DNA from: Lancefieldella rimae ATCC 49626
GTDB lineage: Bacteria; Actinomycetota; Coriobacteriia; Coriobacteriales; Atopobiaceae
Assembly (NCBI RefSeq): GCF_000174015.1
Contig: NZ_ACFE01000004.1
Coordinates: 62,001 to 126,000 of the forward strand
Length of the DNA stretch: 64,000 bases
Reading direction: 5' to 3'
The translations under genes and the position numbers were made by a program. Every line of letters begins with the position of its first letter. Positions within the stretch are counted from its first letter, which is position 1. Below, one piece after another: positions 1 to 64,000 of this stretch. Below the pieces are notes generated by a model. That model had not been told where the DNA came from, did no database searches, and worked only from the letters and a program-made list of their open reading frames with translations.

Positions 1-245
1 CCAATTCCCTGCTCCACGGCATCACGGGGAGAGTCTATCTTGACTTCTTTTCCGTGCATGAATATCTTTCCCGCCGTAGGAGTATAAAGACCCATAAGGC
101 AGTTCATGAGCGTTGACTTGCCCGCGCCGTTTTCTCCTAAAAGGGTATGCACCTCCCCTTCTTGGATAGACAGGCTGACATTACGGTTTGCATAAAATGA
201 ACCAAACCGTTTGTCAACGCCTTCCATCCTGAGAAGCTCTCCCAT
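1..245 (-). CDS. ABC transporter ATP-binding protein, BmpA-linked nucleoside/purine type (partial)
   Basis: The first 81 residues of an ABC ATPase are visible; the rest lies beyond the left edge of the window. A Walker A motif GENGAGKST sits at residues 37-45, followed by LMNCLMGLY and a SPRDA motif, the signature of the sugar/nucleoside ATPases of the RbsA/MglA/NupO type that normally carry two fused nucleotide-binding domains. The start at 245 is set by a GAGGAGGT ribosome binding site. It lies 89 bases downstream of xdhD on the same strand, so I infer that it energises uptake of a purine or nucleoside for the catabolic genes next to it. The substrate is an inference from context; the ATPase family is clear. 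Confidence 0.85.
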   Translation of the reverse strand, partial: MGELLRMEGVDKRFGSFYANRNVSLSIQEGEVHTLLGENGAGKSTLMNCLMGLYTPTAGKIFMHGKEVKIDSPRDAVEQGI

Positions 246-334
246 ACCGTACCTCCTCTTTTAACACATATCGATCAGATCACATACAATTACGAACACT
301 TTATGAGAACGCACACGGCGCAACTCACATTGCA

Positions 335-3106
335 TTACTTCTTAGTTTTTGGCTTGCTATAGTACGAGTCTTCCATGGGAAGTTTGGTGCGCATAACGTG
401 ATCCAAAGCGTAATAGGCATTTGCAACGGCGGGAGCTGTTGGAATCGTTGCAATCTCACCGATACCCTTACCTCCATAAGCAACCGGAAGCAGGTGTTCC
501 TTCTCGACATAGATTGCCTCAATATGAGGGATATCAGGAGCATGGAAGAGCCCCAGTGTGGCATACCTTGATTTCGGAACACAATCCTGGAGCTTAAAGT
601 TTTCCGTAGTTGCATAGCCAAGAGACATCAAGACGCCGCCTTCAATTTGCCCTTGGATCGCAATGGGATTGATGACCTTGCCCGAATCATGGGCGGCATA
701 TACATCGGTAACTTTACCCTCATCATCAAGCACTACGCATGTAGTGGCAAAGGCATAGCAGATATGGCTCTTTGGATTGGGCTTATCGGCACCGAGCTTA
801 TCGGTTGGTTCGAAGTATACGTACCGGAATTCATGACCCTCGAGCTTCTGAAGACCAGCAACGGGGTCTTTTGGATGGACGCCTCCACCCGCGATCAGCG
901 CCTTTCCGTCTGCATATCCCACGCCTTCATAGGGACGGCCGTCGGAATAGACGATGGTCTTGCCATCACCGTTTGCCTCAACGGGCTCAGGCGATACTTC
1001 CTTGCCGGCTTCAAGATCCAAGATAGCATCGCGCAGCAGGAACGCTACGCCACGGACGGCCTCACCGGTAACCACCGTCTGACGAGAACCGGAAGTAGTA
1101 CCTGAGTCAGGCGCATTTTCTGTTGAGCATTCGCCGTTGACGATAACTGATTTGGGAAGCCCCGTTGCTTCTGCCACGTCTTGCAAAAAGACCGTATTGC
1201 AGCCCTGACCGATATCAGAGGTAGCAGAATAGACGACAACCTTGCCGTTTTCAATACGGATGTTTGCGCGTCCCGCATCAGGAAGTCCAACGCCAACGCC
1301 CGAGTTTTTCATGGCGCATGCAAGACCGGCATGATCTTTATGTGCCTCATATACATCTTTAACCGCTAAAAGTGTTTCTTTGAGAGCAGTGGATTGATCG
1401 CAGATTTGACCATTGGGAAGCACGTCTCCAGGAGCAACCGCATTTCTCCAGCGCATCTCCCATGGACTTATACCAACCTTCTCGGCGAGAAGGTCTATGA
1501 GCTCTTCAAGGGCAAACTCAGTTTGACAAACGCCAAAGCCGCGGAATGCACCCGCCGGCGGATTGTTGGTGTAATAGCCAAAACCACGGATGTTGGTATT
1601 TTGATACTTATAAGGACCGACCGCATGCGTACAAGCACGTTCAAGAACCGGGCCACAAAGCGACGCATACGCACCGGTATCAAAGTTGACCTCACAGTCA
1701 AGACCCGTTAAATGACCTTCTGCGTCGCAACCAAGGGTAAAATCAGCCTCCATGGCATGACGTTTTGGATGGAAAGCCAAAGACTCGTTGCGCGTAAACT
1801 TACATTTGACGGTTCGCTGATATTTGTATGCGGCAAGTGCGGAAATATGCTGGACGGTAACGTCTTCCTTACCGCCAAAACCACCACCTACCAGCATGGT
1901 TTCAACTACCACACGATCAGGCGTCTCATCCCATCCAAACATGTGCGCGACTTCTTTGCGCGTATCATAGGCACCCTGATCGGTGGAGAGGATCTTGACA
2001 CCGTCCTTATACGGGAATGCAACCGCACATTCAGGCTCAAGGAATGCATGCTCGGTAAAAGGTGTCGAGAAGTGCCTGGTTACGGTAAAGGCAGAGTTTT
2101 CCAGCGCCTCTTTTGCGTTGCCGCGTGTGATATGACGGCTTTGACAAAGATTGCTCGTTGCTTCTTCATGTACCAGTGGCGCTCCCTCGGCACGTGCCTC
2201 ATAGATATCACGTACCACTGGAAGCTCTTCATACTCAATTTTTACGAGTTTCTTTGCGGCTTCCAAGATCTTCTCGTCTTCCGCCACAACCATGCAGAGC
2301 GCATCGCCCATATCGCGTGTAATGGAACCTTCAGCGATAAAGACATCCCAGTCCTGCTGAATATGCCCAACCTTGTTTACGGGCACATCTTCTGCTTTAA
2401 GAACACCAATCACACCCGGCAGAGCTTCTGCCTCCGAGACATCAATCTTTAACACGCGCGCACGAGGATACTTGGAGCGCACACATGAGCCATATGCCAT
2501 ATCAGGATACTCAACGTCCGTAACGTCATCGGGATATTTGCCATAGCCAAGAACCTTGGGGCGCACATCGACACGAAACGCCTTAGAGCCAACGCCGTAG
2601 TTGTCGCCACGCTCAAGCTCCGGATCAATCTGTTCTTCTCCGCGCAAAATACGCGCAGCCTTCAAGATGCCTTCGATAATTTTCTTGTAACCGGTGCAGC
2701 GGCAGATATTATTTTTAATTGCCTCTTTGACTTCATCCTCGGAGGGATTGGGATTGCGGCGGATAAGCGCCGCCCCGCTCATAACCATGCCGGGAATACA
2801 AAAACCACACTGAACTGCACCGACGGAGCCAAATGCGTATACAAAAGCTTCTTGCTCTTCATGAGAAAGACCTTCGACGGTCTCTATAACCTTGCCGTTT
2901 GCGCGTTTGGTATTCATAACACAGCCGCGCGTGGCAACCCCGTCAATAACAACCGTACACGTGCCGCAGGCTCCCTGCGAACAGCCATCCTTTACGGACA
3001 GCAGGTGTAAATCATCACGAAGAAAACGGAGCAGCGACTTATTCTCAGTCGTTGTAACCGTCTTGCCGTTCACCGTAAAGGTGTACCGCTCAACCTCTTC
3101 AACCAT
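335..3106 (-). CDS. xdhD: XdhD-type molybdenum hydroxylase (2Fe-2S plus molybdopterin domains)
   Basis: A 923-residue protein fusing an N-terminal 2Fe-2S ferredoxin-like unit to a molybdopterin-binding hydroxylase unit, without the FAD domain of classical xanthine dehydrogenase. The plant-type cluster is CSQGACGTC (Cys42, 47, 50), and the second cluster uses Cys100/Cys103 and Cys135/Cys137 (CRCTGY). Cofactor-binding motifs GGGFGGKED (407-415) and GAFRGFGVCQTEF (519-531) are present, and the catalytic Glu is Glu884 in GGKGIGE. This architecture matches E. coli XdhD and the selenium-dependent purine hydroxylases of anaerobes. It should oxidise hypoxanthine, xanthine or a related purine in the cytoplasm. 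An AAGGAGAG site precedes the ATG. It follows ygfK and ssnA, the conserved companions of this enzyme. An FAD subunit is not in the window and may lie to the left. Confidence 0.92.
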   Translation of the reverse strand: MVEEVERYTFTVNGKTVTTTENKSLLRFLRDDLHLLSVKDGCSQGACGTCTVVIDGVATRGCVMNTKRANGKVIETVEGLSHEEQEAFVYAFGSVGAVQCGFCIPGMVMSGAALIRRNPNPSEDEVKEAIKNNICRCTGYKKIIEGILKAARILRGEEQIDPELERGDNYGVGSKAFRVDVRPKVLGYGKYPDDVTDVEYPDMAYGSCVRSKYPRARVLKIDVSEAEALPGVIGVLKAEDVPVNKVGHIQQDWDVFIAEGSITRDMGDALCMVVAEDEKILEAAKKLVKIEYEELPVVRDIYEARAEGAPLVHEEATSNLCQSRHITRGNAKEALENSAFTVTRHFSTPFTEHAFLEPECAVAFPYKDGVKILSTDQGAYDTRKEVAHMFGWDETPDRVVVETMLVGGGFGGKEDVTVQHISALAAYKYQRTVKCKFTRNESLAFHPKRHAMEADFTLGCDAEGHLTGLDCEVNFDTGAYASLCGPVLERACTHAVGPYKYQNTNIRGFGYYTNNPPAGAFRGFGVCQTEFALEELIDLLAEKVGISPWEMRWRNAVAPGDVLPNGQICDQSTALKETLLAVKDVYEAHKDHAGLACAMKNSGVGVGLPDAGRANIRIENGKVVVYSATSDIGQGCNTVFLQDVAEATGLPKSVIVNGECSTENAPDSGTTSGSRQTVVTGEAVRGVAFLLRDAILDLEAGKEVSPEPVEANGDGKTIVYSDGRPYEGVGYADGKALIAGGGVHPKDPVAGLQKLEGHEFRYVYFEPTDKLGADKPNPKSHICYAFATTCVVLDDEGKVTDVYAAHDSGKVINPIAIQGQIEGGVLMSLGYATTENFKLQDCVPKSRYATLGLFHAPDIPHIEAIYVEKEHLLPVAYGGKGIGEIATIPTAPAVANAYYALDHVMRTKLPMEDSYYSKPKTKK

Positions 3107-3265
3107 GTGCCTCTCCTTACGTGCTTGGGAGAATGTTGTGTGTCGTACCCCAGGCCCGCTCGTTAAACGATTGTCTCATAGCAAAAGCGCTATCAAACAT
3201 CTATCACATTAAAACAAAAATTTAGACTACCTAACAACTTTTCGGTGACCGTATGAAAGTAAGCG

Positions 3266-3297
3266 GCAAGCGAGAAAAAACCTATTTTCTCGCTTGC
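3266..3297. terminator. Hairpin between ygfK and xdhD
   Basis: A perfect 13-bp inverted repeat (GCAAGCGAGAAAA with a 6-base loop and TTTTCTCGCTTGC) lies 12 bases after the ygfK stop. It could be a terminator or attenuator that lowers xdhD expression relative to ygfK, or an RNA-stabilising end. It contains the CGAGAA core of the dispersed motif found across the window. Confidence 0.6.
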
Positions 3298-3309
3298 ATT
3301 ATGCTTCTT

Positions 3310-6303
3310 CTAGACACTCATAAGATAGCTATATGAATCCCGTACCGTGACAATCATCTTGCGAATATTCTCCGGAAGACCGCAAGCTTCATCATCAACG
3401 TTATAAATAGCTGTGCTGCCATCAAGACGAACCAAGAAGCCATCTGCCGTGGGTAAGAAACCTTCGTTTTCGGAATTGTCAAAGTCTTCGCGACTCCAGA
3501 ATGCAGTGAATTTATCCTTGTATGGACGGCCCTTAGAGTATGGGCAAAAGACTGCACAGTTACCGCACTCATTACACATACCGTCAACGTGAATAATTTG
3601 CTGCTGGCGGATGCCGGGAACCTTAATGGCAACATTTGCACGGTTGGGGCATACCTCAACGCATGCCTCACATACCGAAGGACAAGAAAGGCAGCGTGAT
3701 TGCTCGCACGCCTCAGTATCACCACAAAGCTGTCCGCGCTTACCAAAAATCTTAGCGACGTCTTCCTCAAGGTTGGAAAGTTCCTTGCCTGAGAAATTAA
3801 AGTCTGCAATGGCAACGGAAACCATCATAGCGTCTGCAATACCTTTGACAACGGTTGCAGGACCACGGCGTCCATCACCAACTGCATAGACATGCGCAAG
3901 AGAAGTCTGAAGGTTGTTGTCCACAACAGGGAGACCCTTCTCGTCACACGCAATGCCGGAGGTAGTGTAGAGATCGGGTTCAACCTGCTCGCCAACTGCC
4001 GTAATAACAGCGGTTGCAGGAACCGTCACAAACTCGCCCGTACCCTCGGGACGACGACGACCAGACTCATCAGGAGCGCCAAGTTTCATGACCTCACAGG
4101 TAAGCTGGTTATTGGCCAAATCTCCCGGAGCGAGAAGCTCCATGAACTCCACGCCGTCATCAATGGCCATCTGGAGTTCTTCCTCATCGGCAGGCATATA
4201 GCGCTTGGTACGACGGTACACCAAACGTACGTTTTGTACACCGGACACGCGTTTTGCCGCACGAGCCACGTCCATGGCGGTATTGCCAGCACCGATAACG
4301 ACCACATCAGTACCAAGATCAACGGACTCAGGCGCACGCTTGAACTCCTCAAGGAACTCAAGGGCATCCAGAGCCTCGCCGGACTTCAAGGTCTTGCGGC
4401 CAGGCGCCCACGCACCAATGGCTACCACCACGTCGGTATAACCCTCAGCAAGCAGGGCGTTTACGTCTTTGACTTCAACTCCAGTATTGAATGTTGCGCC
4501 GTATGCCTGACAAAGTTTGACATCGTTATCGATGGCTTCCTCAGAGATACGGAAACCTGGGATGACGTGGCGAACAATACCGCCCAGTTTATTGGTACGC
4601 TCAAAGACAACTACCTCAATGCCCGCACGCGACAAGAAAGAAGCTGCGGAAAGACCGGCGGGGCCACCGCCGATGATGGCGACTTTCTTGTCTTTAACGG
4701 CACCACGAGAAGCAAGCGTTGGAAGAACTTCCATAAGGCCGTTCTTTGCAGCGGTAAGTTTGCAGCTACGGATATGAACATGCTCATCAACATAGTTACG
4801 CATGCAGGAATTGGTGCAGGTATGAGGACAAATGGTACCGGTAATAAAGGGAAGGGCATTGCGCTCAAGAATAATATGCAAAGCATCGGCATAACGACCT
4901 TCATCTACTGCCTTAAGGTACCCCGGAATATCCTGATGAATTGGACAAGAATCACGGCACGGTGCAATAAAGCAGTCAGTCAGCGGAAGTGCCCCACGAA
5001 CGTGGCGATCAGGCTGCGGTTTAATCTCTTTGTGATAGCGCGCGTCTTTAAGTGAGCTTTCAAGCAACGCAGACACCTTTGCCACATCAACACCGGAAAA
5101 TGCTTCCGTATTTTCGTCTGCAAAGAGTCCGGCAATCTGTGTCATGCGCTCATAGCCACCAGGCTTCAAAATAGTGGTCGCCATGGTAACAGGCCAAATT
5201 CCGGTATCGACAAGATCTTTAATGTTGTTATAGTCTGCGCCTCCGGAATACGAAATGCGCAGTTTGCCGTCAAACTGCTCGGCAAGACGCTTGGCCAGCG
5301 AAAGCGACAAGGTCCAAAGTGAGCGTCCGGACATATACATCTCTTCGCTTGGCAACTCACCGCGAGTAACGTCTACCGGGAAGGTATTGGTCAGCTTGAC
5401 ACCAAACTCAACACCCTTCTCTTTGCACAGTTTCATAAGACGCTCAAGCATAGGCACTGCATCAGCCCATTGCAAATCTTCTAGGAAGTGATGATCGTCA
5501 AAGGCGATGTAATCAAAGCCGAGGGAGTCCAGCGTTTTACGCGCGTACTCATAGCCTAAAAGCGTAGGGTTGCACTTAATGAAGGTATTGAGGTGCTTCT
5601 CGGTAATGAGATAGGTAGCAATCCGCTCAATTTCATCAGGTGGGCAGCCATGAAGGGTGGACTCGGTGATGGAATCGGAGATACGAGAAGGAATGGAATC
5701 AATAAACGCCTCGTCAACGTTGCGGAAGCGACTCACATTGGCCTTGGCCCATGCAATTGCTTCTTTAAAGACGGGAGTTTGGGATGCATCTTTCATGTCA
5801 TTGATATACTTATCTACCTTGGGCGTCTTAATTCCCTCGAGGTCATATCCAACGGACATATTAAAGACAAAGCCATCGGCATCTCCCAGACCAAGCTCTT
5901 GGGAAAGAATATGGCAGATAACCCATGCCTTGACATACTCATCAAATGCCTGAGGAACCGTTAACTCCGTAGACCACTCGCAGTTATATCCCTCGTCAGA
6001 TGCCAAAATACAGGGCTTGTTAACGCAAGCTGAAAGCTCTTCGCCGTCCATCTTCTGAACCGTCTTCAGCTCAAAGAAGCGAGCACCGGTGACGTAGGAC
6101 GCCACGATATTCTGAGCCAGCTGCGTATTGGGGCCAGCCGCAGGACCGAATGGTGTCTCAATCTTCTCGTTAAAAATGGGACGAGCCGTACCGGATGTTT
6201 TGGCAAAAGCGCGTACTCCAAAAATAGTCTTCTGATTTTCGTGCTCGCCTAAAATCCAGTTCATCAGGTGGTCGAATTTCATGGGACGCATAATGTCGCT
6301 CAT
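3310..6303 (-). CDS. ygfK: YgfK-type iron-sulfur flavoprotein of the selenium-dependent hydroxylase cluster
   Basis: A 997-residue multidomain oxidoreductase. Residues about 1-430 resemble dihydroorotate-dehydrogenase-like TIM-barrel enzymes. Residues about 444-514 hold the Cys-rich region typical of glutamate synthase small subunits (CRDSCP and CPHTCTNSC). An FAD-binding motif GGGPAGLS lies near 545 and a pyridine-nucleotide motif GAGNTAMD near 671. The C-terminus carries ferredoxin clusters (CVEVCPNR and CNECGNCAVFCPYSKGRPY). This layout matches YgfK, annotated as a putative selenate reductase subunit but genetically tied to XdhD and SsnA. It probably moves electrons for the purine hydroxylase. 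An upstream in-frame ATG at 6327 exists, but the AAAGGAGAGG site a few bases before 6303 favours MSDIMRPMKF as the start. The true substrate of this family is not settled. Confidence 0.92.
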   Translation of the reverse strand: MSDIMRPMKFDHLMNWILGEHENQKTIFGVRAFAKTSGTARPIFNEKIETPFGPAAGPNTQLAQNIVASYVTGARFFELKTVQKMDGEELSACVNKPCILASDEGYNCEWSTELTVPQAFDEYVKAWVICHILSQELGLGDADGFVFNMSVGYDLEGIKTPKVDKYINDMKDASQTPVFKEAIAWAKANVSRFRNVDEAFIDSIPSRISDSITESTLHGCPPDEIERIATYLITEKHLNTFIKCNPTLLGYEYARKTLDSLGFDYIAFDDHHFLEDLQWADAVPMLERLMKLCKEKGVEFGVKLTNTFPVDVTRGELPSEEMYMSGRSLWTLSLSLAKRLAEQFDGKLRISYSGGADYNNIKDLVDTGIWPVTMATTILKPGGYERMTQIAGLFADENTEAFSGVDVAKVSALLESSLKDARYHKEIKPQPDRHVRGALPLTDCFIAPCRDSCPIHQDIPGYLKAVDEGRYADALHIILERNALPFITGTICPHTCTNSCMRNYVDEHVHIRSCKLTAAKNGLMEVLPTLASRGAVKDKKVAIIGGGPAGLSAASFLSRAGIEVVVFERTNKLGGIVRHVIPGFRISEEAIDNDVKLCQAYGATFNTGVEVKDVNALLAEGYTDVVVAIGAWAPGRKTLKSGEALDALEFLEEFKRAPESVDLGTDVVVIGAGNTAMDVARAAKRVSGVQNVRLVYRRTKRYMPADEEELQMAIDDGVEFMELLAPGDLANNQLTCEVMKLGAPDESGRRRPEGTGEFVTVPATAVITAVGEQVEPDLYTTSGIACDEKGLPVVDNNLQTSLAHVYAVGDGRRGPATVVKGIADAMMVSVAIADFNFSGKELSNLEEDVAKIFGKRGQLCGDTEACEQSRCLSCPSVCEACVEVCPNRANVAIKVPGIRQQQIIHVDGMCNECGNCAVFCPYSKGRPYKDKFTAFWSREDFDNSENEGFLPTADGFLVRLDGSTAIYNVDDEACGLPENIRKMIVTVRDSYSYLMSV

Positions 6304-6393
6304 TTTGGTTCCTCTCCTTTTAACCAATGTGAGTTATAGTCCCCGCACTTATGGCGTCCGCGGGCGACGCCTTATCTGCGCGTATGCGCAAGA

Positions 6394-6419
6394 CGAGAAG
6401 AACTTCGCAGTTCTTCTCG
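6394..6419. terminator. Intergenic hairpin made of two inverted CGAGAAG motifs
   Basis: A perfect 11-bp stem (CGAGAAGAACT, loop TCGC, AGTTCTTCTCG) between ssnA and ygfK. Each arm is one copy of the dispersed GNNCTTCTCG motif. It resembles the paired uptake sequences that act as terminators in Neisseria; here it may be a terminator or processing site within the operon. Confidence 0.6.
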
Positions 6420-6429
6420 CCATACCGAC

Positions 6430-7785
6430 TTAATACTGGCGGCCGTTGAGCTCTCCCCAGAGCTTCTTGGCCTCACCCATGGTCCAAGCGTTAATCTTGT
6501 CCTCATCAAAGGCAACAAACTCACGATCTTTATAGAGAACCTTGCCGTTGACAATGGTAGTGCGGCAGTTCTTACCCTCAAAGCCAAAGAGCATGTGACC
6601 GTCGATGTTCTCGTCAGAGAACGGCGTGAACGGTTTGTAATCAAAGATTGCAATGTCTGCGGCAGCGCCCGGTGCGAGTTTGCCCAAAGGCTTGCCGTTA
6701 GACTTTGTTGAGAAGTACTTCTCGGCCATCTTGACATTGTTCTTGAAGAGCATGGTCATAGCCTCAACCCAGCCAACATTTGGCATGCAAGCGTTATGGC
6801 GCTGCATGGGCAAGAAGACCTTAAGCGATTCAAGCATATCGTGCGTATATGCATCGGTGCCCATGCATACATCAATACCACGCTTAAAGAACTCGAGCAC
6901 CGGCGCACACCCAACAGCATTACCCATATTGGACTCAGGATTGTTAACAATACTGGTATGAGTATGAGCAAGGATGTCCATATCAGCAGGAGTTACGTGG
7001 ATGCAGTGGCCAAGCATGGTCTTCTCGCCCAAAAGTCCGTGGTCAAGTAAGCGATGCACCGCGGTGGTACCGTGATTGAGGGCGGAATCATACACGTCGT
7101 CCATGCCCTCGCAGACGTGAATGTGGAAGCCGGTCAGACCGTTGTTGGCCTCAACCATTTTATCCAGCGTCTCGTCGGAAAGCGTAAAGAGCGCGTGCCC
7201 GCCAAACATGGCAGCAATCATATCGTCGTCTTCATCGGCGGCCCATTTGGCAAACGCAACGTTTTCAGCGATGGACTCATCACGTTTGACCTCTCCGTCA
7301 CGGTCAGATGTCTCGTAGCAAAGGCAGGCACGGATACCAAGCTCTTTCGCAACGTCCTTAATGGCAAAGAGCGAATCGGGGATCTCACAGAAACTGGCAT
7401 GATGATCAAAGATAGTGGTAACGCCATCACGCAGTGAGTCAAGAATGGTTGCATAGGCGCAGGCACGGGTGCCGTCAAGCGTCAGGTGACGGTCAATGTT
7501 CCACCACTGCTGCTCAAGGTTTTCAAGGAAGTTGTGAGGGTTGCAGTCTTTGATGGCAAGACCACGTGCCAAACCAGAGTAAATATGGGTATGGCAGTTG
7601 ATAAGACCTGGCATAATGACGCCGCCGTGCGCATCAAGCTTTTCTGCATCGGGATAGGCAGCTTCAAGTTCCGCACGCGTATCGACAGCAACGATCTTAT
7701 CGCCATCAATTGCTACGGCGCCATCTTCGATGTACGGATGAGCTTCGTCGCGCGTAATAACACGACCGTTCACAATAAGCAGCAT
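6430..7785 (-). CDS. ssnA: SsnA-family amidohydrolase/chlorohydrolase-like deaminase
   Basis: A 451-residue metal-dependent hydrolase of the amidohydrolase superfamily, closest in layout to SsnA and guanine deaminase/TrzN-like enzymes. The N-terminal beta-sandwich strand is followed by the metal motif HTH (His65, His67) in INCHTHIYSGLARG, then HIHVCEG, LGHCIHVTPADMD and the metal Asp in GTDAYTHD. It likely deaminates a purine-type ring in the cytoplasm, feeding or draining the XdhD pathway. The start at 7785 has an AAAGGGGT site. It is the first gene of the minus-strand cluster ssnA-ygfK-xdhD-ABC ATPase and is divergent from the DauR-like regulator, which makes it the likely regulated promoter. 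The exact substrate is not known for this family. Confidence 0.92.
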   Translation of the reverse strand: MLLIVNGRVITRDEAHPYIEDGAVAIDGDKIVAVDTRAELEAAYPDAEKLDAHGGVIMPGLINCHTHIYSGLARGLAIKDCNPHNFLENLEQQWWNIDRHLTLDGTRACAYATILDSLRDGVTTIFDHHASFCEIPDSLFAIKDVAKELGIRACLCYETSDRDGEVKRDESIAENVAFAKWAADEDDDMIAAMFGGHALFTLSDETLDKMVEANNGLTGFHIHVCEGMDDVYDSALNHGTTAVHRLLDHGLLGEKTMLGHCIHVTPADMDILAHTHTSIVNNPESNMGNAVGCAPVLEFFKRGIDVCMGTDAYTHDMLESLKVFLPMQRHNACMPNVGWVEAMTMLFKNNVKMAEKYFSTKSNGKPLGKLAPGAAADIAIFDYKPFTPFSDENIDGHMLFGFEGKNCRTTIVNGKVLYKDREFVAFDEDKINAWTMGEAKKLWGELNGRQY

Positions 7786-8139
7786 GGGGACCCCTTTGCC
7801 ACGTGCCGCAGATCAGCTACGGCGTATAAAATGACGGATGTGCCCTCTCCGACACCCCGTTCGGACGTATCTGAAGGGAGTCCGACTTCCCTGTATTGCA
7901 AAGCGTTTCTCGCTCTTAAGAGCGTTCTGCAAACAGTTAGTTATTAAACCTAACTTTTAATTAGATTTATGTTCTCATAGTTTCCCCGTATGTAAAAGAA
8001 TTATCGGTGTACGGTCATTTATTGGGGTAAACGGTTCAATTCAAAAAATTTGCTTGCGAAAAAACACAAAATGTTAGGATATATAAGCGCAACGAAACAT
8101 ACACGAGAACCATAGACCACTTACAAGGAGTATCCGTAC
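7786..8139. other. Divergent intergenic region between ssnA and the DauR-like regulator
   Basis: This 354-base gap holds no convincing gene. It should contain the promoters of both divergent units. A GTTAG...CTAAC inverted repeat lies at 7936-7954, and an AT-rich stretch with a weak TTGCTT (8050) and TAGGAT (8075) pair precedes the regulator. No operator can be assigned with confidence. Confidence 0.5.
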
Positions 8140-8784
8140 ATGGATAACCAGCAAATTGAATTCTTGAAGCGCTTAGCCCATGGCATAGCTCTGCAATTTG
8201 GTCCCAGCTGTGAGGTTGTCGTTCATGATCTGCGATCCGACAATCCCGCCAGAACCATCGTTGCGATTGAGAACGGTCATATCACCGGTCGCAAAATTGG
8301 CGATGGCCCCTCAAACGTAGTGCTTAAGGCACTTCACTCCGATTCCGGAAAACTCCATGATTCCTACTCCTACCTTACTAAGACTGAAGATGGCAAGATT
8401 CTCAAATCTACGACCATCTACCTGCGCGACGATGACAATAAGCCCATTGCAATCTTTGCCATTAACTATGACATCGCGCTCTTCTCGGCAATGGAAGAGG
8501 CTTTGCACGCGTTTACCACACACAGTGATTCTTCCGATACAGCTCCGCAAACCATTCCGCACAACGTTACCGATCTTTTGGACGAGCTTATCGATCAAAG
8601 CGTTCGTTTGGTAGGACGCCCGCGCGCACTGATGACAAAGGACGACAAGATCAAGGCAATCCGTTTCCTTAACGACTCCGGCGCATTTCTCATTACAAAA
8701 TCAGGTCAAAAAGTTTGCTCCTACTTTGGCATCTCAAAATACACGCTCTATAACTACCTTGACGAGGCAAAAAACCAAGACTAG
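8140..8784 (+). CDS. YheO/DauR-family transcriptional regulator (PAS-like plus HTH)
   Basis: A 214-residue regulator. The N-terminal two thirds match the YheO-like PAS-type ligand domain (FGPSCEVVVHDLRS, followed by IENGHITGRKIGDGPS), and the C-terminus (residues about 165-212) is the helix-turn-helix of the same family, ending in YFGISKYTLYNYLDEAK. E. coli relatives include DauR, which regulates D-arginine use. An AAGGAG site lies about 12 bases before the ATG. It is divergent from ssnA and directly precedes an M20 peptidase, so it probably senses a purine, ureide or amino acid intermediate and controls these genes. The effector is unknown. Confidence 0.88.
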   Translation: MDNQQIEFLKRLAHGIALQFGPSCEVVVHDLRSDNPARTIVAIENGHITGRKIGDGPSNVVLKALHSDSGKLHDSYSYLTKTEDGKILKSTTIYLRDDDNKPIAIFAINYDIALFSAMEEALHAFTTHSDSSDTAPQTIPHNVTDLLDELIDQSVRLVGRPRALMTKDDKIKAIRFLNDSGAFLITKSGQKVCSYFGISKYTLYNYLDEAKNQD

Positions 8785-8868
8785 ATTGAGGTATAAAATC
8801 AGCGCATTAACCTGAAGCCTACGCTGATTATCCGTGCCAAAAATCCGTCTCGTAAGGTCTGGTGCTCC

Positions 8869-10128
8869 ATGAGCGAGAAAAACCCTGAGTCCGCACTACA
8901 TCTACCTGAAAGCCTCCCTGAAGTGGCAGAACTTACCGCTCAGCTGGTATCGATTGAGAGTACTGATCCCGGTACTTTTGAGGCAGATGTTGAGACCTTC
9001 ATCAAACACTGGATTTTTGAAAACTGTACGTTTGAGCTGGCGGGGTCTACCTATCCCCTGATACAAGAGGTTGAAGCTCTCCCGGGGCGTAAGTGTCTGC
9101 GCGCCACAATTCCAAACGTCAACTGCGGCGTTTCCAAAGACGTATCCTGCCCGCCTTCCGATCTCACGTTCATATGCCACATGGATACCGTAACAGACGG
9201 TGACGGCTGGAGTCCCAAAACGCCCGCATTTGCGCCCGTTTACAAGGACGGTCTTCTTTACGGCCGCGGTTCATGCGATATGAAAGGCGGCCTTGCCTGC
9301 GCGCTTCTTGCTTTCAGAGATGCGTGTCAAGCCGTTGCTCGCACCGGCGTGCTCCCCCAAAAATCCCTTTCCGCCGTCTTTACCGTTGACGAAGAGGCTG
9401 ACATGCGTGGCGTTGAGCGTGTTATTGCGGCCGACTGGGTTGGCGAGAAGGGCTGGGTGCTTGACGCCGAACCTACCAACAACCGTATCCGCGGCTCACA
9501 CAAAGGTCGCACGTGGTTCAAGATTACCGTCAACGGTATTACCGCACATGCCAGCACACCGTGGGAAGGTGCCGATGCCATCGCCGCCATGGCCATCGTC
9601 ATCAATGAAATCCGTACGAGCGTAGGCTCACTGCCCACACATCCCGAACTTGGTCGCTCAACCGTTACCTTTGGCCAAGTTATGGGAGGATATCAGCCCT
9701 ATGTTGTCCCCGATAAGGCGGAGCTTTGGATTGATATGCGCCTTGTGCCACCGGCTCATACCGCGAGCGCCGAGAAGATAGTCCAGGCTGCACTGTTGAA
9801 GGCAGAGACGCAAATACCCGGTGTACATGTCCACTACGACATAACCGGCAATAGGTCTCCTGTGGTGCTTCCTGCTGAGTCCGAGCTTCTCGCCACTCTG
9901 CGCTCTTGTGCCGAGGCGTGCAAAACACCGGCGGACCTTGATATTTTCACGGGCTATACCGATACTGCCGTTATAGCCTCTACGTGCGGAAATCCCGAAT
10001 GTTTGTCATACGGACCGGGTGAACTTGAGCGCGCTCACAAACCCAATGAATATGTTCCTGTTGTCGATCTTGAACGTGTATATCACGTATTTAAAGAATT
10101 GACCACTCGAGTTCTCCAAAAACAGTAG
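8869..10128 (+). CDS. M20-family metallopeptidase, YgeY/ArgE/DapE-like
   Basis: A 419-residue zinc amidohydrolase of peptidase family M20. Metal and catalytic residues are visible: His104 and Asp106 in FICHMDT, Asp137 in GRGSCDMKGG, the Glu pair in VDEEAD (175-176) and a C-terminal His in ERAHKPNEYV. A dimerisation lid is present in the middle (HASTPWEGADA). In E. coli, YgeY of this family is encoded in the same purine/ureide cluster as xdhD, ygfK and ssnA, and the neighbourhood here repeats that association. It may deacylate a carbamoyl or N-acyl amino acid; a general dipeptidase role is also possible. It follows the regulator gene by 84 bases, with a small AATCAGCG/CGCTGATT inverted repeat between them. 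Confidence 0.88.
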   Translation: MSEKNPESALHLPESLPEVAELTAQLVSIESTDPGTFEADVETFIKHWIFENCTFELAGSTYPLIQEVEALPGRKCLRATIPNVNCGVSKDVSCPPSDLTFICHMDTVTDGDGWSPKTPAFAPVYKDGLLYGRGSCDMKGGLACALLAFRDACQAVARTGVLPQKSLSAVFTVDEEADMRGVERVIAADWVGEKGWVLDAEPTNNRIRGSHKGRTWFKITVNGITAHASTPWEGADAIAAMAIVINEIRTSVGSLPTHPELGRSTVTFGQVMGGYQPYVVPDKAELWIDMRLVPPAHTASAEKIVQAALLKAETQIPGVHVHYDITGNRSPVVLPAESELLATLRSCAEACKTPADLDIFTGYTDTAVIASTCGNPECLSYGPGELERAHKPNEYVPVVDLERVYHVFKELTTRVLQKQ

Positions 10129-10156
10129 AAGAAACCCAAAGAGACCCGTAACAGTC

Positions 10157-10185
10157 TTTGTGTAGTGAAAAATCCATTACACAAA
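10157..10185. terminator. Hairpin between the convergent M20 peptidase and uvrB genes
   Basis: An 11-bp inverted repeat (TTTGTGTAGTG with CATTACACAAA, one wobble pair) sits two bases from the uvrB stop. It lies between two convergent genes and is probably a bidirectional terminator, although there is no long T-run. Confidence 0.45.
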
Positions 10186-10186
10186 C

Positions 10187-12418
10187 CTAGTGTTTCTTCC
10201 TATACCTTCTTCTTGTAGCATGAGCACTCCCCCTTCGAGCACCTGCTTTGAGTCTCTTAATAACGTCATCAGATGTGGTGCCTTCAAGCTGACTTCTTAT
10301 ACGGACAATCTGATCACGAAGCTGTGCCGCCCGCTCATAATCCATATCAGTGGAAGCCTGAGCCATATCTGACTCAAGATGAGCAAGCATGGTCTCAACC
10401 TCACTGCGAGGCAACTCCGAGAATTCTTCGACCATGGCTTCAATGCTGTCCACCTCGCCGGGAGCTCCTTGTGTTTCTGCTCCCTCGCCTGAGGCGGTAT
10501 AAAAAATGCCATCTTTGCGCTGACGCTTGTCTACGTTTTCAGCGGCTTCATCAATAAACTGTGAGATATCTGCTATAGATTTATGAATCGTCTGCGGAAC
10601 GATACCGTGCCTGGCATTGAAGGATTCCTGCAGCTCACGGCGGCGCCGCGTTTCATCAATCGCAATGCGCATGGAGTCTGTTATACGATCGGCATACATA
10701 ATGACCGACCCCTGAGCGTTTCTTGCCGCTCGACCCATAGTTTGGATAAGCGATCTTCTGTTACGAAGAAATCCCTCTTTATCCGCATCCAAGATAGCAA
10801 CAAGAGATACCTCAGGAATATCCAAACCCTCACGTAAGAGGTTAATACCCACGAGCACATCAATCTTGCCTTGCCTGAGCTCTTTTATGATTGCAACGCG
10901 ATCAAGGGTTGCGGTATCCGAGTGCATATAGTTGACTTTTATTCCCTCGTCAAGCAGGTGATCCGTTAAATCTTCTGCCATCCGCTTAGTCAGTGTAGTT
11001 ACAAGAACTCGTTCTTTTTTGGCAACGCGTTCTTTTACCTCAGAGATAAGGTCATCAATCTGACCACGTATGGGGCGCACCTCAACGGAAGGATCGAGAA
11101 GACCGGTAGGGCGAATAATCTGCTCTACCTGTTGCTGTGCCACCGACTCCTCATAATCACCTGGAGTAGCAGATACGTAGATAAATTGTGGGATACGTGC
11201 TTCAAATTCATCAAAGCGGAGCGGCCTGTTATCAAGTGCTGACGGCAGACGAAAACCATGCTCAACCAAAGTGACCTTACGCGAGCGGTCTCCCTCATAC
11301 ATTCCTCGGATCTGAGGAACCGTTACATGGCTCTCATCAATGATGCAAATCATATCTTTGGGGAAATAATCAATGAGCGTATACGGGGGCTCACCCGGAG
11401 CGCGTCCGTCCAAATGCCGAGAATAATTCTCGATACCGTTGCAGTATCCCATGGTCTCAAGCATCTCAAGATCATAGCTCGTTCTTTGTGCCAGCCTCTG
11501 GGCTTCCAGCAGCTTATCGTTTGCTTTAAGCTCAGCCACGCGATGCTCAAGTTCTTCGCTTATTGTCTGCAGTGCATGAGTAACCTTTGGACGCTCGGTT
11601 ACATAATGGGATGCGGGCCAAATGGGAACGGCATCAAACTCACGGATGACCTCACCGGTTACGTTGCTTATCTCAGCAATGGTTTCCACCTCATCGCCAA
11701 AAAACTCTATGCGCAACGGATTTTCCGCATAGGGAGGAAAAACATCGACAACATCGCCGCGAACACGGAACATTCCGCGCTGAAGGTCATAGTCATTGCG
11801 GTCATACTGGATATCTATTAAATCTTTTATCAGATCATCACGCTCAAGCGGAACCGATTTATCTACGTTGGGAGCAAGGCCGGCGTAATCTTGCGGGCTG
11901 CCAATACCATAAATACAGGAAACAGAGGCAACCACAATAACATCACGACGAGAAAGCAGACTAGACGTTGCCTGGTGACGGAGCTTTTCTACCTCTTCAT
12001 TGATGGAAGCATCTTTTTCAATATAGGTATCTGATTGCGGAACATATGCTTCTGGCTGGTAATAATCGTAATAAGACACAAAATAGACGACGGCGTTATG
12101 GGGAAACAACTCTTTCATTTCAGAGGCAACCTGTGCCGCAAGGGTTTTATTGGGCTCCATGATAAGCGTGGGACGATTAAGCTTTTCTATGGTTTTAGCC
12201 ATGGAAAACGTTTTACCGGACCCCGTAACTCCCAACAGCGTCTGGTATCTCAATCCCTCTTCAATGCCCTGTGCAAGCTTCTGGATGGCCTGCGGCTGAT
12301 CGCCGGCCGGCTCAAACGAAGACACGACAGAGAGGCGCTCTTCTCCGCTTTCACGACCAAAACGACGGAGCTCTGCTCCTACCCGTTCTGATTCTCTATC
12401 ATGATTTGAAACTGCCAC
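10187..12418 (-). CDS. uvrB: UvrABC system protein B
   Basis: The 743-residue damage-verification helicase of nucleotide excision repair, which loads on DNA with UvrA and recruits UvrC. Walker A GVTGSGKT is at residues 63-70. The beta-hairpin region [21 protein letters not shown], the Walker B IDESH, the helicase motifs ([32 protein letters not shown]) and a C-terminal UVR motif ([10 protein letters not shown]) that contacts UvrC are all present. The start is GTG with a GGGAGGGGG site just upstream. The N-terminus has about 30 extra residues before the conserved [11 protein letters not shown] block, which could also allow a later start. It is divergent from the TPR membrane protein gene. Confidence 0.96.
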
Positions 12419-12572
12419 AGAGCCCCCTCCCTTGAACCGTAGTATACCCTATTCCTTCACAAATTACAAACATTTGTTCTATTTTTCGTATCCGAGAAAC
12501 CCTGAGCCATCACGAATACGCTACACTTGATACCCGTATACAACCGACTCATTTCTATTGAGGAATCAAAAT

Positions 12573-14915
12573 ATGCCTTCAGAGCTTCCGCCTTCCAACA
12601 CGCCATCACCAAAGCGCCCGTACCCTCCTTCCATGAAACTCTTTCTCTTTGTTTTAGGTACCGGAGGTACCGTGTTTGGGCTCTCTCAATTTGTAAGATC
12701 CCGTATCTCTGATGAAGCACATATGAGCGCAACACTTCTTATGATCTACGGCATCGTTCTTCTCGTTATGTTGTTTCGAGATAACGGCACGTCTGCAGAA
12801 ACCATTGCCGCAACACAAACGGATATACCGCAAGAACAAACCGCCAGCCATTCGCAGGACGCTGTTTTACCAGAACCTGCAAAAAGCGCTCCGTCAGCTT
12901 TTGATTTGGCCATGTCCCGCTCAGACAATATTCCTGCTTCCCTCAAAGATCTTATCGATACCAACCAGCTCCAAAGACCCGAGCTTCAAGAGATGCTCGT
13001 GCGTTCAGGCCTTCTCGATTCTCATCGGGTACCTGATACCAAGGGGTTTAAATTTCCTAAAAACAAGCGATATTGGCTCAACGCAAGGACCAAAGATTTT
13101 AACGAAGACCAGTACAATGACTTCATCGCTCTTGAAGCAACCTTAAACATCGCAGATGACATTGAAGCTCTGCCGGTACATTACCGCGACGAAACACTCT
13201 CAGAAAAAATTTCCACGGTACTGAGAAACATACTTACCAAGGTGCCTCAGCCGCAAAACTATCTTCCCGCCCACACAACTCTTTCCTCCAATGAGACCGA
13301 CTGGAACGTGAGGTTTTTCGTAGCGTCCTATCTGGAAAATCTCTCTTTGCCTTTTAGACAACCGACACTGTTTGCGTATGACCCGGACACGGCAACGCTT
13401 ATATTTGACACTAAAGTACCGGCTCCCCGGGCATTCTCTTTTGTGTCTTCCGCGCAAAATGTACAAACTACCTACGCTCGAGCCTATGCCTTGCGAGTGG
13501 CCGCCGTTCTTTCCTCAGGCATCCTGAATAACTATCCAATTTCCCGTGTTGTCATCAATGAATTTGTCAACGCACATACGGAACACCCCATCCTTTCCTG
13601 CAATGTTAATGCAACCTCCCTGGAAAGCCTCGTTTCTGCAACTCAAAGCCCCACACTTGAAACCGATGAGTTTCCGCAAATATCGTGTCTGCGCTTTAGC
13701 CTTACCAAGGATGGTTGGTTTGAGCCGACAGAACCATATAAGGCGCTCAACAGTCCTTCCGAAGAACATCCTCTCTTCTATGCTCAGGCTGAAGTACGCG
13801 ATGAAGCAGCACCCAAAGACGTCCAAGAGATTACCTCTGCAAAACGTATCTCCGATTTAAGCTTCAGGGAGGATTGCGGACGCATTGAAACGTGGAACGC
13901 CATTGTTGCAGAACTTGGTGATTCAACTGCTCACGCCGTAGCCGTCCTTAAAAATGCGCAGCAATCCACAAAAAATACCGTCACCATGGAGGCATTCTCC
14001 CGTGTTATCCATGCGCTTGTTTCAGGATCGGTTGACGTAAGCAATAAGCCTGAGCTTGCTCATCTGTTTATGTCGGGTTCCGATCTTGATGGCGCAATTG
14101 CTCACATGAGAGAGGTTTTTGATACGGAAGATGTCAGCAGAGAAACTTTTGTGGCATCTCTCAAGGTTCTTGAAGAAAAACTCGAACCCATTACAAATCT
14201 GGGAATGTACCTTGATGACACCGATTCGGTGTACCGATACTTTGATTCCATTACCGACCGTATCGACTACAACCGAGCGCACTCTTCGGATTCCCGACAG
14301 GTTGTTCTTGTCCCCGATGCATATTATGACGCAAATGCTCTGCTCGTACGTGCATATAACCAAATTGACGAGCCGGAAAAGGCATTGAGGTATGCCGAAG
14401 AATGTGTCCGCATAGCCCCTCTGAATGCCGACGCGCTGCTCTATAAGGACCGCACGCTGCAGGATCTCTCGCGTAATGCAGAAGCGGCAAAACTCGTTCG
14501 CGAGCTTATCCCCTATAAACTACGCCAATATGATGTTGCGTTTCTCTATTACCGTCTCGCATATCTTGAGTGGCGACTTGGACATGGAGATATTGCCGTT
14601 GCTTGCTATCAGCAAGTTCTAAAAATGGATACCGAGTTTTCTTATCACGCACAAGACGAGCTGACCGAGCTTATGAAAACCGATCCGACGCTTGTAAAAA
14701 TCGATGACGATAAGCTCAACGAATTCTTCAACATTCATGGTATTCCCATTGATGACCAAGAGGCGCGCTACCAAATACTGCGCTCTGCAGCCATTGCGTG
14801 TACAAACAACAAAATATATGCGCCGGCAGCGCTACTCCTTCACCAGGCGCTTTTCATTACCTACGACGATGAAACGGACGCGGTGCGTATGTCTCTCACG
14901 GCACCTGCTCAGTGA
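12573..14915 (+). CDS. TPR-repeat membrane protein of unknown function
   Basis: A 780-residue protein that I cannot name. A short proline-rich N-terminus precedes two membrane segments (about 21-40 and 51-68), so the bulk is probably anchored at the membrane with the large C-terminal part on one side. The last third (around residues 585-690) contains tetratricopeptide-like helices (ALRYAEECVRIAPLNADALLYKDR, then a YYRLAYLEWRLGHGDIAVACYQQVL block). The start at 12573 has a GAGGAA site seven bases upstream; a TTG at 12558 is less likely. The gene is divergent from uvrB and overlaps the end of coaE by seven bases, which is unusual for convergent genes but consistent with tight packing. Probably a scaffold or assembly factor. 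Confidence 0.75.
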   Translation: MPSELPPSNTPSPKRPYPPSMKLFLFVLGTGGTVFGLSQFVRSRISDEAHMSATLLMIYGIVLLVMLFRDNGTSAETIAATQTDIPQEQTASHSQDAVLPEPAKSAPSAFDLAMSRSDNIPASLKDLIDTNQLQRPELQEMLVRSGLLDSHRVPDTKGFKFPKNKRYWLNARTKDFNEDQYNDFIALEATLNIADDIEALPVHYRDETLSEKISTVLRNILTKVPQPQNYLPAHTTLSSNETDWNVRFFVASYLENLSLPFRQPTLFAYDPDTATLIFDTKVPAPRAFSFVSSAQNVQTTYARAYALRVAAVLSSGILNNYPISRVVINEFVNAHTEHPILSCNVNATSLESLVSATQSPTLETDEFPQISCLRFSLTKDGWFEPTEPYKALNSPSEEHPLFYAQAEVRDEAAPKDVQEITSAKRISDLSFREDCGRIETWNAIVAELGDSTAHAVAVLKNAQQSTKNTVTMEAFSRVIHALVSGSVDVSNKPELAHLFMSGSDLDGAIAHMREVFDTEDVSRETFVASLKVLEEKLEPITNLGMYLDDTDSVYRYFDSITDRIDYNRAHSSDSRQVVLVPDAYYDANALLVRAYNQIDEPEKALRYAEECVRIAPLNADALLYKDRTLQDLSRNAEAAKLVRELIPYKLRQYDVAFLYYRLAYLEWRLGHGDIAVACYQQVLKMDTEFSYHAQDELTELMKTDPTLVKIDDDKLNEFFNIHGIPIDDQEARYQILRSAAIACTNNKIYAPAALLLHQALFITYDDETDAVRMSLTAPAQ

Positions 14916-15529
14916 CGCATATCAAGTTTTGTCATCAGTGCATCCCACCACGCGTTCACGTATGTAGCGAGAAGATCCTCGTCTTTAGAGTTATCAATGA
15001 CGGTGGCTGCCTTTGAGCGTAGATACTCATCAGACGGCTGACCCGCTACGCGTTGCTCAAAATCCTTTAAAGAAACTCCGCGCAACTGAGCTCGTTTCTT
15101 TCGAAGTTCATACGGACTTACCACCGCTACCACTTCATCTGCCAACATCAGAAGCGATTCTATGCGGTCGAGCAGGGGAACTTCAACCACACATACCGCA
15201 GGCGCATCCTCTTTGAGGCTCACCTCAACAAGAGTCTCCTTCAGAGTCCGGATAATATAGGGCATCTCAATGGCTTCAAGTTTCTTGGCGGCCGCGGGCG
15301 TTGCAAAAGCTTGCATGGCCAATTGATGTCGATTAAGCCGGCCGGTTTTTTGGTCCACTACATCCTCTCCGAACGCGCGGACAATCTCTTGCACACACCC
15401 AGATCCTGGAGCAAGCACGTCTCGAGAAATGCAATCCAAATCAATCCGATATGCTCCTTTTTCTTCAAGCATACGAGCAACCGTTGATTTGCCCGATGCC
15501 ATCCCACCTGCAAGAAAAACGGTATACAT
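14909..15529 (-). CDS. coaE: Dephospho-CoA kinase
   Basis: A 206-residue P-loop kinase catalysing the last step of coenzyme A synthesis, phosphorylating dephospho-CoA at the 3' ribose hydroxyl. The P-loop GGMASGKST is at residues 8-16. The substrate region IDLDCISRDVLAPG (Asp residues in the DxD-like motif) and a LID-like segment (RAQLRGVSLKDFEQRVAGQ) are visible, and length is normal for the family. The start overlaps the stop codon of the preceding ABC ATPase gene (TGATG), so it is translationally coupled to the transporter operon although its job is unrelated. The AAGGAGG site lies inside the end of that gene. Confidence 0.93.
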   Translation of the reverse strand: MYTVFLAGGMASGKSTVARMLEEKGAYRIDLDCISRDVLAPGSGCVQEIVRAFGEDVVDQKTGRLNRHQLAMQAFATPAAAKKLEAIEMPYIIRTLKETLVEVSLKEDAPAVCVVEVPLLDRIESLLMLADEVVAVVSPYELRKKRAQLRGVSLKDFEQRVAGQPSDEYLRSKAATVIDNSKDEDLLATYVNAWWDALMTKLDMRH

Positions 15530-16158
15530 CAGGCCTCCTTAAGCTCTATGACATGGGCTTTCCCCAAAAGAGTTACATCTTTTCTGTCATGTGTGACCCA
15601 AAGCACCGTTTTGTCTTCAAGAAGAGGCAGAAGGTAGGCCATAACTTTCTCTTTTGTATGATCATCCAAGCCTTTGAGTGGTTCGTCAAAAAGCATCACA
15701 TCGGCATCAGACAGCACTGCCCGCAGAAGCGCCACACGACGCTTCTGTCCGCCAGAAAGCCCTTTAACCACACGATGTTCAAATCCCTGAAGGTCAACGC
15801 AGGCGAGCGCCTGGATAATACGCTTCTCAAACGCACGTTTTTCCGTGCGATTCAGACGGCTTTTTGCAAGAGCAATATTTGCTCTCACACTGAGGTTTTC
15901 GCAGAGTCGATCCTCCTGAAAAACCACCGCTACCCGTTGCCCGCAGATTTTCGGAAGATTGGTAATCGTGCCTTCATCCGCTCCTTCAAGACCGGCAATC
16001 ATCCGAAGTATTGTTGTCTTGCCGGTGCCGGACTTTCCTAAAAGCATGTTCTTCTCGCCACCGTAAATGACGAAAGAAACATCTGAGAGCGCACGCACGT
16101 CCCCAAATGTCTTTGAAATATGCCTGCACACAATGTCATTTTGACAACACTGCTTCAT
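15529..16158 (-). CDS. ABC transporter ATPase, sulfonate/nitrate/taurine type
   Basis: A 209-residue single-domain ABC ATPase. Walker A GKSGTGKT is at 41-48, the ABC signature is LSGGQKRRVALLRA, Walker B is DVMLFDEPLKGLD, and the switch His lies in WVTHDRKD. It resembles SsuB/TauB proteins. The start overlaps the stop of the permease gene (ATGA), and a GAGGAGG site precedes it, so the two are made together. With the permease and the lipoprotein at 16976-17992 it forms a full importer. It is somewhat shorter than usual for the family (about 240-260). The transported substrate cannot be read from the sequence. Confidence 0.88.
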   Translation of the reverse strand: MKQCCQNDIVCRHISKTFGDVRALSDVSFVIYGGEKNMLLGKSGTGKTTILRMIAGLEGADEGTITNLPKICGQRVAVVFQEDRLCENLSVRANIALAKSRLNRTEKRAFEKRIIQALACVDLQGFEHRVVKGLSGGQKRRVALLRAVLSDADVMLFDEPLKGLDDHTKEKVMAYLLPLLEDKTVLWVTHDRKDVTLLGKAHVIELKEA

Positions 16159-16970
16159 GCGCCCTCCTCAATACGTCTCACAATCATGCGTATAAGGCGA
16201 GAAAAACCTTTTTCTATCAGCGCGCTAATACAGACAATGACAACGGTCCAAGCAAAAAGATTTGGCGTATCGAGAAAAACCTTGGCACTATAGAGCTCCC
16301 CACCAATGGAGGATGCCGGCGTGGAAATAACTTCTGCGGCAATTCCCGCCTTCCAGCAAAAGCCCAACGCCAGCGAGGTTGCCGCTTCAAAATAAGGAAG
16401 TACCTGTGAAAGGTAAAGAGAGCGAATCCGTGCGCAACCTTGTATCTGAAATATGTCTGCCATCTCAAGCAGCTTCGTATCGGTGGACTCCAGCCCGCGC
16501 AGAAGATTGGTATAGATGATGGGAAACGCTATCAGATGAGCCACTACCACCGAAAGATACGACGCGTGCATCCACACCAAAAGCAAAATAACAAACGATG
16601 CAACCGGAATCGATTTAATGGCCATGATAAGAGGAGATATCAAAGTTTTAATCAGTCGTATCCGATACGATGCAACGGAGGCAAGAACTCCGCCCACAAG
16701 CGCACTAAAAAACCCAAGTGCAATATGCAAGAGCGAGTGAGCGGTAATTACCCAGAACTCTCCCGTACCTATAAGCGTACCCAGACAGCCCAATGTCTCC
16801 AACGGAGAGGGTAAAATGAATTGCTTCCCTACAAACAGAGCCGCAAGCTGCCATATAACCAGCCAAAAGAGAATGGCGAGCAGGCGGAGCACTCCGGAAG
16901 AGAGCCTGTCCGTCTGCCCCCTCAGAAACAGATGCGTTTTGAAACTTCTTTGTGGCGTGTGCTTTGGCAT
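16155..16970 (-). CDS. ABC transporter permease, sulfonate/nitrate/taurine type
   Basis: A 271-residue binding-protein-dependent transport permease with about six membrane helices (the first near residues 28-49 and the last near 242-258). The EAA loop that docks to the ATPase corresponds to the LLEMADIFQIQGCARIRSLYLSQVLPY region. It is the SsuC/TauC type, forming a homodimeric channel. It begins five bases after the stop of the substrate-binding lipoprotein gene and overlaps the ATPase gene, so all three are one operon that also carries coaE. Confidence 0.88.
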   Translation of the reverse strand: MPKHTPQRSFKTHLFLRGQTDRLSSGVLRLLAILFWLVIWQLAALFVGKQFILPSPLETLGCLGTLIGTGEFWVITAHSLLHIALGFFSALVGGVLASVASYRIRLIKTLISPLIMAIKSIPVASFVILLLVWMHASYLSVVVAHLIAFPIIYTNLLRGLESTDTKLLEMADIFQIQGCARIRSLYLSQVLPYFEAATSLALGFCWKAGIAAEVISTPASSIGGELYSAKVFLDTPNLFAWTVVIVCISALIEKGFSRLIRMIVRRIEEGA

Positions 16971-16975
16971 TCCGC

Positions 16976-17992
16976 TTATGCTGACTTTTTCACCCCAAAG
17001 TAAAAATCGTCCTCGGGAAGCTTTCCGCCTACCGATTTGGGGTTTGCATCAGCCAAAACGCCCAGGTAACCAGAAAGTTTCTGCTTCATATCATCCTCTG
17101 CAATATAGGTAATGTTACATTTAGGAAGCGCAACTTTGGCAATCTTTTCCGGAACAATATCGGCATCGGCAATAAGTTTTGCCGCCTCGTCAACATGATC
17201 GTTTGCAAACTCAACGGAATCCTTGTAGTGGGAAAGAAATTGAGTGATGGCATCAGAGTTCTTCTCGGCAAAGCCTTTTGAGACGATCGTGACGCCGGTA
17301 ACAAGCTCAGAGGTGGAATCAATGGCCTTCCACTCGTTGCCAAGATCAAGCGCTTCTCGAATACTTGGATCTTTGGCCTGCGCAACGCTTACAAACGGCT
17401 GCGGTAAAAGCGCAATGGCAGATTCATCGTTTGCCAGTGCCGCAACGCATTCGGCGTGTTCGCTCTTCCACTCTACCGAAACATCTTTTCCAAGCTCAAG
17501 GCCATTCTTTTTGAGAATGTAGGCAAGCACGTACTCAGGAGAAGCTCCCTTGCCCGCCGCATAGAGCGTCTTGCCTGCAAGGTCGTGTATTGAGTTAATG
17601 GCATTTCCGCGCTCAACGATATACAGAACATTCAAAACGTTAATGCAGAGCGCCTGAACCTTACCCTCAGTTTTGTTATAGAGAACCGACGAGAGATTTG
17701 AAGGTATCGATGCAATATCAACGTCGCCTTTTGCCACCTTGGCAACCACTTCATCCGGAGAGGCCACAATATCAAAGGTGTAGGAATTGTCGGTAATTGA
17801 GCCTGCCTTTACATCGCTCATGAACTTTGCAAGACCCATGGCTGTTGGACCCTTGAGCGTTGTAATACGCACATCCACCGGCTGTGCTGCCGGAGCCTTT
17901 GTCTCCTCCTCCTTTGTATCTTCCTGCTTACACCCAAAGAACGCAGCAGCAGGAGCAAGGGTAATGAGTTTCAAAAATGATCGTCTATCCAT
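16976..17992 (-). CDS. ABC transporter substrate-binding lipoprotein, NitT/TauT family
   Basis: A 338-residue binding protein. The start at 17992 is chosen because of the AAAGGAGA site and because it begins with a twin-arginine type signal (MDRRSFLKL) followed by a hydrophobic stretch and a Cys at FFGCKQ, so it is probably exported folded through Tat and lipid-anchored. A charged Glu/Lys/Thr linker follows the anchor. The mature part has the two-lobed fold of NMT1/ThiY-like and SsuA-like proteins (ITTLKGPTAMGLAKFM, then GDVDIASIP and LAGKTLYAAGKGASPEYVL). Longer upstream reading frame is present but has no start signal. Substrate unknown; sulfonates, nitrate-like anions or a thiamine precursor are the family options. 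Confidence 0.85.
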   Translation of the reverse strand: MDRRSFLKLITLAPAAAFFGCKQEDTKEEETKAPAAQPVDVRITTLKGPTAMGLAKFMSDVKAGSITDNSYTFDIVASPDEVVAKVAKGDVDIASIPSNLSSVLYNKTEGKVQALCINVLNVLYIVERGNAINSIHDLAGKTLYAAGKGASPEYVLAYILKKNGLELGKDVSVEWKSEHAECVAALANDESAIALLPQPFVSVAQAKDPSIREALDLGNEWKAIDSTSELVTGVTIVSKGFAEKNSDAITQFLSHYKDSVEFANDHVDEAAKLIADADIVPEKIAKVALPKCNITYIAEDDMKQKLSGYLGVLADANPKSVGGKLPEDDFYFGVKKSA

Positions 17993-18035
17993 GGACAATC
18001 TCCTTTCAAATAAAATACAACGGTATTTTAATCTT

Positions 18036-19295
18036 TTATGAGCTCTTCTTCGCATAGAGCGCCACAAGAGCCTGAAGCATATCGACCATTGCCTCCAGCT
18101 CAGGAACCGGTACAAATTCCCGCACGCCGTGAGCGTTGTAGTAACAGGCGGATAAATTGGCACACGGAAACCCGCGGAACGAAAGTTGAGAACCATCCGT
18201 GCCGCCGCGCATGGGTATGCATGTCATTTCCTGACCAATGGCAGCGTATGCGACACGAGCATTTTCAATCAGATGCTCGTTTTCAGGGCGCGTAATAACG
18301 TCTGCAAGATTGTGGTATTGATCTTTGACGGAAATTGTCAGTACCTCAGAATCAAGCTGGTAATTGATATATGACACGGCATCTCGCATCATCTGTTTGC
18401 GCTTCTCGACCTTTTTTTGGTCGTGGTCGCGAATAATATAATCTGCCTGCGCATACTCACAATCACCTTGCATGCGCTCAAGATAGAAAAATCCATCATA
18501 GCCTTCGGTATACTCAGGCCGATCCTGCGGCGGAAGCAGTTGATGGAACCGCATAAGAGCCTCGGCGGCATTGATCATAATGCCTTTGGCGGTACCCGTA
18601 TGAACCGAGAGTCCCATTGCCTGAACATGTACCTCAGCCGCATTGAACGTCTCGTAACAAAATTCCCCCAACGGGCCTCCGTCAATGGTGTACCCGTATG
18701 CGGCACCAAATGTATCGAGGTCGAGAAGGGCCGCACCATGGCCAATCTCTTCGTCCGGAACAAACGCAATTGCAAGACGCGGGTGTGGAAGCTGAGGGTT
18801 TTCACGCAGACGATGCAGGAGGCTGACAACCATTGCCACACCGGCCTTATCGTCACCACCAAGCAGCGAGGTTCCATCACTTGTTACAAGGTCAAAACCT
18901 ACCATGTGCTCAAGTTGTGGATTGGTTTTGGGGCTTATGGTTACTTCTCTCCCATCGCGATCCGTTCCAATACCAAGTACTCCGCCCTCATATCGAACAA
19001 CACGTGGATGAACCTCGGCTCCAAACGACTGCCATGCGGTATCCAGATGGCAACAAAAACCGAGGGTTGGAAGGTTTTCCGCACCGGCACTTGCGGGCCA
19101 GTGAGCCGTAACGTATGCATGCGTATCAACCACGATATCTTCGGCGCCAAGCGCTTCCAGGTCTTTGGCAACCGTCTGCGCCATGACGTGTTGCGCTGGT
19201 GTTGAAGGTACCGTATCTGTAGTAAGCGGATTGGATTGTGACGCCACCTCGCAGTAGCGAATAAAGCGTTTTAAGACATCGCTTTGCTCTGACAT
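18036..19295 (-). CDS. pepT: Peptidase T (tripeptide aminopeptidase)
   Basis: A 419-residue M20B zinc tripeptidase that removes N-terminal residues from tripeptides in the cytoplasm. Motifs include FCCHLDTA (metal His and Asp), the central GTSLLGGDDKAGVA metal Asp, VPDEEIGHGA (catalytic Glu pair), HTGTAKG in the dimerisation lid, and a C-terminal GGTDGSQLSFRG segment. The start at 19295 (MSEQSDVLKRF) is preferred over longer upstream frame because the conserved family N-terminus begins here. It lies 19 bases after the C26 hydrolase gene, forming a peptide-use operon. Confidence 0.94.
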   Translation of the reverse strand: MSEQSDVLKRFIRYCEVASQSNPLTTDTVPSTPAQHVMAQTVAKDLEALGAEDIVVDTHAYVTAHWPASAGAENLPTLGFCCHLDTAWQSFGAEVHPRVVRYEGGVLGIGTDRDGREVTISPKTNPQLEHMVGFDLVTSDGTSLLGGDDKAGVAMVVSLLHRLRENPQLPHPRLAIAFVPDEEIGHGAALLDLDTFGAAYGYTIDGGPLGEFCYETFNAAEVHVQAMGLSVHTGTAKGIMINAAEALMRFHQLLPPQDRPEYTEGYDGFFYLERMQGDCEYAQADYIIRDHDQKKVEKRKQMMRDAVSYINYQLDSEVLTISVKDQYHNLADVITRPENEHLIENARVAYAAIGQEMTCIPMRGGTDGSQLSFRGFPCANLSACYYNAHGVREFVPVPELEAMVDMLQALVALYAKKSS

Positions 19296-19314
19296 AGTCT
19301 CTCTTTTCTGTTGA

Positions 19315-20139
19315 TTATTTGGCGCAGGATATGCCACGCGAACGTGATACACGGTACTCGCGCGCGGCGTCAATAAATGACTTCCAAAGCATGCAGTCCG
19401 CCTTGCTGAATTTCCAACCATACTCCGGATGCCACTGAACACCTATCATCCAACGCTTATGGGGAATTTCGGCGCCTTCGATAATCCCGTCGGTTGAGTG
19501 CGCCACCACGTGAAGTTCAGAGGCCACCTTGCAGAGAGCCTCATCGTGAAATGAGTTGGCTTGGATGCTCTTCTCGCCACCAAGCGCGCGGCACAAGAGC
19601 GAATCTTCATCTACCTCCACCATATGTGCCGGAATGGTCAGGTCCACTATATGGGACCAATACGCATGGCCTTCCCTGGGAGCCGGAAGTTTGCGAAGCT
19701 CCTGGGTAAGCGTTCCTCCAAAAACAACATTTAAGAGCTGAAGACCACGGCAAATGGCAAAAAGAGGCTTGTCCGCTTCGTAGACCTTTTTCACCAGCTT
19801 GAACTCAAGCGCATCTCGGCGTGGATTCAAACGCTCTAAGTCTCGCGGCTCTTCTCCCCAGTTACGCGGGTCTACATCTTGTCCGCCGGGCAAATTAAAG
19901 CCATCGCACATCTCAACATAGCGGTCAATAAGGGCGTCGTCATCGGTGAGAGGCATCATAACCGGAATGCCTCCGGCAGCGAGAATGGCGTCCATCTGTA
20001 CCTCAGCGATTGACTCCCCATCGGAAAAGCCGCGTTCTTTCATAAATCGTGGCGTAAGGCCAATAAGCGGCCGCTCGTCAACGGGAATAGCCGCACTGTC
20101 TTGAAACACCTGCTGAGCAAAAGATGGAATCTCCAACAT
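19315..20139 (-). CDS. Class C26 gamma-glutamyl hydrolase / PuuD-like glutamine amidotransferase
   Basis: A 274-residue class I glutamine-amidotransferase fold protein. The catalytic triad is visible: Cys130 in FAICRGLQ, and His237/Glu239 in VQWHPE. The oxyanion region LPGGQDVDPRNWGE is typical of the PuuD group, which releases glutamate from gamma-glutamyl compounds such as gamma-glutamyl-GABA. It could equally cleave gamma-glutamyl peptides, which fits its position just before pepT. An AGGAGAGG site precedes the start. No other putrescine-pathway genes are in the window, so the PuuD role is not assumed. Confidence 0.88.
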   Translation of the reverse strand: MLEIPSFAQQVFQDSAAIPVDERPLIGLTPRFMKERGFSDGESIAEVQMDAILAAGGIPVMMPLTDDDALIDRYVEMCDGFNLPGGQDVDPRNWGEEPRDLERLNPRRDALEFKLVKKVYEADKPLFAICRGLQLLNVVFGGTLTQELRKLPAPREGHAYWSHIVDLTIPAHMVEVDEDSLLCRALGGEKSIQANSFHDEALCKVASELHVVAHSTDGIIEGAEIPHKRWMIGVQWHPEYGWKFSKADCMLWKSFIDAAREYRVSRSRGISCAK

Positions 20140-20395
20140 AACCTCTCCTGAACGAATTGTGCGTGTTCAAAACTTTACTGCAAACTGCCACACATACGAA
20201 CCACAGCGCAAAATTGCACGGTATCTCTTTGATTCTGTCGTCAAACCGTAACAAATCGGAGCCGGAATGTTCCACGTAGCACACAGATCTTCGTAAACTT
20301 CCTAAGACATCTGACGTACTTTGGTAATTTATTGTGCAGGCTGGGTATTAATTAGAAATCTACTTTACGAGAATCGTCCAAATGGAAGGCCTCCT

Positions 20396-21997
20396 ATGAA
20401 TATCTCACGTACCGCTCTTTCCCGGCGCAGCTTTCTTGGTGCTTCCCTCATGTCGGCTGTGGCAGCGGGTTCGGCAACGCTTCTCACTGCCTGCGGAAAC
20501 GACGGATCCTCTGATGGCGATAAGCTCATTTTGAAGTTTGGCGTCAATAATCCCAAAGTCACCTTTGATACACAAAAGACCTCGGGTTCCATTGGCGTCT
20601 CAGAGGCTGTGGGAGAATCCTTGCTCAAGCTGAATCCGGACACCAAGGAAGTTGAGCCATGGCTCACCACAAAGCTTCCCGACATCTCCGACGACGGACT
20701 TACCTACTCGTTTGAGCTGAAAGAGGGCGTTAAGTTCCATGACGGAACCACCCTCAAATCTTCTGACGTAAAGTACTCCTTTACTCGTATGTTCCTGCCG
20801 GATACCAAAGCAACCTCAATCGACTCCTACATCTACATTGAAGGCGCTCAAGATATCGTTGACGGCAAGACCACTGAACTCTCCGGCATTGCCATAAGCG
20901 ATGACCGTCACTTCACCATCACGCTTACCCAGCCCTATTCAACCTTCAGCGCACTTCTCGCCCAGTTTTATGCGTTTATTTATCCCGAGAAAAGTTGCTC
21001 CGAGGCAGGAGAAAAATGGGGATCCGACACCACCTTCTATGGCACGGGCCCGTTCAAGCTTGTCTCCAACGACAACTCAACCGAGGTAGTGCTTGAAGCC
21101 TTTGCGGATTACCATCAGGGTAAACCGGCCCTTGATGAGCTGCACTTTGTATATATCGATGACGGCAATACGCGCATGATGAACTATAAAAACGGCGATA
21201 TTGACCTGACTTTCATTAACCAAGCGCTGATGCAGCAATATAAAAACGACCCGGCTGTCTCCGATCAGATTGTTGACTACAATCCTGCTTCCACGCAGTT
21301 TGTAAACCTCAATCTTAAAAACACCTATCTCTCAGACGTACGTGTCCGTCAAGCGCTCTCCCTTGCGATCGATCGGCAGACAATATGCGACACCGTTCTT
21401 TCAGGTGTTGCCAAGCCTGCAACCTCGTTTATTCCGGCATCCGAAACCGGTAACGACTCATCTCTTGAAGTATTTGAATACAACGTTGATAAGGCAAAAG
21501 AGCTGCTTTCTGAGGCAGGTGTTTCAAACATAACTCTTGACGCCCAGGTTCGCGCCCAAGACCAAAACCTCATGGTTGCCATCCAAGATGCATGGGCAAA
21601 GATCGGCGTTACCCTCAATGTGTCCGTCATTGATGCCGGTGTCTGGAGCGATGCGCGTAAAAATGGAGACTTACAAGTAACGCTCGTTACCTGGTCAACC
21701 CTCTCATTCCAAGGCATCGAGCATATGGGATCATACTTCCGCTCCGATCGCGCCGCTCTTAAAAGCTCGTTCTACAATAGTGAGAAGTTCGATGCACTCG
21801 TAGACGCAGCCCGCCTCACCGTCAATGATCCCGACAAAGTTATCGAGCTCACCAAACAAGCAGACGCACAGCTTACCCGCACCGATTACGGTTGCTTGCC
21901 GATTGACTGGACGCAGATGCCCTATGCGCTCAACAAAAAATTCACTGGACTGAGCGTGCTCGTCAATCCCCTCTTTGGCGGAGTCAAAAAAGCCTAG
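20396..21997 (+). CDS. Oligopeptide ABC transporter substrate-binding lipoprotein (OppA/DppA family)
   Basis: A 533-residue family 5 extracellular solute-binding protein. The N-terminus has a twin-arginine motif (SRRSFLGAS) and a lipobox (LLTACGN), so it is probably a Tat-exported lipoprotein. The body shows family motifs: LTYSFELKEGVKFHDGTTLKSSDVKYSFTRM, GTGPFKL, NLKNTYLSDVRVRQALSLAIDR and a C-terminal LVNPLFGG. An in-frame ATG-less extension upstream is ignored because GGAAGG precedes 20396. It is transcribed away from the C26/PepT operon and stands alone, about 5.9 kb from a paralogous binding protein (26283-27932), so it may share the Opp permease encoded next door. Confidence 0.92.
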   Translation: MNISRTALSRRSFLGASLMSAVAAGSATLLTACGNDGSSDGDKLILKFGVNNPKVTFDTQKTSGSIGVSEAVGESLLKLNPDTKEVEPWLTTKLPDISDDGLTYSFELKEGVKFHDGTTLKSSDVKYSFTRMFLPDTKATSIDSYIYIEGAQDIVDGKTTELSGIAISDDRHFTITLTQPYSTFSALLAQFYAFIYPEKSCSEAGEKWGSDTTFYGTGPFKLVSNDNSTEVVLEAFADYHQGKPALDELHFVYIDDGNTRMMNYKNGDIDLTFINQALMQQYKNDPAVSDQIVDYNPASTQFVNLNLKNTYLSDVRVRQALSLAIDRQTICDTVLSGVAKPATSFIPASETGNDSSLEVFEYNVDKAKELLSEAGVSNITLDAQVRAQDQNLMVAIQDAWAKIGVTLNVSVIDAGVWSDARKNGDLQVTLVTWSTLSFQGIEHMGSYFRSDRAALKSSFYNSEKFDALVDAARLTVNDPDKVIELTKQADAQLTRTDYGCLPIDWTQMPYALNKKFTGLSVLVNPLFGGVKKA

Positions 21998-22035
21998 CCT
22001 GTATTGCCGTTCTCTATGGACGGTAACCATACCCT

Positions 22036-22077
22036 CTGTGCCCGGTGTCTCAATTCAAGCTGAGATACCGGGCACAG
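22036..22077. terminator. Strong hairpin between convergent solute-binding and oppF genes
   Basis: A 17-bp stem with one wobble pair (CTGTGCCCGGTGTCTCA and TGAGATACCGGGCACAG, 8-base loop) sits midway between the two convergent stop codons. No T-run follows, but position and strength suggest a bidirectional terminator. Confidence 0.65.
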
Positions 22078-22111
22078 CCTTAAAACAACAGGCGAAAACC
22101 AAAGATGACAA

Positions 22112-23233
22112 TTAACCTAACGCATTTGTAAGATTTGCCGCGCGAACGGCCTTCTCGGCAGCTTCAATGGCACGCGCTACTGCCGGTTTGCGCTCATCAT
22201 CGCTCAGACTGTCATCGTATAAGTGACATGCGCAGTGATGCCCCGGCTCCGGCTCAAGAAGTGCGGGAACCCGCTGTGAGCATACGTTCATTGCACGCGG
22301 ACAGCGCGTGTGAAATACGCATCCTCTTGGAGGATCGGCAGGGCTGGGAACATCTCCTTGTAAGATCTTTTTATCTTGGATACGCTCATGCCGAATACGC
22401 GGGATAACGTCGAGAAGAGCCTGCGTATAGGGATGTAGAGGATGCGTAAAGAGCTTTGATTTGGGGGCAAACTCCATCTCATGGCCAAGGTACATCACCA
22501 AAACCGTATCGGCAATATGGCGCACGACGGAAAGATCATGGCTGATAAAAATATATGACAGACCATGTTCATGCTGGAGCTGCTCAAGCAAGTTGATAAC
22601 TTTTGCTTGCACGGAAACATCCAACGCTGAAACCGGCTCATCACATACGATGATTTCAGGTTCCAACACAATGGCTCGGGCAATGCCAATACGTTGTCGC
22701 TGGCCGCCTGAAAACTCATGCGGATAGCGATATTTAAATGCAAGATCAAGTCCAACCTCTTGCATGACTTCCTCAATACGGGCATCACGCTCTGAGCGAG
22801 TGGCATACGTCTTGGCAATATCTATCGGCTCTCCGATGATATCCATCACCGTCATACGAGGGTTCAGTGAGCTGTACGGATCTTGAAAGATAAGCTTCAT
22901 CTTTTGTCGTGCGTCTTTCAGGGCGCTCCCCGAGAGCTTTGTGAAGTCTTTTCCATCAAGCATCACTTCACCTGACGTGGGATCTGTCAGGCGCAATATG
23001 CATTTACCTGCCGTAGATTTACCGCAGCCCGACTCGCCCACAATACCCAACGTCTCGCCACGATGAAGCTCAAAGGACACGCCTTCGACGGCGTGGACGG
23101 TGGCATTTGCGCGGCCAAACACGCCGGATTTTATCGGATAGTGCTTAACGAGATTGGTAACGCGTAAAACCACGTCGGTCTGATCGATATTTTTTTGTGG
23201 GGAGCTTTTTGTATCCGTCATTATGCATCCCAC
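22112..23233 (-). CDS. oppF: Oligopeptide ABC transporter ATPase OppF/DppF
   Basis: A 373-residue ABC ATPase. Walker A GESGCGKS, the signature [14 protein letters not shown], Walker [13 protein letters not shown] and the switch IFISHDLSV are clear, and the C-terminal oligopeptide-transporter extension with its Cys-rich segment ([15 protein letters not shown]) marks the Opp/Dpp group. An ATG at 23233 has a well placed AAGGAG site and is taken as the start, overlapping oppD by 13 bases; an ATG at 23221 coupled to the oppD stop is the alternative. It works with OppD as a heterodimer to power peptide import. Confidence 0.93.
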
Positions 23234-24306
23234 TCCTTACGATATTTCCAGCATGCAACGCTGTGACACGCATTTCCGTCAACCGCCTCTGACTGCGGAC
23301 GCTTCTTGCGACAAATGTCTTTTGCGAACGGACAACGTGGATGAAACGGACAACCCTCCGGCATATGAGAGAGCATCGGCACATTACCCGGAATGGCATA
23401 GAGCTCTTCGGATTGCTCGTCAAACGATGGGATGGAAGCAATCAGCCCTTGCGCATACGGATGGAGCGGATTGGTAAAAAGCTCTGCTGCTTGAGCATAC
23501 TCAACGCGATGTCCCGCATACATAACCAAGACCCAATCCGCCATCTCGGACACCACGCCCATATCATGCGTGATGAGCATAACGGCAGTTCCCGTCTCAC
23601 TCTTCATGCGATCGATAATCTGCAGGATCTGAGCCTGAACGGTCACGTCAAGCGCCGTTGTGGGTTCGTCGCAAATTAAAAGTGAGGGTTGGCATGCAAG
23701 CGCCATGGCTATCATGACGCGCTGGCGCATACCGCCCGAGAGCTCATGCGGATAACTCTTGAAAACTTTCTCCGGTGCAGGTATACCCACCAGCTTGATC
23801 ATCTCAAGCGCGCGATTGTCTGCTTCTTTCTTCTCCATCTTGGGATGATGAACCAAAATACCTTCGCGAATTTGATCCCCTGCCCTCATGACCGGATTCA
23901 GCGATGTCATGGGCTCCTGGAAAATCATACCTATACGGTTTCCGCGAAACGGTTTCATCTCCGTGCGGGAAAGCGGGGCCAAATCAACACCCTCAAAAAC
24001 AATCTTGCCGCCCGTAATATGTGCGGGTGGTTGTGGTAAAAGTCCCATAACCGAAAGCGCCGTCATGGATTTACCACAGCCGGACTCTCCCACAACGGCA
24101 AGCGTCTCTCCGCGGCTCATGCTAAAAGAGAGATCATCCAAAGCGGGAAGTTTGCCGTCTTCAGTAGACAGCGTAACGCTCAGGTGTTCTACGCTCAGAA
24201 GAACTTCCTTGTTGCACTGTTCTTCTCGCTGTTTACGTGTAGTTTCTTGGGCAAGTTTACGCTCTTCAAGGCTGCAAAACTCAGCAATGTTTTTCGTGTT
24301 TCCCAT
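23221..24306 (-). CDS. oppD: Oligopeptide ABC transporter ATPase OppD/DppD
   Basis: A 361-residue ABC ATPase. Walker A GESGCGKS, signature [14 protein letters not shown], Walker [13 protein letters not shown] and the HDMG switch are present, as is the C-terminal Cys segment ([15 protein letters not shown]) of the Opp/Dpp family. The N-terminus carries about 35 extra charged residues before the first ABC strand. The start at 24306 follows a TAAGGAGG site, ten bases after oppC, and the end overlaps oppF. Confidence 0.94.
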
Positions 24307-24316
24307 GTTTTCCTCC

Positions 24317-25273
24317 TTACGAGCGCATCTTTGGATCAAGAGCGTCGCGCAAGGCGTCACCAAGTAAATTAAATGCCATGACCGTAATAATGATGGCAAT
24401 ACCCGGAATGATGCTGTAGGTTGGATTGCTTTGGATATATGGTTGTGAGGCTGAAATCATCTGACCCCAGCTTGCCATCGGTGGCTGCACACCAAGGCCC
24501 AAAAACGATAGAGAGGCCTCAGATAAAATGGCACTTGGAATGCCTAATGTAGAGACAACGATGAGCGTTGACATACAGTTGGGCAACAGATGACGCAGAA
24601 TAATACGTAGATTATTGCCGCCCGACAGAATGCACGATTGAATATACTCCGAACCTTTCAGCCGCATCACGTCGCCGCGAATCAGGCGTGCGGTTGTTGT
24701 CCACATTAAAAGGCCAAGTGCCACGTACAGGTTGATAAGACCGGGCCCCATAACAAACATAATCAAAATGGCAAAGAGCAGAAACGGAAAGCTCGAGAAG
24801 ACCTGGATGACAAAGGAAATGACCGCATCAATCCAGCCGCCATAATAGCCCGCCAAAACGCCCATTGTAAAACCGATAAACAGGGCAATGATCTGCGATA
24901 TCACACCGACCGACAGTGAAATTTGACAACCGTATATAATGCGCGACAAGATATCGCGGCCAAACTCATCCGTACCAAAAAGGTGGGACGCACCAGGCTT
25001 TGCCAGCATGTTGGAGAGCTCTTGTGCTTTAAAGTCGTAAGGGGCAAGTACAGGTGCAAAAAGCGCTATAAGCACCAGAAGTCCTACGACAATCAAACAA
25101 AACACACCGAGGCGATTACGCTTAAAAATGTTCCAGCTTACCGCCCAATAACTTGTAGCACGAGTCTTACCGGTACGCGATACTTCCTCTTCTTGCGCAC
25201 GGGCGGCTCGGGTGGCAACACGTTGCGCTTCTTGAACCTTCTTGCTGTTCTTATCGCCCGTAAAAAATGCCAT
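24317..25273 (-). CDS. oppC: Oligopeptide ABC transporter permease OppC/DppC
   Basis: A 318-residue inner permease. A cytoplasmic N-terminal segment of about 55 residues (charged, Ala/Arg-rich) precedes the first membrane helix, as in OppC. The remaining five helices and the EAA-type loop (GGNNLRIILRHLLPNCMSTLIV) are present. Its start overlaps the oppB stop by one base (TAATG), so translation is coupled. Confidence 0.93.
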   Translation of the reverse strand: MAFFTGDKNSKKVQEAQRVATRAARAQEEEVSRTGKTRATSYWAVSWNIFKRNRLGVFCLIVVGLLVLIALFAPVLAPYDFKAQELSNMLAKPGASHLFGTDEFGRDILSRIIYGCQISLSVGVISQIIALFIGFTMGVLAGYYGGWIDAVISFVIQVFSSFPFLLFAILIMFVMGPGLINLYVALGLLMWTTTARLIRGDVMRLKGSEYIQSCILSGGNNLRIILRHLLPNCMSTLIVVSTLGIPSAILSEASLSFLGLGVQPPMASWGQMISASQPYIQSNPTYSIIPGIAIIITVMAFNLLGDALRDALDPKMRS

Positions 25274-26214
25274 TATTCCGATGCCTCCCCTCCGAGTCTG
25301 ATACGCGGGTCAACAACCGCGTACAAAATATCCACTGCCAAGTAAATTGCTACGCAAATAACGGCAATATACATGACACTTCCTTCAATCAAGGGCAGGT
25401 CGCGAGCGTTAATTGCATCGAGCAAAAGCTTGCCCATGCCCGGCATTGCAAAGATGGATTCAATCAAGATGGAGCCGGTGAGGATGTCGCCCAACTGCGT
25501 ACCCGCAATGGTAATGATTGGAATCAATGCATTGCGCAATGCATGTTTGATAATGATTGTCCACCGAGAAAGACCCTTTGCCTCGGCTGTCCGTATATAG
25601 TCCTGGCTGAGTACGTCAAGCATACTGGTACGCGTCACACGAGCAATGCTTGCGGCATAGCGTGTTCCAAGGGCAAGAATTGGCAGTACATAAGCCGCAG
25701 CCGTCTTAACGCCGGACAGCGGGAACCACTTAAGATTGAGCGCGAATACAATCTGAAGCACAATGGCCACCCAAAAAACCGGCGCGGAAATACCAAAAAC
25801 CGCAAGCGACATAAGCGTGCGGTCAAGCCATCTTCCGTGATTGACGGCGGCGATAATACCCATTACAAGACCCAACACCACGGCAAAGATATAGGCACAA
25901 ATTGCCAGCTGTAACGTTACCGTAAGCGCCTTGCTCATAAGTGCAATGACGGATTTCTTCTGCATGTACGAAGTGCCAAAATCGCCATGCAGCATTTTGC
26001 CAAACCAATTTGCATATTGTTCCGGCACGGGCTTATCCAAGCCCATGGTATGACGCACCTGCTGGACGGTCTGCTCGTCAGCCATATCGCCCATCATAAC
26101 GCGAACAGGATCTCCCGGAACCACATTTAAAATGAAGAAAGTCAACGCAGAGATGCAGATGACAACTCCTGCTGCCTGAAGAATCCGTTTAATGAGAAAG
26201 GACCTCACCAACAC
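25273..26214 (-). CDS. oppB: Oligopeptide ABC transporter permease OppB/DppB
   Basis: A 313-residue permease with an N-terminal membrane helix directly at the start, the TAYFILNVVPGDP-like loop of OppB (here FFILNVVPGDPVRVMMG), and the EAA loop EAKGLSRWTIIIKHALRNALIPI. The start is GTG at 26214 with AGGAGAGG just upstream, but a second in-frame GTG six bases later (26208) is equally spaced. It opens the opp permease/ATPase block, 68 bases after the binding protein gene. Confidence 0.92.
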   Translation of the reverse strand: MLVRSFLIKRILQAAGVVICISALTFFILNVVPGDPVRVMMGDMADEQTVQQVRHTMGLDKPVPEQYANWFGKMLHGDFGTSYMQKKSVIALMSKALTVTLQLAICAYIFAVVLGLVMGIIAAVNHGRWLDRTLMSLAVFGISAPVFWVAIVLQIVFALNLKWFPLSGVKTAAAYVLPILALGTRYAASIARVTRTSMLDVLSQDYIRTAEAKGLSRWTIIIKHALRNALIPIITIAGTQLGDILTGSILIESIFAMPGMGKLLLDAINARDLPLIEGSVMYIAVICVAIYLAVDILYAVVDPRIRLGGEASE

Positions 26215-26282
26215 TCCTCTCCTAGCTTAAGGACGAGGCGACGCTCACACGCCGCCCCTTCCTGCTCAAACGAGAATCTCGA

Positions 26283-27932
26283 TTAGTCCTCGGGCGCCTT
26301 GTAATCAGCACTGGACGCATCGATGTCAAGATCAAAGAAGTGGTAAATCAGGTTTCCTACTTTAGCACCCTTAACGTAGTCTTTTGCCACAAAAGAGTTC
26401 TTTGGCCAAAAGAGCGGAAGAGTTGCATAATCGGTGCGGGTCAAAAGATTGTCCGCGGCCTTATAGTCCTCCGCGCGCTTATCTTTGTCCGTTTCCTTGC
26501 GTGCATCTTCCAGATAGGTATCAAAGTCGGCATTGTTGTAAAACGAGGATTTCTTTGCCGCATTCTTACTGGAGAAGTAGGTGTCCAGGTGCTGAGATCC
26601 GTCAGCAAAGAGTGCATACCAGCCCAGCGTTGTCACCTGAAGGTTACCGCCTGCCCAATCTTGGTTCCATACGGCATTATCTTCCACCTGCACATCAAGC
26701 GTTATGCCCGCTTTTTGCCAGTAGTCCTGTACGGCAACGAGGAGCTTCTCACTTGCCTTGCGGACCTTGCCCGTCAGTTTAAGATCGGATACACCTGCTT
26801 CAGCGAGAAGCGCCTTGGCTTTCTCAACGTCATACTCAAAGACCGGAGCATTCTTATCGAAGCCGGGAATCTGCTGTGGAAGCCAACCTGAACAGGCAAT
26901 GCCATTACCGTGAGCAAACGTATCCACAAGCTCCTGACGGTTGATTGCAAGAGAGAGCGCCTGACGCACTTTTACATCATCCAAGCCATTTCCCTCTTTG
27001 AGGTTCAAATTAATGAAGTTCACGCCAAGGGTTGGATAGCTTGTAATCTGATCCTTAATCTCCGCATCATCGGAATACTGCTTAAAGAGAGAAGACGGAA
27101 GATCACACCAATCAAGGTCGCCATTTTTATACGCCAAAAGCTTGGTGTTGTCATCGTCATAGTAAGTGATACGGATCTCATCAAGCGCAGGCGTGCCATC
27201 ATGATAGTCATCAAAGCGTACAAGCTTCACTGCAGTGGTGTCGTCATTTTCCGCAAGCTTATACTTACCGGTACCAATGAGATGTGTGCCCGTTCCCCAA
27301 TCCTTGCCGGCTGCTTCACATGCCGTCTTTGGGAAAATACACGCGTATGAAATGCCAAGCGCACTCACAAAAGCAACGTTTGGCACCGTGAGCGTAAAGG
27401 TCAGATGCGTGTCATCTTCGACGCTTAAACCTTCAAGCTCCGTAGCCGTACCTGCCAGCATTTCTTTGGCACCCTTGATGTCTGTAAAGTAGCTGGTAGA
27501 AAGTGCACCTGTTTCAGGTTTGAACATACGCTCAAAGGTATATTTGACATCCGATGCCGTAAGCTCGGTTCCATCGTGAAACTTGACGCCACTTTTAAGC
27601 TCGACTTTGAGCGTAACGCCATCAGATTCAAACGACGGGACTGCTTTGGCAAGACAAGGTACCAACTCATTGTCCTCAGTCCAACGCAAAAGACCCTCGC
27701 AAATTGAATCAGCCACGGCCGCTGATTGCGAGTTATTTGCCCGCTGCATATCCAAACCCTGCTTTGAGTTGGTAGAGCCAAAACGCAGAACCTTCTTTTT
27801 GTCGCTGCCGCCGTCGTTCTTCTCGCCACCACTGTTGTTGCATGCAGCAAGCATCATAGATGCGCCACCACCTGCTGCTGTCATAGCGGATGCCTTCAAG
27901 AAATCACGACGGCTAAAAAATTTGTCCAGCAT
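26283..27932 (-). CDS. oppA: Oligopeptide ABC transporter substrate-binding lipoprotein OppA/DppA
   Basis: A 549-residue family 5 solute-binding protein, first gene of the oppABCDF operon. The N-terminus has a canonical Tat motif (SRRDFLK) and a lipobox (MMLAACNN) followed by a Gly/Asn/Asp/Lys linker. Family motifs include GVTLKVELKSGVKFHDGTEL, GTGKYKL and DDVKVRQALSLAINR. It is a clear paralogue of the protein at 20396-21997, sharing many blocks, which suggests duplication with divergence in peptide preference. It delivers peptides from outside the membrane to OppBC. Confidence 0.94.
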   Translation of the reverse strand: MLDKFFSRRDFLKASAMTAAGGGASMMLAACNNSGGEKNDGGSDKKKVLRFGSTNSKQGLDMQRANNSQSAAVADSICEGLLRWTEDNELVPCLAKAVPSFESDGVTLKVELKSGVKFHDGTELTASDVKYTFERMFKPETGALSTSYFTDIKGAKEMLAGTATELEGLSVEDDTHLTFTLTVPNVAFVSALGISYACIFPKTACEAAGKDWGTGTHLIGTGKYKLAENDDTTAVKLVRFDDYHDGTPALDEIRITYYDDDNTKLLAYKNGDLDWCDLPSSLFKQYSDDAEIKDQITSYPTLGVNFINLNLKEGNGLDDVKVRQALSLAINRQELVDTFAHGNGIACSGWLPQQIPGFDKNAPVFEYDVEKAKALLAEAGVSDLKLTGKVRKASEKLLVAVQDYWQKAGITLDVQVEDNAVWNQDWAGGNLQVTTLGWYALFADGSQHLDTYFSSKNAAKKSSFYNNADFDTYLEDARKETDKDKRAEDYKAADNLLTRTDYATLPLFWPKNSFVAKDYVKGAKVGNLIYHFFDLDIDASSADYKAPED

Positions 27933-28259
27933 TGCGCACCTCTTTCATAATCGACGTTGATAGGCTACCCTGCTGGGGGCTTGAACACTATACAAAAGTC
28001 TTGAACCATCACAAGCGAAAGTACTGTCTACGAAATAGGTCAGTAACATTGAAGTCGATTGGTCTTCTTGATACGACTATGGCATTCTTGTTTTCTGATA
28101 ATTACTGGCCAACTTCCGTGGTGGATTTTGGCTAATAGTTTTGATCGATACAAACTCCTCAAGTTTGAACCGCGCTCCAAATTGAAGAAGCACCGAGAAA
28201 CCACTATGATTAACCGCATTGAACAAGCAAACCGCCCAAAAGCATCCCAAGGAGGGTTT
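27933..28259. other. Divergent intergenic region between oppA and the M18 aminopeptidase
   Basis: A 327-base gap between divergent genes. It must carry the promoters of the opp operon and of the aminopeptidase. An open frame runs upstream of the aminopeptidase start, but without a ribosome site or family similarity. I see no clear operator or riboswitch. Confidence 0.5.
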
Positions 28260-29726
28260 ATGGAACGTCCCAGCGCATGGAAGTCTTACTCGCCTGAACA
28301 GCTCGAAGAGCTCCATTACTTCAACGAAGGCTACAAGGCATTCATCTCCGACAACAAGACTGAGCGTGAGTGCTCTGCAACGGCCATTCGCCTTGCCAAA
28401 GAAGCTGGTTACATCTGTCTTTCTGATGCTATCGCAGCTGGTCAAAAACTCAAGACCGGCGATAAGATCTATGCCGACATCCGCGGCAAGTCCGTCATCT
28501 TTGTACAGCTTGGTAAGCAGCCGCTTCAAAACGGTCTCAACATCCTTGGCGCTCACATTGATTCACCGCGACTGGACGTCAAACAAAATCCTCTTGAAGA
28601 ACGCAGTGAAATTGCAACACTCGACACACATTACTACGGCGGCGTAAAGAAGTATCAGTGGGTTACTATCCCCTTGGCTATTCATGGTGTAATTGCTCTG
28701 AAAGACGGTTCAACGGTCCCGGTGGTAATCGGTGAAGACGAAGACGACCCTGTCTTTTGTATCTCTGATTTGCTCATCCATCTCAGTCGTGAACAGTTGG
28801 GCAAAAAAGCTTCCGAAGCCATCGAAGGTGAGATGCTTGATCTGATTGTTGGCAATCGCCCGCTTGTCCTTGTCGAGAAGAACAACGAAGTTGACGGTTC
28901 CAATGCCAACGCACAAAACATCACAGCCGACAACGCATGCGATGCCGAAAACCCTTCCGCAAAAGAAGCCGTCAAGGCCTCTGTACTGGCACTGCTTAAG
29001 GACTCCTACGGCATTGAAGAAGAGGATTTTCTTTCCGCTGAACTCGAGATTGTTCCTGCAGGCGCTGCGCGCGACATGGGTTTTGATTGCTCAATGGTCT
29101 TGGGCTATGGCCACGATGATCGTTCTTGTGCGTATCCGTCATTGATTGCTCAGCTTGATGCTCATGAGGTTGAACGCACCGCAGTTACCGTGCTTGCCGA
29201 TAAAGAAGAAATCGGATCGCGCGGTGCAACGGGTATGACCAGTAGGTTCTTTGAAAATACGATTGCTGAGATTTTGGAACTTGCAGATGAAGGCGGTAGC
29301 CTGGCACTTCGTCGCTGTCTTAAAAACTCCCGTATGCTTTCAAGCGATGTTTCCGCCGCCTACGATCCCAATTTTCCGAGCAGCTTTGAAATTAAAAACT
29401 CGGCGTTCATGGGCCATGGCCTAGCGTTCAACAAATACACGGGCAGTGGCGGTAAGGGTAACTCAAACGATGCCGACGCTGAATACATTGCACTCATCCG
29501 TCAGATTATGGATGACGCCGGCATTACGTGGCAAACCGCTGAGCTCGGCCGTGTTGACGCGGGTGGTGGCGGAACCATCGCGTATATGCTCGCCCGCTAT
29601 GGTATGCAGGTCATCGACTGCGGCGTTCCCGTGCTTTCCATGCACGCTCCGTGGGAAATTGCAAGCAAGGCAGACCTATATGAGGCCTATCGGGGATACA
29701 TGGCGTTTTTGTGTCATTGTGCATAA
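28260..29726 (+). CDS. M18-family aminopeptidase
   Basis: A 488-residue dinuclear-zinc aminopeptidase of family M18 (aminopeptidase I / aspartyl aminopeptidase type). Motifs: GAHIDSPRLDVK (metal His and Asp), LADKEEIGSRGATG (catalytic Glu pair), GHGLAFNKYTGSGGKG and the C-terminal metal His in VLSMHAPWE. These enzymes form large tetrahedral dodecamers in the cytoplasm and trim peptides. The start at 28260 has AAGGAGG with good spacing; an ATG at 28207 is poorer. It completes the peptide import and hydrolysis block. Confidence 0.93.
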   Translation: MERPSAWKSYSPEQLEELHYFNEGYKAFISDNKTERECSATAIRLAKEAGYICLSDAIAAGQKLKTGDKIYADIRGKSVIFVQLGKQPLQNGLNILGAHIDSPRLDVKQNPLEERSEIATLDTHYYGGVKKYQWVTIPLAIHGVIALKDGSTVPVVIGEDEDDPVFCISDLLIHLSREQLGKKASEAIEGEMLDLIVGNRPLVLVEKNNEVDGSNANAQNITADNACDAENPSAKEAVKASVLALLKDSYGIEEEDFLSAELEIVPAGAARDMGFDCSMVLGYGHDDRSCAYPSLIAQLDAHEVERTAVTVLADKEEIGSRGATGMTSRFFENTIAEILELADEGGSLALRRCLKNSRMLSSDVSAAYDPNFPSSFEIKNSAFMGHGLAFNKYTGSGGKGNSNDADAEYIALIRQIMDDAGITWQTAELGRVDAGGGGTIAYMLARYGMQVIDCGVPVLSMHAPWEIASKADLYEAYRGYMAFLCHCA

Positions 29727-29859
29727 TCCGCGCGCATAATCCGGTCTTTGTTTCTGGTACCACCTAAACTCGTCCGGCATAAACCGCTAAAATAGAGAGA
29801 ATTGATTAAAACCGATTGCTTCTGTGACACTCTTGGAAGCACATGATTGGAGCTTATAT

Positions 29860-31689
29860 ATGTGCGGCATCGTTGGTTTTACCGGACACCAAAGCGCAAA
29901 AGACATCCTCATCGAAGGCCTGAGGCGCCTTGAATACCGTGGGTATGATTCTGCCGGTATTGCTTTGCAAAACGCAACCAACGAAGAGCTTACGGTTGTA
30001 CATCGTGTAGGAAAAGTTGCGGGATTAGCTGAAGCGGTGGAGTACCTCGATAACGCAAGCTCTTGTGGCATCGGACATACCCGCTGGGCAACGCATGGCG
30101 CTCCAAGCGAGCGCAACGCCCACCCGCACACCTCTTGCGACAACAAAATTGCCGTCGTACACAACGGAATCATCGAGAACTTTGCCGAACTCCGCGAGCA
30201 ACTTGAAGCTCGCGGACACAAATTCCGTAGCGACACCGACACTGAAGTTGTTGCCCACCTTATTGAAGAAGCCTACGACGGCAACCTCCGCGAGGCTGTT
30301 GCTAAAGCGTGTTCACAAATTGTAGGCACCTACGGTCTTGCCGTCGTCTGCTCCCAGGAACCCGGCCGTATCGTAGTCACTCGTAAAGATTCCCCCATCG
30401 TTCTCGCACATGGCGAGAAGGGCAGCTACGTTGCATCCGATATCATCGCGGTCATTGAAGCCTCCCGAGACGTTACCGTTCTCGGTGATAATGAATTTGC
30501 CATTATGGAGCCCGATGGTATCAGCTACACCGACGCAGAGGGAAACCCCGTCCAACCCAAGATTATGCACGTCGATTGGGATGTTGATGTTGCCGAGAAG
30601 GGCGGCTACCCCGATTTCATGCTCAAAGAGATTCATGAGCAGCCCCGCGTTATCCGCGATACCCTTGCAGGACGTCTGACCAACGGTGTGCTCTCCATTG
30701 ATGAGCTGGGTATGTCCTTGGAACAGCTCCGTTTAATTGACCGCGTCTATATTATTGCCTGTGGAACCAGCTACCACGCCGGTCTTATCGCCCGTCAGCT
30801 TATCGAAGGCTGGGCACGCATACCTGTCGAAGTTGAAGCTGCAAGTGAATTTCGTTATCGCAACCCCATTATTACTCCATCAACACTGGTAGTTGCCGTC
30901 TCTCAGTCCGGTGAGACCGCTGACACCTTGGCTGCCATTCGCGACGCTCGTATCAAAGGCGCCAAGGTTTTTGGCATCACCAACGTTATTGGAAGTCCCG
31001 TGGCCCGCGAGTCTGACGGTGTGATCTACACTAAGGCTAACAAGGAGATTGCCGTTGCCTCAACCAAATCTTTCCTTGGCCAGATTGTGAGCTTGACGCT
31101 TCTTGCTATGGTTCTTGCGCAGGCAAAAGGAAAGCTCTCAATCGCTCAGATACGCTTGCTCTTTAGGGAGCTTGCCGATACCGCCGAGCAGGTTGAGGAA
31201 GTTCTCGGCGATACAAAAGCCATTGATATCGCAGCGCAGGCTTGTAAGGATGCTAATGACGCTCTGTTCATTGGCCGTGGCATGGGAGCTGCCATCTGTT
31301 ACGAAGGTGCTCTCAAACTCAAGGAGATTAGCTATCTTCATGCTGAGGCATATGCTGCAGGAGAGATGAAGCATGGCCCTATTGCGCTTCTGTCCAAAGG
31401 CTATCCTGTCATTGCTGTGGCAACTAACTCTCCGGTATACGACAAGATGATCTCTAATATCCAAGAATCTCGTGCACGCGGTGCCATGATTATTGCCGTG
31501 GCGACCGAAGGCGATCAGGAAATCAAAAAGCATGCCGACTATGTCATCTACGTGCCTAAAGTCAGAGATGCCTTCTCACCAATTATCGCTTCGGTACCTC
31601 TTCAACTTTTTGCGCGCTCCGTGGCCCTTGCTCGCGGTTGTGACGTTGATAAGCCGAGAAACCTTGCAAAGTCAGTAACGGTCGAATAG
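29860..31689 (+). CDS. glmS: Glutamine--fructose-6-phosphate aminotransferase
   Basis: A 609-residue enzyme making glucosamine-6-phosphate, the first committed step to peptidoglycan amino sugars. Cys2 directly after the initiator Met (MCGIVGFTGH) is the glutaminase nucleophile. The N-terminal glutamine hydrolase domain (HTRWATHG, NGIIEN) is followed by two SIS isomerase domains (ACGTSYHAG, SQSGETADT, then GRGMGAAICYEGALKLKEISYLHAEAYAAGEMKHGPIAL) and the C-terminal KPRNLAKSVTVE. A GGAG site lies eight bases before the ATG. No glmS ribozyme is visible in the short leader. Confidence 0.97.
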   Translation: MCGIVGFTGHQSAKDILIEGLRRLEYRGYDSAGIALQNATNEELTVVHRVGKVAGLAEAVEYLDNASSCGIGHTRWATHGAPSERNAHPHTSCDNKIAVVHNGIIENFAELREQLEARGHKFRSDTDTEVVAHLIEEAYDGNLREAVAKACSQIVGTYGLAVVCSQEPGRIVVTRKDSPIVLAHGEKGSYVASDIIAVIEASRDVTVLGDNEFAIMEPDGISYTDAEGNPVQPKIMHVDWDVDVAEKGGYPDFMLKEIHEQPRVIRDTLAGRLTNGVLSIDELGMSLEQLRLIDRVYIIACGTSYHAGLIARQLIEGWARIPVEVEAASEFRYRNPIITPSTLVVAVSQSGETADTLAAIRDARIKGAKVFGITNVIGSPVARESDGVIYTKANKEIAVASTKSFLGQIVSLTLLAMVLAQAKGKLSIAQIRLLFRELADTAEQVEEVLGDTKAIDIAAQACKDANDALFIGRGMGAAICYEGALKLKEISYLHAEAYAAGEMKHGPIALLSKGYPVIAVATNSPVYDKMISNIQESRARGAMIIAVATEGDQEIKKHADYVIYVPKVRDAFSPIIASVPLQLFARSVALARGCDVDKPRNLAKSVTVE

Positions 31690-31844
31690 GATCCTGACGA
31701 ACCTGAAAAACGGCAGATCAAATGGAAGTTTGGCGCAATGTTCGTTTACGTACACACTGTGCTTATTCTGTTGTTTATCTGGTAAGCCCGTTATCAAAAG
31801 ACCAATGCAATCTTTCTTGAGTATGTATTGCAATCGTGATACAT

Positions 31845-31852
31845 TGTATACA
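31845..31852. promoter_or_regulatory. TGTATACA palindrome upstream of the toxin-antitoxin pair
   Basis: An 8-bp perfect palindrome within a wider GTAT/ATAC-rich stretch, 25 bases before the antitoxin start. Antitoxins of this type repress their own promoter, so it is a candidate operator. Confidence 0.4.
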
Positions 31853-31876
31853 CGTTTAGATAAACGAGGGGGATAC

Positions 31877-32155
31877 ATGTCAAAGACTGCAACTATTAAT
31901 ATGCGCGTGAGCCCAGAGGTAAAGGCAGATGCTGAGTCTATTTTTTCCAGCCTTGGGATGACACTGACCGAAGCTATCAATATATTTCTCCATAAATCTG
32001 TCATAGAAGGTGGTTTACCTTTTGAAGTACGTCAACCCCACTACAACGCAGCCACTGAAAAGGCAATGAAAGAAGCACAAGATATCATGGCAGGTAAGGT
32101 TAAAGCAGTTAGCTATGACTCAATTGATGCTATGTTTGAGGCCCTTGATAAATAG
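31877..32155 (+). CDS. dinJ: RelB/DinJ-family antitoxin
   Basis: A 92-residue antitoxin. The N-terminal ribbon-helix-helix (KTATINMRVSPEVKADAESIFSSLGMTLTEAINIFL) matches DinJ closely, and the C-terminal part wraps the toxin. It ends eight bases before a YafQ-type toxin. A weak purine-rich GAGGGGG site precedes the ATG. As in other type II modules, it probably neutralises the toxin and represses the operon through the palindromic site just upstream. Confidence 0.9.
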   Translation: MSKTATINMRVSPEVKADAESIFSSLGMTLTEAINIFLHKSVIEGGLPFEVRQPHYNAATEKAMKEAQDIMAGKVKAVSYDSIDAMFEALDK

Positions 32156-32163
32156 GTAGCTGC

Positions 32164-32445
32164 ATGAAATTCAACCTGATCCCTACGACACAGTTTAAGA
32201 AAGACTATAAGCGTATCAAGAAGCGCGGCTATGACATGGCTGCATTTCAGAAGATTCTTGACAAACTATGCCATGGAGAATCTCTGGACACTTGCAATAG
32301 AGATCACGCTTTAGTAGGAGTCTATATTGGCTTTCGGGAATGCCATATTAAATCTGACTGGCTTCTTATTTATGCAATCAATGACAATGACCTGGTCCTT
32401 ACCTTATCACGAACAGGAACCCACGCCGATCTCTTTGACGAATAA
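32164..32445 (+). CDS. yafQ: YafQ/RelE-family mRNA interferase toxin
   Basis: A 93-residue toxin of the YafQ branch of RelE. Basic N-terminal helices (TQFKKDYKRIKKRGYDM) are followed by the conserved beta-sheet block DHALVGVYIGFRECHIKSDWLLIYAI and the C-terminal TLSRTGTHADLF, where the catalytic His lies. The family cleaves mRNA at the ribosome, and the gene is paired with the antitoxin just upstream. It looks intact, so the module may be active. Confidence 0.9.
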   Translation: MKFNLIPTTQFKKDYKRIKKRGYDMAAFQKILDKLCHGESLDTCNRDHALVGVYIGFRECHIKSDWLLIYAINDNDLVLTLSRTGTHADLFDE

Positions 32446-32474
32446 AAAACCTCAAAAAATTTTCTAAAATCTTC

Positions 32475-32503
32475 TTGACAACTATTACGACTCTCGATAT
32501 ATT
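32475..32503 (+). promoter_or_regulatory. Sigma-70 type promoter of the padR operon
   Basis: A consensus -35 TTGACA (32475-32480) is separated by exactly 17 bases from a -10 TATATT (32498-32503). The start of transcription would fall near 32510, inside the inverted repeats described below. Confidence 0.8.
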
Positions 32504-32544
32504 ATGTATAACGATATAACGTTACTCGATATATCGAGAGTCGT
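32487..32544. promoter_or_regulatory. PadR operator: 16-bp inverted repeat containing CTCGATATATCGAG
   Basis: A perfect 16-bp inverted repeat (ACGACTCTCGATATAT at 32487-32502 and its complement at 32529-32544) overlaps the -10 box. The right arm overlaps a 14-bp palindrome CTCGATATATCGAG (32525-32538). PadR proteins usually repress their own promoters through such palindromes, so this is a strong autoregulation candidate. Confidence 0.7.
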
Positions 32545-32586
32545 AGTTCTGTTTTTCGTCATAGTTACACAACGAAAGGAGGGGTT

Positions 32587-32925
32587 ATGGCAAAGGCAAT
32601 CGATTCCGGTACACTCACTGAACCGACGTTTTACATTCTTCTTTCTCTTTATCAACCTATGCACGGATATGCCATTATGCAAAACGTCCAAGAGATTACT
32701 GACGGTCGAGTTGCCATCGGAGCGGGCACACTTTACGGTGCCATTAATTCGCTCATTGAAAAAGGTTGGATAGAAGCTCTGCACAACCAACCCAGCGACC
32801 GTAAAAAAGAGTACCGAATCACTCAGCAGGGCAAGCAAGCTTTTTTGCAGGAAGTTAATCGACTACAGGCACTTCTCGCTAACGCACAAAACGTCATCAA
32901 CACAGCCAATACAAAGGAGTCTTGA
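32587..32925 (+). CDS. PadR-family transcriptional regulator
   Basis: A 112-residue winged-helix regulator of the PadR-s1 group: FYILLSLYQPMHGYAIMQNV, then GAGTLYGAINSLIEKGWIEAL and RKKEYRITQQGKQAF. A GAAAGGAGG site precedes the ATG. It has a consensus promoter overlapped by palindromes, so it should repress itself and the DUF2812 gene that follows. The inducer is unknown; family members often respond to membrane-active or toxic compounds. Confidence 0.93.
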   Translation: MAKAIDSGTLTEPTFYILLSLYQPMHGYAIMQNVQEITDGRVAIGAGTLYGAINSLIEKGWIEALHNQPSDRKKEYRITQQGKQAFLQEVNRLQALLANAQNVINTANTKES

Positions 32926-32927
32926 TT

Positions 32928-33479
32928 ATGAGCACCTCAACAACAATCAAAAAATTCTTTACCGACTTTGATGCAGAAGAAGCATGGCTCAATCAAATGA
33001 GCGCCCAGGGTAAAGAGCTGGTTAACTATCGCGGCGGAACGTACACATTTACTACAAGCGAGCCTCATATGTGGCAATATGCCATTGAGATCTTGGGTAC
33101 AACCTCAAAAGAAGGTCGCGATTACCTCAGCTTCCTTGAAGACATGGGTATTGAAACCGTATCCACCTATGCCGGCCGAGCTTATCTGCGCAAGAAGGAT
33201 GACGGAACCCCCTTTGTTCTCCACAGCGATCTGAAGTCTCGCATCGCCCAAGCTCAAAAGGCCAATTTTTGGCCCCCCATTATAATTACACAACTTTTCA
33301 TTGTACTGGCACTTTGTGTAAACGGAGTTTTCCAACAGGTATCTCCTGTCGCCTTCGGCATTCTCGCTGGAATAGGTATTGCATTCATAATCGCTGCGGC
33401 TATTGAATTCTTTGTTTTTGCAAAACCGTATCGCAAGCGCATCCGTCAGCTAAAGCAGGAGCTTGCTATTAAAGAGTAG
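32928..33479 (+). CDS. DUF2812-domain membrane protein
   Basis: A 183-residue protein with a soluble N-terminal DUF2812 domain (KKFFTDFDAEEAWLNQMSAQGKEL, then YAGRAYLRKKDDG) and two C-terminal membrane helices (about 111-131 and 135-157), ending in a basic tail. DUF2812 genes are very often second in operons with PadR regulators, as here, but their biochemical role is not known. The start at 32928 follows AAAGGAG; it begins two bases after the padR stop. Confidence 0.85.
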   Translation: MSTSTTIKKFFTDFDAEEAWLNQMSAQGKELVNYRGGTYTFTTSEPHMWQYAIEILGTTSKEGRDYLSFLEDMGIETVSTYAGRAYLRKKDDGTPFVLHSDLKSRIAQAQKANFWPPIIITQLFIVLALCVNGVFQQVSPVAFGILAGIGIAFIIAAAIEFFVFAKPYRKRIRQLKQELAIKE

Positions 33480-33565
33480 CGAGAAGAACTTGTTGTAATG
33501 TATGTGATAACTGTTCAGTAATTGTCATGTAAACTTAGTCTTAGTTGATACAAAGCGTCATACAA

Positions 33566-33599
33566 ACAGGGTCGCACCTTTTAGATGCGACCCTGTTTT
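33566..33599 (+). terminator. Rho-independent terminator after the padR-DUF2812 operon
   Basis: A perfect 11-bp stem (ACAGGGTCGCA and TGCGACCCTGT, 9-base loop) followed by TTT. It ends the plus-strand operon. Confidence 0.85.
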
Positions 33600-33673
33600 G
33601 CTCTTACTTTTGAGACTTAGCCAATGGGGGCGTTATTCACGACGAAGGTATACTCCTCCACCGATAAGAACCA

Positions 33674-33913
33674 CGCGAGAAGACCCTACGAGCATGATCA
33701 TACCTGACTAGAGCTGCCAGAAATGCGCCAAGTATGGCTTATATTGCCATATTTACTGCAAGTTTGGTATATATGAACCATACTTGCTGCAAGTTTGGTT
33801 AATCGTGCCCAACTTGCTGCAAGTTTGGCAGCGCCATTATGACGATCCAACTTGGCGTCATTTTGGCAGCACCATTCCGGCAGTACCCTCTTGGCAACAC
33901 TAAGATAATCAAA
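33674..33913. repeat. Dispersed intergenic repeat, copy A
   Basis: About 240 bases matching copy B at 56720-56945. A 47-base block (33721-33767) is identical to 56765-56811. Inside are tandem hairpins built on AACTTGCTGCAAGTTTGG, including CCAACTTGCTGCAAGTTTGG at 33809-33828, and half sites CGCCAAGT/ACTTGGCG. It does not encode a protein that I can recognise and looks like a lineage-specific interspersed element. Confidence 0.8.
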
Positions 33914-33938
33914 GAGTTCAAACCGTTCACTCAATAAA

Positions 33939-33969
33939 AGACCCCGAGTATACAACATACCCAGGGTCT
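33939..33969. terminator. Bidirectional terminator downstream of the aldolase gene
   Basis: An AGACCC/GGGTCT stem with an inner GTAT/ATAC stem, flanked by T-runs on both strands. It is placed to end the minus-strand aldolase transcript. Confidence 0.65.
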
Positions 33970-34056
33970 CTTTTGCGGAAAGCAAATCAAAATTTACTGC
34001 ACTCAAATCCGCTCAGTACGTGAACGTACTGTACAGGCGGCTTAGCCGGATAAACT

Positions 34057-34929
34057 TTAGTTCCAGCCCTTACCGTCAGAGCCAAACTGCTTAATGAGCT
34101 CTTCGGTGCGAGCAACAATAGCCTCGCGACCAGGCTTCAGGAGCTTACGAGGATCGTAGCCCTTGCCCTCTTCAATCTTGCCAGCCTCAACATACTTCTT
34201 CGTTGCCTCAGCAAAGACAAGCTGAAGATCGGTATTGACGTTAACTTTAGAAACGCCCATAGTAATGGCCTTTTGCACCTGATCAACAGGAATACCGGAG
34301 CCTCCGTGCAAAACGAGTGGCAGATCGCCGACCTTATCCTTAATCTTCTGAAGCTGTTCAAAGGACAGACCTTCCCAGTTTGCAGGGTAGATACCATGAA
34401 TGTTGCCAATACCGCACGCAAGGAAGTCAACGCCGAGATCGGCAATCTTTGCGCATTCCTCAGGATCAGCAAGCTCACCTTGTGCAGTTACGCCATCCTC
34501 GGTACCACCGATACCGCCGACCTCAGCCTCAACAGAGATACCCTTAGCATGAGCGGCCTTAATGACTTCTGCAGTACGCTTGAGATTGGTTTCAAAATCG
34601 GGCTCATGGGAGCCGTCATACATAACGGAGGTAAATCCAGCCTCAATTGCCTTGAAGGCGTCCTCATAAGAGCCGTGGTCAAGATGCATTGCTACAGGAA
34701 CGGTAATGTTCATGTCTTCAACAAGATTACGAACGATATCGGCAACAACGCGGTAGCTGGTCTGCCACTTTGCCGCACCACCTGTGCACTGGATAATCAT
34801 AGGAGACTGTGTCTTCTCCGCTGCTTCCAGAATGGCAGATGCCCACTCGAGATTGTTAGTGTTGAATGCGCCGATGCCATAATGACCCTTTTCAGCACTT
34901 TGGAGCATAGCTTTTGCGCTTACTAACAT
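34057..34929 (-). CDS. fba: Class II fructose-bisphosphate aldolase
   Basis: A 290-residue zinc aldolase that splits fructose-1,6-bisphosphate in glycolysis (or a close tagatose-bisphosphate relative). Motifs: YGIGAFNTNNLEWASAIL at the N-terminus, LDHGSYEDAFKAIEAGFTSVMYDGSH (metal His and substrate Asp), VEAEVGGIGGTEDG, YPANWEG, VLHGGSGIP (metal His) and KVNVNTDLQ. The start at 34929 follows a GGAGG site. It stands alone and has its own terminator, as expected for a strongly expressed central-metabolism gene. Confidence 0.95.
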   Translation of the reverse strand: MLVSAKAMLQSAEKGHYGIGAFNTNNLEWASAILEAAEKTQSPMIIQCTGGAAKWQTSYRVVADIVRNLVEDMNITVPVAMHLDHGSYEDAFKAIEAGFTSVMYDGSHEPDFETNLKRTAEVIKAAHAKGISVEAEVGGIGGTEDGVTAQGELADPEECAKIADLGVDFLACGIGNIHGIYPANWEGLSFEQLQKIKDKVGDLPLVLHGGSGIPVDQVQKAITMGVSKVNVNTDLQLVFAEATKKYVEAGKIEEGKGYDPRKLLKPGREAIVARTEELIKQFGSDGKGWN

Positions 34930-35139
34930 AGTAAAACCTCCGTTTGACGGATAATCGATACATCTAAATGATACCGCGATTCTCAAAGAATTATTCTCGC
35001 GTAATTGAGCTTTTGGAAATTACCTAAAGTCGTTATCTATCCGTTGACATCTTTGCAAAGCGGCGTAACATCAGGTACTCACGGCTGAGCCTTCCAATTC
35101 CAACCAGTTGGCTCCGGCCTTGTATAAGGAGGAAACAAA

Positions 35140-36165
35140 GTGGCTTCTTTTGATCACGATACCTCACGAGATACCGTTTATACCAACAGCTCACACGATG
35201 CCGCCCATGCCAATACCTCACGTGACGGCATTTCAACCGACGCCTCTGAAGAGTCTCCGTCACTGCTTAAAGACCTCTCAATGGCTCAAGTTCTTGCATC
35301 ATCGCTTGCTGCCGTAACTGCCTTTGCTCTTTCGTCTCAGATTGGTATTGCAGGATCCATCATTGGCGTTGCCGTCGGTGCAGCAGCATCCGGCATTGCC
35401 TCTCAGGTATACCAGAATATCTTAAAGAAATCGGCTCATAAGCTCCGTAACCTCACAAGCACCAATGAGGTTGTCAACTCACAAAACAATACCTCTCAAG
35501 GCAATGGTTCCCAAAACAGTGGCTCGCCTTCCAACGACAACTACAACCACTCTTTTGCCACTCATACTGGCGCTCATGTAGCAACCTCAACAGAGCGTAG
35601 TCGTCAATATGGTCGTGTGGCACCGGACAGGCTGCGTGAGCAGGCTGCTCATACCCATAATGTCAAGGTTGCTCGCCGTGTCGCATTGGTTACCGCACTT
35701 GTCGCGGTTGTTGTAGTGCTCGTATATGCACTTCTCGTCAATGTCTTTACGCAAGGAAGCGGCCTTGGCCCACAAGTAGGCCTCACGTCAATCGTATCTA
35801 CTCAAAGCAGCGACACCGACAGCACAAAGGCAGCCGACACATCAACTTCTTCAAGCGAGAAGACCTCGCAAGACACCTCGGACACAAACAGCAAGCAGTC
35901 CGATGCCGGCAGCACAACCGACGACTCAACAAAAAACTCCACCGAAGACTCTCAAAAGTCCGGCTCTACCTCAACGGACAGCTCCACTGATTCGGAAAAG
36001 ACGTCTAACTCTTCATCAAACAATAGCTCTACGAGCAACTCTTCAAATACGTCGACAGATTCAAAAACTTCTCAGATCGGCTCGAAATCATCGAGTTCTT
36101 CAGCAGACTCTCATTCAGATGACTCAAGCAACTCGAGCAGCTCAGACACCAGCCACTCAAACTAA
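35140..36165 (+). CDS. Ser/Thr/Asp-rich membrane protein of unknown function
   Basis: A 341-residue protein with low-complexity composition. An N-terminal Ser/Thr/Ala region is followed by a Gly/Ala-rich hydrophobic segment (about 49-90, with small-residue packing typical of helical hairpins), a Ser/Asn-rich linker, a second membrane helix (about 182-207) and a C-terminal tail of over 120 residues made almost only of Ser, Thr, Asp, Lys and Asn. The tail is probably extracellular and could span or be glycosylated in the cell wall. The start is GTG with a strong AAGGAGG site. The gene overlaps the pncA end by nine bases, tail to tail. No family recognised. Confidence 0.75.
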   Translation: MASFDHDTSRDTVYTNSSHDAAHANTSRDGISTDASEESPSLLKDLSMAQVLASSLAAVTAFALSSQIGIAGSIIGVAVGAAASGIASQVYQNILKKSAHKLRNLTSTNEVVNSQNNTSQGNGSQNSGSPSNDNYNHSFATHTGAHVATSTERSRQYGRVAPDRLREQAAHTHNVKVARRVALVTALVAVVVVLVYALLVNVFTQGSGLGPQVGLTSIVSTQSSDTDSTKAADTSTSSSEKTSQDTSDTNSKQSDAGSTTDDSTKNSTEDSQKSGSTSTDSSTDSEKTSNSSSNNSSTSNSSNTSTDSKTSQIGSKSSSSSADSHSDDSSNSSSSDTSHSN

Positions 36166-36741
36166 ATGAATGCCTGCGTCCGCAAATTCGTGATCGAGAA
36201 GAGCTTGCACGCTGTCAGGGTTGATTCCCACGACAAAATCTTTTAGGAGTTTGGTTGTAAATCCGGCTTTAACGGCGTCAAGTGCGGTTTGCTTGACGCA
36301 ATAATCAGTTGCAATACCGGCTATGTAGACAGTGTCCACCCCAAGTAACCGCAGCTTTTCTGCAAGTGTTTGACCCGTGGCTTCTTCGATTCCTTCAAAT
36401 CCCGAATAGGCTGCCTCATGCATACCTTTGTGGATTTGCGCATCAACACCATGTGCCTTAAGCGATGTTGACAGTGGTTCAACAATTTCCGCTCCATGCG
36501 TATGAGCGACGCAGTGCTTCGGCCACGTATCGATAAAATCGGGCTCATCCGCAAAGTGACTACCCGGATCAATGTGCCAGTCTTGCGTGGTAATAATATG
36601 TGCAATGCCGTTTGCACCTTGGTCCACAAACGTGGCAAGTCGGTTTGCGAGATTCGTTCCGCCCTCCACCGCAAGGCTTCCGCCTTCTACAAAGTCATAC
36701 TGTACATCAACGATTATCAGTGCTTCATTTTGGCGTTCCAT
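36157..36741 (-). CDS. pncA: Nicotinamidase
   Basis: A 194-residue isochorismatase-fold amidase that converts nicotinamide to nicotinate in NAD salvage. The catalytic Asp lies in IIVDVQYDF (residue about 11), the metal site in TTQDWHIDPGSHF, and the catalytic Cys in GIATDYCVKQTALDA. The ATG at 36741 has a GGAG site seven bases upstream; a TTG two codons earlier is less likely. It is single and convergent with the Ser-rich protein gene. Confidence 0.93.
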   Translation of the reverse strand: MERQNEALIIVDVQYDFVEGGSLAVEGGTNLANRLATFVDQGANGIAHIITTQDWHIDPGSHFADEPDFIDTWPKHCVAHTHGAEIVEPLSTSLKAHGVDAQIHKGMHEAAYSGFEGIEEATGQTLAEKLRLLGVDTVYIAGIATDYCVKQTALDAVKAGFTTKLLKDFVVGINPDSVQALLDHEFADAGIHLV

Positions 36742-36904
36742 ACACAAACTCCTCTTTCGCGGATCTTATTGCCGGCTTCCTGTCTTTCCCGCTCGCCTCA
36801 GGCAGCCTTCCCGAAGCGGCAAGACGTGGTTCTTCTCGCCTTATCTCTTGCGGCTCTCTTTACCATTCTAAACTCACTTTGAATATCATTGTGTGGTCTT
36901 GACG

Positions 36905-36937
36905 TAAAAACAAAAAGGGCAGCCGGAGCCACCCTTT
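36905..36937 (-). terminator. Rho-independent terminator of rpsA
   Basis: On the minus strand an AAAGGG...CCCTTT stem with an inner GGCTCC-containing stem is followed by TTTTTGTTTTT, about 75 bases after the rpsA stop. Confidence 0.85.
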
Positions 36938-37011
36938 AAAATACACTCTAAAAGACCTGCACATCGCGCCGTTGGCGTTTGTGCAAACCGCCGGTTTAAA
37001 GCCGGTCTGAA

Positions 37012-38337
37012 TTACTCGTCGCTCTTCTCGACCTCAGCGTCTGCATCGGCCTCAGGTGCAACCTCAGCCTCTGCGGCAGTCTCAGCCTCAGCGTCTGCCT
37101 GAGCAGCTTCCTTGGCAGTCTCGGTTGCCTCAGCGGCGGCTTCGTCTGCCTCAAGGGTTGCCTCGGCCTCAGCGGCGGCAGCCTCAGCGGCAGCGCGCTC
37201 CTCTTCAGGAAGAGGCTTGACGTCAATGTCAATTCCGAGAGTCTCGGCAGCTGCCTTCATGGACAGAGAGATACGGCGGCGATCAAGGTCAATCTCCATA
37301 ACCTTAACCTGAACCTTGTCGCCCACAGTGCAGACCTGAGAAGGAGCAGTGACATGCTGCTTTGCCATCTCGGAGATGTGGACAAGACCCTCAACGCCAT
37401 CACCAAGGTCAACGAAGGCACCAAAGGTAACGAGCTTCGTAACGGTGCCCTCAACAATAGCGTCAACGGGGAACTTGGAAACGAGAACGCGCCATGGATC
37501 CTCAGTGGTCTGCTTGAGACCAAGGGAGATGCGCTCACGGTTCAGGTCAACGTCCAAGACCTGGACCTCAACTTCCTGACCAACCTTAACGACCTCAGAC
37601 GGGTGATTGACGTGGTTCCAAGAAAGCTCGGAGATGTGAACCAGACCATCGATACCACCAAGGTCAACGAAGGCACCAAACTCAACGATGGAAGAAACGG
37701 TACCCTGGAGCTTCATGCCAACCTTAAGCTTGCCAAGGATGTCCTGACGCTCTGCCTTACGTGCCTCTTCAAGAACCACACGACGAGAAAGAACGACGTT
37801 ATTGCGGTTGCGATCCATCTCAATAACACGAGCCTCAATACGGGTACCCATAAAGGTGCTGAGATCCTTCACGCGGCGAAGGTCAACAAGCGATGCAGGC
37901 AAGAAGCCGCGAAGACCGATGTCAAGAATCAGGCCGCCCTTGACAACCTCGATGACCTCGCCCTCAACAGTCTCGCCGGCGTTGAACTTCTCCTCAACGG
38001 CTTTCCAAGAGCGCTCGTACTCGGCACGCTTCTTGGAGAGCACCAAACGACCCTCTTTATCCTCTTTCTGAAGAACCAGAGCCTCAATTTCATCACCCAT
38101 GTGTACAAGCTCAGAGGGCTCAACATCCTTGCGGATAGAAAGCTCGCGGGCAGGAATAACGCCCTCAGACTTATATCCGATGTCAAGCAGGACCTCATCG
38201 CGCTCAATCTTGACGACGGTGCCGGTAACAAGGTCTCCCTCGTTAAAATCGGTGACAGTGCCGTCGATGAGATTGTTCATCTCCTCATCAGAGATGTCAT
38301 CCAGCGAAAAGATGGACGAATTCTGAATCTCACTCAA
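37012..38337 (-). CDS. rpsA: 30S ribosomal protein S1
   Basis: A 441-residue S1 protein with four S1 RNA-binding domains (starting near residues 34, 119, 203 and 288), which helps mRNA bind to the small subunit. Each carries the typical GxVxxxxxFGAFVDLG or similar strand and the LVHISE loop. A highly acidic Ala/Glu-rich tail follows from about 375. The number of domains suits Actinobacteria and Firmicutes rather than Proteobacteria (six). The start is TTG (38337) with a poor Shine-Dalgarno context; no ATG is better placed, and weak initiation is known for S1 autoregulation. It is monocistronic with its own terminator. Confidence 0.94.
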   Translation of the reverse strand: MSEIQNSSIFSLDDISDEEMNNLIDGTVTDFNEGDLVTGTVVKIERDEVLLDIGYKSEGVIPARELSIRKDVEPSELVHMGDEIEALVLQKEDKEGRLVLSKKRAEYERSWKAVEEKFNAGETVEGEVIEVVKGGLILDIGLRGFLPASLVDLRRVKDLSTFMGTRIEARVIEMDRNRNNVVLSRRVVLEEARKAERQDILGKLKVGMKLQGTVSSIVEFGAFVDLGGIDGLVHISELSWNHVNHPSEVVKVGQEVEVQVLDVDLNRERISLGLKQTTEDPWRVLVSKFPVDAIVEGTVTKLVTFGAFVDLGDGVEGLVHISEMAKQHVTAPSQVCTVGDKVQVKVMEIDLDRRRISLSMKAAAETLGIDIDVKPLPEEERAAAEAAAAEAEATLEADEAAAEATETAKEAAQADAEAETAAEAEVAPEADADAEVEKSDE

Positions 38338-38551
38338 AGGTGGACCCCTTCCAAAACGGGGCCCCGGTCGTCATGGTCTGTGCCTGCAGTGCCAAATCAT
38401 AGTGGGCGTCTACGGAAACTTACATGCTCTCAGGGGCCAATAGATACGTTGTATGTCCTTGTGGGCATACGGTCATAAGAATAACGAAAAGAGCGTCTAG
38501 CTGCAAGTGTTTCGAGTAAAAAGAGTAAAAACCTTTAGGTTCTATGAATTT

Positions 38552-38941
38552 TTACACATGAAGTCTGTAACCTGCAGATTCTACGGCCTTTTTGTATGCG
38601 TCAACATTCAAGGGATTCTTGGAACGAACGCGAGCTTGGCCGCCTGCAAGCGTAACAGTCGCCCAAGTTCCCTCTACGGAATTGAGAGCCGAAGTCACAT
38701 GGCGCACACAATTCTCACACGTCATACCACCAATTTCATAAACTGCCGTATAAGGGTAATGAGATTCGTCTTGATCTTTTGGTGCACCGGGATCGGGAGC
38801 TTTTGCGGTGTTGCAAGTTGAGATACCGGTTCCTTCATCACTGCAACAGCCCTTCTTGCCCGACGCAACGCCCACAAACCGACGAACCGCAACAATAAGG
38901 ATTATTACCACGATAATCCCAACAACAATATTGATACCCAT
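38552..38941 (-). CDS. Membrane-anchored heavy-metal-associated (HMA) domain protein
   Basis: A 129-residue protein with an N-terminal membrane helix (INIVVGIIVVIILIVAV), a short Cys-rich stretch (GCCSDEGTGISTC) and a C-terminal HMA domain with the metal motif GGMTCENC followed by VRHVTSALNSVEG. This layout fits a copper or zinc chaperone held at the membrane, or a metal-sensing adaptor. Cys-Cys near the anchor could also bind metal or form a Fe-S-like FeoB-associated protein, as small Cys proteins do in iron operons. The start at 38941 follows AGGAGG. It lies downstream of flavodoxin on the same strand, with a hairpin between. Confidence 0.83.
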   Translation of the reverse strand: MGINIVVGIIVVIILIVAVRRFVGVASGKKGCCSDEGTGISTCNTAKAPDPGAPKDQDESHYPYTAVYEIGGMTCENCVRHVTSALNSVEGTWATVTLAGGQARVRSKNPLNVDAYKKAVESAGYRLHV

Positions 38942-38962
38942 ACACACCCCTCCTGTTTTGAT

Positions 38963-38994
38963 GAGAAGAACCCGAAAGATCCGGGTTCTTCTCG
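38963..38994 (-). terminator. Hairpin after flavodoxin carrying the dispersed motif
   Basis: A 12-bp perfect stem (GAGAAGAACCCG and CGGGTTCTTCTC, 7-base loop). The right arm completes a full GTTCTTCTCGC motif. It separates flavodoxin from the HMA gene and may act as a terminator or attenuator. Confidence 0.65.
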
Positions 38995-39105
38995 CTTAGA
39001 ACTGTTTTGCCACACGCGAGCACGTCTATCGCACGTGGTATTTTTATCACGCGTAATTACACGTAATAATAGCTCGCCGGAAAGCTTCCGGAAGCGACGA
39101 AATCC

Positions 39106-39510
39106 TTAGGCGGAAAGCTTCTCTCCCAGCGCCTGAAGTGCCGTAATTGCCTCATCATCAGGCTCAAGGTTGCAAATGAGCGTGTCGACAACGTTAACGC
39201 CTGCCGCCTCGGCATTCTCGCGCCATGTGTCCATCCAGTCGCCGGTTCCCCAGTCATAGGAGCCGAAAAGAGCGACGGGCTTGCTGTCAAACTTTGGAGC
39301 GCACTCGTTCCACACTTCCTCGAAGTCAGGATCGAGCTCCTCATCACCCATTGCAGGGCAACCAAATGCAAAGGCATCATAGTCAGCCACGGACTCCGGT
39401 GAGAATGTTGAAACCTCAATGGCTTCAGTTCCGGCGGCAGAAGCAAGCTCGTTTGCCATGGCCTCGGTATTTCCGGTCTGTGACCAATACACGACAGCAA
39501 CTTTACTCAT
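39106..39510 (-). CDS. Flavodoxin
   Basis: A 134-residue short-chain flavodoxin. The FMN phosphate loop SQTGNTEAMA starts at residue 10, and the flavin-binding loops YDAFAFGCPAMGDEELD and FGSYDWGTGDWMD are present. It replaces ferredoxin as an electron carrier, often when iron is short. A GGAGG site precedes the ATG. It is 69 bases after the DUF3793 gene on the same strand, so the two probably share the promoter with palindromic iron-type boxes at 40446-40488. Confidence 0.93.
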   Translation of the reverse strand: MSKVAVVYWSQTGNTEAMANELASAAGTEAIEVSTFSPESVADYDAFAFGCPAMGDEELDPDFEEVWNECAPKFDSKPVALFGSYDWGTGDWMDTWRENAEAAGVNVVDTLICNLEPDDEAITALQALGEKLSA

Positions 39511-39579
39511 GTTTCCTCCTTTTACCCGAGCTATCGGGTCTCGCCCAAGCTTAATCGCATATGCTTGGGAATTTCCATC

Positions 39580-40281
39580 TTATGCAGCGGATACTTTGGT
39601 ATCGCCTGCAGATTGAAGCAACTCAAAAAGCGACTCTCCCTGAGAAAATCTTGTGCGGAAGGCTCGTTCAATGAAAGCAAGCCTCTCAAAACTTGCCTGC
39701 GCCGCCGCCGCATTTCCATACGCCCGCCACGGACCACGGCAGGTCTCGCGCGCACCCGATATAAAACCTTTAACATCCTCAAGAGGATATCCAAGGATAA
39801 GTCCAATTTCATGAGGATATTCCTGCGACAGACCACAGTGGTAGCGTGTCAGTCTCACACGAAAATCTCTCATGATGTCCTGCCAGGAAGACGACGTAAA
39901 GCCGCGCTCACGCAAAAACTCCCACGACTGTTTTTTTGAGATGATGCTCTTTACATGCTCGGTTCTATATACAAGAAAATGAATTCTCTTATGAAGCGGG
40001 CTGATCGGTACAATCTTGACACCAAAAAGCTCAACTTCGCGAGCAAAATCGCACATCATTGCACGGTACTGCACGGCAGGACACACCCTTGACAGACACG
40101 ACTCGCAATGCGGCACAACCTCAAACGAATACAGGGCACCAGGCTTTATCCCCGCCACAACACCGGCGGCACAACGTACAAAAGCGCCTATGAATTCCTG
40201 ACAAAAATCTGACGAAAAGAGCTTCTCGCAATGCGACGACACGTGCATATCAGAAACATCTGACAGAGGCATAACGTCCAC
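39580..40281 (-). CDS. DUF3793-family protein
   Basis: A 233-residue protein of family DUF3793, recognised by FQEFIGAFVRCAAGVVAGIKPGALYSFE-like N-terminal part and the hallmark YPHEIGLILGYPLEDVKGFI. Many family members stand next to flavodoxin and iron-uptake genes in anaerobes, as here, but the function is unknown. A Cys-containing segment (SCLSRVCPAVQYR) could bind a metal or heme. The start is taken as GTG 40281 with AAAGGAG a few bases upstream; ATG 40272 is the alternative. Part of an unbroken frame continues upstream but has no ribosome site. The C-terminal part after residue 180 is rather divergent. Confidence 0.8.
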   Translation of the reverse strand: MDVMPLSDVSDMHVSSHCEKLFSSDFCQEFIGAFVRCAAGVVAGIKPGALYSFEVVPHCESCLSRVCPAVQYRAMMCDFAREVELFGVKIVPISPLHKRIHFLVYRTEHVKSIISKKQSWEFLRERGFTSSSWQDIMRDFRVRLTRYHCGLSQEYPHEIGLILGYPLEDVKGFISGARETCRGPWRAYGNAAAAQASFERLAFIERAFRTRFSQGESLFELLQSAGDTKVSAA

Positions 40282-40617
40282 ACGGCTCCTTTCGTACAAA
40301 ATGGCGACGCCAGCCAGGTAGAGCTGGCATCGCCGAGAAATACCGGTTACTTGGGGAGAGGGGTCCAAGCCCGGTCGGATAAAACAGACGCGAAAACTAA
40401 GATTTCCCCACTTGAGACACACGGTAACGACATGCTCTCTATATGAGTTAGTCTTAGTTAACAAGAAAAGTGTAAACTAAGACTAACTATTTTTCTAGAG
40501 TTTTTTGAACTTTTTAGATGACCGATTTTGGAGCTTGGTTTTGGATAGCCTCTATCCAAAACGCCCGACTCAGCAGCCTCTATCCCACGTGACCGACTCT
40601 GAGGTCTCTAAAAAACG
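40282..40617. other. Leader and promoter region of the DUF3793-flavodoxin operon; terminator region of the P-type ATPase gene
   Basis: No gene. A 12-bp near-perfect hairpin (GGCGACGCCAGC and GCTGGCATCGCC, 40303-40334) lies in the leader. The palindromic boxes are at 40446-40488. Close to the ATPase stop a TTTTGGATAG/CTATCCAAAA hairpin (about 40541-40563) sits among short repeats of CGACTC and GCCTCTATCC and may be the ATPase terminator. Confidence 0.5.
40446..40488. promoter_or_regulatory. Inverted AGTTAGTCTTAGTT boxes upstream of DUF3793-flavodoxin
   Basis: A perfect 14-bp inverted repeat (AGTTAGTCTTAGTT at 40446-40459 and AACTAAGACTAACT at 40475-40488) lies next to a TTGTTA/TATAGA promoter-like pair on the minus strand. 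The TTAGnnTTAG half sites resemble DtxR/IdeR iron boxes, and a similar palindrome stands before feoA. This suggests iron-dependent repression. Confidence 0.6.
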
Positions 40618-42786
40618 CTACGCCACATGATGATTCTCAAGCAAAGCCCGCGTCCTATCGGAAAGCTCGGCATTTGCTTTTGCGCTCTTCAGCAAAGAAC
40701 GCGTATTGGCAACCGTCACCGCAAACGTCAGCTCATTGTGCAGGAAGGCGGCCGTTGTCGTAGTGATGAGACCCGTAACGCCTCCGGCAATAAATCCTGT
40801 GTTCAAAGCGACAATAGCACGATAATCCCGGTGAATCCGCTGCATGACACGTTGTGAAAGCAGGCGCATGATAACCAGAGACTCCAGAGACGTATTGCGA
40901 ATGGAGATATCCGCAACGGCTCGTGCGATATCACTCGCATCGGACATTGCCAAAGACACATCTGATGCCGCCAGCGCAGGAGAGTCGTTGATGCCGTCCC
41001 CTACCATGGCAACGGTATATCCTTCTGCACGATACTTCTCGACGTAAGAGCGCTTGTCTTCCGGAAGTACGCGAGAAACATACTCGTCAATGCCAAGCTG
41101 CTGCGCCACATTTGCAGCAACATTTTCCGAATCGCCGGTAAGCATGACAAATCGCTTAACGCCCAATGCACGCAGCTGTGAGATGACCGAAGCGGCTTCT
41201 TCACGCAGAGGATCGCTGATACAGATTGCACCTACAAGCTTTCCGTCTTCTGCCATATAAATGATGGACGCAGTAGGAGCCAATGCATAAATACGCTCGC
41301 GTGCACCCTCTGGATATGCCACACCCTCATCGTCAAACAGGAAGTGCGAAGATCCTATGCACACCTCTTTACCACCGACCTGTGTGCGAATACCGTGCGC
41401 CACAACATATTTGACCTCAGCATGAAGCTCTTTTTGATGGTCAAGGCCGCGACGCTCAGCCTCGGAAACGATTGCGCGGGCCATACTATGTGGGAAATGC
41501 TCCTCGATACAGGCGGCAAGTTTTAAGAGCTCGTTTTCGGAGCGATCATCAAAGCTAATGACGCTTTCGACATGCGGTACGGCTTTGGTCAAAGTACCCG
41601 TCTTGTCAAAAACAATGAGATCGGCCGCAGCGAACTTCTCGAGATATTTACCGCCTTTGACGGTCATACCAAAATTGGCAGCCTCATCCATTGCACTACC
41701 CACGGCAACCGGTGTCGACAACTTAATGGCACACGAATAATCGACCATCAGCACCGTCATAGCCTTTTGAACATTGCGTGTTATGGCGAGAAGTGCAAAA
41801 AACGCCGCAAAGTTATACGGAACCAGTGCATCAGATAGACGCTCGGCCTTTGACTGAGCTCCGGCTTTTAGCTGGGCCGATTGCTCAACCATCTCAACGA
41901 TGCCATCAATGCGAGAAACTCCTGGAGGGGCAGTAACGCGAATCTTCAGATCCCCGTCTTCAAGAGCCGTGCCTGCATAAACGGTAGATCCCTCACGCTT
42001 GTGCACCAAACGTGACTCTCCCGTCATGGACGCTTCGTTCAGCTCGCCTTCACCCTCCACGACGCTGCCGTCAACGGGCAAAACACTGCCTGCATTCAGA
42101 TGTAGAATCTGTCCCTTTGTAACAGACGCAATAGGAATGCGAACATCTTGCCCATCAATAACTGCCCAAACGTTATCGGCACGGGTAATGAGACCGTTGC
42201 GGAGCGCAAGGCGTGCACGGCTTGCCACGTGATCTTCCATAACGCCCGACAAATTGAGCAGGAACATGATCTGTCCCGCTTCTCCCCAATTGCCGTTCAT
42301 AATGGATGCGGAAATGGCCGCCGCATCAAGAAGTTCAACTTTAAGCTCACGATGTATAAGACGCTGCCAGCCTGCACGTAAAAACGGAATGGCACGCAGC
42401 AACACCCATATACGTTGCATTGCCAAAGGAAGCGGAAGAAGCCTAAACAACCAGCGCCGCATAAAGACAAAGGCAAGCTGCATTTGAAAACGGTTATTCT
42501 CGCTTGCCATTTCAATGGCATTGCAAAAGTCTTCAAGACCGGCCTCGTCTTCGCGGGGCAGTCTGAGCGGATCAAAGGCCGCGATAAAAGCCAAAACTTC
42601 CTCACGCCGGGCAGGGTCAAAGCGCACCAACAGTGATTGGTTGGCGGGGTGAACCTCTGCGTGCCGCACTAAACCCGAGCGCATAAGATCGTATGCGACG
42701 CCACGCGCTTCTCCGTCGTCAATGAAGCCAAGGTCGCACCGTAAACGGATGCGACCGGCTATTTCATTCGTAATGGTATAGCGCAT
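40618..42786 (-). CDS. Heavy-metal translocating P1B-type ATPase
   Basis: A 722-residue metal-pumping ATPase. The N-terminal 70 residues resemble a degenerate HMA fold without the CxxC pair. The actuator motif MTGES, the phosphorylation motif DKTGTLT and the hinge GDGINDSPAL are intact. In the membrane metal site the usual CPC is replaced by SCA (YSCAIKLSTP), so only one Cys is left to coordinate the cation; this variant marks a subgroup whose substrate I cannot state with certainty (Mn, Fe or other). It starts three bases after a DUF6110 gene and lies beside iron genes. It ends in a Glu/Asn/His tail without extra motifs. It probably exports a transition metal. Confidence 0.9.
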   Translation of the reverse strand: MRYTITNEIAGRIRLRCDLGFIDDGEARGVAYDLMRSGLVRHAEVHPANQSLLVRFDPARREEVLAFIAAFDPLRLPREDEAGLEDFCNAIEMASENNRFQMQLAFVFMRRWLFRLLPLPLAMQRIWVLLRAIPFLRAGWQRLIHRELKVELLDAAAISASIMNGNWGEAGQIMFLLNLSGVMEDHVASRARLALRNGLITRADNVWAVIDGQDVRIPIASVTKGQILHLNAGSVLPVDGSVVEGEGELNEASMTGESRLVHKREGSTVYAGTALEDGDLKIRVTAPPGVSRIDGIVEMVEQSAQLKAGAQSKAERLSDALVPYNFAAFFALLAITRNVQKAMTVLMVDYSCAIKLSTPVAVGSAMDEAANFGMTVKGGKYLEKFAAADLIVFDKTGTLTKAVPHVESVISFDDRSENELLKLAACIEEHFPHSMARAIVSEAERRGLDHQKELHAEVKYVVAHGIRTQVGGKEVCIGSSHFLFDDEGVAYPEGARERIYALAPTASIIYMAEDGKLVGAICISDPLREEAASVISQLRALGVKRFVMLTGDSENVAANVAQQLGIDEYVSRVLPEDKRSYVEKYRAEGYTVAMVGDGINDSPALAASDVSLAMSDASDIARAVADISIRNTSLESLVIMRLLSQRVMQRIHRDYRAIVALNTGFIAGGVTGLITTTTAAFLHNELTFAVTVANTRSLLKSAKANAELSDRTRALLENHHVA

Positions 42787-42789
42787 AGG

Positions 42790-43095
42790 TTATGCCTGAG
42801 CGCCCTCGGCATCAATTTTCTTGGTGACCTCTTTGCGGATGTCCTCTTCCATCTCCGCAAGACGAGCATTGACCGCTGCCTGGATCTTGGACTCACGACG
42901 AGCCTCAGCGACAACGTCATTTGCCTCGTCAACAACGTTCTGAGTTTCAGCGGCAACGCAATCGGATACACGCAGACCGCAGACGGTTGCCTTTACCGCC
43001 GCCTTGTGAAGCGTTCCGTTTGAAGCAAGACCTGCAACAACACCGGCAAGAGCTGCACCTGCAGCACCAATGCAAAATCCGGTTCTCTTTTTCAT
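42790..43095 (-). CDS. DUF6110-like small membrane-associated protein
   Basis: A 101-residue protein with an N-terminal hydrophobic Gly/Ala helix (GFCIGAAGAALAGVVAGLA) and a charged, probably coiled-coil C-terminal half (EANDVVAEARRESKIQAAVNARLAEMEEDI). Two Cys lie in CGLRVSDC. It is directly before the P1B ATPase gene with the same arrangement seen for DUF6110 proteins, so it may be a metal-binding partner or regulator of the pump. An AAGGAG site precedes the ATG. Confidence 0.75.
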   Translation of the reverse strand: MKKRTGFCIGAAGAALAGVVAGLASNGTLHKAAVKATVCGLRVSDCVAAETQNVVDEANDVVAEARRESKIQAAVNARLAEMEEDIRKEVTKKIDAEGAQA

Positions 43096-43425
43096 GGCAA
43101 ACTCCTTATCCTCTATGCTCCTTTTCCTGTATAAGATCAATCCCCCACAGGAAGGTTTGCAACAAATAATGTATCTGAACATACGAAGTTTTTTCTTACA
43201 TTGCAAGGGTTAAATTTCACTTTTTTGAAATTTTTTGATAATGACGTCCAAGGTGATTTTGGTAGTACCTTCTCAAACAATTGGAACAGCAGATTGCAGT
43301 CGAACTTCTCCGTAAAATTTCTGAAAAAATTAGATTGTGCACAATTTATCTATTGTACACACGAGAAAACGGCTACACTTCTCGTATGCCACATGGCACA
43401 CATACCTCAATATGAAAGGACTACG
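43096..43425. other. Divergent intergenic region between DUF6110 and glutathione peroxidase
   Basis: A 330-base AT-rich gap without a gene. It holds a short AAATTTCA/TGAAATTT hairpin (near 43213-43234) and the palindromic sites at 43334-43360 that precede the peroxidase gene. No further feature seen. Confidence 0.5.
43334..43360 (+). promoter_or_regulatory. Tandem ATTGTGCACAAT-type palindromes before the peroxidase-MarR operon
   Basis: A perfect 12-bp palindrome ATTGTGCACAAT (43334-43345) is followed by the similar ATTGTACACA (43352 onward). MarR/OhrR proteins bind such TTGT-ACAA dyads, and the MarR gene is the second gene of this operon, so these are candidate operators. Confidence 0.5.
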
Positions 43426-43989
43426 ATGAGCACAAACATATATGACCTGTCCGTTACCGATCGCACGGGTGCAGCCGTTCCTCTTTCCGCCTACAAAGGA
43501 AAGGTGCTTCTCATTGTTAATACCGCAACCGGCTGCGGCTTTACCCCACAGTATGAGGACCTGGAAAAGATTTACTCTAAGTTCCGTGACGAAGGCTTTG
43601 AGATTCTTGATTTCCCTTGCAATCAATTTGCAGGCCAGGCACCGGAATCTGACGACGAGATCCATCAGTTCTGCACCATGAAGTTTGGGACCGAGTTCCC
43701 CCAGTTCAAAAAAATTGACGTCAACGGTGAAACCGCAGATCCCCTCTTTGTGCGTCTTGCCACGGCGCTTCCTTTTGAGGGTTTTGGACACAGCCCCAAA
43801 GCTCTTATGCTTAAGCCTTTTGCCGACAAGAACAACAAGCAGTTTGGTGATAAGGCATATATCATGTGGAATTTCACCAAGTTTTTGGTTGATCGTGAAG
43901 GCAACCTCGTCTCGCGATTTGAGCCAACCGTTGACATGAAGAAAGTTGAAGCCGCCATCAAAAATCTTGTGGAATCCGATGTCAAATAA
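43426..43989 (+). CDS. Glutathione peroxidase-family thiol peroxidase
   Basis: A 187-residue peroxidase. The catalytic Cys37 lies in NTATGCGFTPQY, with the conserved DFPCNQFAGQAP and a Trp-Asn motif (MWNFTKFLVDREG) completing the tetrad. Bacterial members are usually thioredoxin-dependent and reduce lipid or hydrogen peroxides. A GAAAGGA site precedes the ATG. It overlaps the following MarR regulator gene, which suggests peroxide control. Confidence 0.93.
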   Translation: MSTNIYDLSVTDRTGAAVPLSAYKGKVLLIVNTATGCGFTPQYEDLEKIYSKFRDEGFEILDFPCNQFAGQAPESDDEIHQFCTMKFGTEFPQFKKIDVNGETADPLFVRLATALPFEGFGHSPKALMLKPFADKNNKQFGDKAYIMWNFTKFLVDREGNLVSRFEPTVDMKKVEAAIKNLVESDVK

Positions 43990-44449
43990 AGACAGCATGG
44001 CTCTTGAGGATATGCTGCTTCTTGATAATCAGCTATGCTTTCCGCTGTATGCAGCGGCCAAAGAAGTTGTGAGGCGATATACGCCATTCCTCGCACCATT
44101 TGGCCTCACCTACACCCAATACATTGCCATGATGGTTTTGTGGGAGAAGAAAACCGTCAGCGTAAATGAGCTTGGCAAACAACTCATGCTTGACTCAGGC
44201 ACATTAACTCCCCTGCTTCGAAAGCTTGAAGACAAGAAGTATCTTCTTCGCGAAAAAAGCGCCAAAGACGGTCGTCGGCTGATTGTCTCTCTTACGCCCG
44301 AAGGAGCATCCCTGAAGGATAAAATGGTTGTTGTTCCGCAAAAGATGGGAACATGCGTGCACTTGTCGCCAGAAGAAACTATCGAGCTCAAAAGGCTGCT
44401 CAAAAAAGTAACGGACAATATTCTTGCGAGCACGGACACCCCTACGTAA
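43979..44449 (+). CDS. MarR/OhrR-family transcriptional regulator
   Basis: A 156-residue winged-helix regulator (counted from ATG 43979). The segment LLLDNQLCFPLYAAAKEV carries the lone N-terminal Cys (residue 20) in the same place as the peroxide-sensing Cys of OhrR. The DNA-binding part is VNELGKQLMLDSGTLTPLLRKLEDKKYLLREKSAKDGR. It overlaps the end of the peroxidase gene, so the pair is translationally linked. A later ATG at 43997 is possible. Probably an organic-peroxide sensor. Confidence 0.9.
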   Translation: MSNKDSMALEDMLLLDNQLCFPLYAAAKEVVRRYTPFLAPFGLTYTQYIAMMVLWEKKTVSVNELGKQLMLDSGTLTPLLRKLEDKKYLLREKSAKDGRRLIVSLTPEGASLKDKMVVVPQKMGTCVHLSPEETIELKRLLKKVTDNILASTDTPT

Positions 44450-44458
44450 GGAAGATAC

Positions 44459-45664
44459 ATGAACGATTCCCAAGCTCAACACCAAACGGAACCTAAGCCA
44501 AACCGCATGGCCAATCGCGAGAAAATCATTGTTCAAACCAGCATCATTGGCATTGCCGCAAACGTAGCGCTTGCGGCCTTTAAGGCCGTCGTTGGGCTTC
44601 TTTCCAACTCCATTGCCGTCGTTCTTGACGCGGTTAACAACCTGTCCGATGCCATCTCATCCATCATCACCATTGCCGGCACAAAGCTTTCCAATCGCGC
44701 CGCAGATCGCGAGCATCCGTTCGGACACGGTCGTATTGAATACATTACGACCACGGTTATTGCCGCAATCATCATGTATGCAGGTATTTCTTCACTTATA
44801 GAGTCCGTAAAAGGAATCCTTAACCCCGAAACACCCGAGTATTCAACAACTTCGCTGGTAATCATTGCGGTAGCGGTTGTCGTAAAGATTGTTTTAGGTC
44901 GCTTTGTGCGAGCAAGAGGACGTCGCGTTCACTCAGATACGCTCATTGCTTCAGGATCGGACGCCCTCTTTGATGCCATACTTTCCACGTCAGTTTTTGC
45001 CGCCGCTCTGATTTTTACGTTCACAAAAATCAGTCTTGAAGCGTATGTAGGAGTTGTCATTTCAGGCTTCATTATTAAGGCCGCAGTTGAAATGCTACGT
45101 GGCTCCATGAAAGAGATTATTGGTATGCGCTCGGATTCTGAGCTTTCCATTCGGGTTGCTGAAATTGTGGCAAACGATCCCGAGGCAGAAGGGGTATATG
45201 ACCTCATTCTCCACAGCTACGGGCCCGATCGCTATGTTGGTTCGTTTCATACCGAAATCTCCGATCAGATGACCGCAACTGAAATTGACTCCATGACGCG
45301 CCGTTTGACCAGTGAGATCTACGACCAGACAGACGGACAAATTATCGTAGCTGCCATTGGCATCTATGCACGCAATACGCAAGATAATACCGTCATCGGA
45401 ATGCGTACGGAAATTACCAAGATTGCCATGCGACACGACGGCGTCATTCAGGTCCACGGATTTACCGCCAACATAGACGAAAAATATGTAGCGTTTGACA
45501 TGGTTGTCGAGTTTGGCTTTGATTCCGAAGCACTTATGTACCACATCATGCAAGACATTAGCGAGAAGTACCCTGACTTCTCACTCAATATCAAAATTGA
45601 TCGCGATACCAGCGATCTCGCATCCATGACGTGCGATCTGGATGCCGATCCCAACAAAAAGTAA
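44459..45664 (+). CDS. Cation diffusion facilitator (CDF) metal exporter
   Basis: A 401-residue CDF transporter with six membrane helices. The membrane metal site is formed by LDAVNNLSDAISS (Asp residues of helix II) and SDALFDAILS (helix V), and the cytoplasmic loop shows HPFGHGRIEY. A long C-terminal cytoplasmic domain follows (from about 215), with a second repeat-like part, which is longer than the usual 300 residues. CDF proteins export Zn, Mn, Fe or Co with a proton antiport. It starts nine bases after the MarR gene and probably belongs to the same operon. Confidence 0.92.
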   Translation: MNDSQAQHQTEPKPNRMANREKIIVQTSIIGIAANVALAAFKAVVGLLSNSIAVVLDAVNNLSDAISSIITIAGTKLSNRAADREHPFGHGRIEYITTTVIAAIIMYAGISSLIESVKGILNPETPEYSTTSLVIIAVAVVVKIVLGRFVRARGRRVHSDTLIASGSDALFDAILSTSVFAAALIFTFTKISLEAYVGVVISGFIIKAAVEMLRGSMKEIIGMRSDSELSIRVAEIVANDPEAEGVYDLILHSYGPDRYVGSFHTEISDQMTATEIDSMTRRLTSEIYDQTDGQIIVAAIGIYARNTQDNTVIGMRTEITKIAMRHDGVIQVHGFTANIDEKYVAFDMVVEFGFDSEALMYHIMQDISEKYPDFSLNIKIDRDTSDLASMTCDLDADPNKK

Positions 45665-45713
45665 CAGACGGACGTAAATAAACACGGTGTAAGCGAACCC
45701 GAGCGTAAGTAAG

Positions 45714-45750
45714 TGCGCCAATAAACGCGGTATAGCCGCTTATTGGCGCA
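45714..45750 (+). terminator. Long hairpin after the CDF gene
   Basis: A perfect 11-bp outer stem (TGCGCCAATAA and TTATTGGCGCA) encloses a CGG/CCG inner stem. It is 50 bases after the CDF stop and may terminate or stabilise its mRNA. Confidence 0.5.
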
Positions 45751-45818
45751 GCAGAGCTGCTCTTTGGCGCGGTGTAGATGTACATCAGCAGATACTTCAT
45801 TGTTGCTTTTAAAAGGGG

Positions 45819-45849
45819 CGAGCCGCCGACACCCAGAGTCGGCGGCTCG
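45819..45849. terminator. GC-rich hairpin between convergent genes
   Basis: A perfect 12-bp stem (CGAGCCGCCGAC and GTCGGCGGCTCG, 7-base loop) followed on the minus strand by CCCCTTTTAAAA. It is a likely terminator between CDF and feoB. Confidence 0.65.
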
Positions 45850-46163
45850 TGTTCTTTGCCTAGAAAGTAGGGAGAGGGTCTACCGTCTTGGGCACGTGGA
45901 ACCAAAGAAGAGAGCGATTAGGGAAATCGTCTCCCGGAAGGAGTATATCCATTCCGTGATGTAAGAATAAGTTAACCTATAGAAACTTTCTAGTGAGAAT
46001 GGCATTCTTCTCGCTTCTTCACAAAATCTTCAAAGTTAGACAAATCTTACTTCTATACAAAGGTAGGCTGCGCGCACCCTGAGGTACCCACAGCCTGCCT
46101 GAAACCTAACGCTTACCGCAGGCGTTTACGAGAACACAGCCTCTGTCTGCATGAACATCACCC

Positions 46164-48824
46164 CTACTTTGCAGAAGCAACGTTCAGGCTTGAAAGGATC
46201 TTGTCGTCCTTCTTATCCCACTTAGGAGTTGGACGGAACAGCTGGAAGAGAATACCTGCCAGAAGCACAAATGCGATCACAGTCCAAACGCCAAACGTTC
46301 CGAGGACAAACAACTCCCAGAGCTGGTTAATAATCAAGCCGACAACCCATGCAAAGATGCACTGATAACCGATTGCAAACCAGAACCACTTGGGGCTGTC
46401 CATCTGACGGCGAATCGTACCGATTGCGGCAAAGCACGGAGCGTCGAGCATGTTAAACGCCACAAATGCACACATGGCACCAACGTGGAGAACGCCACCT
46501 GCGTCGGTAAACATGTTGCCAAACGCGGACCACATGTTGACGGATTTTTCGGAAGCTTCGCCAAGACCATAGAGTACGCCAAAGGTGGAAACAAGGTTTT
46601 CCTTAGCGATAAGTGCTGAGATGGAAGCGGAAGCCGACTGCCAGTTGCTGAAGCCGAGCGGAGCGAAGATAACACCAACTGCCTCGCCGATATATTTGAG
46701 CAGGGAGTATTCCATGGCGTCACCAGGAGCGCCATCAAAGCCAGGCAAGAAGCCAAAGGCGCCAGTTCCGCCGTCCCATGTGGCCCAACCAAAGTTGGAA
46801 AGCGCCCATACACCAACGGCAGCGGCAAAGATGATGGTACCGGCCTTTACGATATAGGCGGAAATGCGCTCCCACACGTGCATGGCCCATGAACGTATGG
46901 AAGGCCAGTGGTAATCAGGCAGCTCCATGACAAATGGAGCAGGCTCACCGCTAAAGGGCTTTGTCTTTTTCAGCATGATGGCCGAGATAATAATTGCGGC
47001 AACACCCATGAAATAGAACATGGGAGCAACCCACCAATTGCTTGAGCCACCAATGAGAACACCCATCACAAGCGCAATAATCGGCTGCTTGGCGGAGCAC
47101 GGGATCATCGTGGTAAGCATGGCGGTCATACGACGATCCTTCTCGTTCTCAATGGTACGCGTTGAGAGAACACCGGGAACACCGCAGCCGGAAGAAATCA
47201 GAAGCGGAATGAACGATTTGCCGGAGAGACCAAAGCGACGGAACACGCGGTCCATAACAAAGGCAACGCGGCTCATATAACCGCAGTCCTCAAGGAATGA
47301 CAGCAACACAAAGAAGACAAGCATCTGTGGGATGAAGCCCAAAACGGAGCCGACACCGCCAATGATACCGTCAATGATGAGGCCGACAACCACAGGACTT
47401 GCACCGGCACTTTCGAGCGCACCCTTCACTACGTCAGGGATACTCGGGGACCAAATACCATAGCTGGAGGCCTCGGGTTCATCCGCCGAGCCCTCGATAG
47501 CGGTCTTGAAGCCATCAGCGGTAACGCCGCCGGCCGTCTTGAGAACCTGGCCTTCAGCAAGAATGGGATTACCGTCGGCATCAAGCCTGACCGGATTATC
47601 ATCGGTATCAATCAGATTACCGTCTTCATCGTGCAGCGGTGTGGTTGTCGCAATAACATTTTTCTTTGAGGCTTCCTCGATGAAATTCGCAATATCCTCG
47701 GAATCCCACTCTTTTGCCTCAACAGCAGCCTGAGCAGCATCAGTGTCAATACCGGCTTCTTTAGCAGCATCGAGATATGCATCAATGGTATCGCCATAGT
47801 GATGCTCATCGAACTCTGCCTTCGCTGCTTTGTACTCGGCGTCGCCAATACCAAAGACGTGGAAACCTTCACCAAACAGATTGTCGTTCACCCAGTCGGT
47901 AGCCGCGGTACCCACCGTTGAAATAGCCAGGAAGTATACGAGCGTCATGACTGCGATAAAAATAGGCAGACCCAAAATACGGTTTGTCACAATGCGGTCG
48001 ATTTTTTCGGAGCGTGTGAGCTTCTTGGGAGCCTTTTTCACCGCGGCTTCCATAACCATTGCAATCCACTCGTAGCGATCAGAGGTAATGATTGACTCAG
48101 CGTCGTCGTCACGTGATTTCTCAACAGCGGAGATAACCTTCTCAAGCTGCGCGCTCTTCTCGGCAGAAAGACCAAGAGGAGCAATGGCGGATGCATCACG
48201 CTCAAAGACCTTGATGGAGTACCAGCGGGAAAGCGCAGCAGGAGCAACGTCAGCAATGAGCTCGGCAATTTTTGTAAGCGCTGTCTCTACTTCCGGCGAG
48301 AAGCACTTGGGGCCTTGAGCAGGGATGTCTTTCTTGCCTGCTTTAATAGCAGCTTGAACCAGCTCAGTAACATTTGTGTTATGAAGTGCTGAAACTTCAA
48401 CAACGGGAACGCCGAGCTTCTCGGACAAAACTTTCGTATCAATAACGTCGCCGCGCTCTTTGAGCAGGTCAATCATATTCAAGCCAACGACAACCGGACG
48501 ACCTGCCTCAAGAACCTGTGTGGTCAGATAGAGGTTGCGCTCAAGGTTGGTAACGTCAAGCAGGTTGATGATGGCATCGGGGCGCTCGTTTACAATGTAA
48601 TCACGCGAGACCGTCTCTTCCGGAGAATATGGTGAAAGAGAATAAATACCAGGCAGGTCAACGAAGGTAACGTTTTTATCTACGCGCCATGTTGCCTGCT
48701 TCTTCTCAACGGTAACGCCCGGCCAGTTGCCGACATATCCGTTTGATCCTGTCAGTTCATTAAACAGAGTGGTCTTGCCGCAGTTTGGATTACCTGCAAG
48801 ACCAATAATGGTTTTATCGGACAT
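46164..48824 (-). CDS. feoB: Ferrous iron transport protein B
   Basis: An 886-residue iron(II) transporter. The N-terminal GTPase has G1 GNPNCGKTTLFN (11-22), LPGIYSLSPYS (G3), NMIDLL-type G4 and a helical GDI domain. The membrane part has the Gate motifs with Cys (SGCGVPGVLSTR and MIPCSAKQP). Between the first membrane helix and the next (about residues 315-455) lies an acidic insertion of about 140 residues, so the protein is longer than the usual 700-800. The C-terminal end is extended too. It is the third gene of the feoA-feoA-feoB operon under an iron-type operator, starting eleven bases after the second feoA. Confidence 0.96.
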   Translation of the reverse strand: MSDKTIIGLAGNPNCGKTTLFNELTGSNGYVGNWPGVTVEKKQATWRVDKNVTFVDLPGIYSLSPYSPEETVSRDYIVNERPDAIINLLDVTNLERNLYLTTQVLEAGRPVVVGLNMIDLLKERGDVIDTKVLSEKLGVPVVEVSALHNTNVTELVQAAIKAGKKDIPAQGPKCFSPEVETALTKIAELIADVAPAALSRWYSIKVFERDASAIAPLGLSAEKSAQLEKVISAVEKSRDDDAESIITSDRYEWIAMVMEAAVKKAPKKLTRSEKIDRIVTNRILGLPIFIAVMTLVYFLAISTVGTAATDWVNDNLFGEGFHVFGIGDAEYKAAKAEFDEHHYGDTIDAYLDAAKEAGIDTDAAQAAVEAKEWDSEDIANFIEEASKKNVIATTTPLHDEDGNLIDTDDNPVRLDADGNPILAEGQVLKTAGGVTADGFKTAIEGSADEPEASSYGIWSPSIPDVVKGALESAGASPVVVGLIIDGIIGGVGSVLGFIPQMLVFFVLLSFLEDCGYMSRVAFVMDRVFRRFGLSGKSFIPLLISSGCGVPGVLSTRTIENEKDRRMTAMLTTMIPCSAKQPIIALVMGVLIGGSSNWWVAPMFYFMGVAAIIISAIMLKKTKPFSGEPAPFVMELPDYHWPSIRSWAMHVWERISAYIVKAGTIIFAAAVGVWALSNFGWATWDGGTGAFGFLPGFDGAPGDAMEYSLLKYIGEAVGVIFAPLGFSNWQSASASISALIAKENLVSTFGVLYGLGEASEKSVNMWSAFGNMFTDAGGVLHVGAMCAFVAFNMLDAPCFAAIGTIRRQMDSPKWFWFAIGYQCIFAWVVGLIINQLWELFVLGTFGVWTVIAFVLLAGILFQLFRPTPKWDKKDDKILSSLNVASAK

Positions 48825-48835
48825 CCGTTACTCCT

Positions 48836-49066
48836 CTAGTGAACGTCAGTGACTTCGATACTTGCCGCTTCATCCTTACGGATGGAGAGCTCATATCCAC
48901 GAACGGTAAGCTCAATGGGGTCGCCGAGCGGGGCAACCTTCTTTACATGAACCTCGGTTCCTTTGGTAAGGCCCATATCCATGATGCGACGCTTTACTGC
49001 GCCGGTACCAGTCAACTTGGCCACGGTACAACTCTGCCCCACTTTCACTTCCTTCAAAGTGGACAT
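48836..49066 (-). CDS. feoA: FeoA-domain protein (second copy)
   Basis: A 76-residue SH3-like FeoA protein (GTGAVKRRIMDMGLTKGTEVHVKKVAPLGDPIELTVRGYELSIRKDEA). It has the full conserved core and probably assists FeoB at the membrane face. The start at 49066 is supported by AGGAGGAGG. It lies 94 bases after the first feoA and eleven before feoB. Confidence 0.92.
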   Translation of the reverse strand: MSTLKEVKVGQSCTVAKLTGTGAVKRRIMDMGLTKGTEVHVKKVAPLGDPIELTVRGYELSIRKDEAASIEVTDVH

Positions 49067-49160
49067 ATTTCCTCCTCCTGCCAGTTTCTCTGGCATCTAA
49101 GCCGCAAAATGCAGCGCTATACAACAACAAAATTGCCACATGAAAGCGTTAAAAACATGG

Positions 49161-49415
49161 TTATGGTGTCACCATAATATGGTTGGACATCTGACGGTTA
49201 AGGCCTAGGCGAGCACCTTTGACGGTCACGATAACGTCACCGTTTACTCGTGAGACAACCGACACCTCTGCCCCATCGACAAAGCCTAATGTTGCAAGAT
49301 GTTGGCGTAATTCAGAGGCACCTTTCACGCCCACAATATGAGCGGTCTCTCCCTCGCCAAGCATTGCAAGTGGAAGCTGTGGTCCTCTTTGAGCACTGTC
49401 ATGCTCTGTATCCAT
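49161..49415 (-). CDS. feoA: FeoA-domain protein (first copy)
   Basis: An 84-residue FeoA protein that opens the operon. The core GVKGASELRQHLATLGFVDGAEVSVVSRVNGDVIVTVKGARLGLNRQMSNHIMV matches the family but with less conserved N-terminal residues. The start is taken at 49415 with GGGGG just upstream; a TTG at 49439 has no ribosome site. Two unequal FeoA copies followed by FeoB are common in anaerobic Firmicutes and Actinobacteria. Confidence 0.88.
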   Translation of the reverse strand: MDTEHDSAQRGPQLPLAMLGEGETAHIVGVKGASELRQHLATLGFVDGAEVSVVSRVNGDVIVTVKGARLGLNRQMSNHIMVTP

Positions 49416-49435
49416 GCGTCCCCCAACAGGTAACA

Positions 49436-49454
49436 ACAAACTAACTTAGTTTGT
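49436..49454. promoter_or_regulatory. 19-bp palindromic DtxR/IdeR-like operator before feoA
   Basis: ACAAACTAACTTAGTTTGT is a perfect 9-bp inverted repeat around a single central base. The length and TTAG core match DtxR-family iron boxes. It lies downstream of a -10 box, where bound repressor would block transcription. Confidence 0.72.
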
Positions 49455-49477
49455 CTCATCGAACTCTAATCTTAGAT

Positions 49478-49507
49478 AGTATAGGACCAAAAGTTATACA
49501 AATTCAA
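49478..49507 (-). promoter_or_regulatory. Promoter of the feoAAB operon
   Basis: On the minus strand a -35 TTGAAT (49507-49502) is separated by 18 bases from a -10 TATACT (49483-49478). The operator lies about 25 bases further down. Confidence 0.6.
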
Positions 49508-49536
49508 CTTTGATTGCCAAAAAACCAAATTTGCCA

Positions 49537-52449
49537 TTATCCCGTATTCTGTAAACCTGCCGCTACACCGGATACCGTGCACAAAATAAGATAAATAAAG
49601 CGCTCGCGTTCTTCTGGCGTGAGAGACTCTTTATGGATACGCAACTCAGACAGGGCATGTACCTGCGTAACCGAAAGTACGTTTACAAAGGGAAGGCGAA
49701 GGCGAATAACCGGACCAAGTACGCGACGGTTCTCAAGGGGCCATTTATTGCCCGTAATTGCAAGCACCCATTTTCTTGTGAGAGCCATCTCGGACAGAAC
49801 CATTTCAGAGAGCTCGGCCTGGTCTCCCAGTGAAAGATAGAGCCGCGCAATACGCGTATCAACTTTTGCCAAAGACATTTCGATATTGTCGATAAAGGTC
49901 GTAAAAAGCGGCCATTCCTTATATGCCGCACGCAGACGGCCCAAATCCCCTATCGCCTCACAAGCGGTTCCCAAACCATACCAGGCAGCAAGGTTAATGC
50001 GAGCCTGAGACCACGAAAAAATCCACGGGATCGCTCTGAGATCGTCAAGCGATTTTGCCCCAAGGCCACGCTTTGCCGGACGAGAGCCAATGGGCAGAAG
50101 ACCTATCTCCGTCAAAGGCGTAACAACCGAGAACCACTCAGCAAATCCTTTTGTATCCAGAAGTGTATGGAAGCGCTCTTGCGAAGCGTGGTCGAGCTCT
50201 TTTGCCAAAGACGCATACTTTATGGTCATGTCGGTATTAACGTGCTCAACGGAAGGCGCGGATTGCAAAAGCGTCGCTCCCGCCACGGATTCAACATGAC
50301 GGCACGCAAGCGTTGGATCTCCATAGCGGGCAAAGATAACCTCACCCTGTTCGGTAAGCTTAAAGCGGCAATTCACCGAACCCTTGGGCTGAGAGAGAAC
50401 CGCGCGATTTGCCGGTCCTCCTCCACGTCCTACCGCTCCGCCGCGTCCGTGCATCAACACAAGATCAATGTCGTTCTTCTCGGCCCACTCTGCAAGAGCG
50501 GCTTGAGCGGCATGGAGTACCAAGGTGGCAGACGTTGGGCCGGCGTCTTTTGAAGAGTCGGAATATCCCAGCATAACCTCTAAGCGACGGCCTGTTTGTG
50601 CCAAACGTCGCTGCACGTCCGGCAGCTGAATGACCTTCTCCATTATGGTTACGGCGTTTTCCAAATCTTCAATTTGTTCAAACAGCGGAATAACGTCAAG
50701 CACGGGAGCGTCCTCTTCATGCGAGAAGGACAGGCGTGCAAGCTTATAGACGTTCTCAACATCCTCGGCACTGCGCGTAAACGAAATGATATAGCGCCGG
50801 GCTGCGTTGATGCCATTCTTGCGTTGAATGGATCCGATTGCACGGAACGTATCCATGACCTCATGTGTCATGCGGTCGAGTTCGCCCTTCTCGCCCGCAC
50901 GGCCATGTTCGAGAATATCTTCAAGAGCCCTCGTGTGCACGAGTGAATGTTGGCGGAACTCCATTTCAACCAGATGGAAGCCAAACGTTTGCGCCTGCCA
51001 AATGATCTTTTGCATAGGTCCGTATGCGGCGCGAACGGCGCCTGCCTTGGCAAGTGAATCTTGAACGATACGAAGATCGGCAATGTATTCCTCTGCATTT
51101 TGATACATCAGGTCCGAATTACGCTTAATGGTGGCGTTCAGGCGATCGGATATCACGCGCATGGTGGCGCGATGCAGCTCGGATCCTGCCTTATCAAATG
51201 CGTGTGACGATAAGGTCTCACTCATTTCAGTCTGATGGCTCCATAGCTGAGCTAACTCATCAGAGGGCGGTGTGGAAATTCCATCCAGCGTAAGGGAACG
51301 AGAGATATCATGGGTTGCCCGAGCCAGAGCGTCCAACACGTGCACACGGTACTTCTCGGCAACTTTGCGAGAAACACGTGCGGTGACGTTGGGATTTCCG
51401 TCCCTGTCAGAGCCAATCCAGCTCCCGGGATGGAAAAAGGGCGGGCACACGGGAGGCACCGTTCCTGCGGCGTCTCCCAGCTCCCAGTCGTCAAAGCGAC
51501 GATATACGCTGGGGATCATTTCAAAAAGCGTTGTATCGAAAAGGTTCAGAATGGTGTCCGCCTCTTCGATTGGCGTAGGTTTCTTATGCGCGATTGGAGA
51601 AGTTCTAAAGAGTGCGTCAATTTCCTCAAGCATGCGGCGTTCATTTTCAAGACGCGCAATGCCGCCAAGCTGAGAGCGCTCATCTAAGAGCTCCGATATC
51701 GTGCGGATACGCTTTTCTATCGTCTTGCGACGGGCTTCGGTGGGATGTGCCGTAAAGACAGGATGGAACTCCAGACGCTTAAGGCACAGGCGTGCAGTTT
51801 CCTCTCCACACTCCTCAATAAGCTGGCGATATGCCACCGTAATGTCGTTAATGGGATTCTCGGCAGCCGTCGTAGGAACCGCCGCTTCTCGTGCACGCAG
51901 ACTCTGCACGCGATAGTTCTCTTCACAAAGATTTGCAAGGTGGAAATATGTCACGAACGCACGCATTAAAAGCGTGGACTTTTCAACGGAAAGATCATCA
52001 ATTTTTGAAACAAATTGCAAAAACGAGTTGAGTGAGCGCTTCTCCGCATCGGCGGTTCGTGCAGAGTCAATAGCTGCGGCGATAGAAGCAACAAAGCCTG
52101 CGGGTGATCCTTTTTCGCTTACGCGAAGCTCCTCGATGCGTGCCGAAGCATCATCGGGACCTGCTGCAATGGCGTTTACTAAGAGCGTATCAAAGCTCCG
52201 CCGCAGATCCTCATCGTATTCGCTCAATACTTTACGCACCAGCCGCAAAAAGAGCGCAAGATTGTCCCGCAGCTCAGCAGGAGCGTTAACGGCATCAATC
52301 ACCGTCCGTGCCGCCGCAATTTCTGCATCGCGACGCTCTATACCAAAATCTCCACGCCGTACGGCACCTCTGATATCATCAAGGTCTTCCTTTACCGCGC
52401 GAACATTTTCCCTGCTAGAACGAATGCTGTCTATCTTAGCATCAGACAT
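49537..52449 (-). CDS. ppc: Phosphoenolpyruvate carboxylase
   Basis: A 970-residue enzyme that carboxylates PEP to oxaloacetate, refilling the TCA-type pool. Catalytic His in VFTAHPTEARRKT, the loop GYSDSSKDAGPTSA, the glycine-rich RGGAVGRGGGPANRA and the C-terminal NTG are all present, so it is full length. An ATG at 52449 is chosen; the preceding GTG (52452) is also in frame with an AGGGA site. It stands alone and is divergent from a flippase-like gene. Confidence 0.96.
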   Translation of the reverse strand: MSDAKIDSIRSSRENVRAVKEDLDDIRGAVRRGDFGIERRDAEIAAARTVIDAVNAPAELRDNLALFLRLVRKVLSEYDEDLRRSFDTLLVNAIAAGPDDASARIEELRVSEKGSPAGFVASIAAAIDSARTADAEKRSLNSFLQFVSKIDDLSVEKSTLLMRAFVTYFHLANLCEENYRVQSLRAREAAVPTTAAENPINDITVAYRQLIEECGEETARLCLKRLEFHPVFTAHPTEARRKTIEKRIRTISELLDERSQLGGIARLENERRMLEEIDALFRTSPIAHKKPTPIEEADTILNLFDTTLFEMIPSVYRRFDDWELGDAAGTVPPVCPPFFHPGSWIGSDRDGNPNVTARVSRKVAEKYRVHVLDALARATHDISRSLTLDGISTPPSDELAQLWSHQTEMSETLSSHAFDKAGSELHRATMRVISDRLNATIKRNSDLMYQNAEEYIADLRIVQDSLAKAGAVRAAYGPMQKIIWQAQTFGFHLVEMEFRQHSLVHTRALEDILEHGRAGEKGELDRMTHEVMDTFRAIGSIQRKNGINAARRYIISFTRSAEDVENVYKLARLSFSHEEDAPVLDVIPLFEQIEDLENAVTIMEKVIQLPDVQRRLAQTGRRLEVMLGYSDSSKDAGPTSATLVLHAAQAALAEWAEKNDIDLVLMHGRGGAVGRGGGPANRAVLSQPKGSVNCRFKLTEQGEVIFARYGDPTLACRHVESVAGATLLQSAPSVEHVNTDMTIKYASLAKELDHASQERFHTLLDTKGFAEWFSVVTPLTEIGLLPIGSRPAKRGLGAKSLDDLRAIPWIFSWSQARINLAAWYGLGTACEAIGDLGRLRAAYKEWPLFTTFIDNIEMSLAKVDTRIARLYLSLGDQAELSEMVLSEMALTRKWVLAITGNKWPLENRRVLGPVIRLRLPFVNVLSVTQVHALSELRIHKESLTPEERERFIYLILCTVSGVAAGLQNTG

Positions 52450-52707
52450 CACATCGATCCCTTCATGTCTGGGATGAGTCTCTTACTCTTTTACTTTACT
52501 CATTTGTAACAGATTTCGTGCAAAATTATGCTTTCTGTAACCAGATGTACATCGTGCCGTACAATCATACTAGTCTGTCGAGAAGAACTTGAACACAAGC
52601 TCTTCTTGCCGGCGGGCAACGTATCGCTCAAAGACGTACACATAGGCACCCCATTGCCGAGGTGTACGCAGCGCTTGAAGACGTACTGAAAGGATTTCTG
52701 TCTGTTT

Positions 52708-54126
52708 ATGTTTGGTCGAAAGCCACAGCCAACTGAAGCGCCCAAACACCGCACCCCTCGATACTCTGACAGGGCAATCGAAGCCGACCAGGGCAAAGGT
52801 GCATCCGGTACTTTCACATCATTAGTTGGACATTGGTGGGATCGGGTTATCTCGTCCATCTTCTCCGGAGGCCTTGCTCAGCAGAGCGCACAATATCTTG
52901 CTCACCAAACCAAGCGCGATTATTTGGCCAACATCGTAGGACAGAGTTCTTGGGGTGCACTTTTTCCCTTACTTACCGTTGTCTGCTCACAGCTTGTGGG
53001 AGTAGAGCAAGCGGGTCTTTTTTCGATGGCCTTTGTTGTAGGTATGCTTTTACTCTTTGTCGCTCAATATGGGGTACGGACATTTCAAGTTTCCGACCTT
53101 GACGAGATGCAGTCGTTTTCCGATTATCAGGCGCAACGTCTTGTAACCTGTATTGGCATGATACTTGCGGGGCTCACGTGGTGTTTTCTTCGTGGCTATA
53201 GTGAGCCCATGCTTTCCATTTGCACCGGTATATTTGCGTTTCGTTTTGCCGATGGTATGGCTGACGTATATGAGGGTCGCCTTCAGCAAAAAGATAAGCT
53301 CTATCTTGCCGGTATTTCTCAGGCACTGCGTTGCATCTTGGGATTTTTAACGTTCAGTATTGTGCTGCTTATCACAAGAAATCTTGCATGGGCCACATGG
53401 GCAATGGGTCTGACGGCACTGCTCACCCTTGTTGCGGTTACCATACCTCTAGCGCTTCTCGAGACCGAAAAAAGCACGCCGCTCACTCTCAGAGGCATTA
53501 AGAGGATTTTTGTACAATGCTGGCCACTCTTTTTGGGCCTCTTTTTGTATAACCTTATTGATTCAATCCCAAAGTTTGCCATGGAAATCTCGCTTTCCTA
53601 TGACAATCAGCTCTACTTCAATGCCCTATACTTCCCTGCGCATATGATTTTAATGCTATCAATTTTGATATATCGACCGCAGCTTGTTCGACTTGCCAAT
53701 ATCTGGGAGAATCCCGACTCCAAGCATCGCTTTGGCCTCGTAGTACTTGCAATGCTTGGTGTCATTATTCTCATTACTGCGGCCACGGTACTTTTTGTTG
53801 ACAGCATTGGCATTCCGCTTAATACCTTCTTGTATGGCGTTGATTTTGAATCATATAGAGGTCTGGCGCGCGTGATGGTTATTACAGGCGGTATCTGCGC
53901 TGGTATCGACTACCTCTATCAAATTATTACGATTTTGCGCGCGCAGAAAAGTGTAACCCGAATCTATCTCATCTCAGTCATCATTGCCGTTCCCGTTGTC
54001 TTTATGATGGTGGGCTTTGACGGACTAAACGGCGCCGTCATCGGAAGCTTTACCAGTATGTCGATACTCTTCTTGTTACTGATAAGCGACTATATCAGTC
54101 TTCGACACCGTCAACGCCACGAATAA
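52708..54126 (+). CDS. Multi-pass membrane protein, polysaccharide flippase-like
   Basis: A 472-residue protein with about twelve membrane segments after a 50-residue hydrophilic N-terminus. Composition and the pattern (NIVGQSSWGALFPLLTVVCSQLVGVEQAGLFSMAF) resemble the oligosaccharide flippases and lipid-linked precursor exporters of the MOP superfamily. It probably translocates a lipid-linked sugar. No glycosyltransferases lie beside it, so the substrate is open. An AAAGGA site is about 13 bases from the ATG, which is rather far. Confidence 0.7.
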   Translation: MFGRKPQPTEAPKHRTPRYSDRAIEADQGKGASGTFTSLVGHWWDRVISSIFSGGLAQQSAQYLAHQTKRDYLANIVGQSSWGALFPLLTVVCSQLVGVEQAGLFSMAFVVGMLLLFVAQYGVRTFQVSDLDEMQSFSDYQAQRLVTCIGMILAGLTWCFLRGYSEPMLSICTGIFAFRFADGMADVYEGRLQQKDKLYLAGISQALRCILGFLTFSIVLLITRNLAWATWAMGLTALLTLVAVTIPLALLETEKSTPLTLRGIKRIFVQCWPLFLGLFLYNLIDSIPKFAMEISLSYDNQLYFNALYFPAHMILMLSILIYRPQLVRLANIWENPDSKHRFGLVVLAMLGVIILITAATVLFVDSIGIPLNTFLYGVDFESYRGLARVMVITGGICAGIDYLYQIITILRAQKSVTRIYLISVIIAVPVVFMMVGFDGLNGAVIGSFTSMSILFLLLISDYISLRHRQRHE

Positions 54127-54143
54127 ATCCATAAATACGCAAG

Positions 54144-54175
54144 AAGCCCGAGCATCTACCGCCCGGGCTTTTCTT
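54144..54175 (+). terminator. Rho-independent terminator after the flippase-like gene
   Basis: Stem AAGCCCG/CGGGCTT with extra pairs in the loop and a TTTTCTT tail, 18 bases after the stop. Confidence 0.8.
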
Positions 54176-54217
54176 ACAGCACAGCTCACACTAATTGATT
54201 TGATTTACTGACTTGAT

Positions 54218-54541
54218 TTAGAAAGAGCAACTTCCACCAATGGTGCAAGATCCACCGGCAGGTGCTGCATCGTTCTTCTCGCTTGAATCTACATGGTCAA
54301 CACCAAATGTTTTACTCAGATAGGCAATGATATCGTTTGACTCATACATCGCAGTGCCGTCAATGAAAAGGCACGGCACCTGACGCTTGCCGCCGACCTC
54401 AATGAGACGATTACGAGCAGCTTCATCGGAGTCAATATCATGCAGAGGAAGCTCAATATTGTGATCCTTCATAAATGAAAGAACCTTGTGGCAATATGGG
54501 CAGGTAGGCTTAAAGAAAAGCTCTAGAGTAGGAGTAGCCAT
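54218..54541 (-). CDS. Glutaredoxin-family protein
   Basis: A 107-residue thioredoxin-fold protein. The redox motif CPYC is at Cys14/Cys17, the cis-Pro in QVPCLFIDG and the C-terminal helix DIIAYLSKTF are typical. After the core a Gly/Ser/Cys-rich tail with two more Cys (GGSCTIGGSC) extends the protein, which may be a metal or thiol site. It reduces disulfides in the cytoplasm. The ATG at 54541 has a weak ribosome site. Confidence 0.9.
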   Translation of the reverse strand: MATPTLELFFKPTCPYCHKVLSFMKDHNIELPLHDIDSDEAARNRLIEVGGKRQVPCLFIDGTAMYESNDIIAYLSKTFGVDHVDSSEKNDAAPAGGSCTIGGSCSF

Positions 54542-54692
54542 AATAGCTCGCTTTCTTCTATACAGCACACATGGCTGAGTGTTTCAATACATCCCTCATA
54601 TACCCGCTTCAGGTCAAGCCTTTCAAGCATTCTCGTCTTGAGGCAACGCTTACCGCAAAATAAGGTAGGATCACCGATGAACTGTGTGCATC

Positions 54693-54723
54693 TTATACAA
54701 AAAGCTATACACTTTTTGTATAA
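54693..54723. promoter_or_regulatory. 12-bp inverted repeat in a divergent promoter region
   Basis: TTATACAAAAAG and CTTTTTGTATAA form a perfect inverted repeat with a 7-base centre, followed by two direct CTTGTCGGC repeats (54724 and 54740). It lies between the divergent glutaredoxin and DUF5692 genes and may be an operator. Confidence 0.45.
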
Positions 54724-54819
54724 CTTGTCGGCTTATCAGCTTGTCGGCAGCAAGGCAGGAAGCCGGTTGCACAGATAAAACAATGCGGCACCTGCAAATT
54801 TGCGTCAAAAGGAGAGAAG

Positions 54820-55818
54820 ATGTTGTTCAACGTATATGGAGACCACGCCATCTTTCAGTGGCTTGGTTGGATTGCGGTCTTTGTAGCGCTTATCGTCACC
54901 AACGAAATTGCACGACGCTCAAAGGCGGGCGGCATTTTTATGTTTGTTGTCCTACCGCTTGCCATGACCATCTATTGCATTGCAATTGCAATCGGCGTAG
55001 CAAACGGACAAGAATGGGCCATCAACAATCCAACCAACGTATATCAAAACAGCTGGTTCCATTATGCCAAGGTATATGCAGCGCTTACCGGCTGCCTCGG
55101 ATTTATGGTCATTAAATATCACTGGGGAAAGCTCGGCAAAGCGCACTGGTTTAAGGCATTTCCTTTTGTCATCGTTGCCATCAATATTTTGATTGCCGTC
55201 GTCTCCGACTTTGAAAGTGCGTATCACTTCTTTGCACTTGGCGAGCAGACTTGGGTCACCTCCGAAGGCGCCACTCAGGTTGCCGGCTGGAACAATGTGT
55301 TTAACGGCATCGCCGGACTCTTGAACATCTTCTGCATGACCGCTTGGTGGAGCGTCTATACCTCCAAAGATGAGCGCGACATGCTTTGGCCCGATATGAC
55401 CTGGGTCTTCATCATCGCGTACGATATCTGGAACTTCTGCTACACCTATAACTGCCTGCCGCATCACGCATTCTTCTGCGGCTTTGCACTCCTTCTTGCC
55501 CCAACGGTCGCCAACGCTCTGTGGAACAAGGGTGGTTGGATTCAGAATCGTGCAAACACGCTGGCCATCTGGTGTATGTTTGCTCAGGTCTTCCCTGCCT
55601 TCCAAGAGAACAGCGTATTTGTGACTCATTCGGTACTCAATTACAACACCAATGTCATCGTGTCTGTCATTGCGCTGATAGCAAATGTCCTCGCACTTGG
55701 CTATATCATTTACCGCTCTAAGATGCAGGATATCAACCCCTACACGCACGATGTCTTCCGGGGTACTCGCGATTTTGAGCAGGCAGTCGCCCGTATTGCT
55801 CCCGGTGAGATGGAGTAG
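54820..55818 (+). CDS. DUF5692-family membrane protein
   Basis: A 332-residue protein with about ten membrane segments rich in Trp and Tyr (GWIAVFVALIV near 16-27, then WSVYTSKDERDMLWPDMTWVFIIAYDIWNFCYTYNCLPHHAFFCG). It matches the DUF5692 family; the function is unknown. Loops carry His, Cys and Trp residues that could bind a ligand or metal. An AAAGGAGAG site precedes the ATG. It is not tied to a neighbour by overlap. Confidence 0.75.
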   Translation: MLFNVYGDHAIFQWLGWIAVFVALIVTNEIARRSKAGGIFMFVVLPLAMTIYCIAIAIGVANGQEWAINNPTNVYQNSWFHYAKVYAALTGCLGFMVIKYHWGKLGKAHWFKAFPFVIVAINILIAVVSDFESAYHFFALGEQTWVTSEGATQVAGWNNVFNGIAGLLNIFCMTAWWSVYTSKDERDMLWPDMTWVFIIAYDIWNFCYTYNCLPHHAFFCGFALLLAPTVANALWNKGGWIQNRANTLAIWCMFAQVFPAFQENSVFVTHSVLNYNTNVIVSVIALIANVLALGYIIYRSKMQDINPYTHDVFRGTRDFEQAVARIAPGEME

Positions 55819-55885
55819 AGTCCGGGCATTCCTCTCGGATAGTTTGAGGACTACCCTGCTATCAGCATTTGTTATCTGCACTAAG

Positions 55886-55915
55886 ATATCCGGCTTGCAC
55901 ATGCAGGCCGGATAT
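55886..55915. terminator. Hairpin before msrA
   Basis: ATATCCGGC and GCCGGATAT with a 12-base loop, 67 bases after the DUF5692 stop and upstream of msrA. A terminator without a T-run, or a leader structure. Confidence 0.4.
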
Positions 55916-55956
55916 GTCATATGTATTACATTCATTTCGGCGTACTAAGGAGTACC

Positions 55957-56454
55957 ATGTCAGAGATTTACCTTGCGGGCGGATGTTTTTGGGGACTCGA
56001 AGAATACTTCTCTCGCATTAACGGCGTCACAAAAACTACCGTTGGGTATGCAAATGGAACCACCGAGGCTACCGACTATCAGCAGGTACATACTACCGAT
56101 CATGCCGAAACTGTTCATGTTACCTATGATGAAGCCGTAATTTCTCTTACGGATATTTTGCGTTATTACTTTCGCGTTATTGATCCTCTCTCGATTAACA
56201 GACAAGGTAACGATGTTGGGCGGCAGTATCGCACGGGTATTTACTACAGCGTGGATACAGACCTTCCGGTCATTAATAGAGTTGTCGCAAGCCAAAAGAA
56301 AAAGCTTAGTACTGAGCTTGCCGTTGAAATAGAACCACTTCGTAACTATATTCTTGCCGAGGATTACCACCAAGACTATCTCAAGAAAAACCCTGGCGGT
56401 TACTGTCATATTGATGTCAACAAAGCACATCAGCCGTTGACCCCAGAGGAATAG
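55957..56454 (+). CDS. msrA: Peptide methionine sulfoxide reductase A
   Basis: A 165-residue repair enzyme that reduces the S-form of methionine sulfoxide in proteins. The catalytic motif GCFWG (9-13, Cys10) is followed by the family blocks GYANGTTEATDYQQVHTTDHAE and a C-terminal GGYCHIDV where the resolving Cys could lie. The start at 55957 follows TAAGGAG. It is a standalone MsrA without the fused MsrB found in many bacteria. Confidence 0.95.
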   Translation: MSEIYLAGGCFWGLEEYFSRINGVTKTTVGYANGTTEATDYQQVHTTDHAETVHVTYDEAVISLTDILRYYFRVIDPLSINRQGNDVGRQYRTGIYYSVDTDLPVINRVVASQKKKLSTELAVEIEPLRNYILAEDYHQDYLKKNPGGYCHIDVNKAHQPLTPEE

Positions 56455-56480
56455 AGTTCGAAGAGAAAACCGCCAGAAAT

Positions 56481-56615
56481 CACCGGTAAACTTAACTTTT
56501 AAAAATTCTGCTCTGATTTCACGGTTTACGGGTGGTTTTTAAAAGCAAAACTTGTGTTTAGTGGTGGTTTTTCTCGGATTTGAGCGTTTAGTGGTGAATC
56601 AAATCACCCGTAAAC
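56481..56615. repeat. Cluster of GTTTACGGGTG-like motifs in both orientations
   Basis: Motif positions: 56481-56491 (inverted), 56524-56534, 56556-56566, 56586-56596 (direct, 30-32 bases apart, some followed by GTTTTT) and 56605-56615 (inverted). It resembles a protein-binding array or a decayed element end more than a CRISPR. Confidence 0.6.
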
Positions 56616-56719
56616 ATTCAATTTGATACCAAACCGTTGTCTCATATGAAAAGCACAACTAAAGCAAAACGGCTGCCTGCAGATTTGCAGACAGTTGTTG
56701 ATACGCAATTTCAACGATT

Positions 56720-56945
56720 GCGAGAAAACCTTACGAGCATAATCATACTGCCGAGCGCTGCCAAAAATGCGCCAAGTATGGCTTATATTGCCATATTTAC
56801 TGCAAGTTTGGCATATATTTAACTAAACTTGCTGCAAGTATGGTTAATCGTGCCCAACTTGCTGCAAGTTTGGCAGCGCTGTTCCGGTAACACTAACTTG
56901 GCGCATTTCTGGCAGCGCCGTTCTGGCAACACCAAGGCAATCAAA
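56720..56945. repeat. Dispersed intergenic repeat, copy B
   Basis: Second copy of the element seen at 33674-33913. A 47-base block (56765-56811) is identical, and the CCAACTTGCTGCAAGTTTGG hairpin is at 56854-56873. The copies differ by small deletions and substitutions at the right half. It ends 60 bases before tRNA-Thr. Confidence 0.8.
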
Positions 56946-57005
56946 GCGCTTCAAGCATCTCACACAAAAAAGGTAGCCGCCACAAAGCGACTACCTGCGA
57001 TTTCA

Positions 57006-57081
57006 TGGAGCCAGCTACCAGACTTGAACTGGTGACCCCCGCTTTACGAGAGCGGTGCTCTACCAACTGAGCTAAGCTGGC
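57006..57081 (-). tRNA. tRNA-Thr (anticodon CGT)
   Basis: A full cloverleaf on the minus strand. The acceptor stem GCCAGCT pairs with AGCTGGC, the anticodon loop is CTCGTAA (anticodon CGT, reading ACG), the T-arm is ACCAG TTCAAGT CTGGT, and the 3' CCA is encoded at 57006-57008. Confidence 0.95.
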
Positions 57082-57174
57082 ACACGATACGTTGTAAGGT
57101 CTCTTAAGACAAACCATACAAGCATGTGCGGCTAACAACTATACGGGGAACACCGGCGCATTTCAAGCCATAAT

Positions 57175-58365
57175 TTAGAGAAGACGCAAAATACCCCTCA
57201 CAAGCCGCTCAAAATCATCCGCGTAGTGCTCTGCCGCTTCAAGAACGCTCTTGTGCGTAGTACCCCGAGCACCGGCAGGATTGGCTGCCAGTGTAAGTCC
57301 CAACACATTCATGTTCAGCGCACGAGCCATAATAACTTCAAGCGCCGTTGAAACGCCCGTGTATGAGACATTCATGGCTCGTAGCATGTTCACTTCTGCT
57401 GGTGTCTCAAAGTTAGGACCGAGAAGACCGGCAAAAATCCCTTCTTCTACCGTAATACCCAGATCGTCGGCCACGCCTCGTGCAAGCGTACGGAGATAGG
57501 GAGAATACGCATCATTCATATCAACAAAGGGAGTTTCAACATTCTTGAGGCCGGCCCACTCAGCAAGAGGATTGGTACCGGTAAGGTTAATCTGATCGGT
57601 AATAATGCCAAGACCGGTACCGGCATTTCCCGGAACGGCTCCCGTGGCACCTGCAAAAATGATATCGCGACAGCCCAAATGATGTGCGTGCTGCACTAAC
57701 GCCGTTACTTCGGCTGCGGAATATCCCTGGTATAGATGTACGCGACCCGGATATACCACAACGGGCACGCCGTCGATGGTTCCTATGGTAGCCTCAAAGC
57801 TATGTCCGGTAACCGGCTGGGCATCTACCGGAAATCCCTCAATATCACGGTAATCAATGCGACGCACCGGCTTCACGAGGTTTGCTAAATGTCCAAGACC
57901 GGTTCCCAACACAAGAGCAACAGGATGCTCAACGGATGGCTTTATCTCTTCGACGGTCTTCTCGGTAACCACACAAATCCCCTCCTCTTCTAAGTGACGG
58001 GCAAAAATACCCTCACCGGGAATGAGTTTTCCTGAATATGTACCATCATAGACCTCATGAACTCCGCAAGACGGGCTTTTAGCCTTCAAAACGGCAAGCG
58101 TTGCTCCAAATTCTCGAGCGGTGGCAAGGGAGCAGAGCGCTCCTTTCTGAAAGCTATCGGTAACCTCAGTGCCGTCCTTAAGCCATATACGACCATCCCG
58201 CTGTTCTGCCGGCGGCCGTGGGGTTGGCAGTCCGGAGCGAACCTCCGGACACAAGTGCATTGCTTCAACCTTTGAAGCAAGCTCCTGGACCGCACGAGAT
58301 GTTTTTGCGCCGCCGTCATATCGAACGGGAAAGCCAAGCAGACACGCGCTTATTACAACCTTCAT
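57175..58365 (-). CDS. DUF523 domain fused to purine-nucleoside phosphorylase
   Basis: A 396-residue fusion. Residues 1-140 are a DUF523 domain (SACLLGFPVRYDGGAK, CPEVRSGLPTPRPPAEQRDG, KAKSPSCGVHEVYDG), whose conserved Cys suggest a metal or Fe-S-linked role. Residues about 145-396 are a class I purine-nucleoside phosphorylase (VLGTGLGHL, YPGRVHLYQGY, GATGAVPGNAGTGLGIITDQINLTGTNPL, GPNFETPAEVN, GVSTALEVIMARAL). The usual base-binding ITN stretch reads TLAANPAG, so specificity may differ. The PNP half splits purine nucleosides with phosphate and fits the purine theme of the left end of the window. The start at 58365 follows AGGAAG. Role of DUF523 in the fusion unknown. Confidence 0.88.
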   Translation of the reverse strand: MKVVISACLLGFPVRYDGGAKTSRAVQELASKVEAMHLCPEVRSGLPTPRPPAEQRDGRIWLKDGTEVTDSFQKGALCSLATAREFGATLAVLKAKSPSCGVHEVYDGTYSGKLIPGEGIFARHLEEEGICVVTEKTVEEIKPSVEHPVALVLGTGLGHLANLVKPVRRIDYRDIEGFPVDAQPVTGHSFEATIGTIDGVPVVVYPGRVHLYQGYSAAEVTALVQHAHHLGCRDIIFAGATGAVPGNAGTGLGIITDQINLTGTNPLAEWAGLKNVETPFVDMNDAYSPYLRTLARGVADDLGITVEEGIFAGLLGPNFETPAEVNMLRAMNVSYTGVSTALEVIMARALNMNVLGLTLAANPAGARGTTHKSVLEAAEHYADDFERLVRGILRLL

Positions 58366-58386
58366 CACGCTTCCTATCTCCAAAAT

Positions 58387-58420
58387 AAAACCTGTAATCA
58401 TGATACTGATTACAGGTTTT
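58387..58420 (-). terminator. Bidirectional terminator between the SurA-like and PNP fusion genes
   Basis: A perfect 14-bp stem (AAAACCTGTAATCA and TGATTACAGGTTTT, 6-base loop) with T-runs on both sides, 78 bases after the SurA-like stop and just before the PNP fusion. Confidence 0.85.
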
Positions 58421-58497
58421 ATGGATTAGTGGCTACATGATTTTGCTCCACAAATTACACGACATACATCGCAGAGCATAAACCACCGAAACACAGA

Positions 58498-59352
58498 CTA
58501 TAGTGCGAGAGAGTAAATAGACACGGAGGACTTTTCGAGCAATTTATTTGCCGCATCGCGCCACTCTGCAGTTGCCTGAGCCGCCACCTGCTTGTAGTTG
58601 CTGCCGGCAACCTTGTAAGCCTCCAGAGCTGCCTCATACGTTGCAGAATCGTTAGAAATTGAATAGCTGTTCAGCGCCTTGTAATAAGGACCATCGGTAG
58701 AAGCCCACGTGTTCTTATCGGCACTCCACTCATCGCCTGCAAGATCAATAATGTACTTGGCATAATCCGCGTTTGCTGTATCTTGCTTGCCGTCGGATGG
58801 TGCGGTTGGCATGGTAGGAGCAGCGGGAAGTTTGGTGGTAATAACGGACTCGCGATACTTCTGTATGACTACCGCCTGGCGGAGAAGTTCCTTGGTAGCA
58901 TCAGCTGAAAATCCGTACTGCTTACCGATAGCCTCATAATCATCGGTCTGAAGATTCTTCTTGGCGTATTCGCTTATCTCATCGTCGGATGCGGAAAAAC
59001 CAGCCGCCTCAGCGCCCTTGAGAATAACCTGATTGCGAGCATAGGCAAAAGTCTTATCCATAGAAGGAAGCGTATACGTACCGTCTTTCTGCTTAGCGCC
59101 ATCTACGCCGGTTGAGGAATCAAGAACCTGTCGAGCGGTGATATTTTCAGTCTTTCCGTCAACCGTATATGAACCAATAGGAGAATCAAGCTCAGCTTCG
59201 GAAACCGCGGTCTTACCGAGTACTGAAGTGGATCCGGCTCCTCCCGGAATAGGAAGGAAATGACCAATTACCACTCCAATAACGAGAGCAACCACAATCG
59301 CCACAGGCAGCACGATTTTGATGTTCATGTGCTTTACATCTACGTTTGGCAT
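58498..59352 (-). CDS. Membrane-anchored SurA N-terminal-like protein
   Basis: A 284-residue protein with one N-terminal membrane helix (IKIVLPVAIVVALVIGVVIGHFL) and an extracytoplasmic helical domain. The part ITARQVLDSSTG and NQVILKGAEAAGFSASDDEISEYAKKNLQ resembles the chaperone half of SurA/PrsA-type folding factors, but no PPIase domain follows. Instead the C-terminal half is Ala/Tyr-rich helices. Likely a secreted-protein chaperone or a decoy of this fold; function not proven. The start at 59352 follows GAAAGG. Confidence 0.72.
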   Translation of the reverse strand: MPNVDVKHMNIKIVLPVAIVVALVIGVVIGHFLPIPGGAGSTSVLGKTAVSEAELDSPIGSYTVDGKTENITARQVLDSSTGVDGAKQKDGTYTLPSMDKTFAYARNQVILKGAEAAGFSASDDEISEYAKKNLQTDDYEAIGKQYGFSADATKELLRQAVVIQKYRESVITTKLPAAPTMPTAPSDGKQDTANADYAKYIIDLAGDEWSADKNTWASTDGPYYKALNSYSISNDSATYEAALEAYKVAGSNYKQVAAQATAEWRDAANKLLEKSSVSIYSLAL

Positions 59353-59529
59353 AACAAACCTTTCATACTCATACAATGCATACTTCAATTACTTACTTCG
59401 TAAGAAACCGTAAGAAGTGTACCCTATTGTGAAGGGTTGTGTGTCTCACGCACACTCTCCTTCACATATACATGCTCTCTTCTCTTCACATCCACCGTGG
59501 CGAGAAAAACTTCTTGCAGAAAAATAAAG

Positions 59530-60384
59530 CTATTGAGCAGCCGCCACGATCTCAGCAGAGAATTTCTGTATATATCCCGTTGCATTTTCTGCGTCGAACG
59601 CAAAGCGCTCTTTAAGGGCTGCTTTCGTCTCTTTAGAAATGGCGCCTTTCGCAAAATTCAAAGTTCCGACAAGCATGTCATAGTATTCTGCATCACCGTG
59701 GTAGCACTGAATTGCCTCATTTAAAAGCGGCCATGCCTGATCGGAGTGCTTTTGCGATGTTGCACCATAGCGTGTCAAAAACAGAAACGCCGCAAGACGA
59801 ACCGTTGATGAAGTGTCATCAAAAAGTGATGCCTCTGCACCGTCAAACGCTTTGATAACTTCATTCCCATAAGACTCACTTAAGCTTGCTAAAGCGGCAA
59901 GAATCTCCCAACGAGTCTGAGCTTCCGGTCGATACAGCGCATCAATAAGATCTTCAACCCTACCTTCAAATGCTTCGGGAGTTGTCTGCGCAATCTCTGC
60001 AATTTCATGAGCTGCTTCTTGACGCCGGCGGCGGCTTGGGTTTGAAAGACTTTCAATAAAGGACTCAATTTCTTTCTTCTGAGTGGCAGTGAGACCCTTT
60101 GATTTTGAATCCTTTTTTGTGGGACTCACCGGAGCAGAAGTTTCTTCTTTAGAAGCCTTTTCTTTAGGGGACTCTTCTTTGGAAGCCTTTTTAGCCGCAG
60201 GCTTCTTAGTGGAAGTTTTCTTAGCCGCAACTTTCTTATCTGCGGACTCCTTAGCAGCAGGCTTCTTGGCTGTAAACTTCTTAGTAGTCCCAGAGGCCCT
60301 CTTACTCTTTTTATCGGTCTTCTCGCCGTCCTTATGGTCGGCTTTCTCAACGACCTTCTTATCAGTCTCTTTTTTAGTAGCCAT
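59530..60384 (-). CDS. Lys/Ala-rich N-terminus with HEAT-like repeat protein
   Basis: A 284-residue protein in two parts. Residues 1-95 are a Lys/Ala/Ser-rich disordered tail with AAKK and KKPAAK repeats, like histone H1 or actinobacterial nucleoid proteins. Residues about 97-284 are helical repeats of HEAT type (FIESLSNPSRRRRQEAAHEIAEIAQ, then ALYRPEAQTRWEILAALASLSESYG and TSSTVRLAAFLFLTRYGA). It may bind DNA or RNA through the tail and a partner through the repeats. GAAAGG precedes the ATG. It lies 29 bases after a NYN-domain gene, so both may act together on RNA or DNA. Confidence 0.75.
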   Translation of the reverse strand: MATKKETDKKVVEKADHKDGEKTDKKSKRASGTTKKFTAKKPAAKESADKKVAAKKTSTKKPAAKKASKEESPKEKASKEETSAPVSPTKKDSKSKGLTATQKKEIESFIESLSNPSRRRRQEAAHEIAEIAQTTPEAFEGRVEDLIDALYRPEAQTRWEILAALASLSESYGNEVIKAFDGAEASLFDDTSSTVRLAAFLFLTRYGATSQKHSDQAWPLLNEAIQCYHGDAEYYDMLVGTLNFAKGAISKETKAALKERFAFDAENATGYIQKFSAEIVAAAQ

Positions 60385-60413
60385 CGAAGCAATTCCTTTC
60401 TCTGCTCTTCGGC

Positions 60414-61184
60414 TTACTCATCACTAAAACCGTCTACCATTGTTCCGGTTTTTTCATCCTTATGAATTTTAATAAATCCTAATCGCGAAGCTTCCTGAAG
60501 TAAAGCAGTAAACGTACGATATCCATATGTCGTTTCAGAGAAATCGGGACGCTTACGTTTCATGGTCAGCTTGAGTTGTGAGGCATAAATTGCCTGGTCA
60601 TTTTCGCTTTGAAGCGAATCAATTGTCTGGAATAACAACTTATAGCAGCTCTGTTTATCTTTTGCGACTTTATTCTTATAGCTTGGGAAACGAGTAACCG
60701 CGCTAAATTTCTCTTTTTTCGCAATATCTTCATAAAAGATAAACTCATCACATACATTTTCAAGCAAGGATGCCGTTCCCTTTTTGCGCCCAATACCAAT
60801 AACGGTTTTGTCATACTCCTTGAGCTTTGCCACCAAGGGAGAGAAATCCGAATCTCCTGAAAGAATGGCGAAGGTATCAATGTGATCTTTGGTAAGGCAT
60901 GCCTCCAGCGCATCAACAGCCAAATGAATATCGGCGGAGTTTTTCCCTTTTTGAGAATTATCAGGAATCTCAATAAGCTCAACGCCAAGCTCGTGCAGGG
61001 CAGGCTTTACCGCCTCGTGACGACTCCAGTCGCAGTATGCGCGTTTTATGGTAATTCGCCCTTTGTCAACAAGCCGCTCAAAAACAAGCTTTAAGGCACC
61101 TCGAGACCCATTGGAACCTACCGGAAAATTTTCATAATCAATAAATACCGCAATGGAACTCTGCGGAGTTGTTATATCGCTCAA
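60414..61184 (-). CDS. NYN-domain (LabA/DUF88) protein with OST-HTH
   Basis: A 256-residue protein. The N-terminal NYN domain belongs to the PIN-like nucleases: metal residues appear as Asp16 in FIDYEN, KGKNSADIHLAVDALEA and the SGDSDF motif near residue 110. A basic linker is followed by an OST-HTH/LOTUS-type winged helix (about 180-250; YGYRTFTALLQEASRLGFIKI). Such proteins are RNA-binding or RNA-processing factors. The start is TTG with a weak AAAG site. It lies between the dehydrogenase and the HEAT-like genes in one minus-strand run. Confidence 0.85.
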   Translation of the reverse strand: MSDITTPQSSIAVFIDYENFPVGSNGSRGALKLVFERLVDKGRITIKRAYCDWSRHEAVKPALHELGVELIEIPDNSQKGKNSADIHLAVDALEACLTKDHIDTFAILSGDSDFSPLVAKLKEYDKTVIGIGRKKGTASLLENVCDEFIFYEDIAKKEKFSAVTRFPSYKNKVAKDKQSCYKLLFQTIDSLQSENDQAIYASQLKLTMKRKRPDFSETTYGYRTFTALLQEASRLGFIKIHKDEKTGTMVDGFSDE

Positions 61185-61196
61185 TGTTGCTACTTT

Positions 61197-62321
61197 CTAG
61201 TGTTTATGGTGGTGATCGCAGGTGTGCTCATGACTGTCGTGGTGGTGACCACCGCAGCAATCATGGCCTTCATGATGGTGCTCACCACAGCAATCATGGC
61301 CTTCATGGTGATGATTGCCGCAGCAATCGCCGTCCTCGTGGTGGTGACCGCCACAGCAGTCGTGATCCTCGTGATGGTGGCCACATTCCTCTTCTTCGGA
61401 ATCAAGCAGCGACCAATCAATCCCGGCGGCAGTTCCCGTTTGTTCATCACTATACAAAAGGGTAAGAGCTTGCGTACCCATACGGGATCCACCCACTTGA
61501 CACAGCATATCAAAGAGGGCAAATGCCGTCTCAGTGCCCGGAAGCGTAATATCCAAATCCTCAGATTGTGCAAGTGCCAGCGCAATATCTTTGCGGAAGT
61601 GCTCGGCCAAAAATCCGGGAGTAAAATCACCCTCGAGAGACTTAGGTGCAAGTTCTTGAAGTGCGCGAGAAGAACCCATGCCGGACGCAATCATCTCAAG
61701 TGTCTGTTTGACATCCAATCCTCCTTGCTGGGCAAGAGCCATTGCATCTGCATAGCCAATCATGCAAGACGCAAGGGAAATCTGATTGCACAATTTGGCA
61801 ATCTGACCCATACCTGCTTTGCTCATGCAATAAATTTTTGCAGAAAACGTTTCAAGAAGCGCTCGTATGGGCTCAATATCTTTCTCTTTAGCTCCGGCGA
61901 TAAGCGTGAGCGTTCCGGACTTTGCACCGGCCTCACCACCGGTAACCGGACAATCTATTGCGTGCTTGTCGTCAATCTCTGCGGCATCATGAATATCGCG
62001 AGCCAACTGCGGAGACGAAGTCGTTAAATCAATCATCCAGGCCCCACGTTTACTTGCACGAAGAATGCCATCGGAAGAGAGATAAACATCCTCAACATCG
62101 CTCGGATATCCAACCATAGTAAAAATCACATCGGCATTGGTAACGGCATTAACAACACCATCAGCCCAATGAGCCCCCTTGGCGAGAAGTCCCTCAGCCT
62201 TAGATTGCGTTCTTGTGTACACCGTAACGTCGTACCCGGCATCAAGAATATGCTCCGCAATGGGCACGCCCATTATTCCTGTACCAATAAAGGCGATTTT
62301 AGAACTCTTGCCTAACAACAT
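61197..62321 (-). CDS. 3-hydroxyisobutyrate dehydrogenase-like protein with His/Cys-rich metal-binding tail
   Basis: A 374-residue protein. The body (1-about 305) is a beta-hydroxyacid dehydrogenase: NAD(P) motif GTGIMGVPIAEHIL, substrate block DCPVTGGEAGAKSGTL and the catalytic Lys segment in GQIAKLCNQI. It probably reduces or oxidises a short hydroxy acid or aldehyde such as tartronate semialdehyde. From about residue 311 the protein continues with four or five 11-residue repeats (consensus CCGxHHHEGHD), ending in CDHHHKH. This tail, absent from normal family members of about 290-300 residues, looks like a Zn, Ni or Cu store or sensor. AAAGGG precedes the ATG. Confidence 0.87.
   Translation of the reverse strand: MLLGKSSKIAFIGTGIMGVPIAEHILDAGYDVTVYTRTQSKAEGLLAKGAHWADGVVNAVTNADVIFTMVGYPSDVEDVYLSSDGILRASKRGAWMIDLTTSSPQLARDIHDAAEIDDKHAIDCPVTGGEAGAKSGTLTLIAGAKEKDIEPIRALLETFSAKIYCMSKAGMGQIAKLCNQISLASCMIGYADAMALAQQGGLDVKQTLEMIASGMGSSRALQELAPKSLEGDFTPGFLAEHFRKDIALALAQSEDLDITLPGTETAFALFDMLCQVGGSRMGTQALTLLYSDEQTGTAAGIDWSLLDSEEEECGHHHEDHDCCGGHHHEDGDCCGNHHHEGHDCCGEHHHEGHDCCGGHHHDSHEHTCDHHHKH
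61210..61388 (-). repeat. Tandem 33-bp repeats encoding His/Cys-rich tail
   Basis: About five imperfect 33-bp units, each encoding CCG-x-HHHE-x-x-D, form the 3' end of the dehydrogenase gene. Copy number could vary between strains by slippage. Confidence 0.8.
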
Positions 62322-62396
62322 GTGTAAACCCTTTCATATACAAAAAACTGCTTATGGTAAATCCGTTTATTTTTACCCGCATAAAACAATTACGTA

Positions 62397-63431
62397 CTAT
62401 TGCTTGTTACCGCGAACCTTACTTGCAATCTTATCGGCAAGAGAGAGCTTCTCGCGGCGATCGGTACCCCAAAAGACAACCGCAACCATACCGGGTCCAA
62501 CATGAGAGCCAATAACTGGGCCAACGGTACTCTGGATGATGGTGATACCCTCACAGCCTTTCTCTTTTCTCAGCTGTGCCTCAACCCACTCGGCATCTTT
62601 CTTTGCGTCTGCCGAGACGATAGCCACAGGAAGCGAGAGATCGTATGAGTAGTTATCACGAAAGTCCTGGATAATAGCGCGGAGCGCTTTTTTGCGACCG
62701 CGACAAATACTCTTGAGCGAGAGTGCTCCAGCAGCATCGTAGGATATCTCAGGTTTGACATCCAGCTTGCCACCAATATTTGCCGCAGCAGGCGGGATGC
62801 GACCTCCCGCTGCAAGAGCGTCAAGCGTTTCAAGCGTAAAATATCCATGCAAGAAGTAATGAGCATCGTTTGCCCACTTGGCAAGCTCATGTGCCGTGAG
62901 TCCGGAATTTGCCTGATGAACCGCCTCGATAGCAAGTAATTCTGCCGCTACTGACGGAGCACCATTATCTATCACATATAACTCAAAATCCGGATATTGC
63001 TCCTTAATCATCTGAGCTGCCTGCTGAGCCGCATAAAACGACGAGGAAAGAGCCGCCGGAAAGCAGAGATACACCGTTGGTATACCGGCCTTTGCCGAAC
63101 GCTCAAAAACCTCAAAGTAATGACCAGGGGTTACCGCGGAAGTTTTATAGTGAAGCTGCTTGTTCTTGCGCATACTTTCATAGAACTCATGCGCGGAAGC
63201 ACTCTTCCAACCATCGTCGAACTTCTCGCCATCAGGTCCTGTATACGGGAACTGGATGACCTCAACTCCCAGCTGTTCTGCAACCCCTGGCGCAAAGTCT
63301 GCGGTTGAATCCACAATAATGTGGACACCACTTGGCTTGTGGTACGCCGTACTAAGCGTATGGTTTTGGTTAGCCGTAACCTGCTCGGTTGCAGAAGTTT
63401 GTACACTCGTCTCATCGACGTGTTTAGTCAT
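62397..63431 (-). CDS. DegV-family fatty-acid-binding protein
   Basis: A 344-residue DegV protein. The core begins at HIIVDSTADF (about residue 38), with TSAVTPGHYFEVFE and the fatty-acid pocket residues near LSSSFYAAQQAA, then the second domain (GRIPPAAANIGGKLDVKPEISYD) and C-terminal HVGPGMVAVVFWG. Such proteins (FakB type) present fatty acids to the FakA kinase. An N-terminal extension of about 37 Thr/Gln-rich residues is unusual. It overlaps the end of the HPF gene by eight bases. Confidence 0.9.
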   Translation of the reverse strand: MTKHVDETSVQTSATEQVTANQNHTLSTAYHKPSGVHIIVDSTADFAPGVAEQLGVEVIQFPYTGPDGEKFDDGWKSASAHEFYESMRKNKQLHYKTSAVTPGHYFEVFERSAKAGIPTVYLCFPAALSSSFYAAQQAAQMIKEQYPDFELYVIDNGAPSVAAELLAIEAVHQANSGLTAHELAKWANDAHYFLHGYFTLETLDALAAGGRIPPAAANIGGKLDVKPEISYDAAGALSLKSICRGRKKALRAIIQDFRDNYSYDLSLPVAIVSADAKKDAEWVEAQLRKEKGCEGITIIQSTVGPVIGSHVGPGMVAVVFWGTDRREKLSLADKIASKVRGNKQ

Positions 63432-64000
63432 TCTGTTCCTCAATCCTTGGTTTAATGATGCCGTATCCACCGTTCTTACGATGGTAAATAACATTCGTCA
63501 AACCTGTTGTAGAGTTCACAAAAACGTAAAAATCATGGCCGAGAAGATCTGTCTGAACGAGTGCTTCCTCTTCTGTCATAGGCAACAGATCAATGTACTT
63601 CTCACGTACAAGCTGATCATCAAGATCTTCAGCCGGTGTTTCAATGAGGTTGGCCAGCTCTTCTTGAGACAGCGCACGTCCACGCGTATTTTGGGCATGA
63701 TGGTGCTTATCAACAATGCGCGTCTTATACTTGCGAAGCTGACGCGTAACCTTTTCTGCGGCCTCATCAATGGCACCATACATATCATCGCCACTTGAAA
63801 CCACACGTACAACGCTGTTTCTCACAAATACCGTTACCTCAACCGACTTACGTTCAAGATTTGAGGGGTTTTTATCCACACGAAGTACAACGTCACACGT
63901 CATAGGTTGGATATCAAAAACCTTTAATGCGTCACCAATTTTTTCTTCAACATGAGAACGCAGTGCATCAGAAACCGTTACCTTGCGCCCGGAGATTTTG
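63424..64000 (-). CDS. hpf: Ribosome hibernation promoting factor, long form (partial)
   Basis: All but the first few residues are visible; the start is past the right edge. The N-terminal domain begins KISGRKVTVSDALRSHVEEKI and holds the beta-strand/helix fold that blocks the decoding centre, ending near VTRQLRKYKTRIVDKHHH. After a linker, the C-terminal dimerisation domain (EDLDDQLVREKYIDLLPMTEEEALVQTDLLGHDFYVFVNSTTGLTNVIYHRKNGGYGIIKP) is complete, so this is the long form that makes 100S ribosome dimers. It is upstream of degV on the same strand. Confidence 0.93.
   Translation of the reverse strand, partial: KISGRKVTVSDALRSHVEEKIGDALKVFDIQPMTCDVVLRVDKNPSNLERKSVEVTVFVRNSVVRVVSSGDDMYGAIDEAAEKVTRQLRKYKTRIVDKHHHAQNTRGRALSQEELANLIETPAEDLDDQLVREKYIDLLPMTEEEALVQTDLLGHDFYVFVNSTTGLTNVIYHRKNGGYGIIKPRIEEQND

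Follow-up and report, generated by a model that had tools for sequence, protein, structure and literature searches.

A tandemly repeated His/Cys tail on a beta-hydroxyacid dehydrogenase of Lancefieldella rimae: a putative metal-buffering module in two families of Coriobacteriales

Introduction

The genome of Lancefieldella rimae ATCC 49626 (1.63 Mb, 9 contigs) encodes a beta-hydroxyacid dehydrogenase that ends in a tandemly repeated segment rich in histidine and cysteine, and the question raised by this locus is what such a tail does on a metabolic enzyme. The gene lies within the window, i.e., the whole stretch of 64,000 nucleotides that was analysed. The initial annotation, made from the letters alone, had described a hydroxyacid dehydrogenase with a tandem His/Cys tail of the metal-chaperone type, a description that was borne out by domain searches and residue counts (see below). 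In a literature search limited to open-access text, no such tail was reported for the beta-hydroxyacid dehydrogenase family. What appears to be new here is the combination of a known type of metal-binding tail with a new carrier, its presence in two families, and signs of carrier change.

Features of the gene

The dehydrogenase gene (61197..62321, minus strand) is an intact, HIBADH/GarR-like open reading frame of 374 residues, with matches above cut-off to PF03446 (NAD_binding_2, 1.1e-45, 155.9 bits) and PF14833 (NAD_binding_11, 3.2e-25, 89.2 bits). The catalytic core (residues 1-303, 61413..62321, minus strand) was delimited by invariant alignment columns and by counting motifs in orthologues with and without the tail. 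It contains the Rossmann motif GxGxMG together with DCPVTGG and GxGxxxKLCNQ, in agreement with the HIBADH-superfamily motifs GxGxxG, D-PV[ST]GG and GxGxxxKxxN. The protein is a beta-hydroxyacid dehydrogenase according to every superfamily test run, and by sequence it is a member of the HIBADH / tartronate-semialdehyde-reductase family. Its top fold match is the L-serine 3-dehydrogenase of Pyrobaculum (33% identity), which together with a Pseudomonas serine dehydrogenase makes up its nearest solved relatives. The likeness to HIBADH, GarR and L-serine 3-dehydrogenase extends over the whole core, with both Pfam domains, the Rossmann and catalytic Lys motifs and the fold; the difference is that the PDB matches span only residues 3-301, and none reaches into the tail. 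The protein stays below every NCBIfam equivalog trusted cut-off (best score 204.9 versus 340.75 needed, TIGR01505), the named equivalogs being tartronate semialdehyde reductase, HIBADH, L-threonate dehydrogenase and sulfolactaldehyde reductase.

The core is followed by an acidic linker, SLLDSEEE (residues 304-311, 61389..61412, minus strand), seen in the alignment and with pLDDT <50, and by the His/Cys tail (residues 312-374, 61200..61388, minus strand), which was delimited by repeat finding, translation and pLDDT and which ends at the stop codon 61197-61199. The earlier estimates of a tail of about 63 residues, with an 11-residue repeat and several Cys pairs, held: the tail comprises 63 residues with 24 His and 10 Cys, including four CC pairs (residues 322, 333, 344 and 355). 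Five HHH clusters had been reported; six were counted (residues 315, 326, 337, 348, 359 and 370), spaced exactly 11 apart. The span first assigned to the tail, 61210-61388, was correct at 61388, while its start at 61210 clips the last few residues. Four tandem units of the form xHHHExxDCCG occupy 61251..61382 on the minus strand (61350-61382, 61317-61349, 61284-61316 and 61251-61283), and the diverged terminal units GHHHDSHEHTC and DHHHKH occupy 61200..61250 on the same strand. At the DNA level, TRF reported a 33-bp tandem array at 61228-61384 with 4.8 copies.

Across the 75 open frames in the window, the best 61-residue stretch contains 33 His+Cys in the tail versus 12 in the runner-up, so the tail is not a product of chance. 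Differences among the four full units are distributed over codon positions 1, 2 and 3 as 6/11/38, a pattern which shows that the reading frame is correct and that the protein sequence is conserved against drift at the DNA level. Amino-acid changes were seen in 527 of 3512 comparisons of His/Cys tail codons (15.0%) versus 1128 of 4731 comparisons of other tail codons (23.8%), counted among close relatives in pairs that are not independent of each other. AlphaFold2, run with a shallow alignment of 12 sequences, gave a pLDDT of about 90 for the N-terminal domain, poor values for the second domain, and <50 for nearly all of residues 298-374; with an alignment of this depth the low pLDDT supports, but does not prove, that the tail is disordered. 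The tail is a predicted-disordered terminal segment rich in His, Cys, Asp, Glu and Gly, the sequence feature used here to mark the functional class of His/Cys-rich metal-binding tails.

A NYN-domain protein (60414..61184, minus strand; PF01936 and synteny) begins about 12 bp after the tail stop and is a conserved neighbour, separate from the tail. No metal-related gene adjoins the dehydrogenase locus, and no known riboswitch was found within the window. Several other features of the window were recorded in passing. A HEAT-repeat-like protein (60120-60384, minus strand) has a Lys/Ala-rich N-terminal extension with period-15/30 repeats and a weak match to the histone-H1-like model NF038053. A gene at 57175-58401 (minus strand) fuses a 2-thiouracil desulfurase (DUF523-type) to a nucleoside phosphorylase domain, and is a conserved neighbour of the dehydrogenase locus across the family. 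A degenerate repeat of ~30 bp occurs at 33729-33828 and at 56800-56875, 23 kb apart, the latter copy between MsrA and a tRNA; its core, GCAAGTTTGG, has five exact matches vs 0.3 expected.

Phylogenetic distribution

Of the named relatives, Atopobium sp. oral taxon 199 F0494 is nearest (79% identity), then Atopobium sp. BS2 (73%); Olsenella and Tractidigestivibacter come next. Within the family, 126 of the 140 genomes searched had a match; six matches were set aside, namely a split gene (G121) and five of genus g9 with 33-36% identity, which left 120 orthologues. Among these, 79 carry a His/Cys tail (medians 48.5 residues, 11 His and 6 Cys), 15 a His-only tail, one a short Cys tail, and 25 none. 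Nearly all close relatives are tailed, contrary to a tail absent from all of them, which had been named as the outcome that would count against the initial annotation. Nor is the tail peculiar to this gene or strain: it is a trait of two families, though some genera lack it, and two unrelated proteins carry it as well.

The second family, in the same order, is probably Coriobacteriaceae/Collinsella, as judged by kinship; all of its 17 orthologues that were read are tailed, with the motifs CCGGH, HECHC and HDH, and one of these tails (L163) is Cys-rich and His-poor. Three orthologues from further families have a His-only tail or none. Tails differ widely in length and motif between orthologues, and some lack Cys. 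Some of the His-only tails are no more than 7-8 His in a row. This is the C-terminus of the dehydrogenase in L128, L134, L123, L086 and L116 of genus g35, where it amounts to a natural poly-His tag; related species end in SPARQRYF-type tails.

The gene order is nearly everywhere the same: ribosome hibernation factor (HPF), DegV, dehydrogenase, an optional membrane protein, NYN and HEAT. Because this order is kept, the genes are taken as true orthologues and as one vertically inherited gene. The optional membrane protein, of 150-160 aa, has only a sub-threshold DsbB-like Pfam match; in one genome (G059, locus L059) a single open frame, 491 aa long, runs through the dehydrogenase, its His/Cys tail and the membrane protein downstream. 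On a tree built from the cores, the tail switches between present and absent 12 times, at least seven of them on well-supported branches, and the catalytic motifs are equally well kept in tail-less and tailed orthologues. Most simply, the tail would be old and would have been repeatedly lost or reduced, although gains and losses are not distinguished by the number of switches as such.

Similar tails on other proteins

When the tail by itself was the query, BLAST-type searches returned just the dehydrogenase gene in the L. rimae genome, a misleading result, since such searches miss compositional relatives. One of these is an MBL-fold hydrolase with an N-terminal His/Cys tail of 58 residues, encoded outside the window on contig C9 of the same genome (L300:965-1744, minus strand; PF00753). 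Its tail opens MGDTSHTHECCGHHEHEDGCCGHHHGEGCGHHHHGHEDGCC... and the N-terminus reads MGDTSHTHECCGHHEHEDGCCGHHHGEGCGHHHHGHEDGCCEHHEEGCCGKGCGHHHD, with 18 His and 10 Cys; the nearest NCBIfam model is hydroxyacylglutathione hydrolase, below cut-off. The tail was first found as an N-terminal CCGGH tail in another genome (G030), of which the L. rimae copy is the orthologue. Fourteen further family genomes among those read have similar N-termini; in three of these, all of genus g26, the dehydrogenase is tail-less. A scan of the L. rimae genome for the CCGxH codon pattern found clusters solely at the dehydrogenase and MBL-hydrolase genes, all remaining matches being single and no more numerous than in the control. 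Weak matches in G130 (two) and G126 (one) were rejected as simple-repeat frames. Mutual exclusion of the MBL-hydrolase and dehydrogenase tails was also considered and rejected, as nine genomes have both.

The third carrier is SlyD. Its L. rimae copy (L200) is tail-less, as are nearly all those of the family and of genus g51 that were read. The exception is genus g35, in which 10 of 16 SlyDs read end in CCHGEG/HHEDGECC tails (L206, L207, L209, L215, L220, L223, L225, L228, L229 and L230). In all ten of these genomes the dehydrogenase tail is absent or pure poly-His, and in G138, the sole g35 genome whose dehydrogenase has a full Cys/His tail, SlyD is bare. A dehydrogenase Cys-tail and a SlyD tail occur together in 0 of 62 genomes (Fisher p 2e-4), a result that depends on a single genus and lacks significance on the tree. 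This pattern, within its one genus and the same limit on the tree, suggests that the SlyD tail replaces the dehydrogenase tail in g35. At least three genomes (G006, G050 and G065) have no such tail on dehydrogenase, MBL hydrolase or SlyD, so the function is dispensable or is met otherwise there. With similar tails on three unrelated carriers, at either end, the tail appears to behave as a portable module.

Comparison with known systems

The closest counterparts are nickel proteins. The unstructured tail of SlyD is composed of His, Cys, Asp and Glu and binds up to 7 Ni per SlyD in E. coli, and 3.3 Zn or 2.4 Ni are bound by SlyD of H. pylori; the metal affinity of such tails is micromolar (PMC7055735). 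Like these SlyD tails, the dehydrogenase tail is a C-terminal His/Cys/Asp/Glu segment, unstructured by prediction, on a soluble housekeeping protein, and like them it is variable between species and missing in some (PMC7055735). The differences lie in the carrier, a beta-hydroxyacid dehydrogenase without an FKBP domain instead of an FKBP prolyl isomerase, and in the client, as NiFe hydrogenase is found in 0 of 140 family genomes; SlyD itself is bare in the genome under study. With the wrong carrier and no client, the tailed dehydrogenase does not belong to the nickel chaperones of the SlyD type.

HspA (GroES) of Helicobacter pylori carries a His/Cys C-terminal extension for which nickel binding and a storage role have been reported (PMC3856676). 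It resembles the present case in that the conserved housekeeping protein acquired its extension in a single lineage, and differs in its carrier and in supporting the maturation of NiFe hydrogenase, the enzyme absent from this family. In mycobacterial GroEL1, too, a housekeeping fold ends in a His-rich C-terminal tail, for which a role in metal homeostasis has been proposed (PMC10170517); that tail is short, Cys-free and studied as a Cu(II) ligand, and sits on a chaperonin, not an enzyme. By analogy, the dehydrogenase tail in all likelihood works like those of SlyD and HspA.

Proposed function

On the strength of SlyD and HspA, the tail is probably a disordered transition-metal buffer or store displayed on a soluble enzyme, with Zn(II) as the most likely metal; this reading is held with moderate confidence, and so, taken overall, is a buffering or storage role for metal of any kind. 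The gene product would be an NAD(P)-dependent beta-hydroxyacid dehydrogenase, apparently active, that bears a disordered His/Cys/Asp/Glu/Gly tail. Each chain would bind several transition-metal ions, most likely Zn(II) and probably also Ni(II) and others, and the tail would buffer or store metal inside the cell. The enzyme would contribute abundance, solubility and oligomerisation, not chemistry, abundance and oligomers being assumed from the family. A role as mere carrier would account for the free variation of tail length, for the keeping or loss of the tail without change in the catalytic motifs, and for the similar tails on MBL hydrolase and SlyD.

A different reading is that metal binding or disulphide formation in the tail regulates the dehydrogenase itself, as a metal or thiol-redox switch. 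In its favour, the enzyme that bears the tail is intact, the CC pairs could oxidise, and the PPIase activity of SlyD is inhibited by nickel binding (PMC7055735). Against such a switch, which is judged improbable, stand the alike catalytic motifs of tailed and tail-less orthologues, the very variable tails, some of them devoid of Cys, and the similar module on unrelated proteins at either end. The specific link between redox metabolism and metal storage proposed at the outset is weakened for the same reason: a tail found on two other, unrelated proteins points to a portable module, with the enzyme as its carrier.

A nickel chaperone or store that feeds nickel enzymes, in the manner of SlyD and HspA, would fit the nickel proteins to which the closest described tails belong. 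His-rich low-complexity segments in prokaryotes are also enriched among nickel- and cobalt-binding proteins (PMC6821194). However, the family has no NiFe hydrogenase, and urease, LarA and CbiM were not found in this genome or its genus. Delivery to classical nickel enzymes is therefore unlikely, in a search that covered NiFe hydrogenase, urease, LarA and CbiM, and the nickel chaperone or store as a whole is considered very unlikely. The richest tails occur where Ni/Co uptake is missing (median His+Cys of 18 in genomes without CbiM vs 8 with it; raw anticorrelation p 1.5e-9, genus rho -0.65), a trend that was dropped as evidence because it vanishes in phylogenetically independent pairs.

As to the metal that would be bound by the buffer, tail composition was H 25%, G 22%, D 15%, C 15% and E 13%, and the composition analysis found in the tails no Met clusters of the kind that would suggest Cu(I). 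MBL-fold enzymes are typically Zn-dependent. With the classical nickel users excluded and an MBL-fold protein among the carriers, zinc is the best guess, put at slightly under an even chance; the tail may instead serve nickel detoxification or copper or cobalt buffering.

Functionless, neutral repeat expansion is highly improbable. A tandem 33-bp repeat of variable copy number and the frequent tail/no-tail changes on the tree would fit it, but the codon-position pattern, the slower amino-acid change at His/Cys codons, the retention of the tail across two families and the similar tails on other proteins speak against it. Hardly credible is a tether or docking segment that would join the dehydrogenase to the small downstream membrane protein in a membrane-associated complex: in many genomes no more than about 10 bp separate the start of that protein from the tail stop, and in G059 it shares one frame with the enzyme, yet the tail is kept in this genome and genus, which lack the membrane gene, and the gene persists in G036, which is tail-less.

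Significance

Metal-binding tails are usually discussed within dedicated nickel chaperones; here one is carried by a metabolic enzyme in two families whose members are largely host-associated, among them genomes, such as the present one, without the usual nickel enzymes. A wider reading, speculative and rather unlikely, is that a portable His/Cys metal-buffer module on unrelated housekeeping proteins (dehydrogenase C-terminus, MBL-hydrolase N-terminus and SlyD C-terminus) is the main cytosolic zinc store of Coriobacteriales, its carrier differing between genera. For nickel-affinity purification from these bacteria, the tails are a warning of strong native contaminants. If the tail stores zinc, it would be a simple answer to zinc buffering in small-genome anaerobes of mouth and gut, and the enzyme, with orthologues that are tailed, poly-His or tail-less, would offer a natural experiment for zinc storage.
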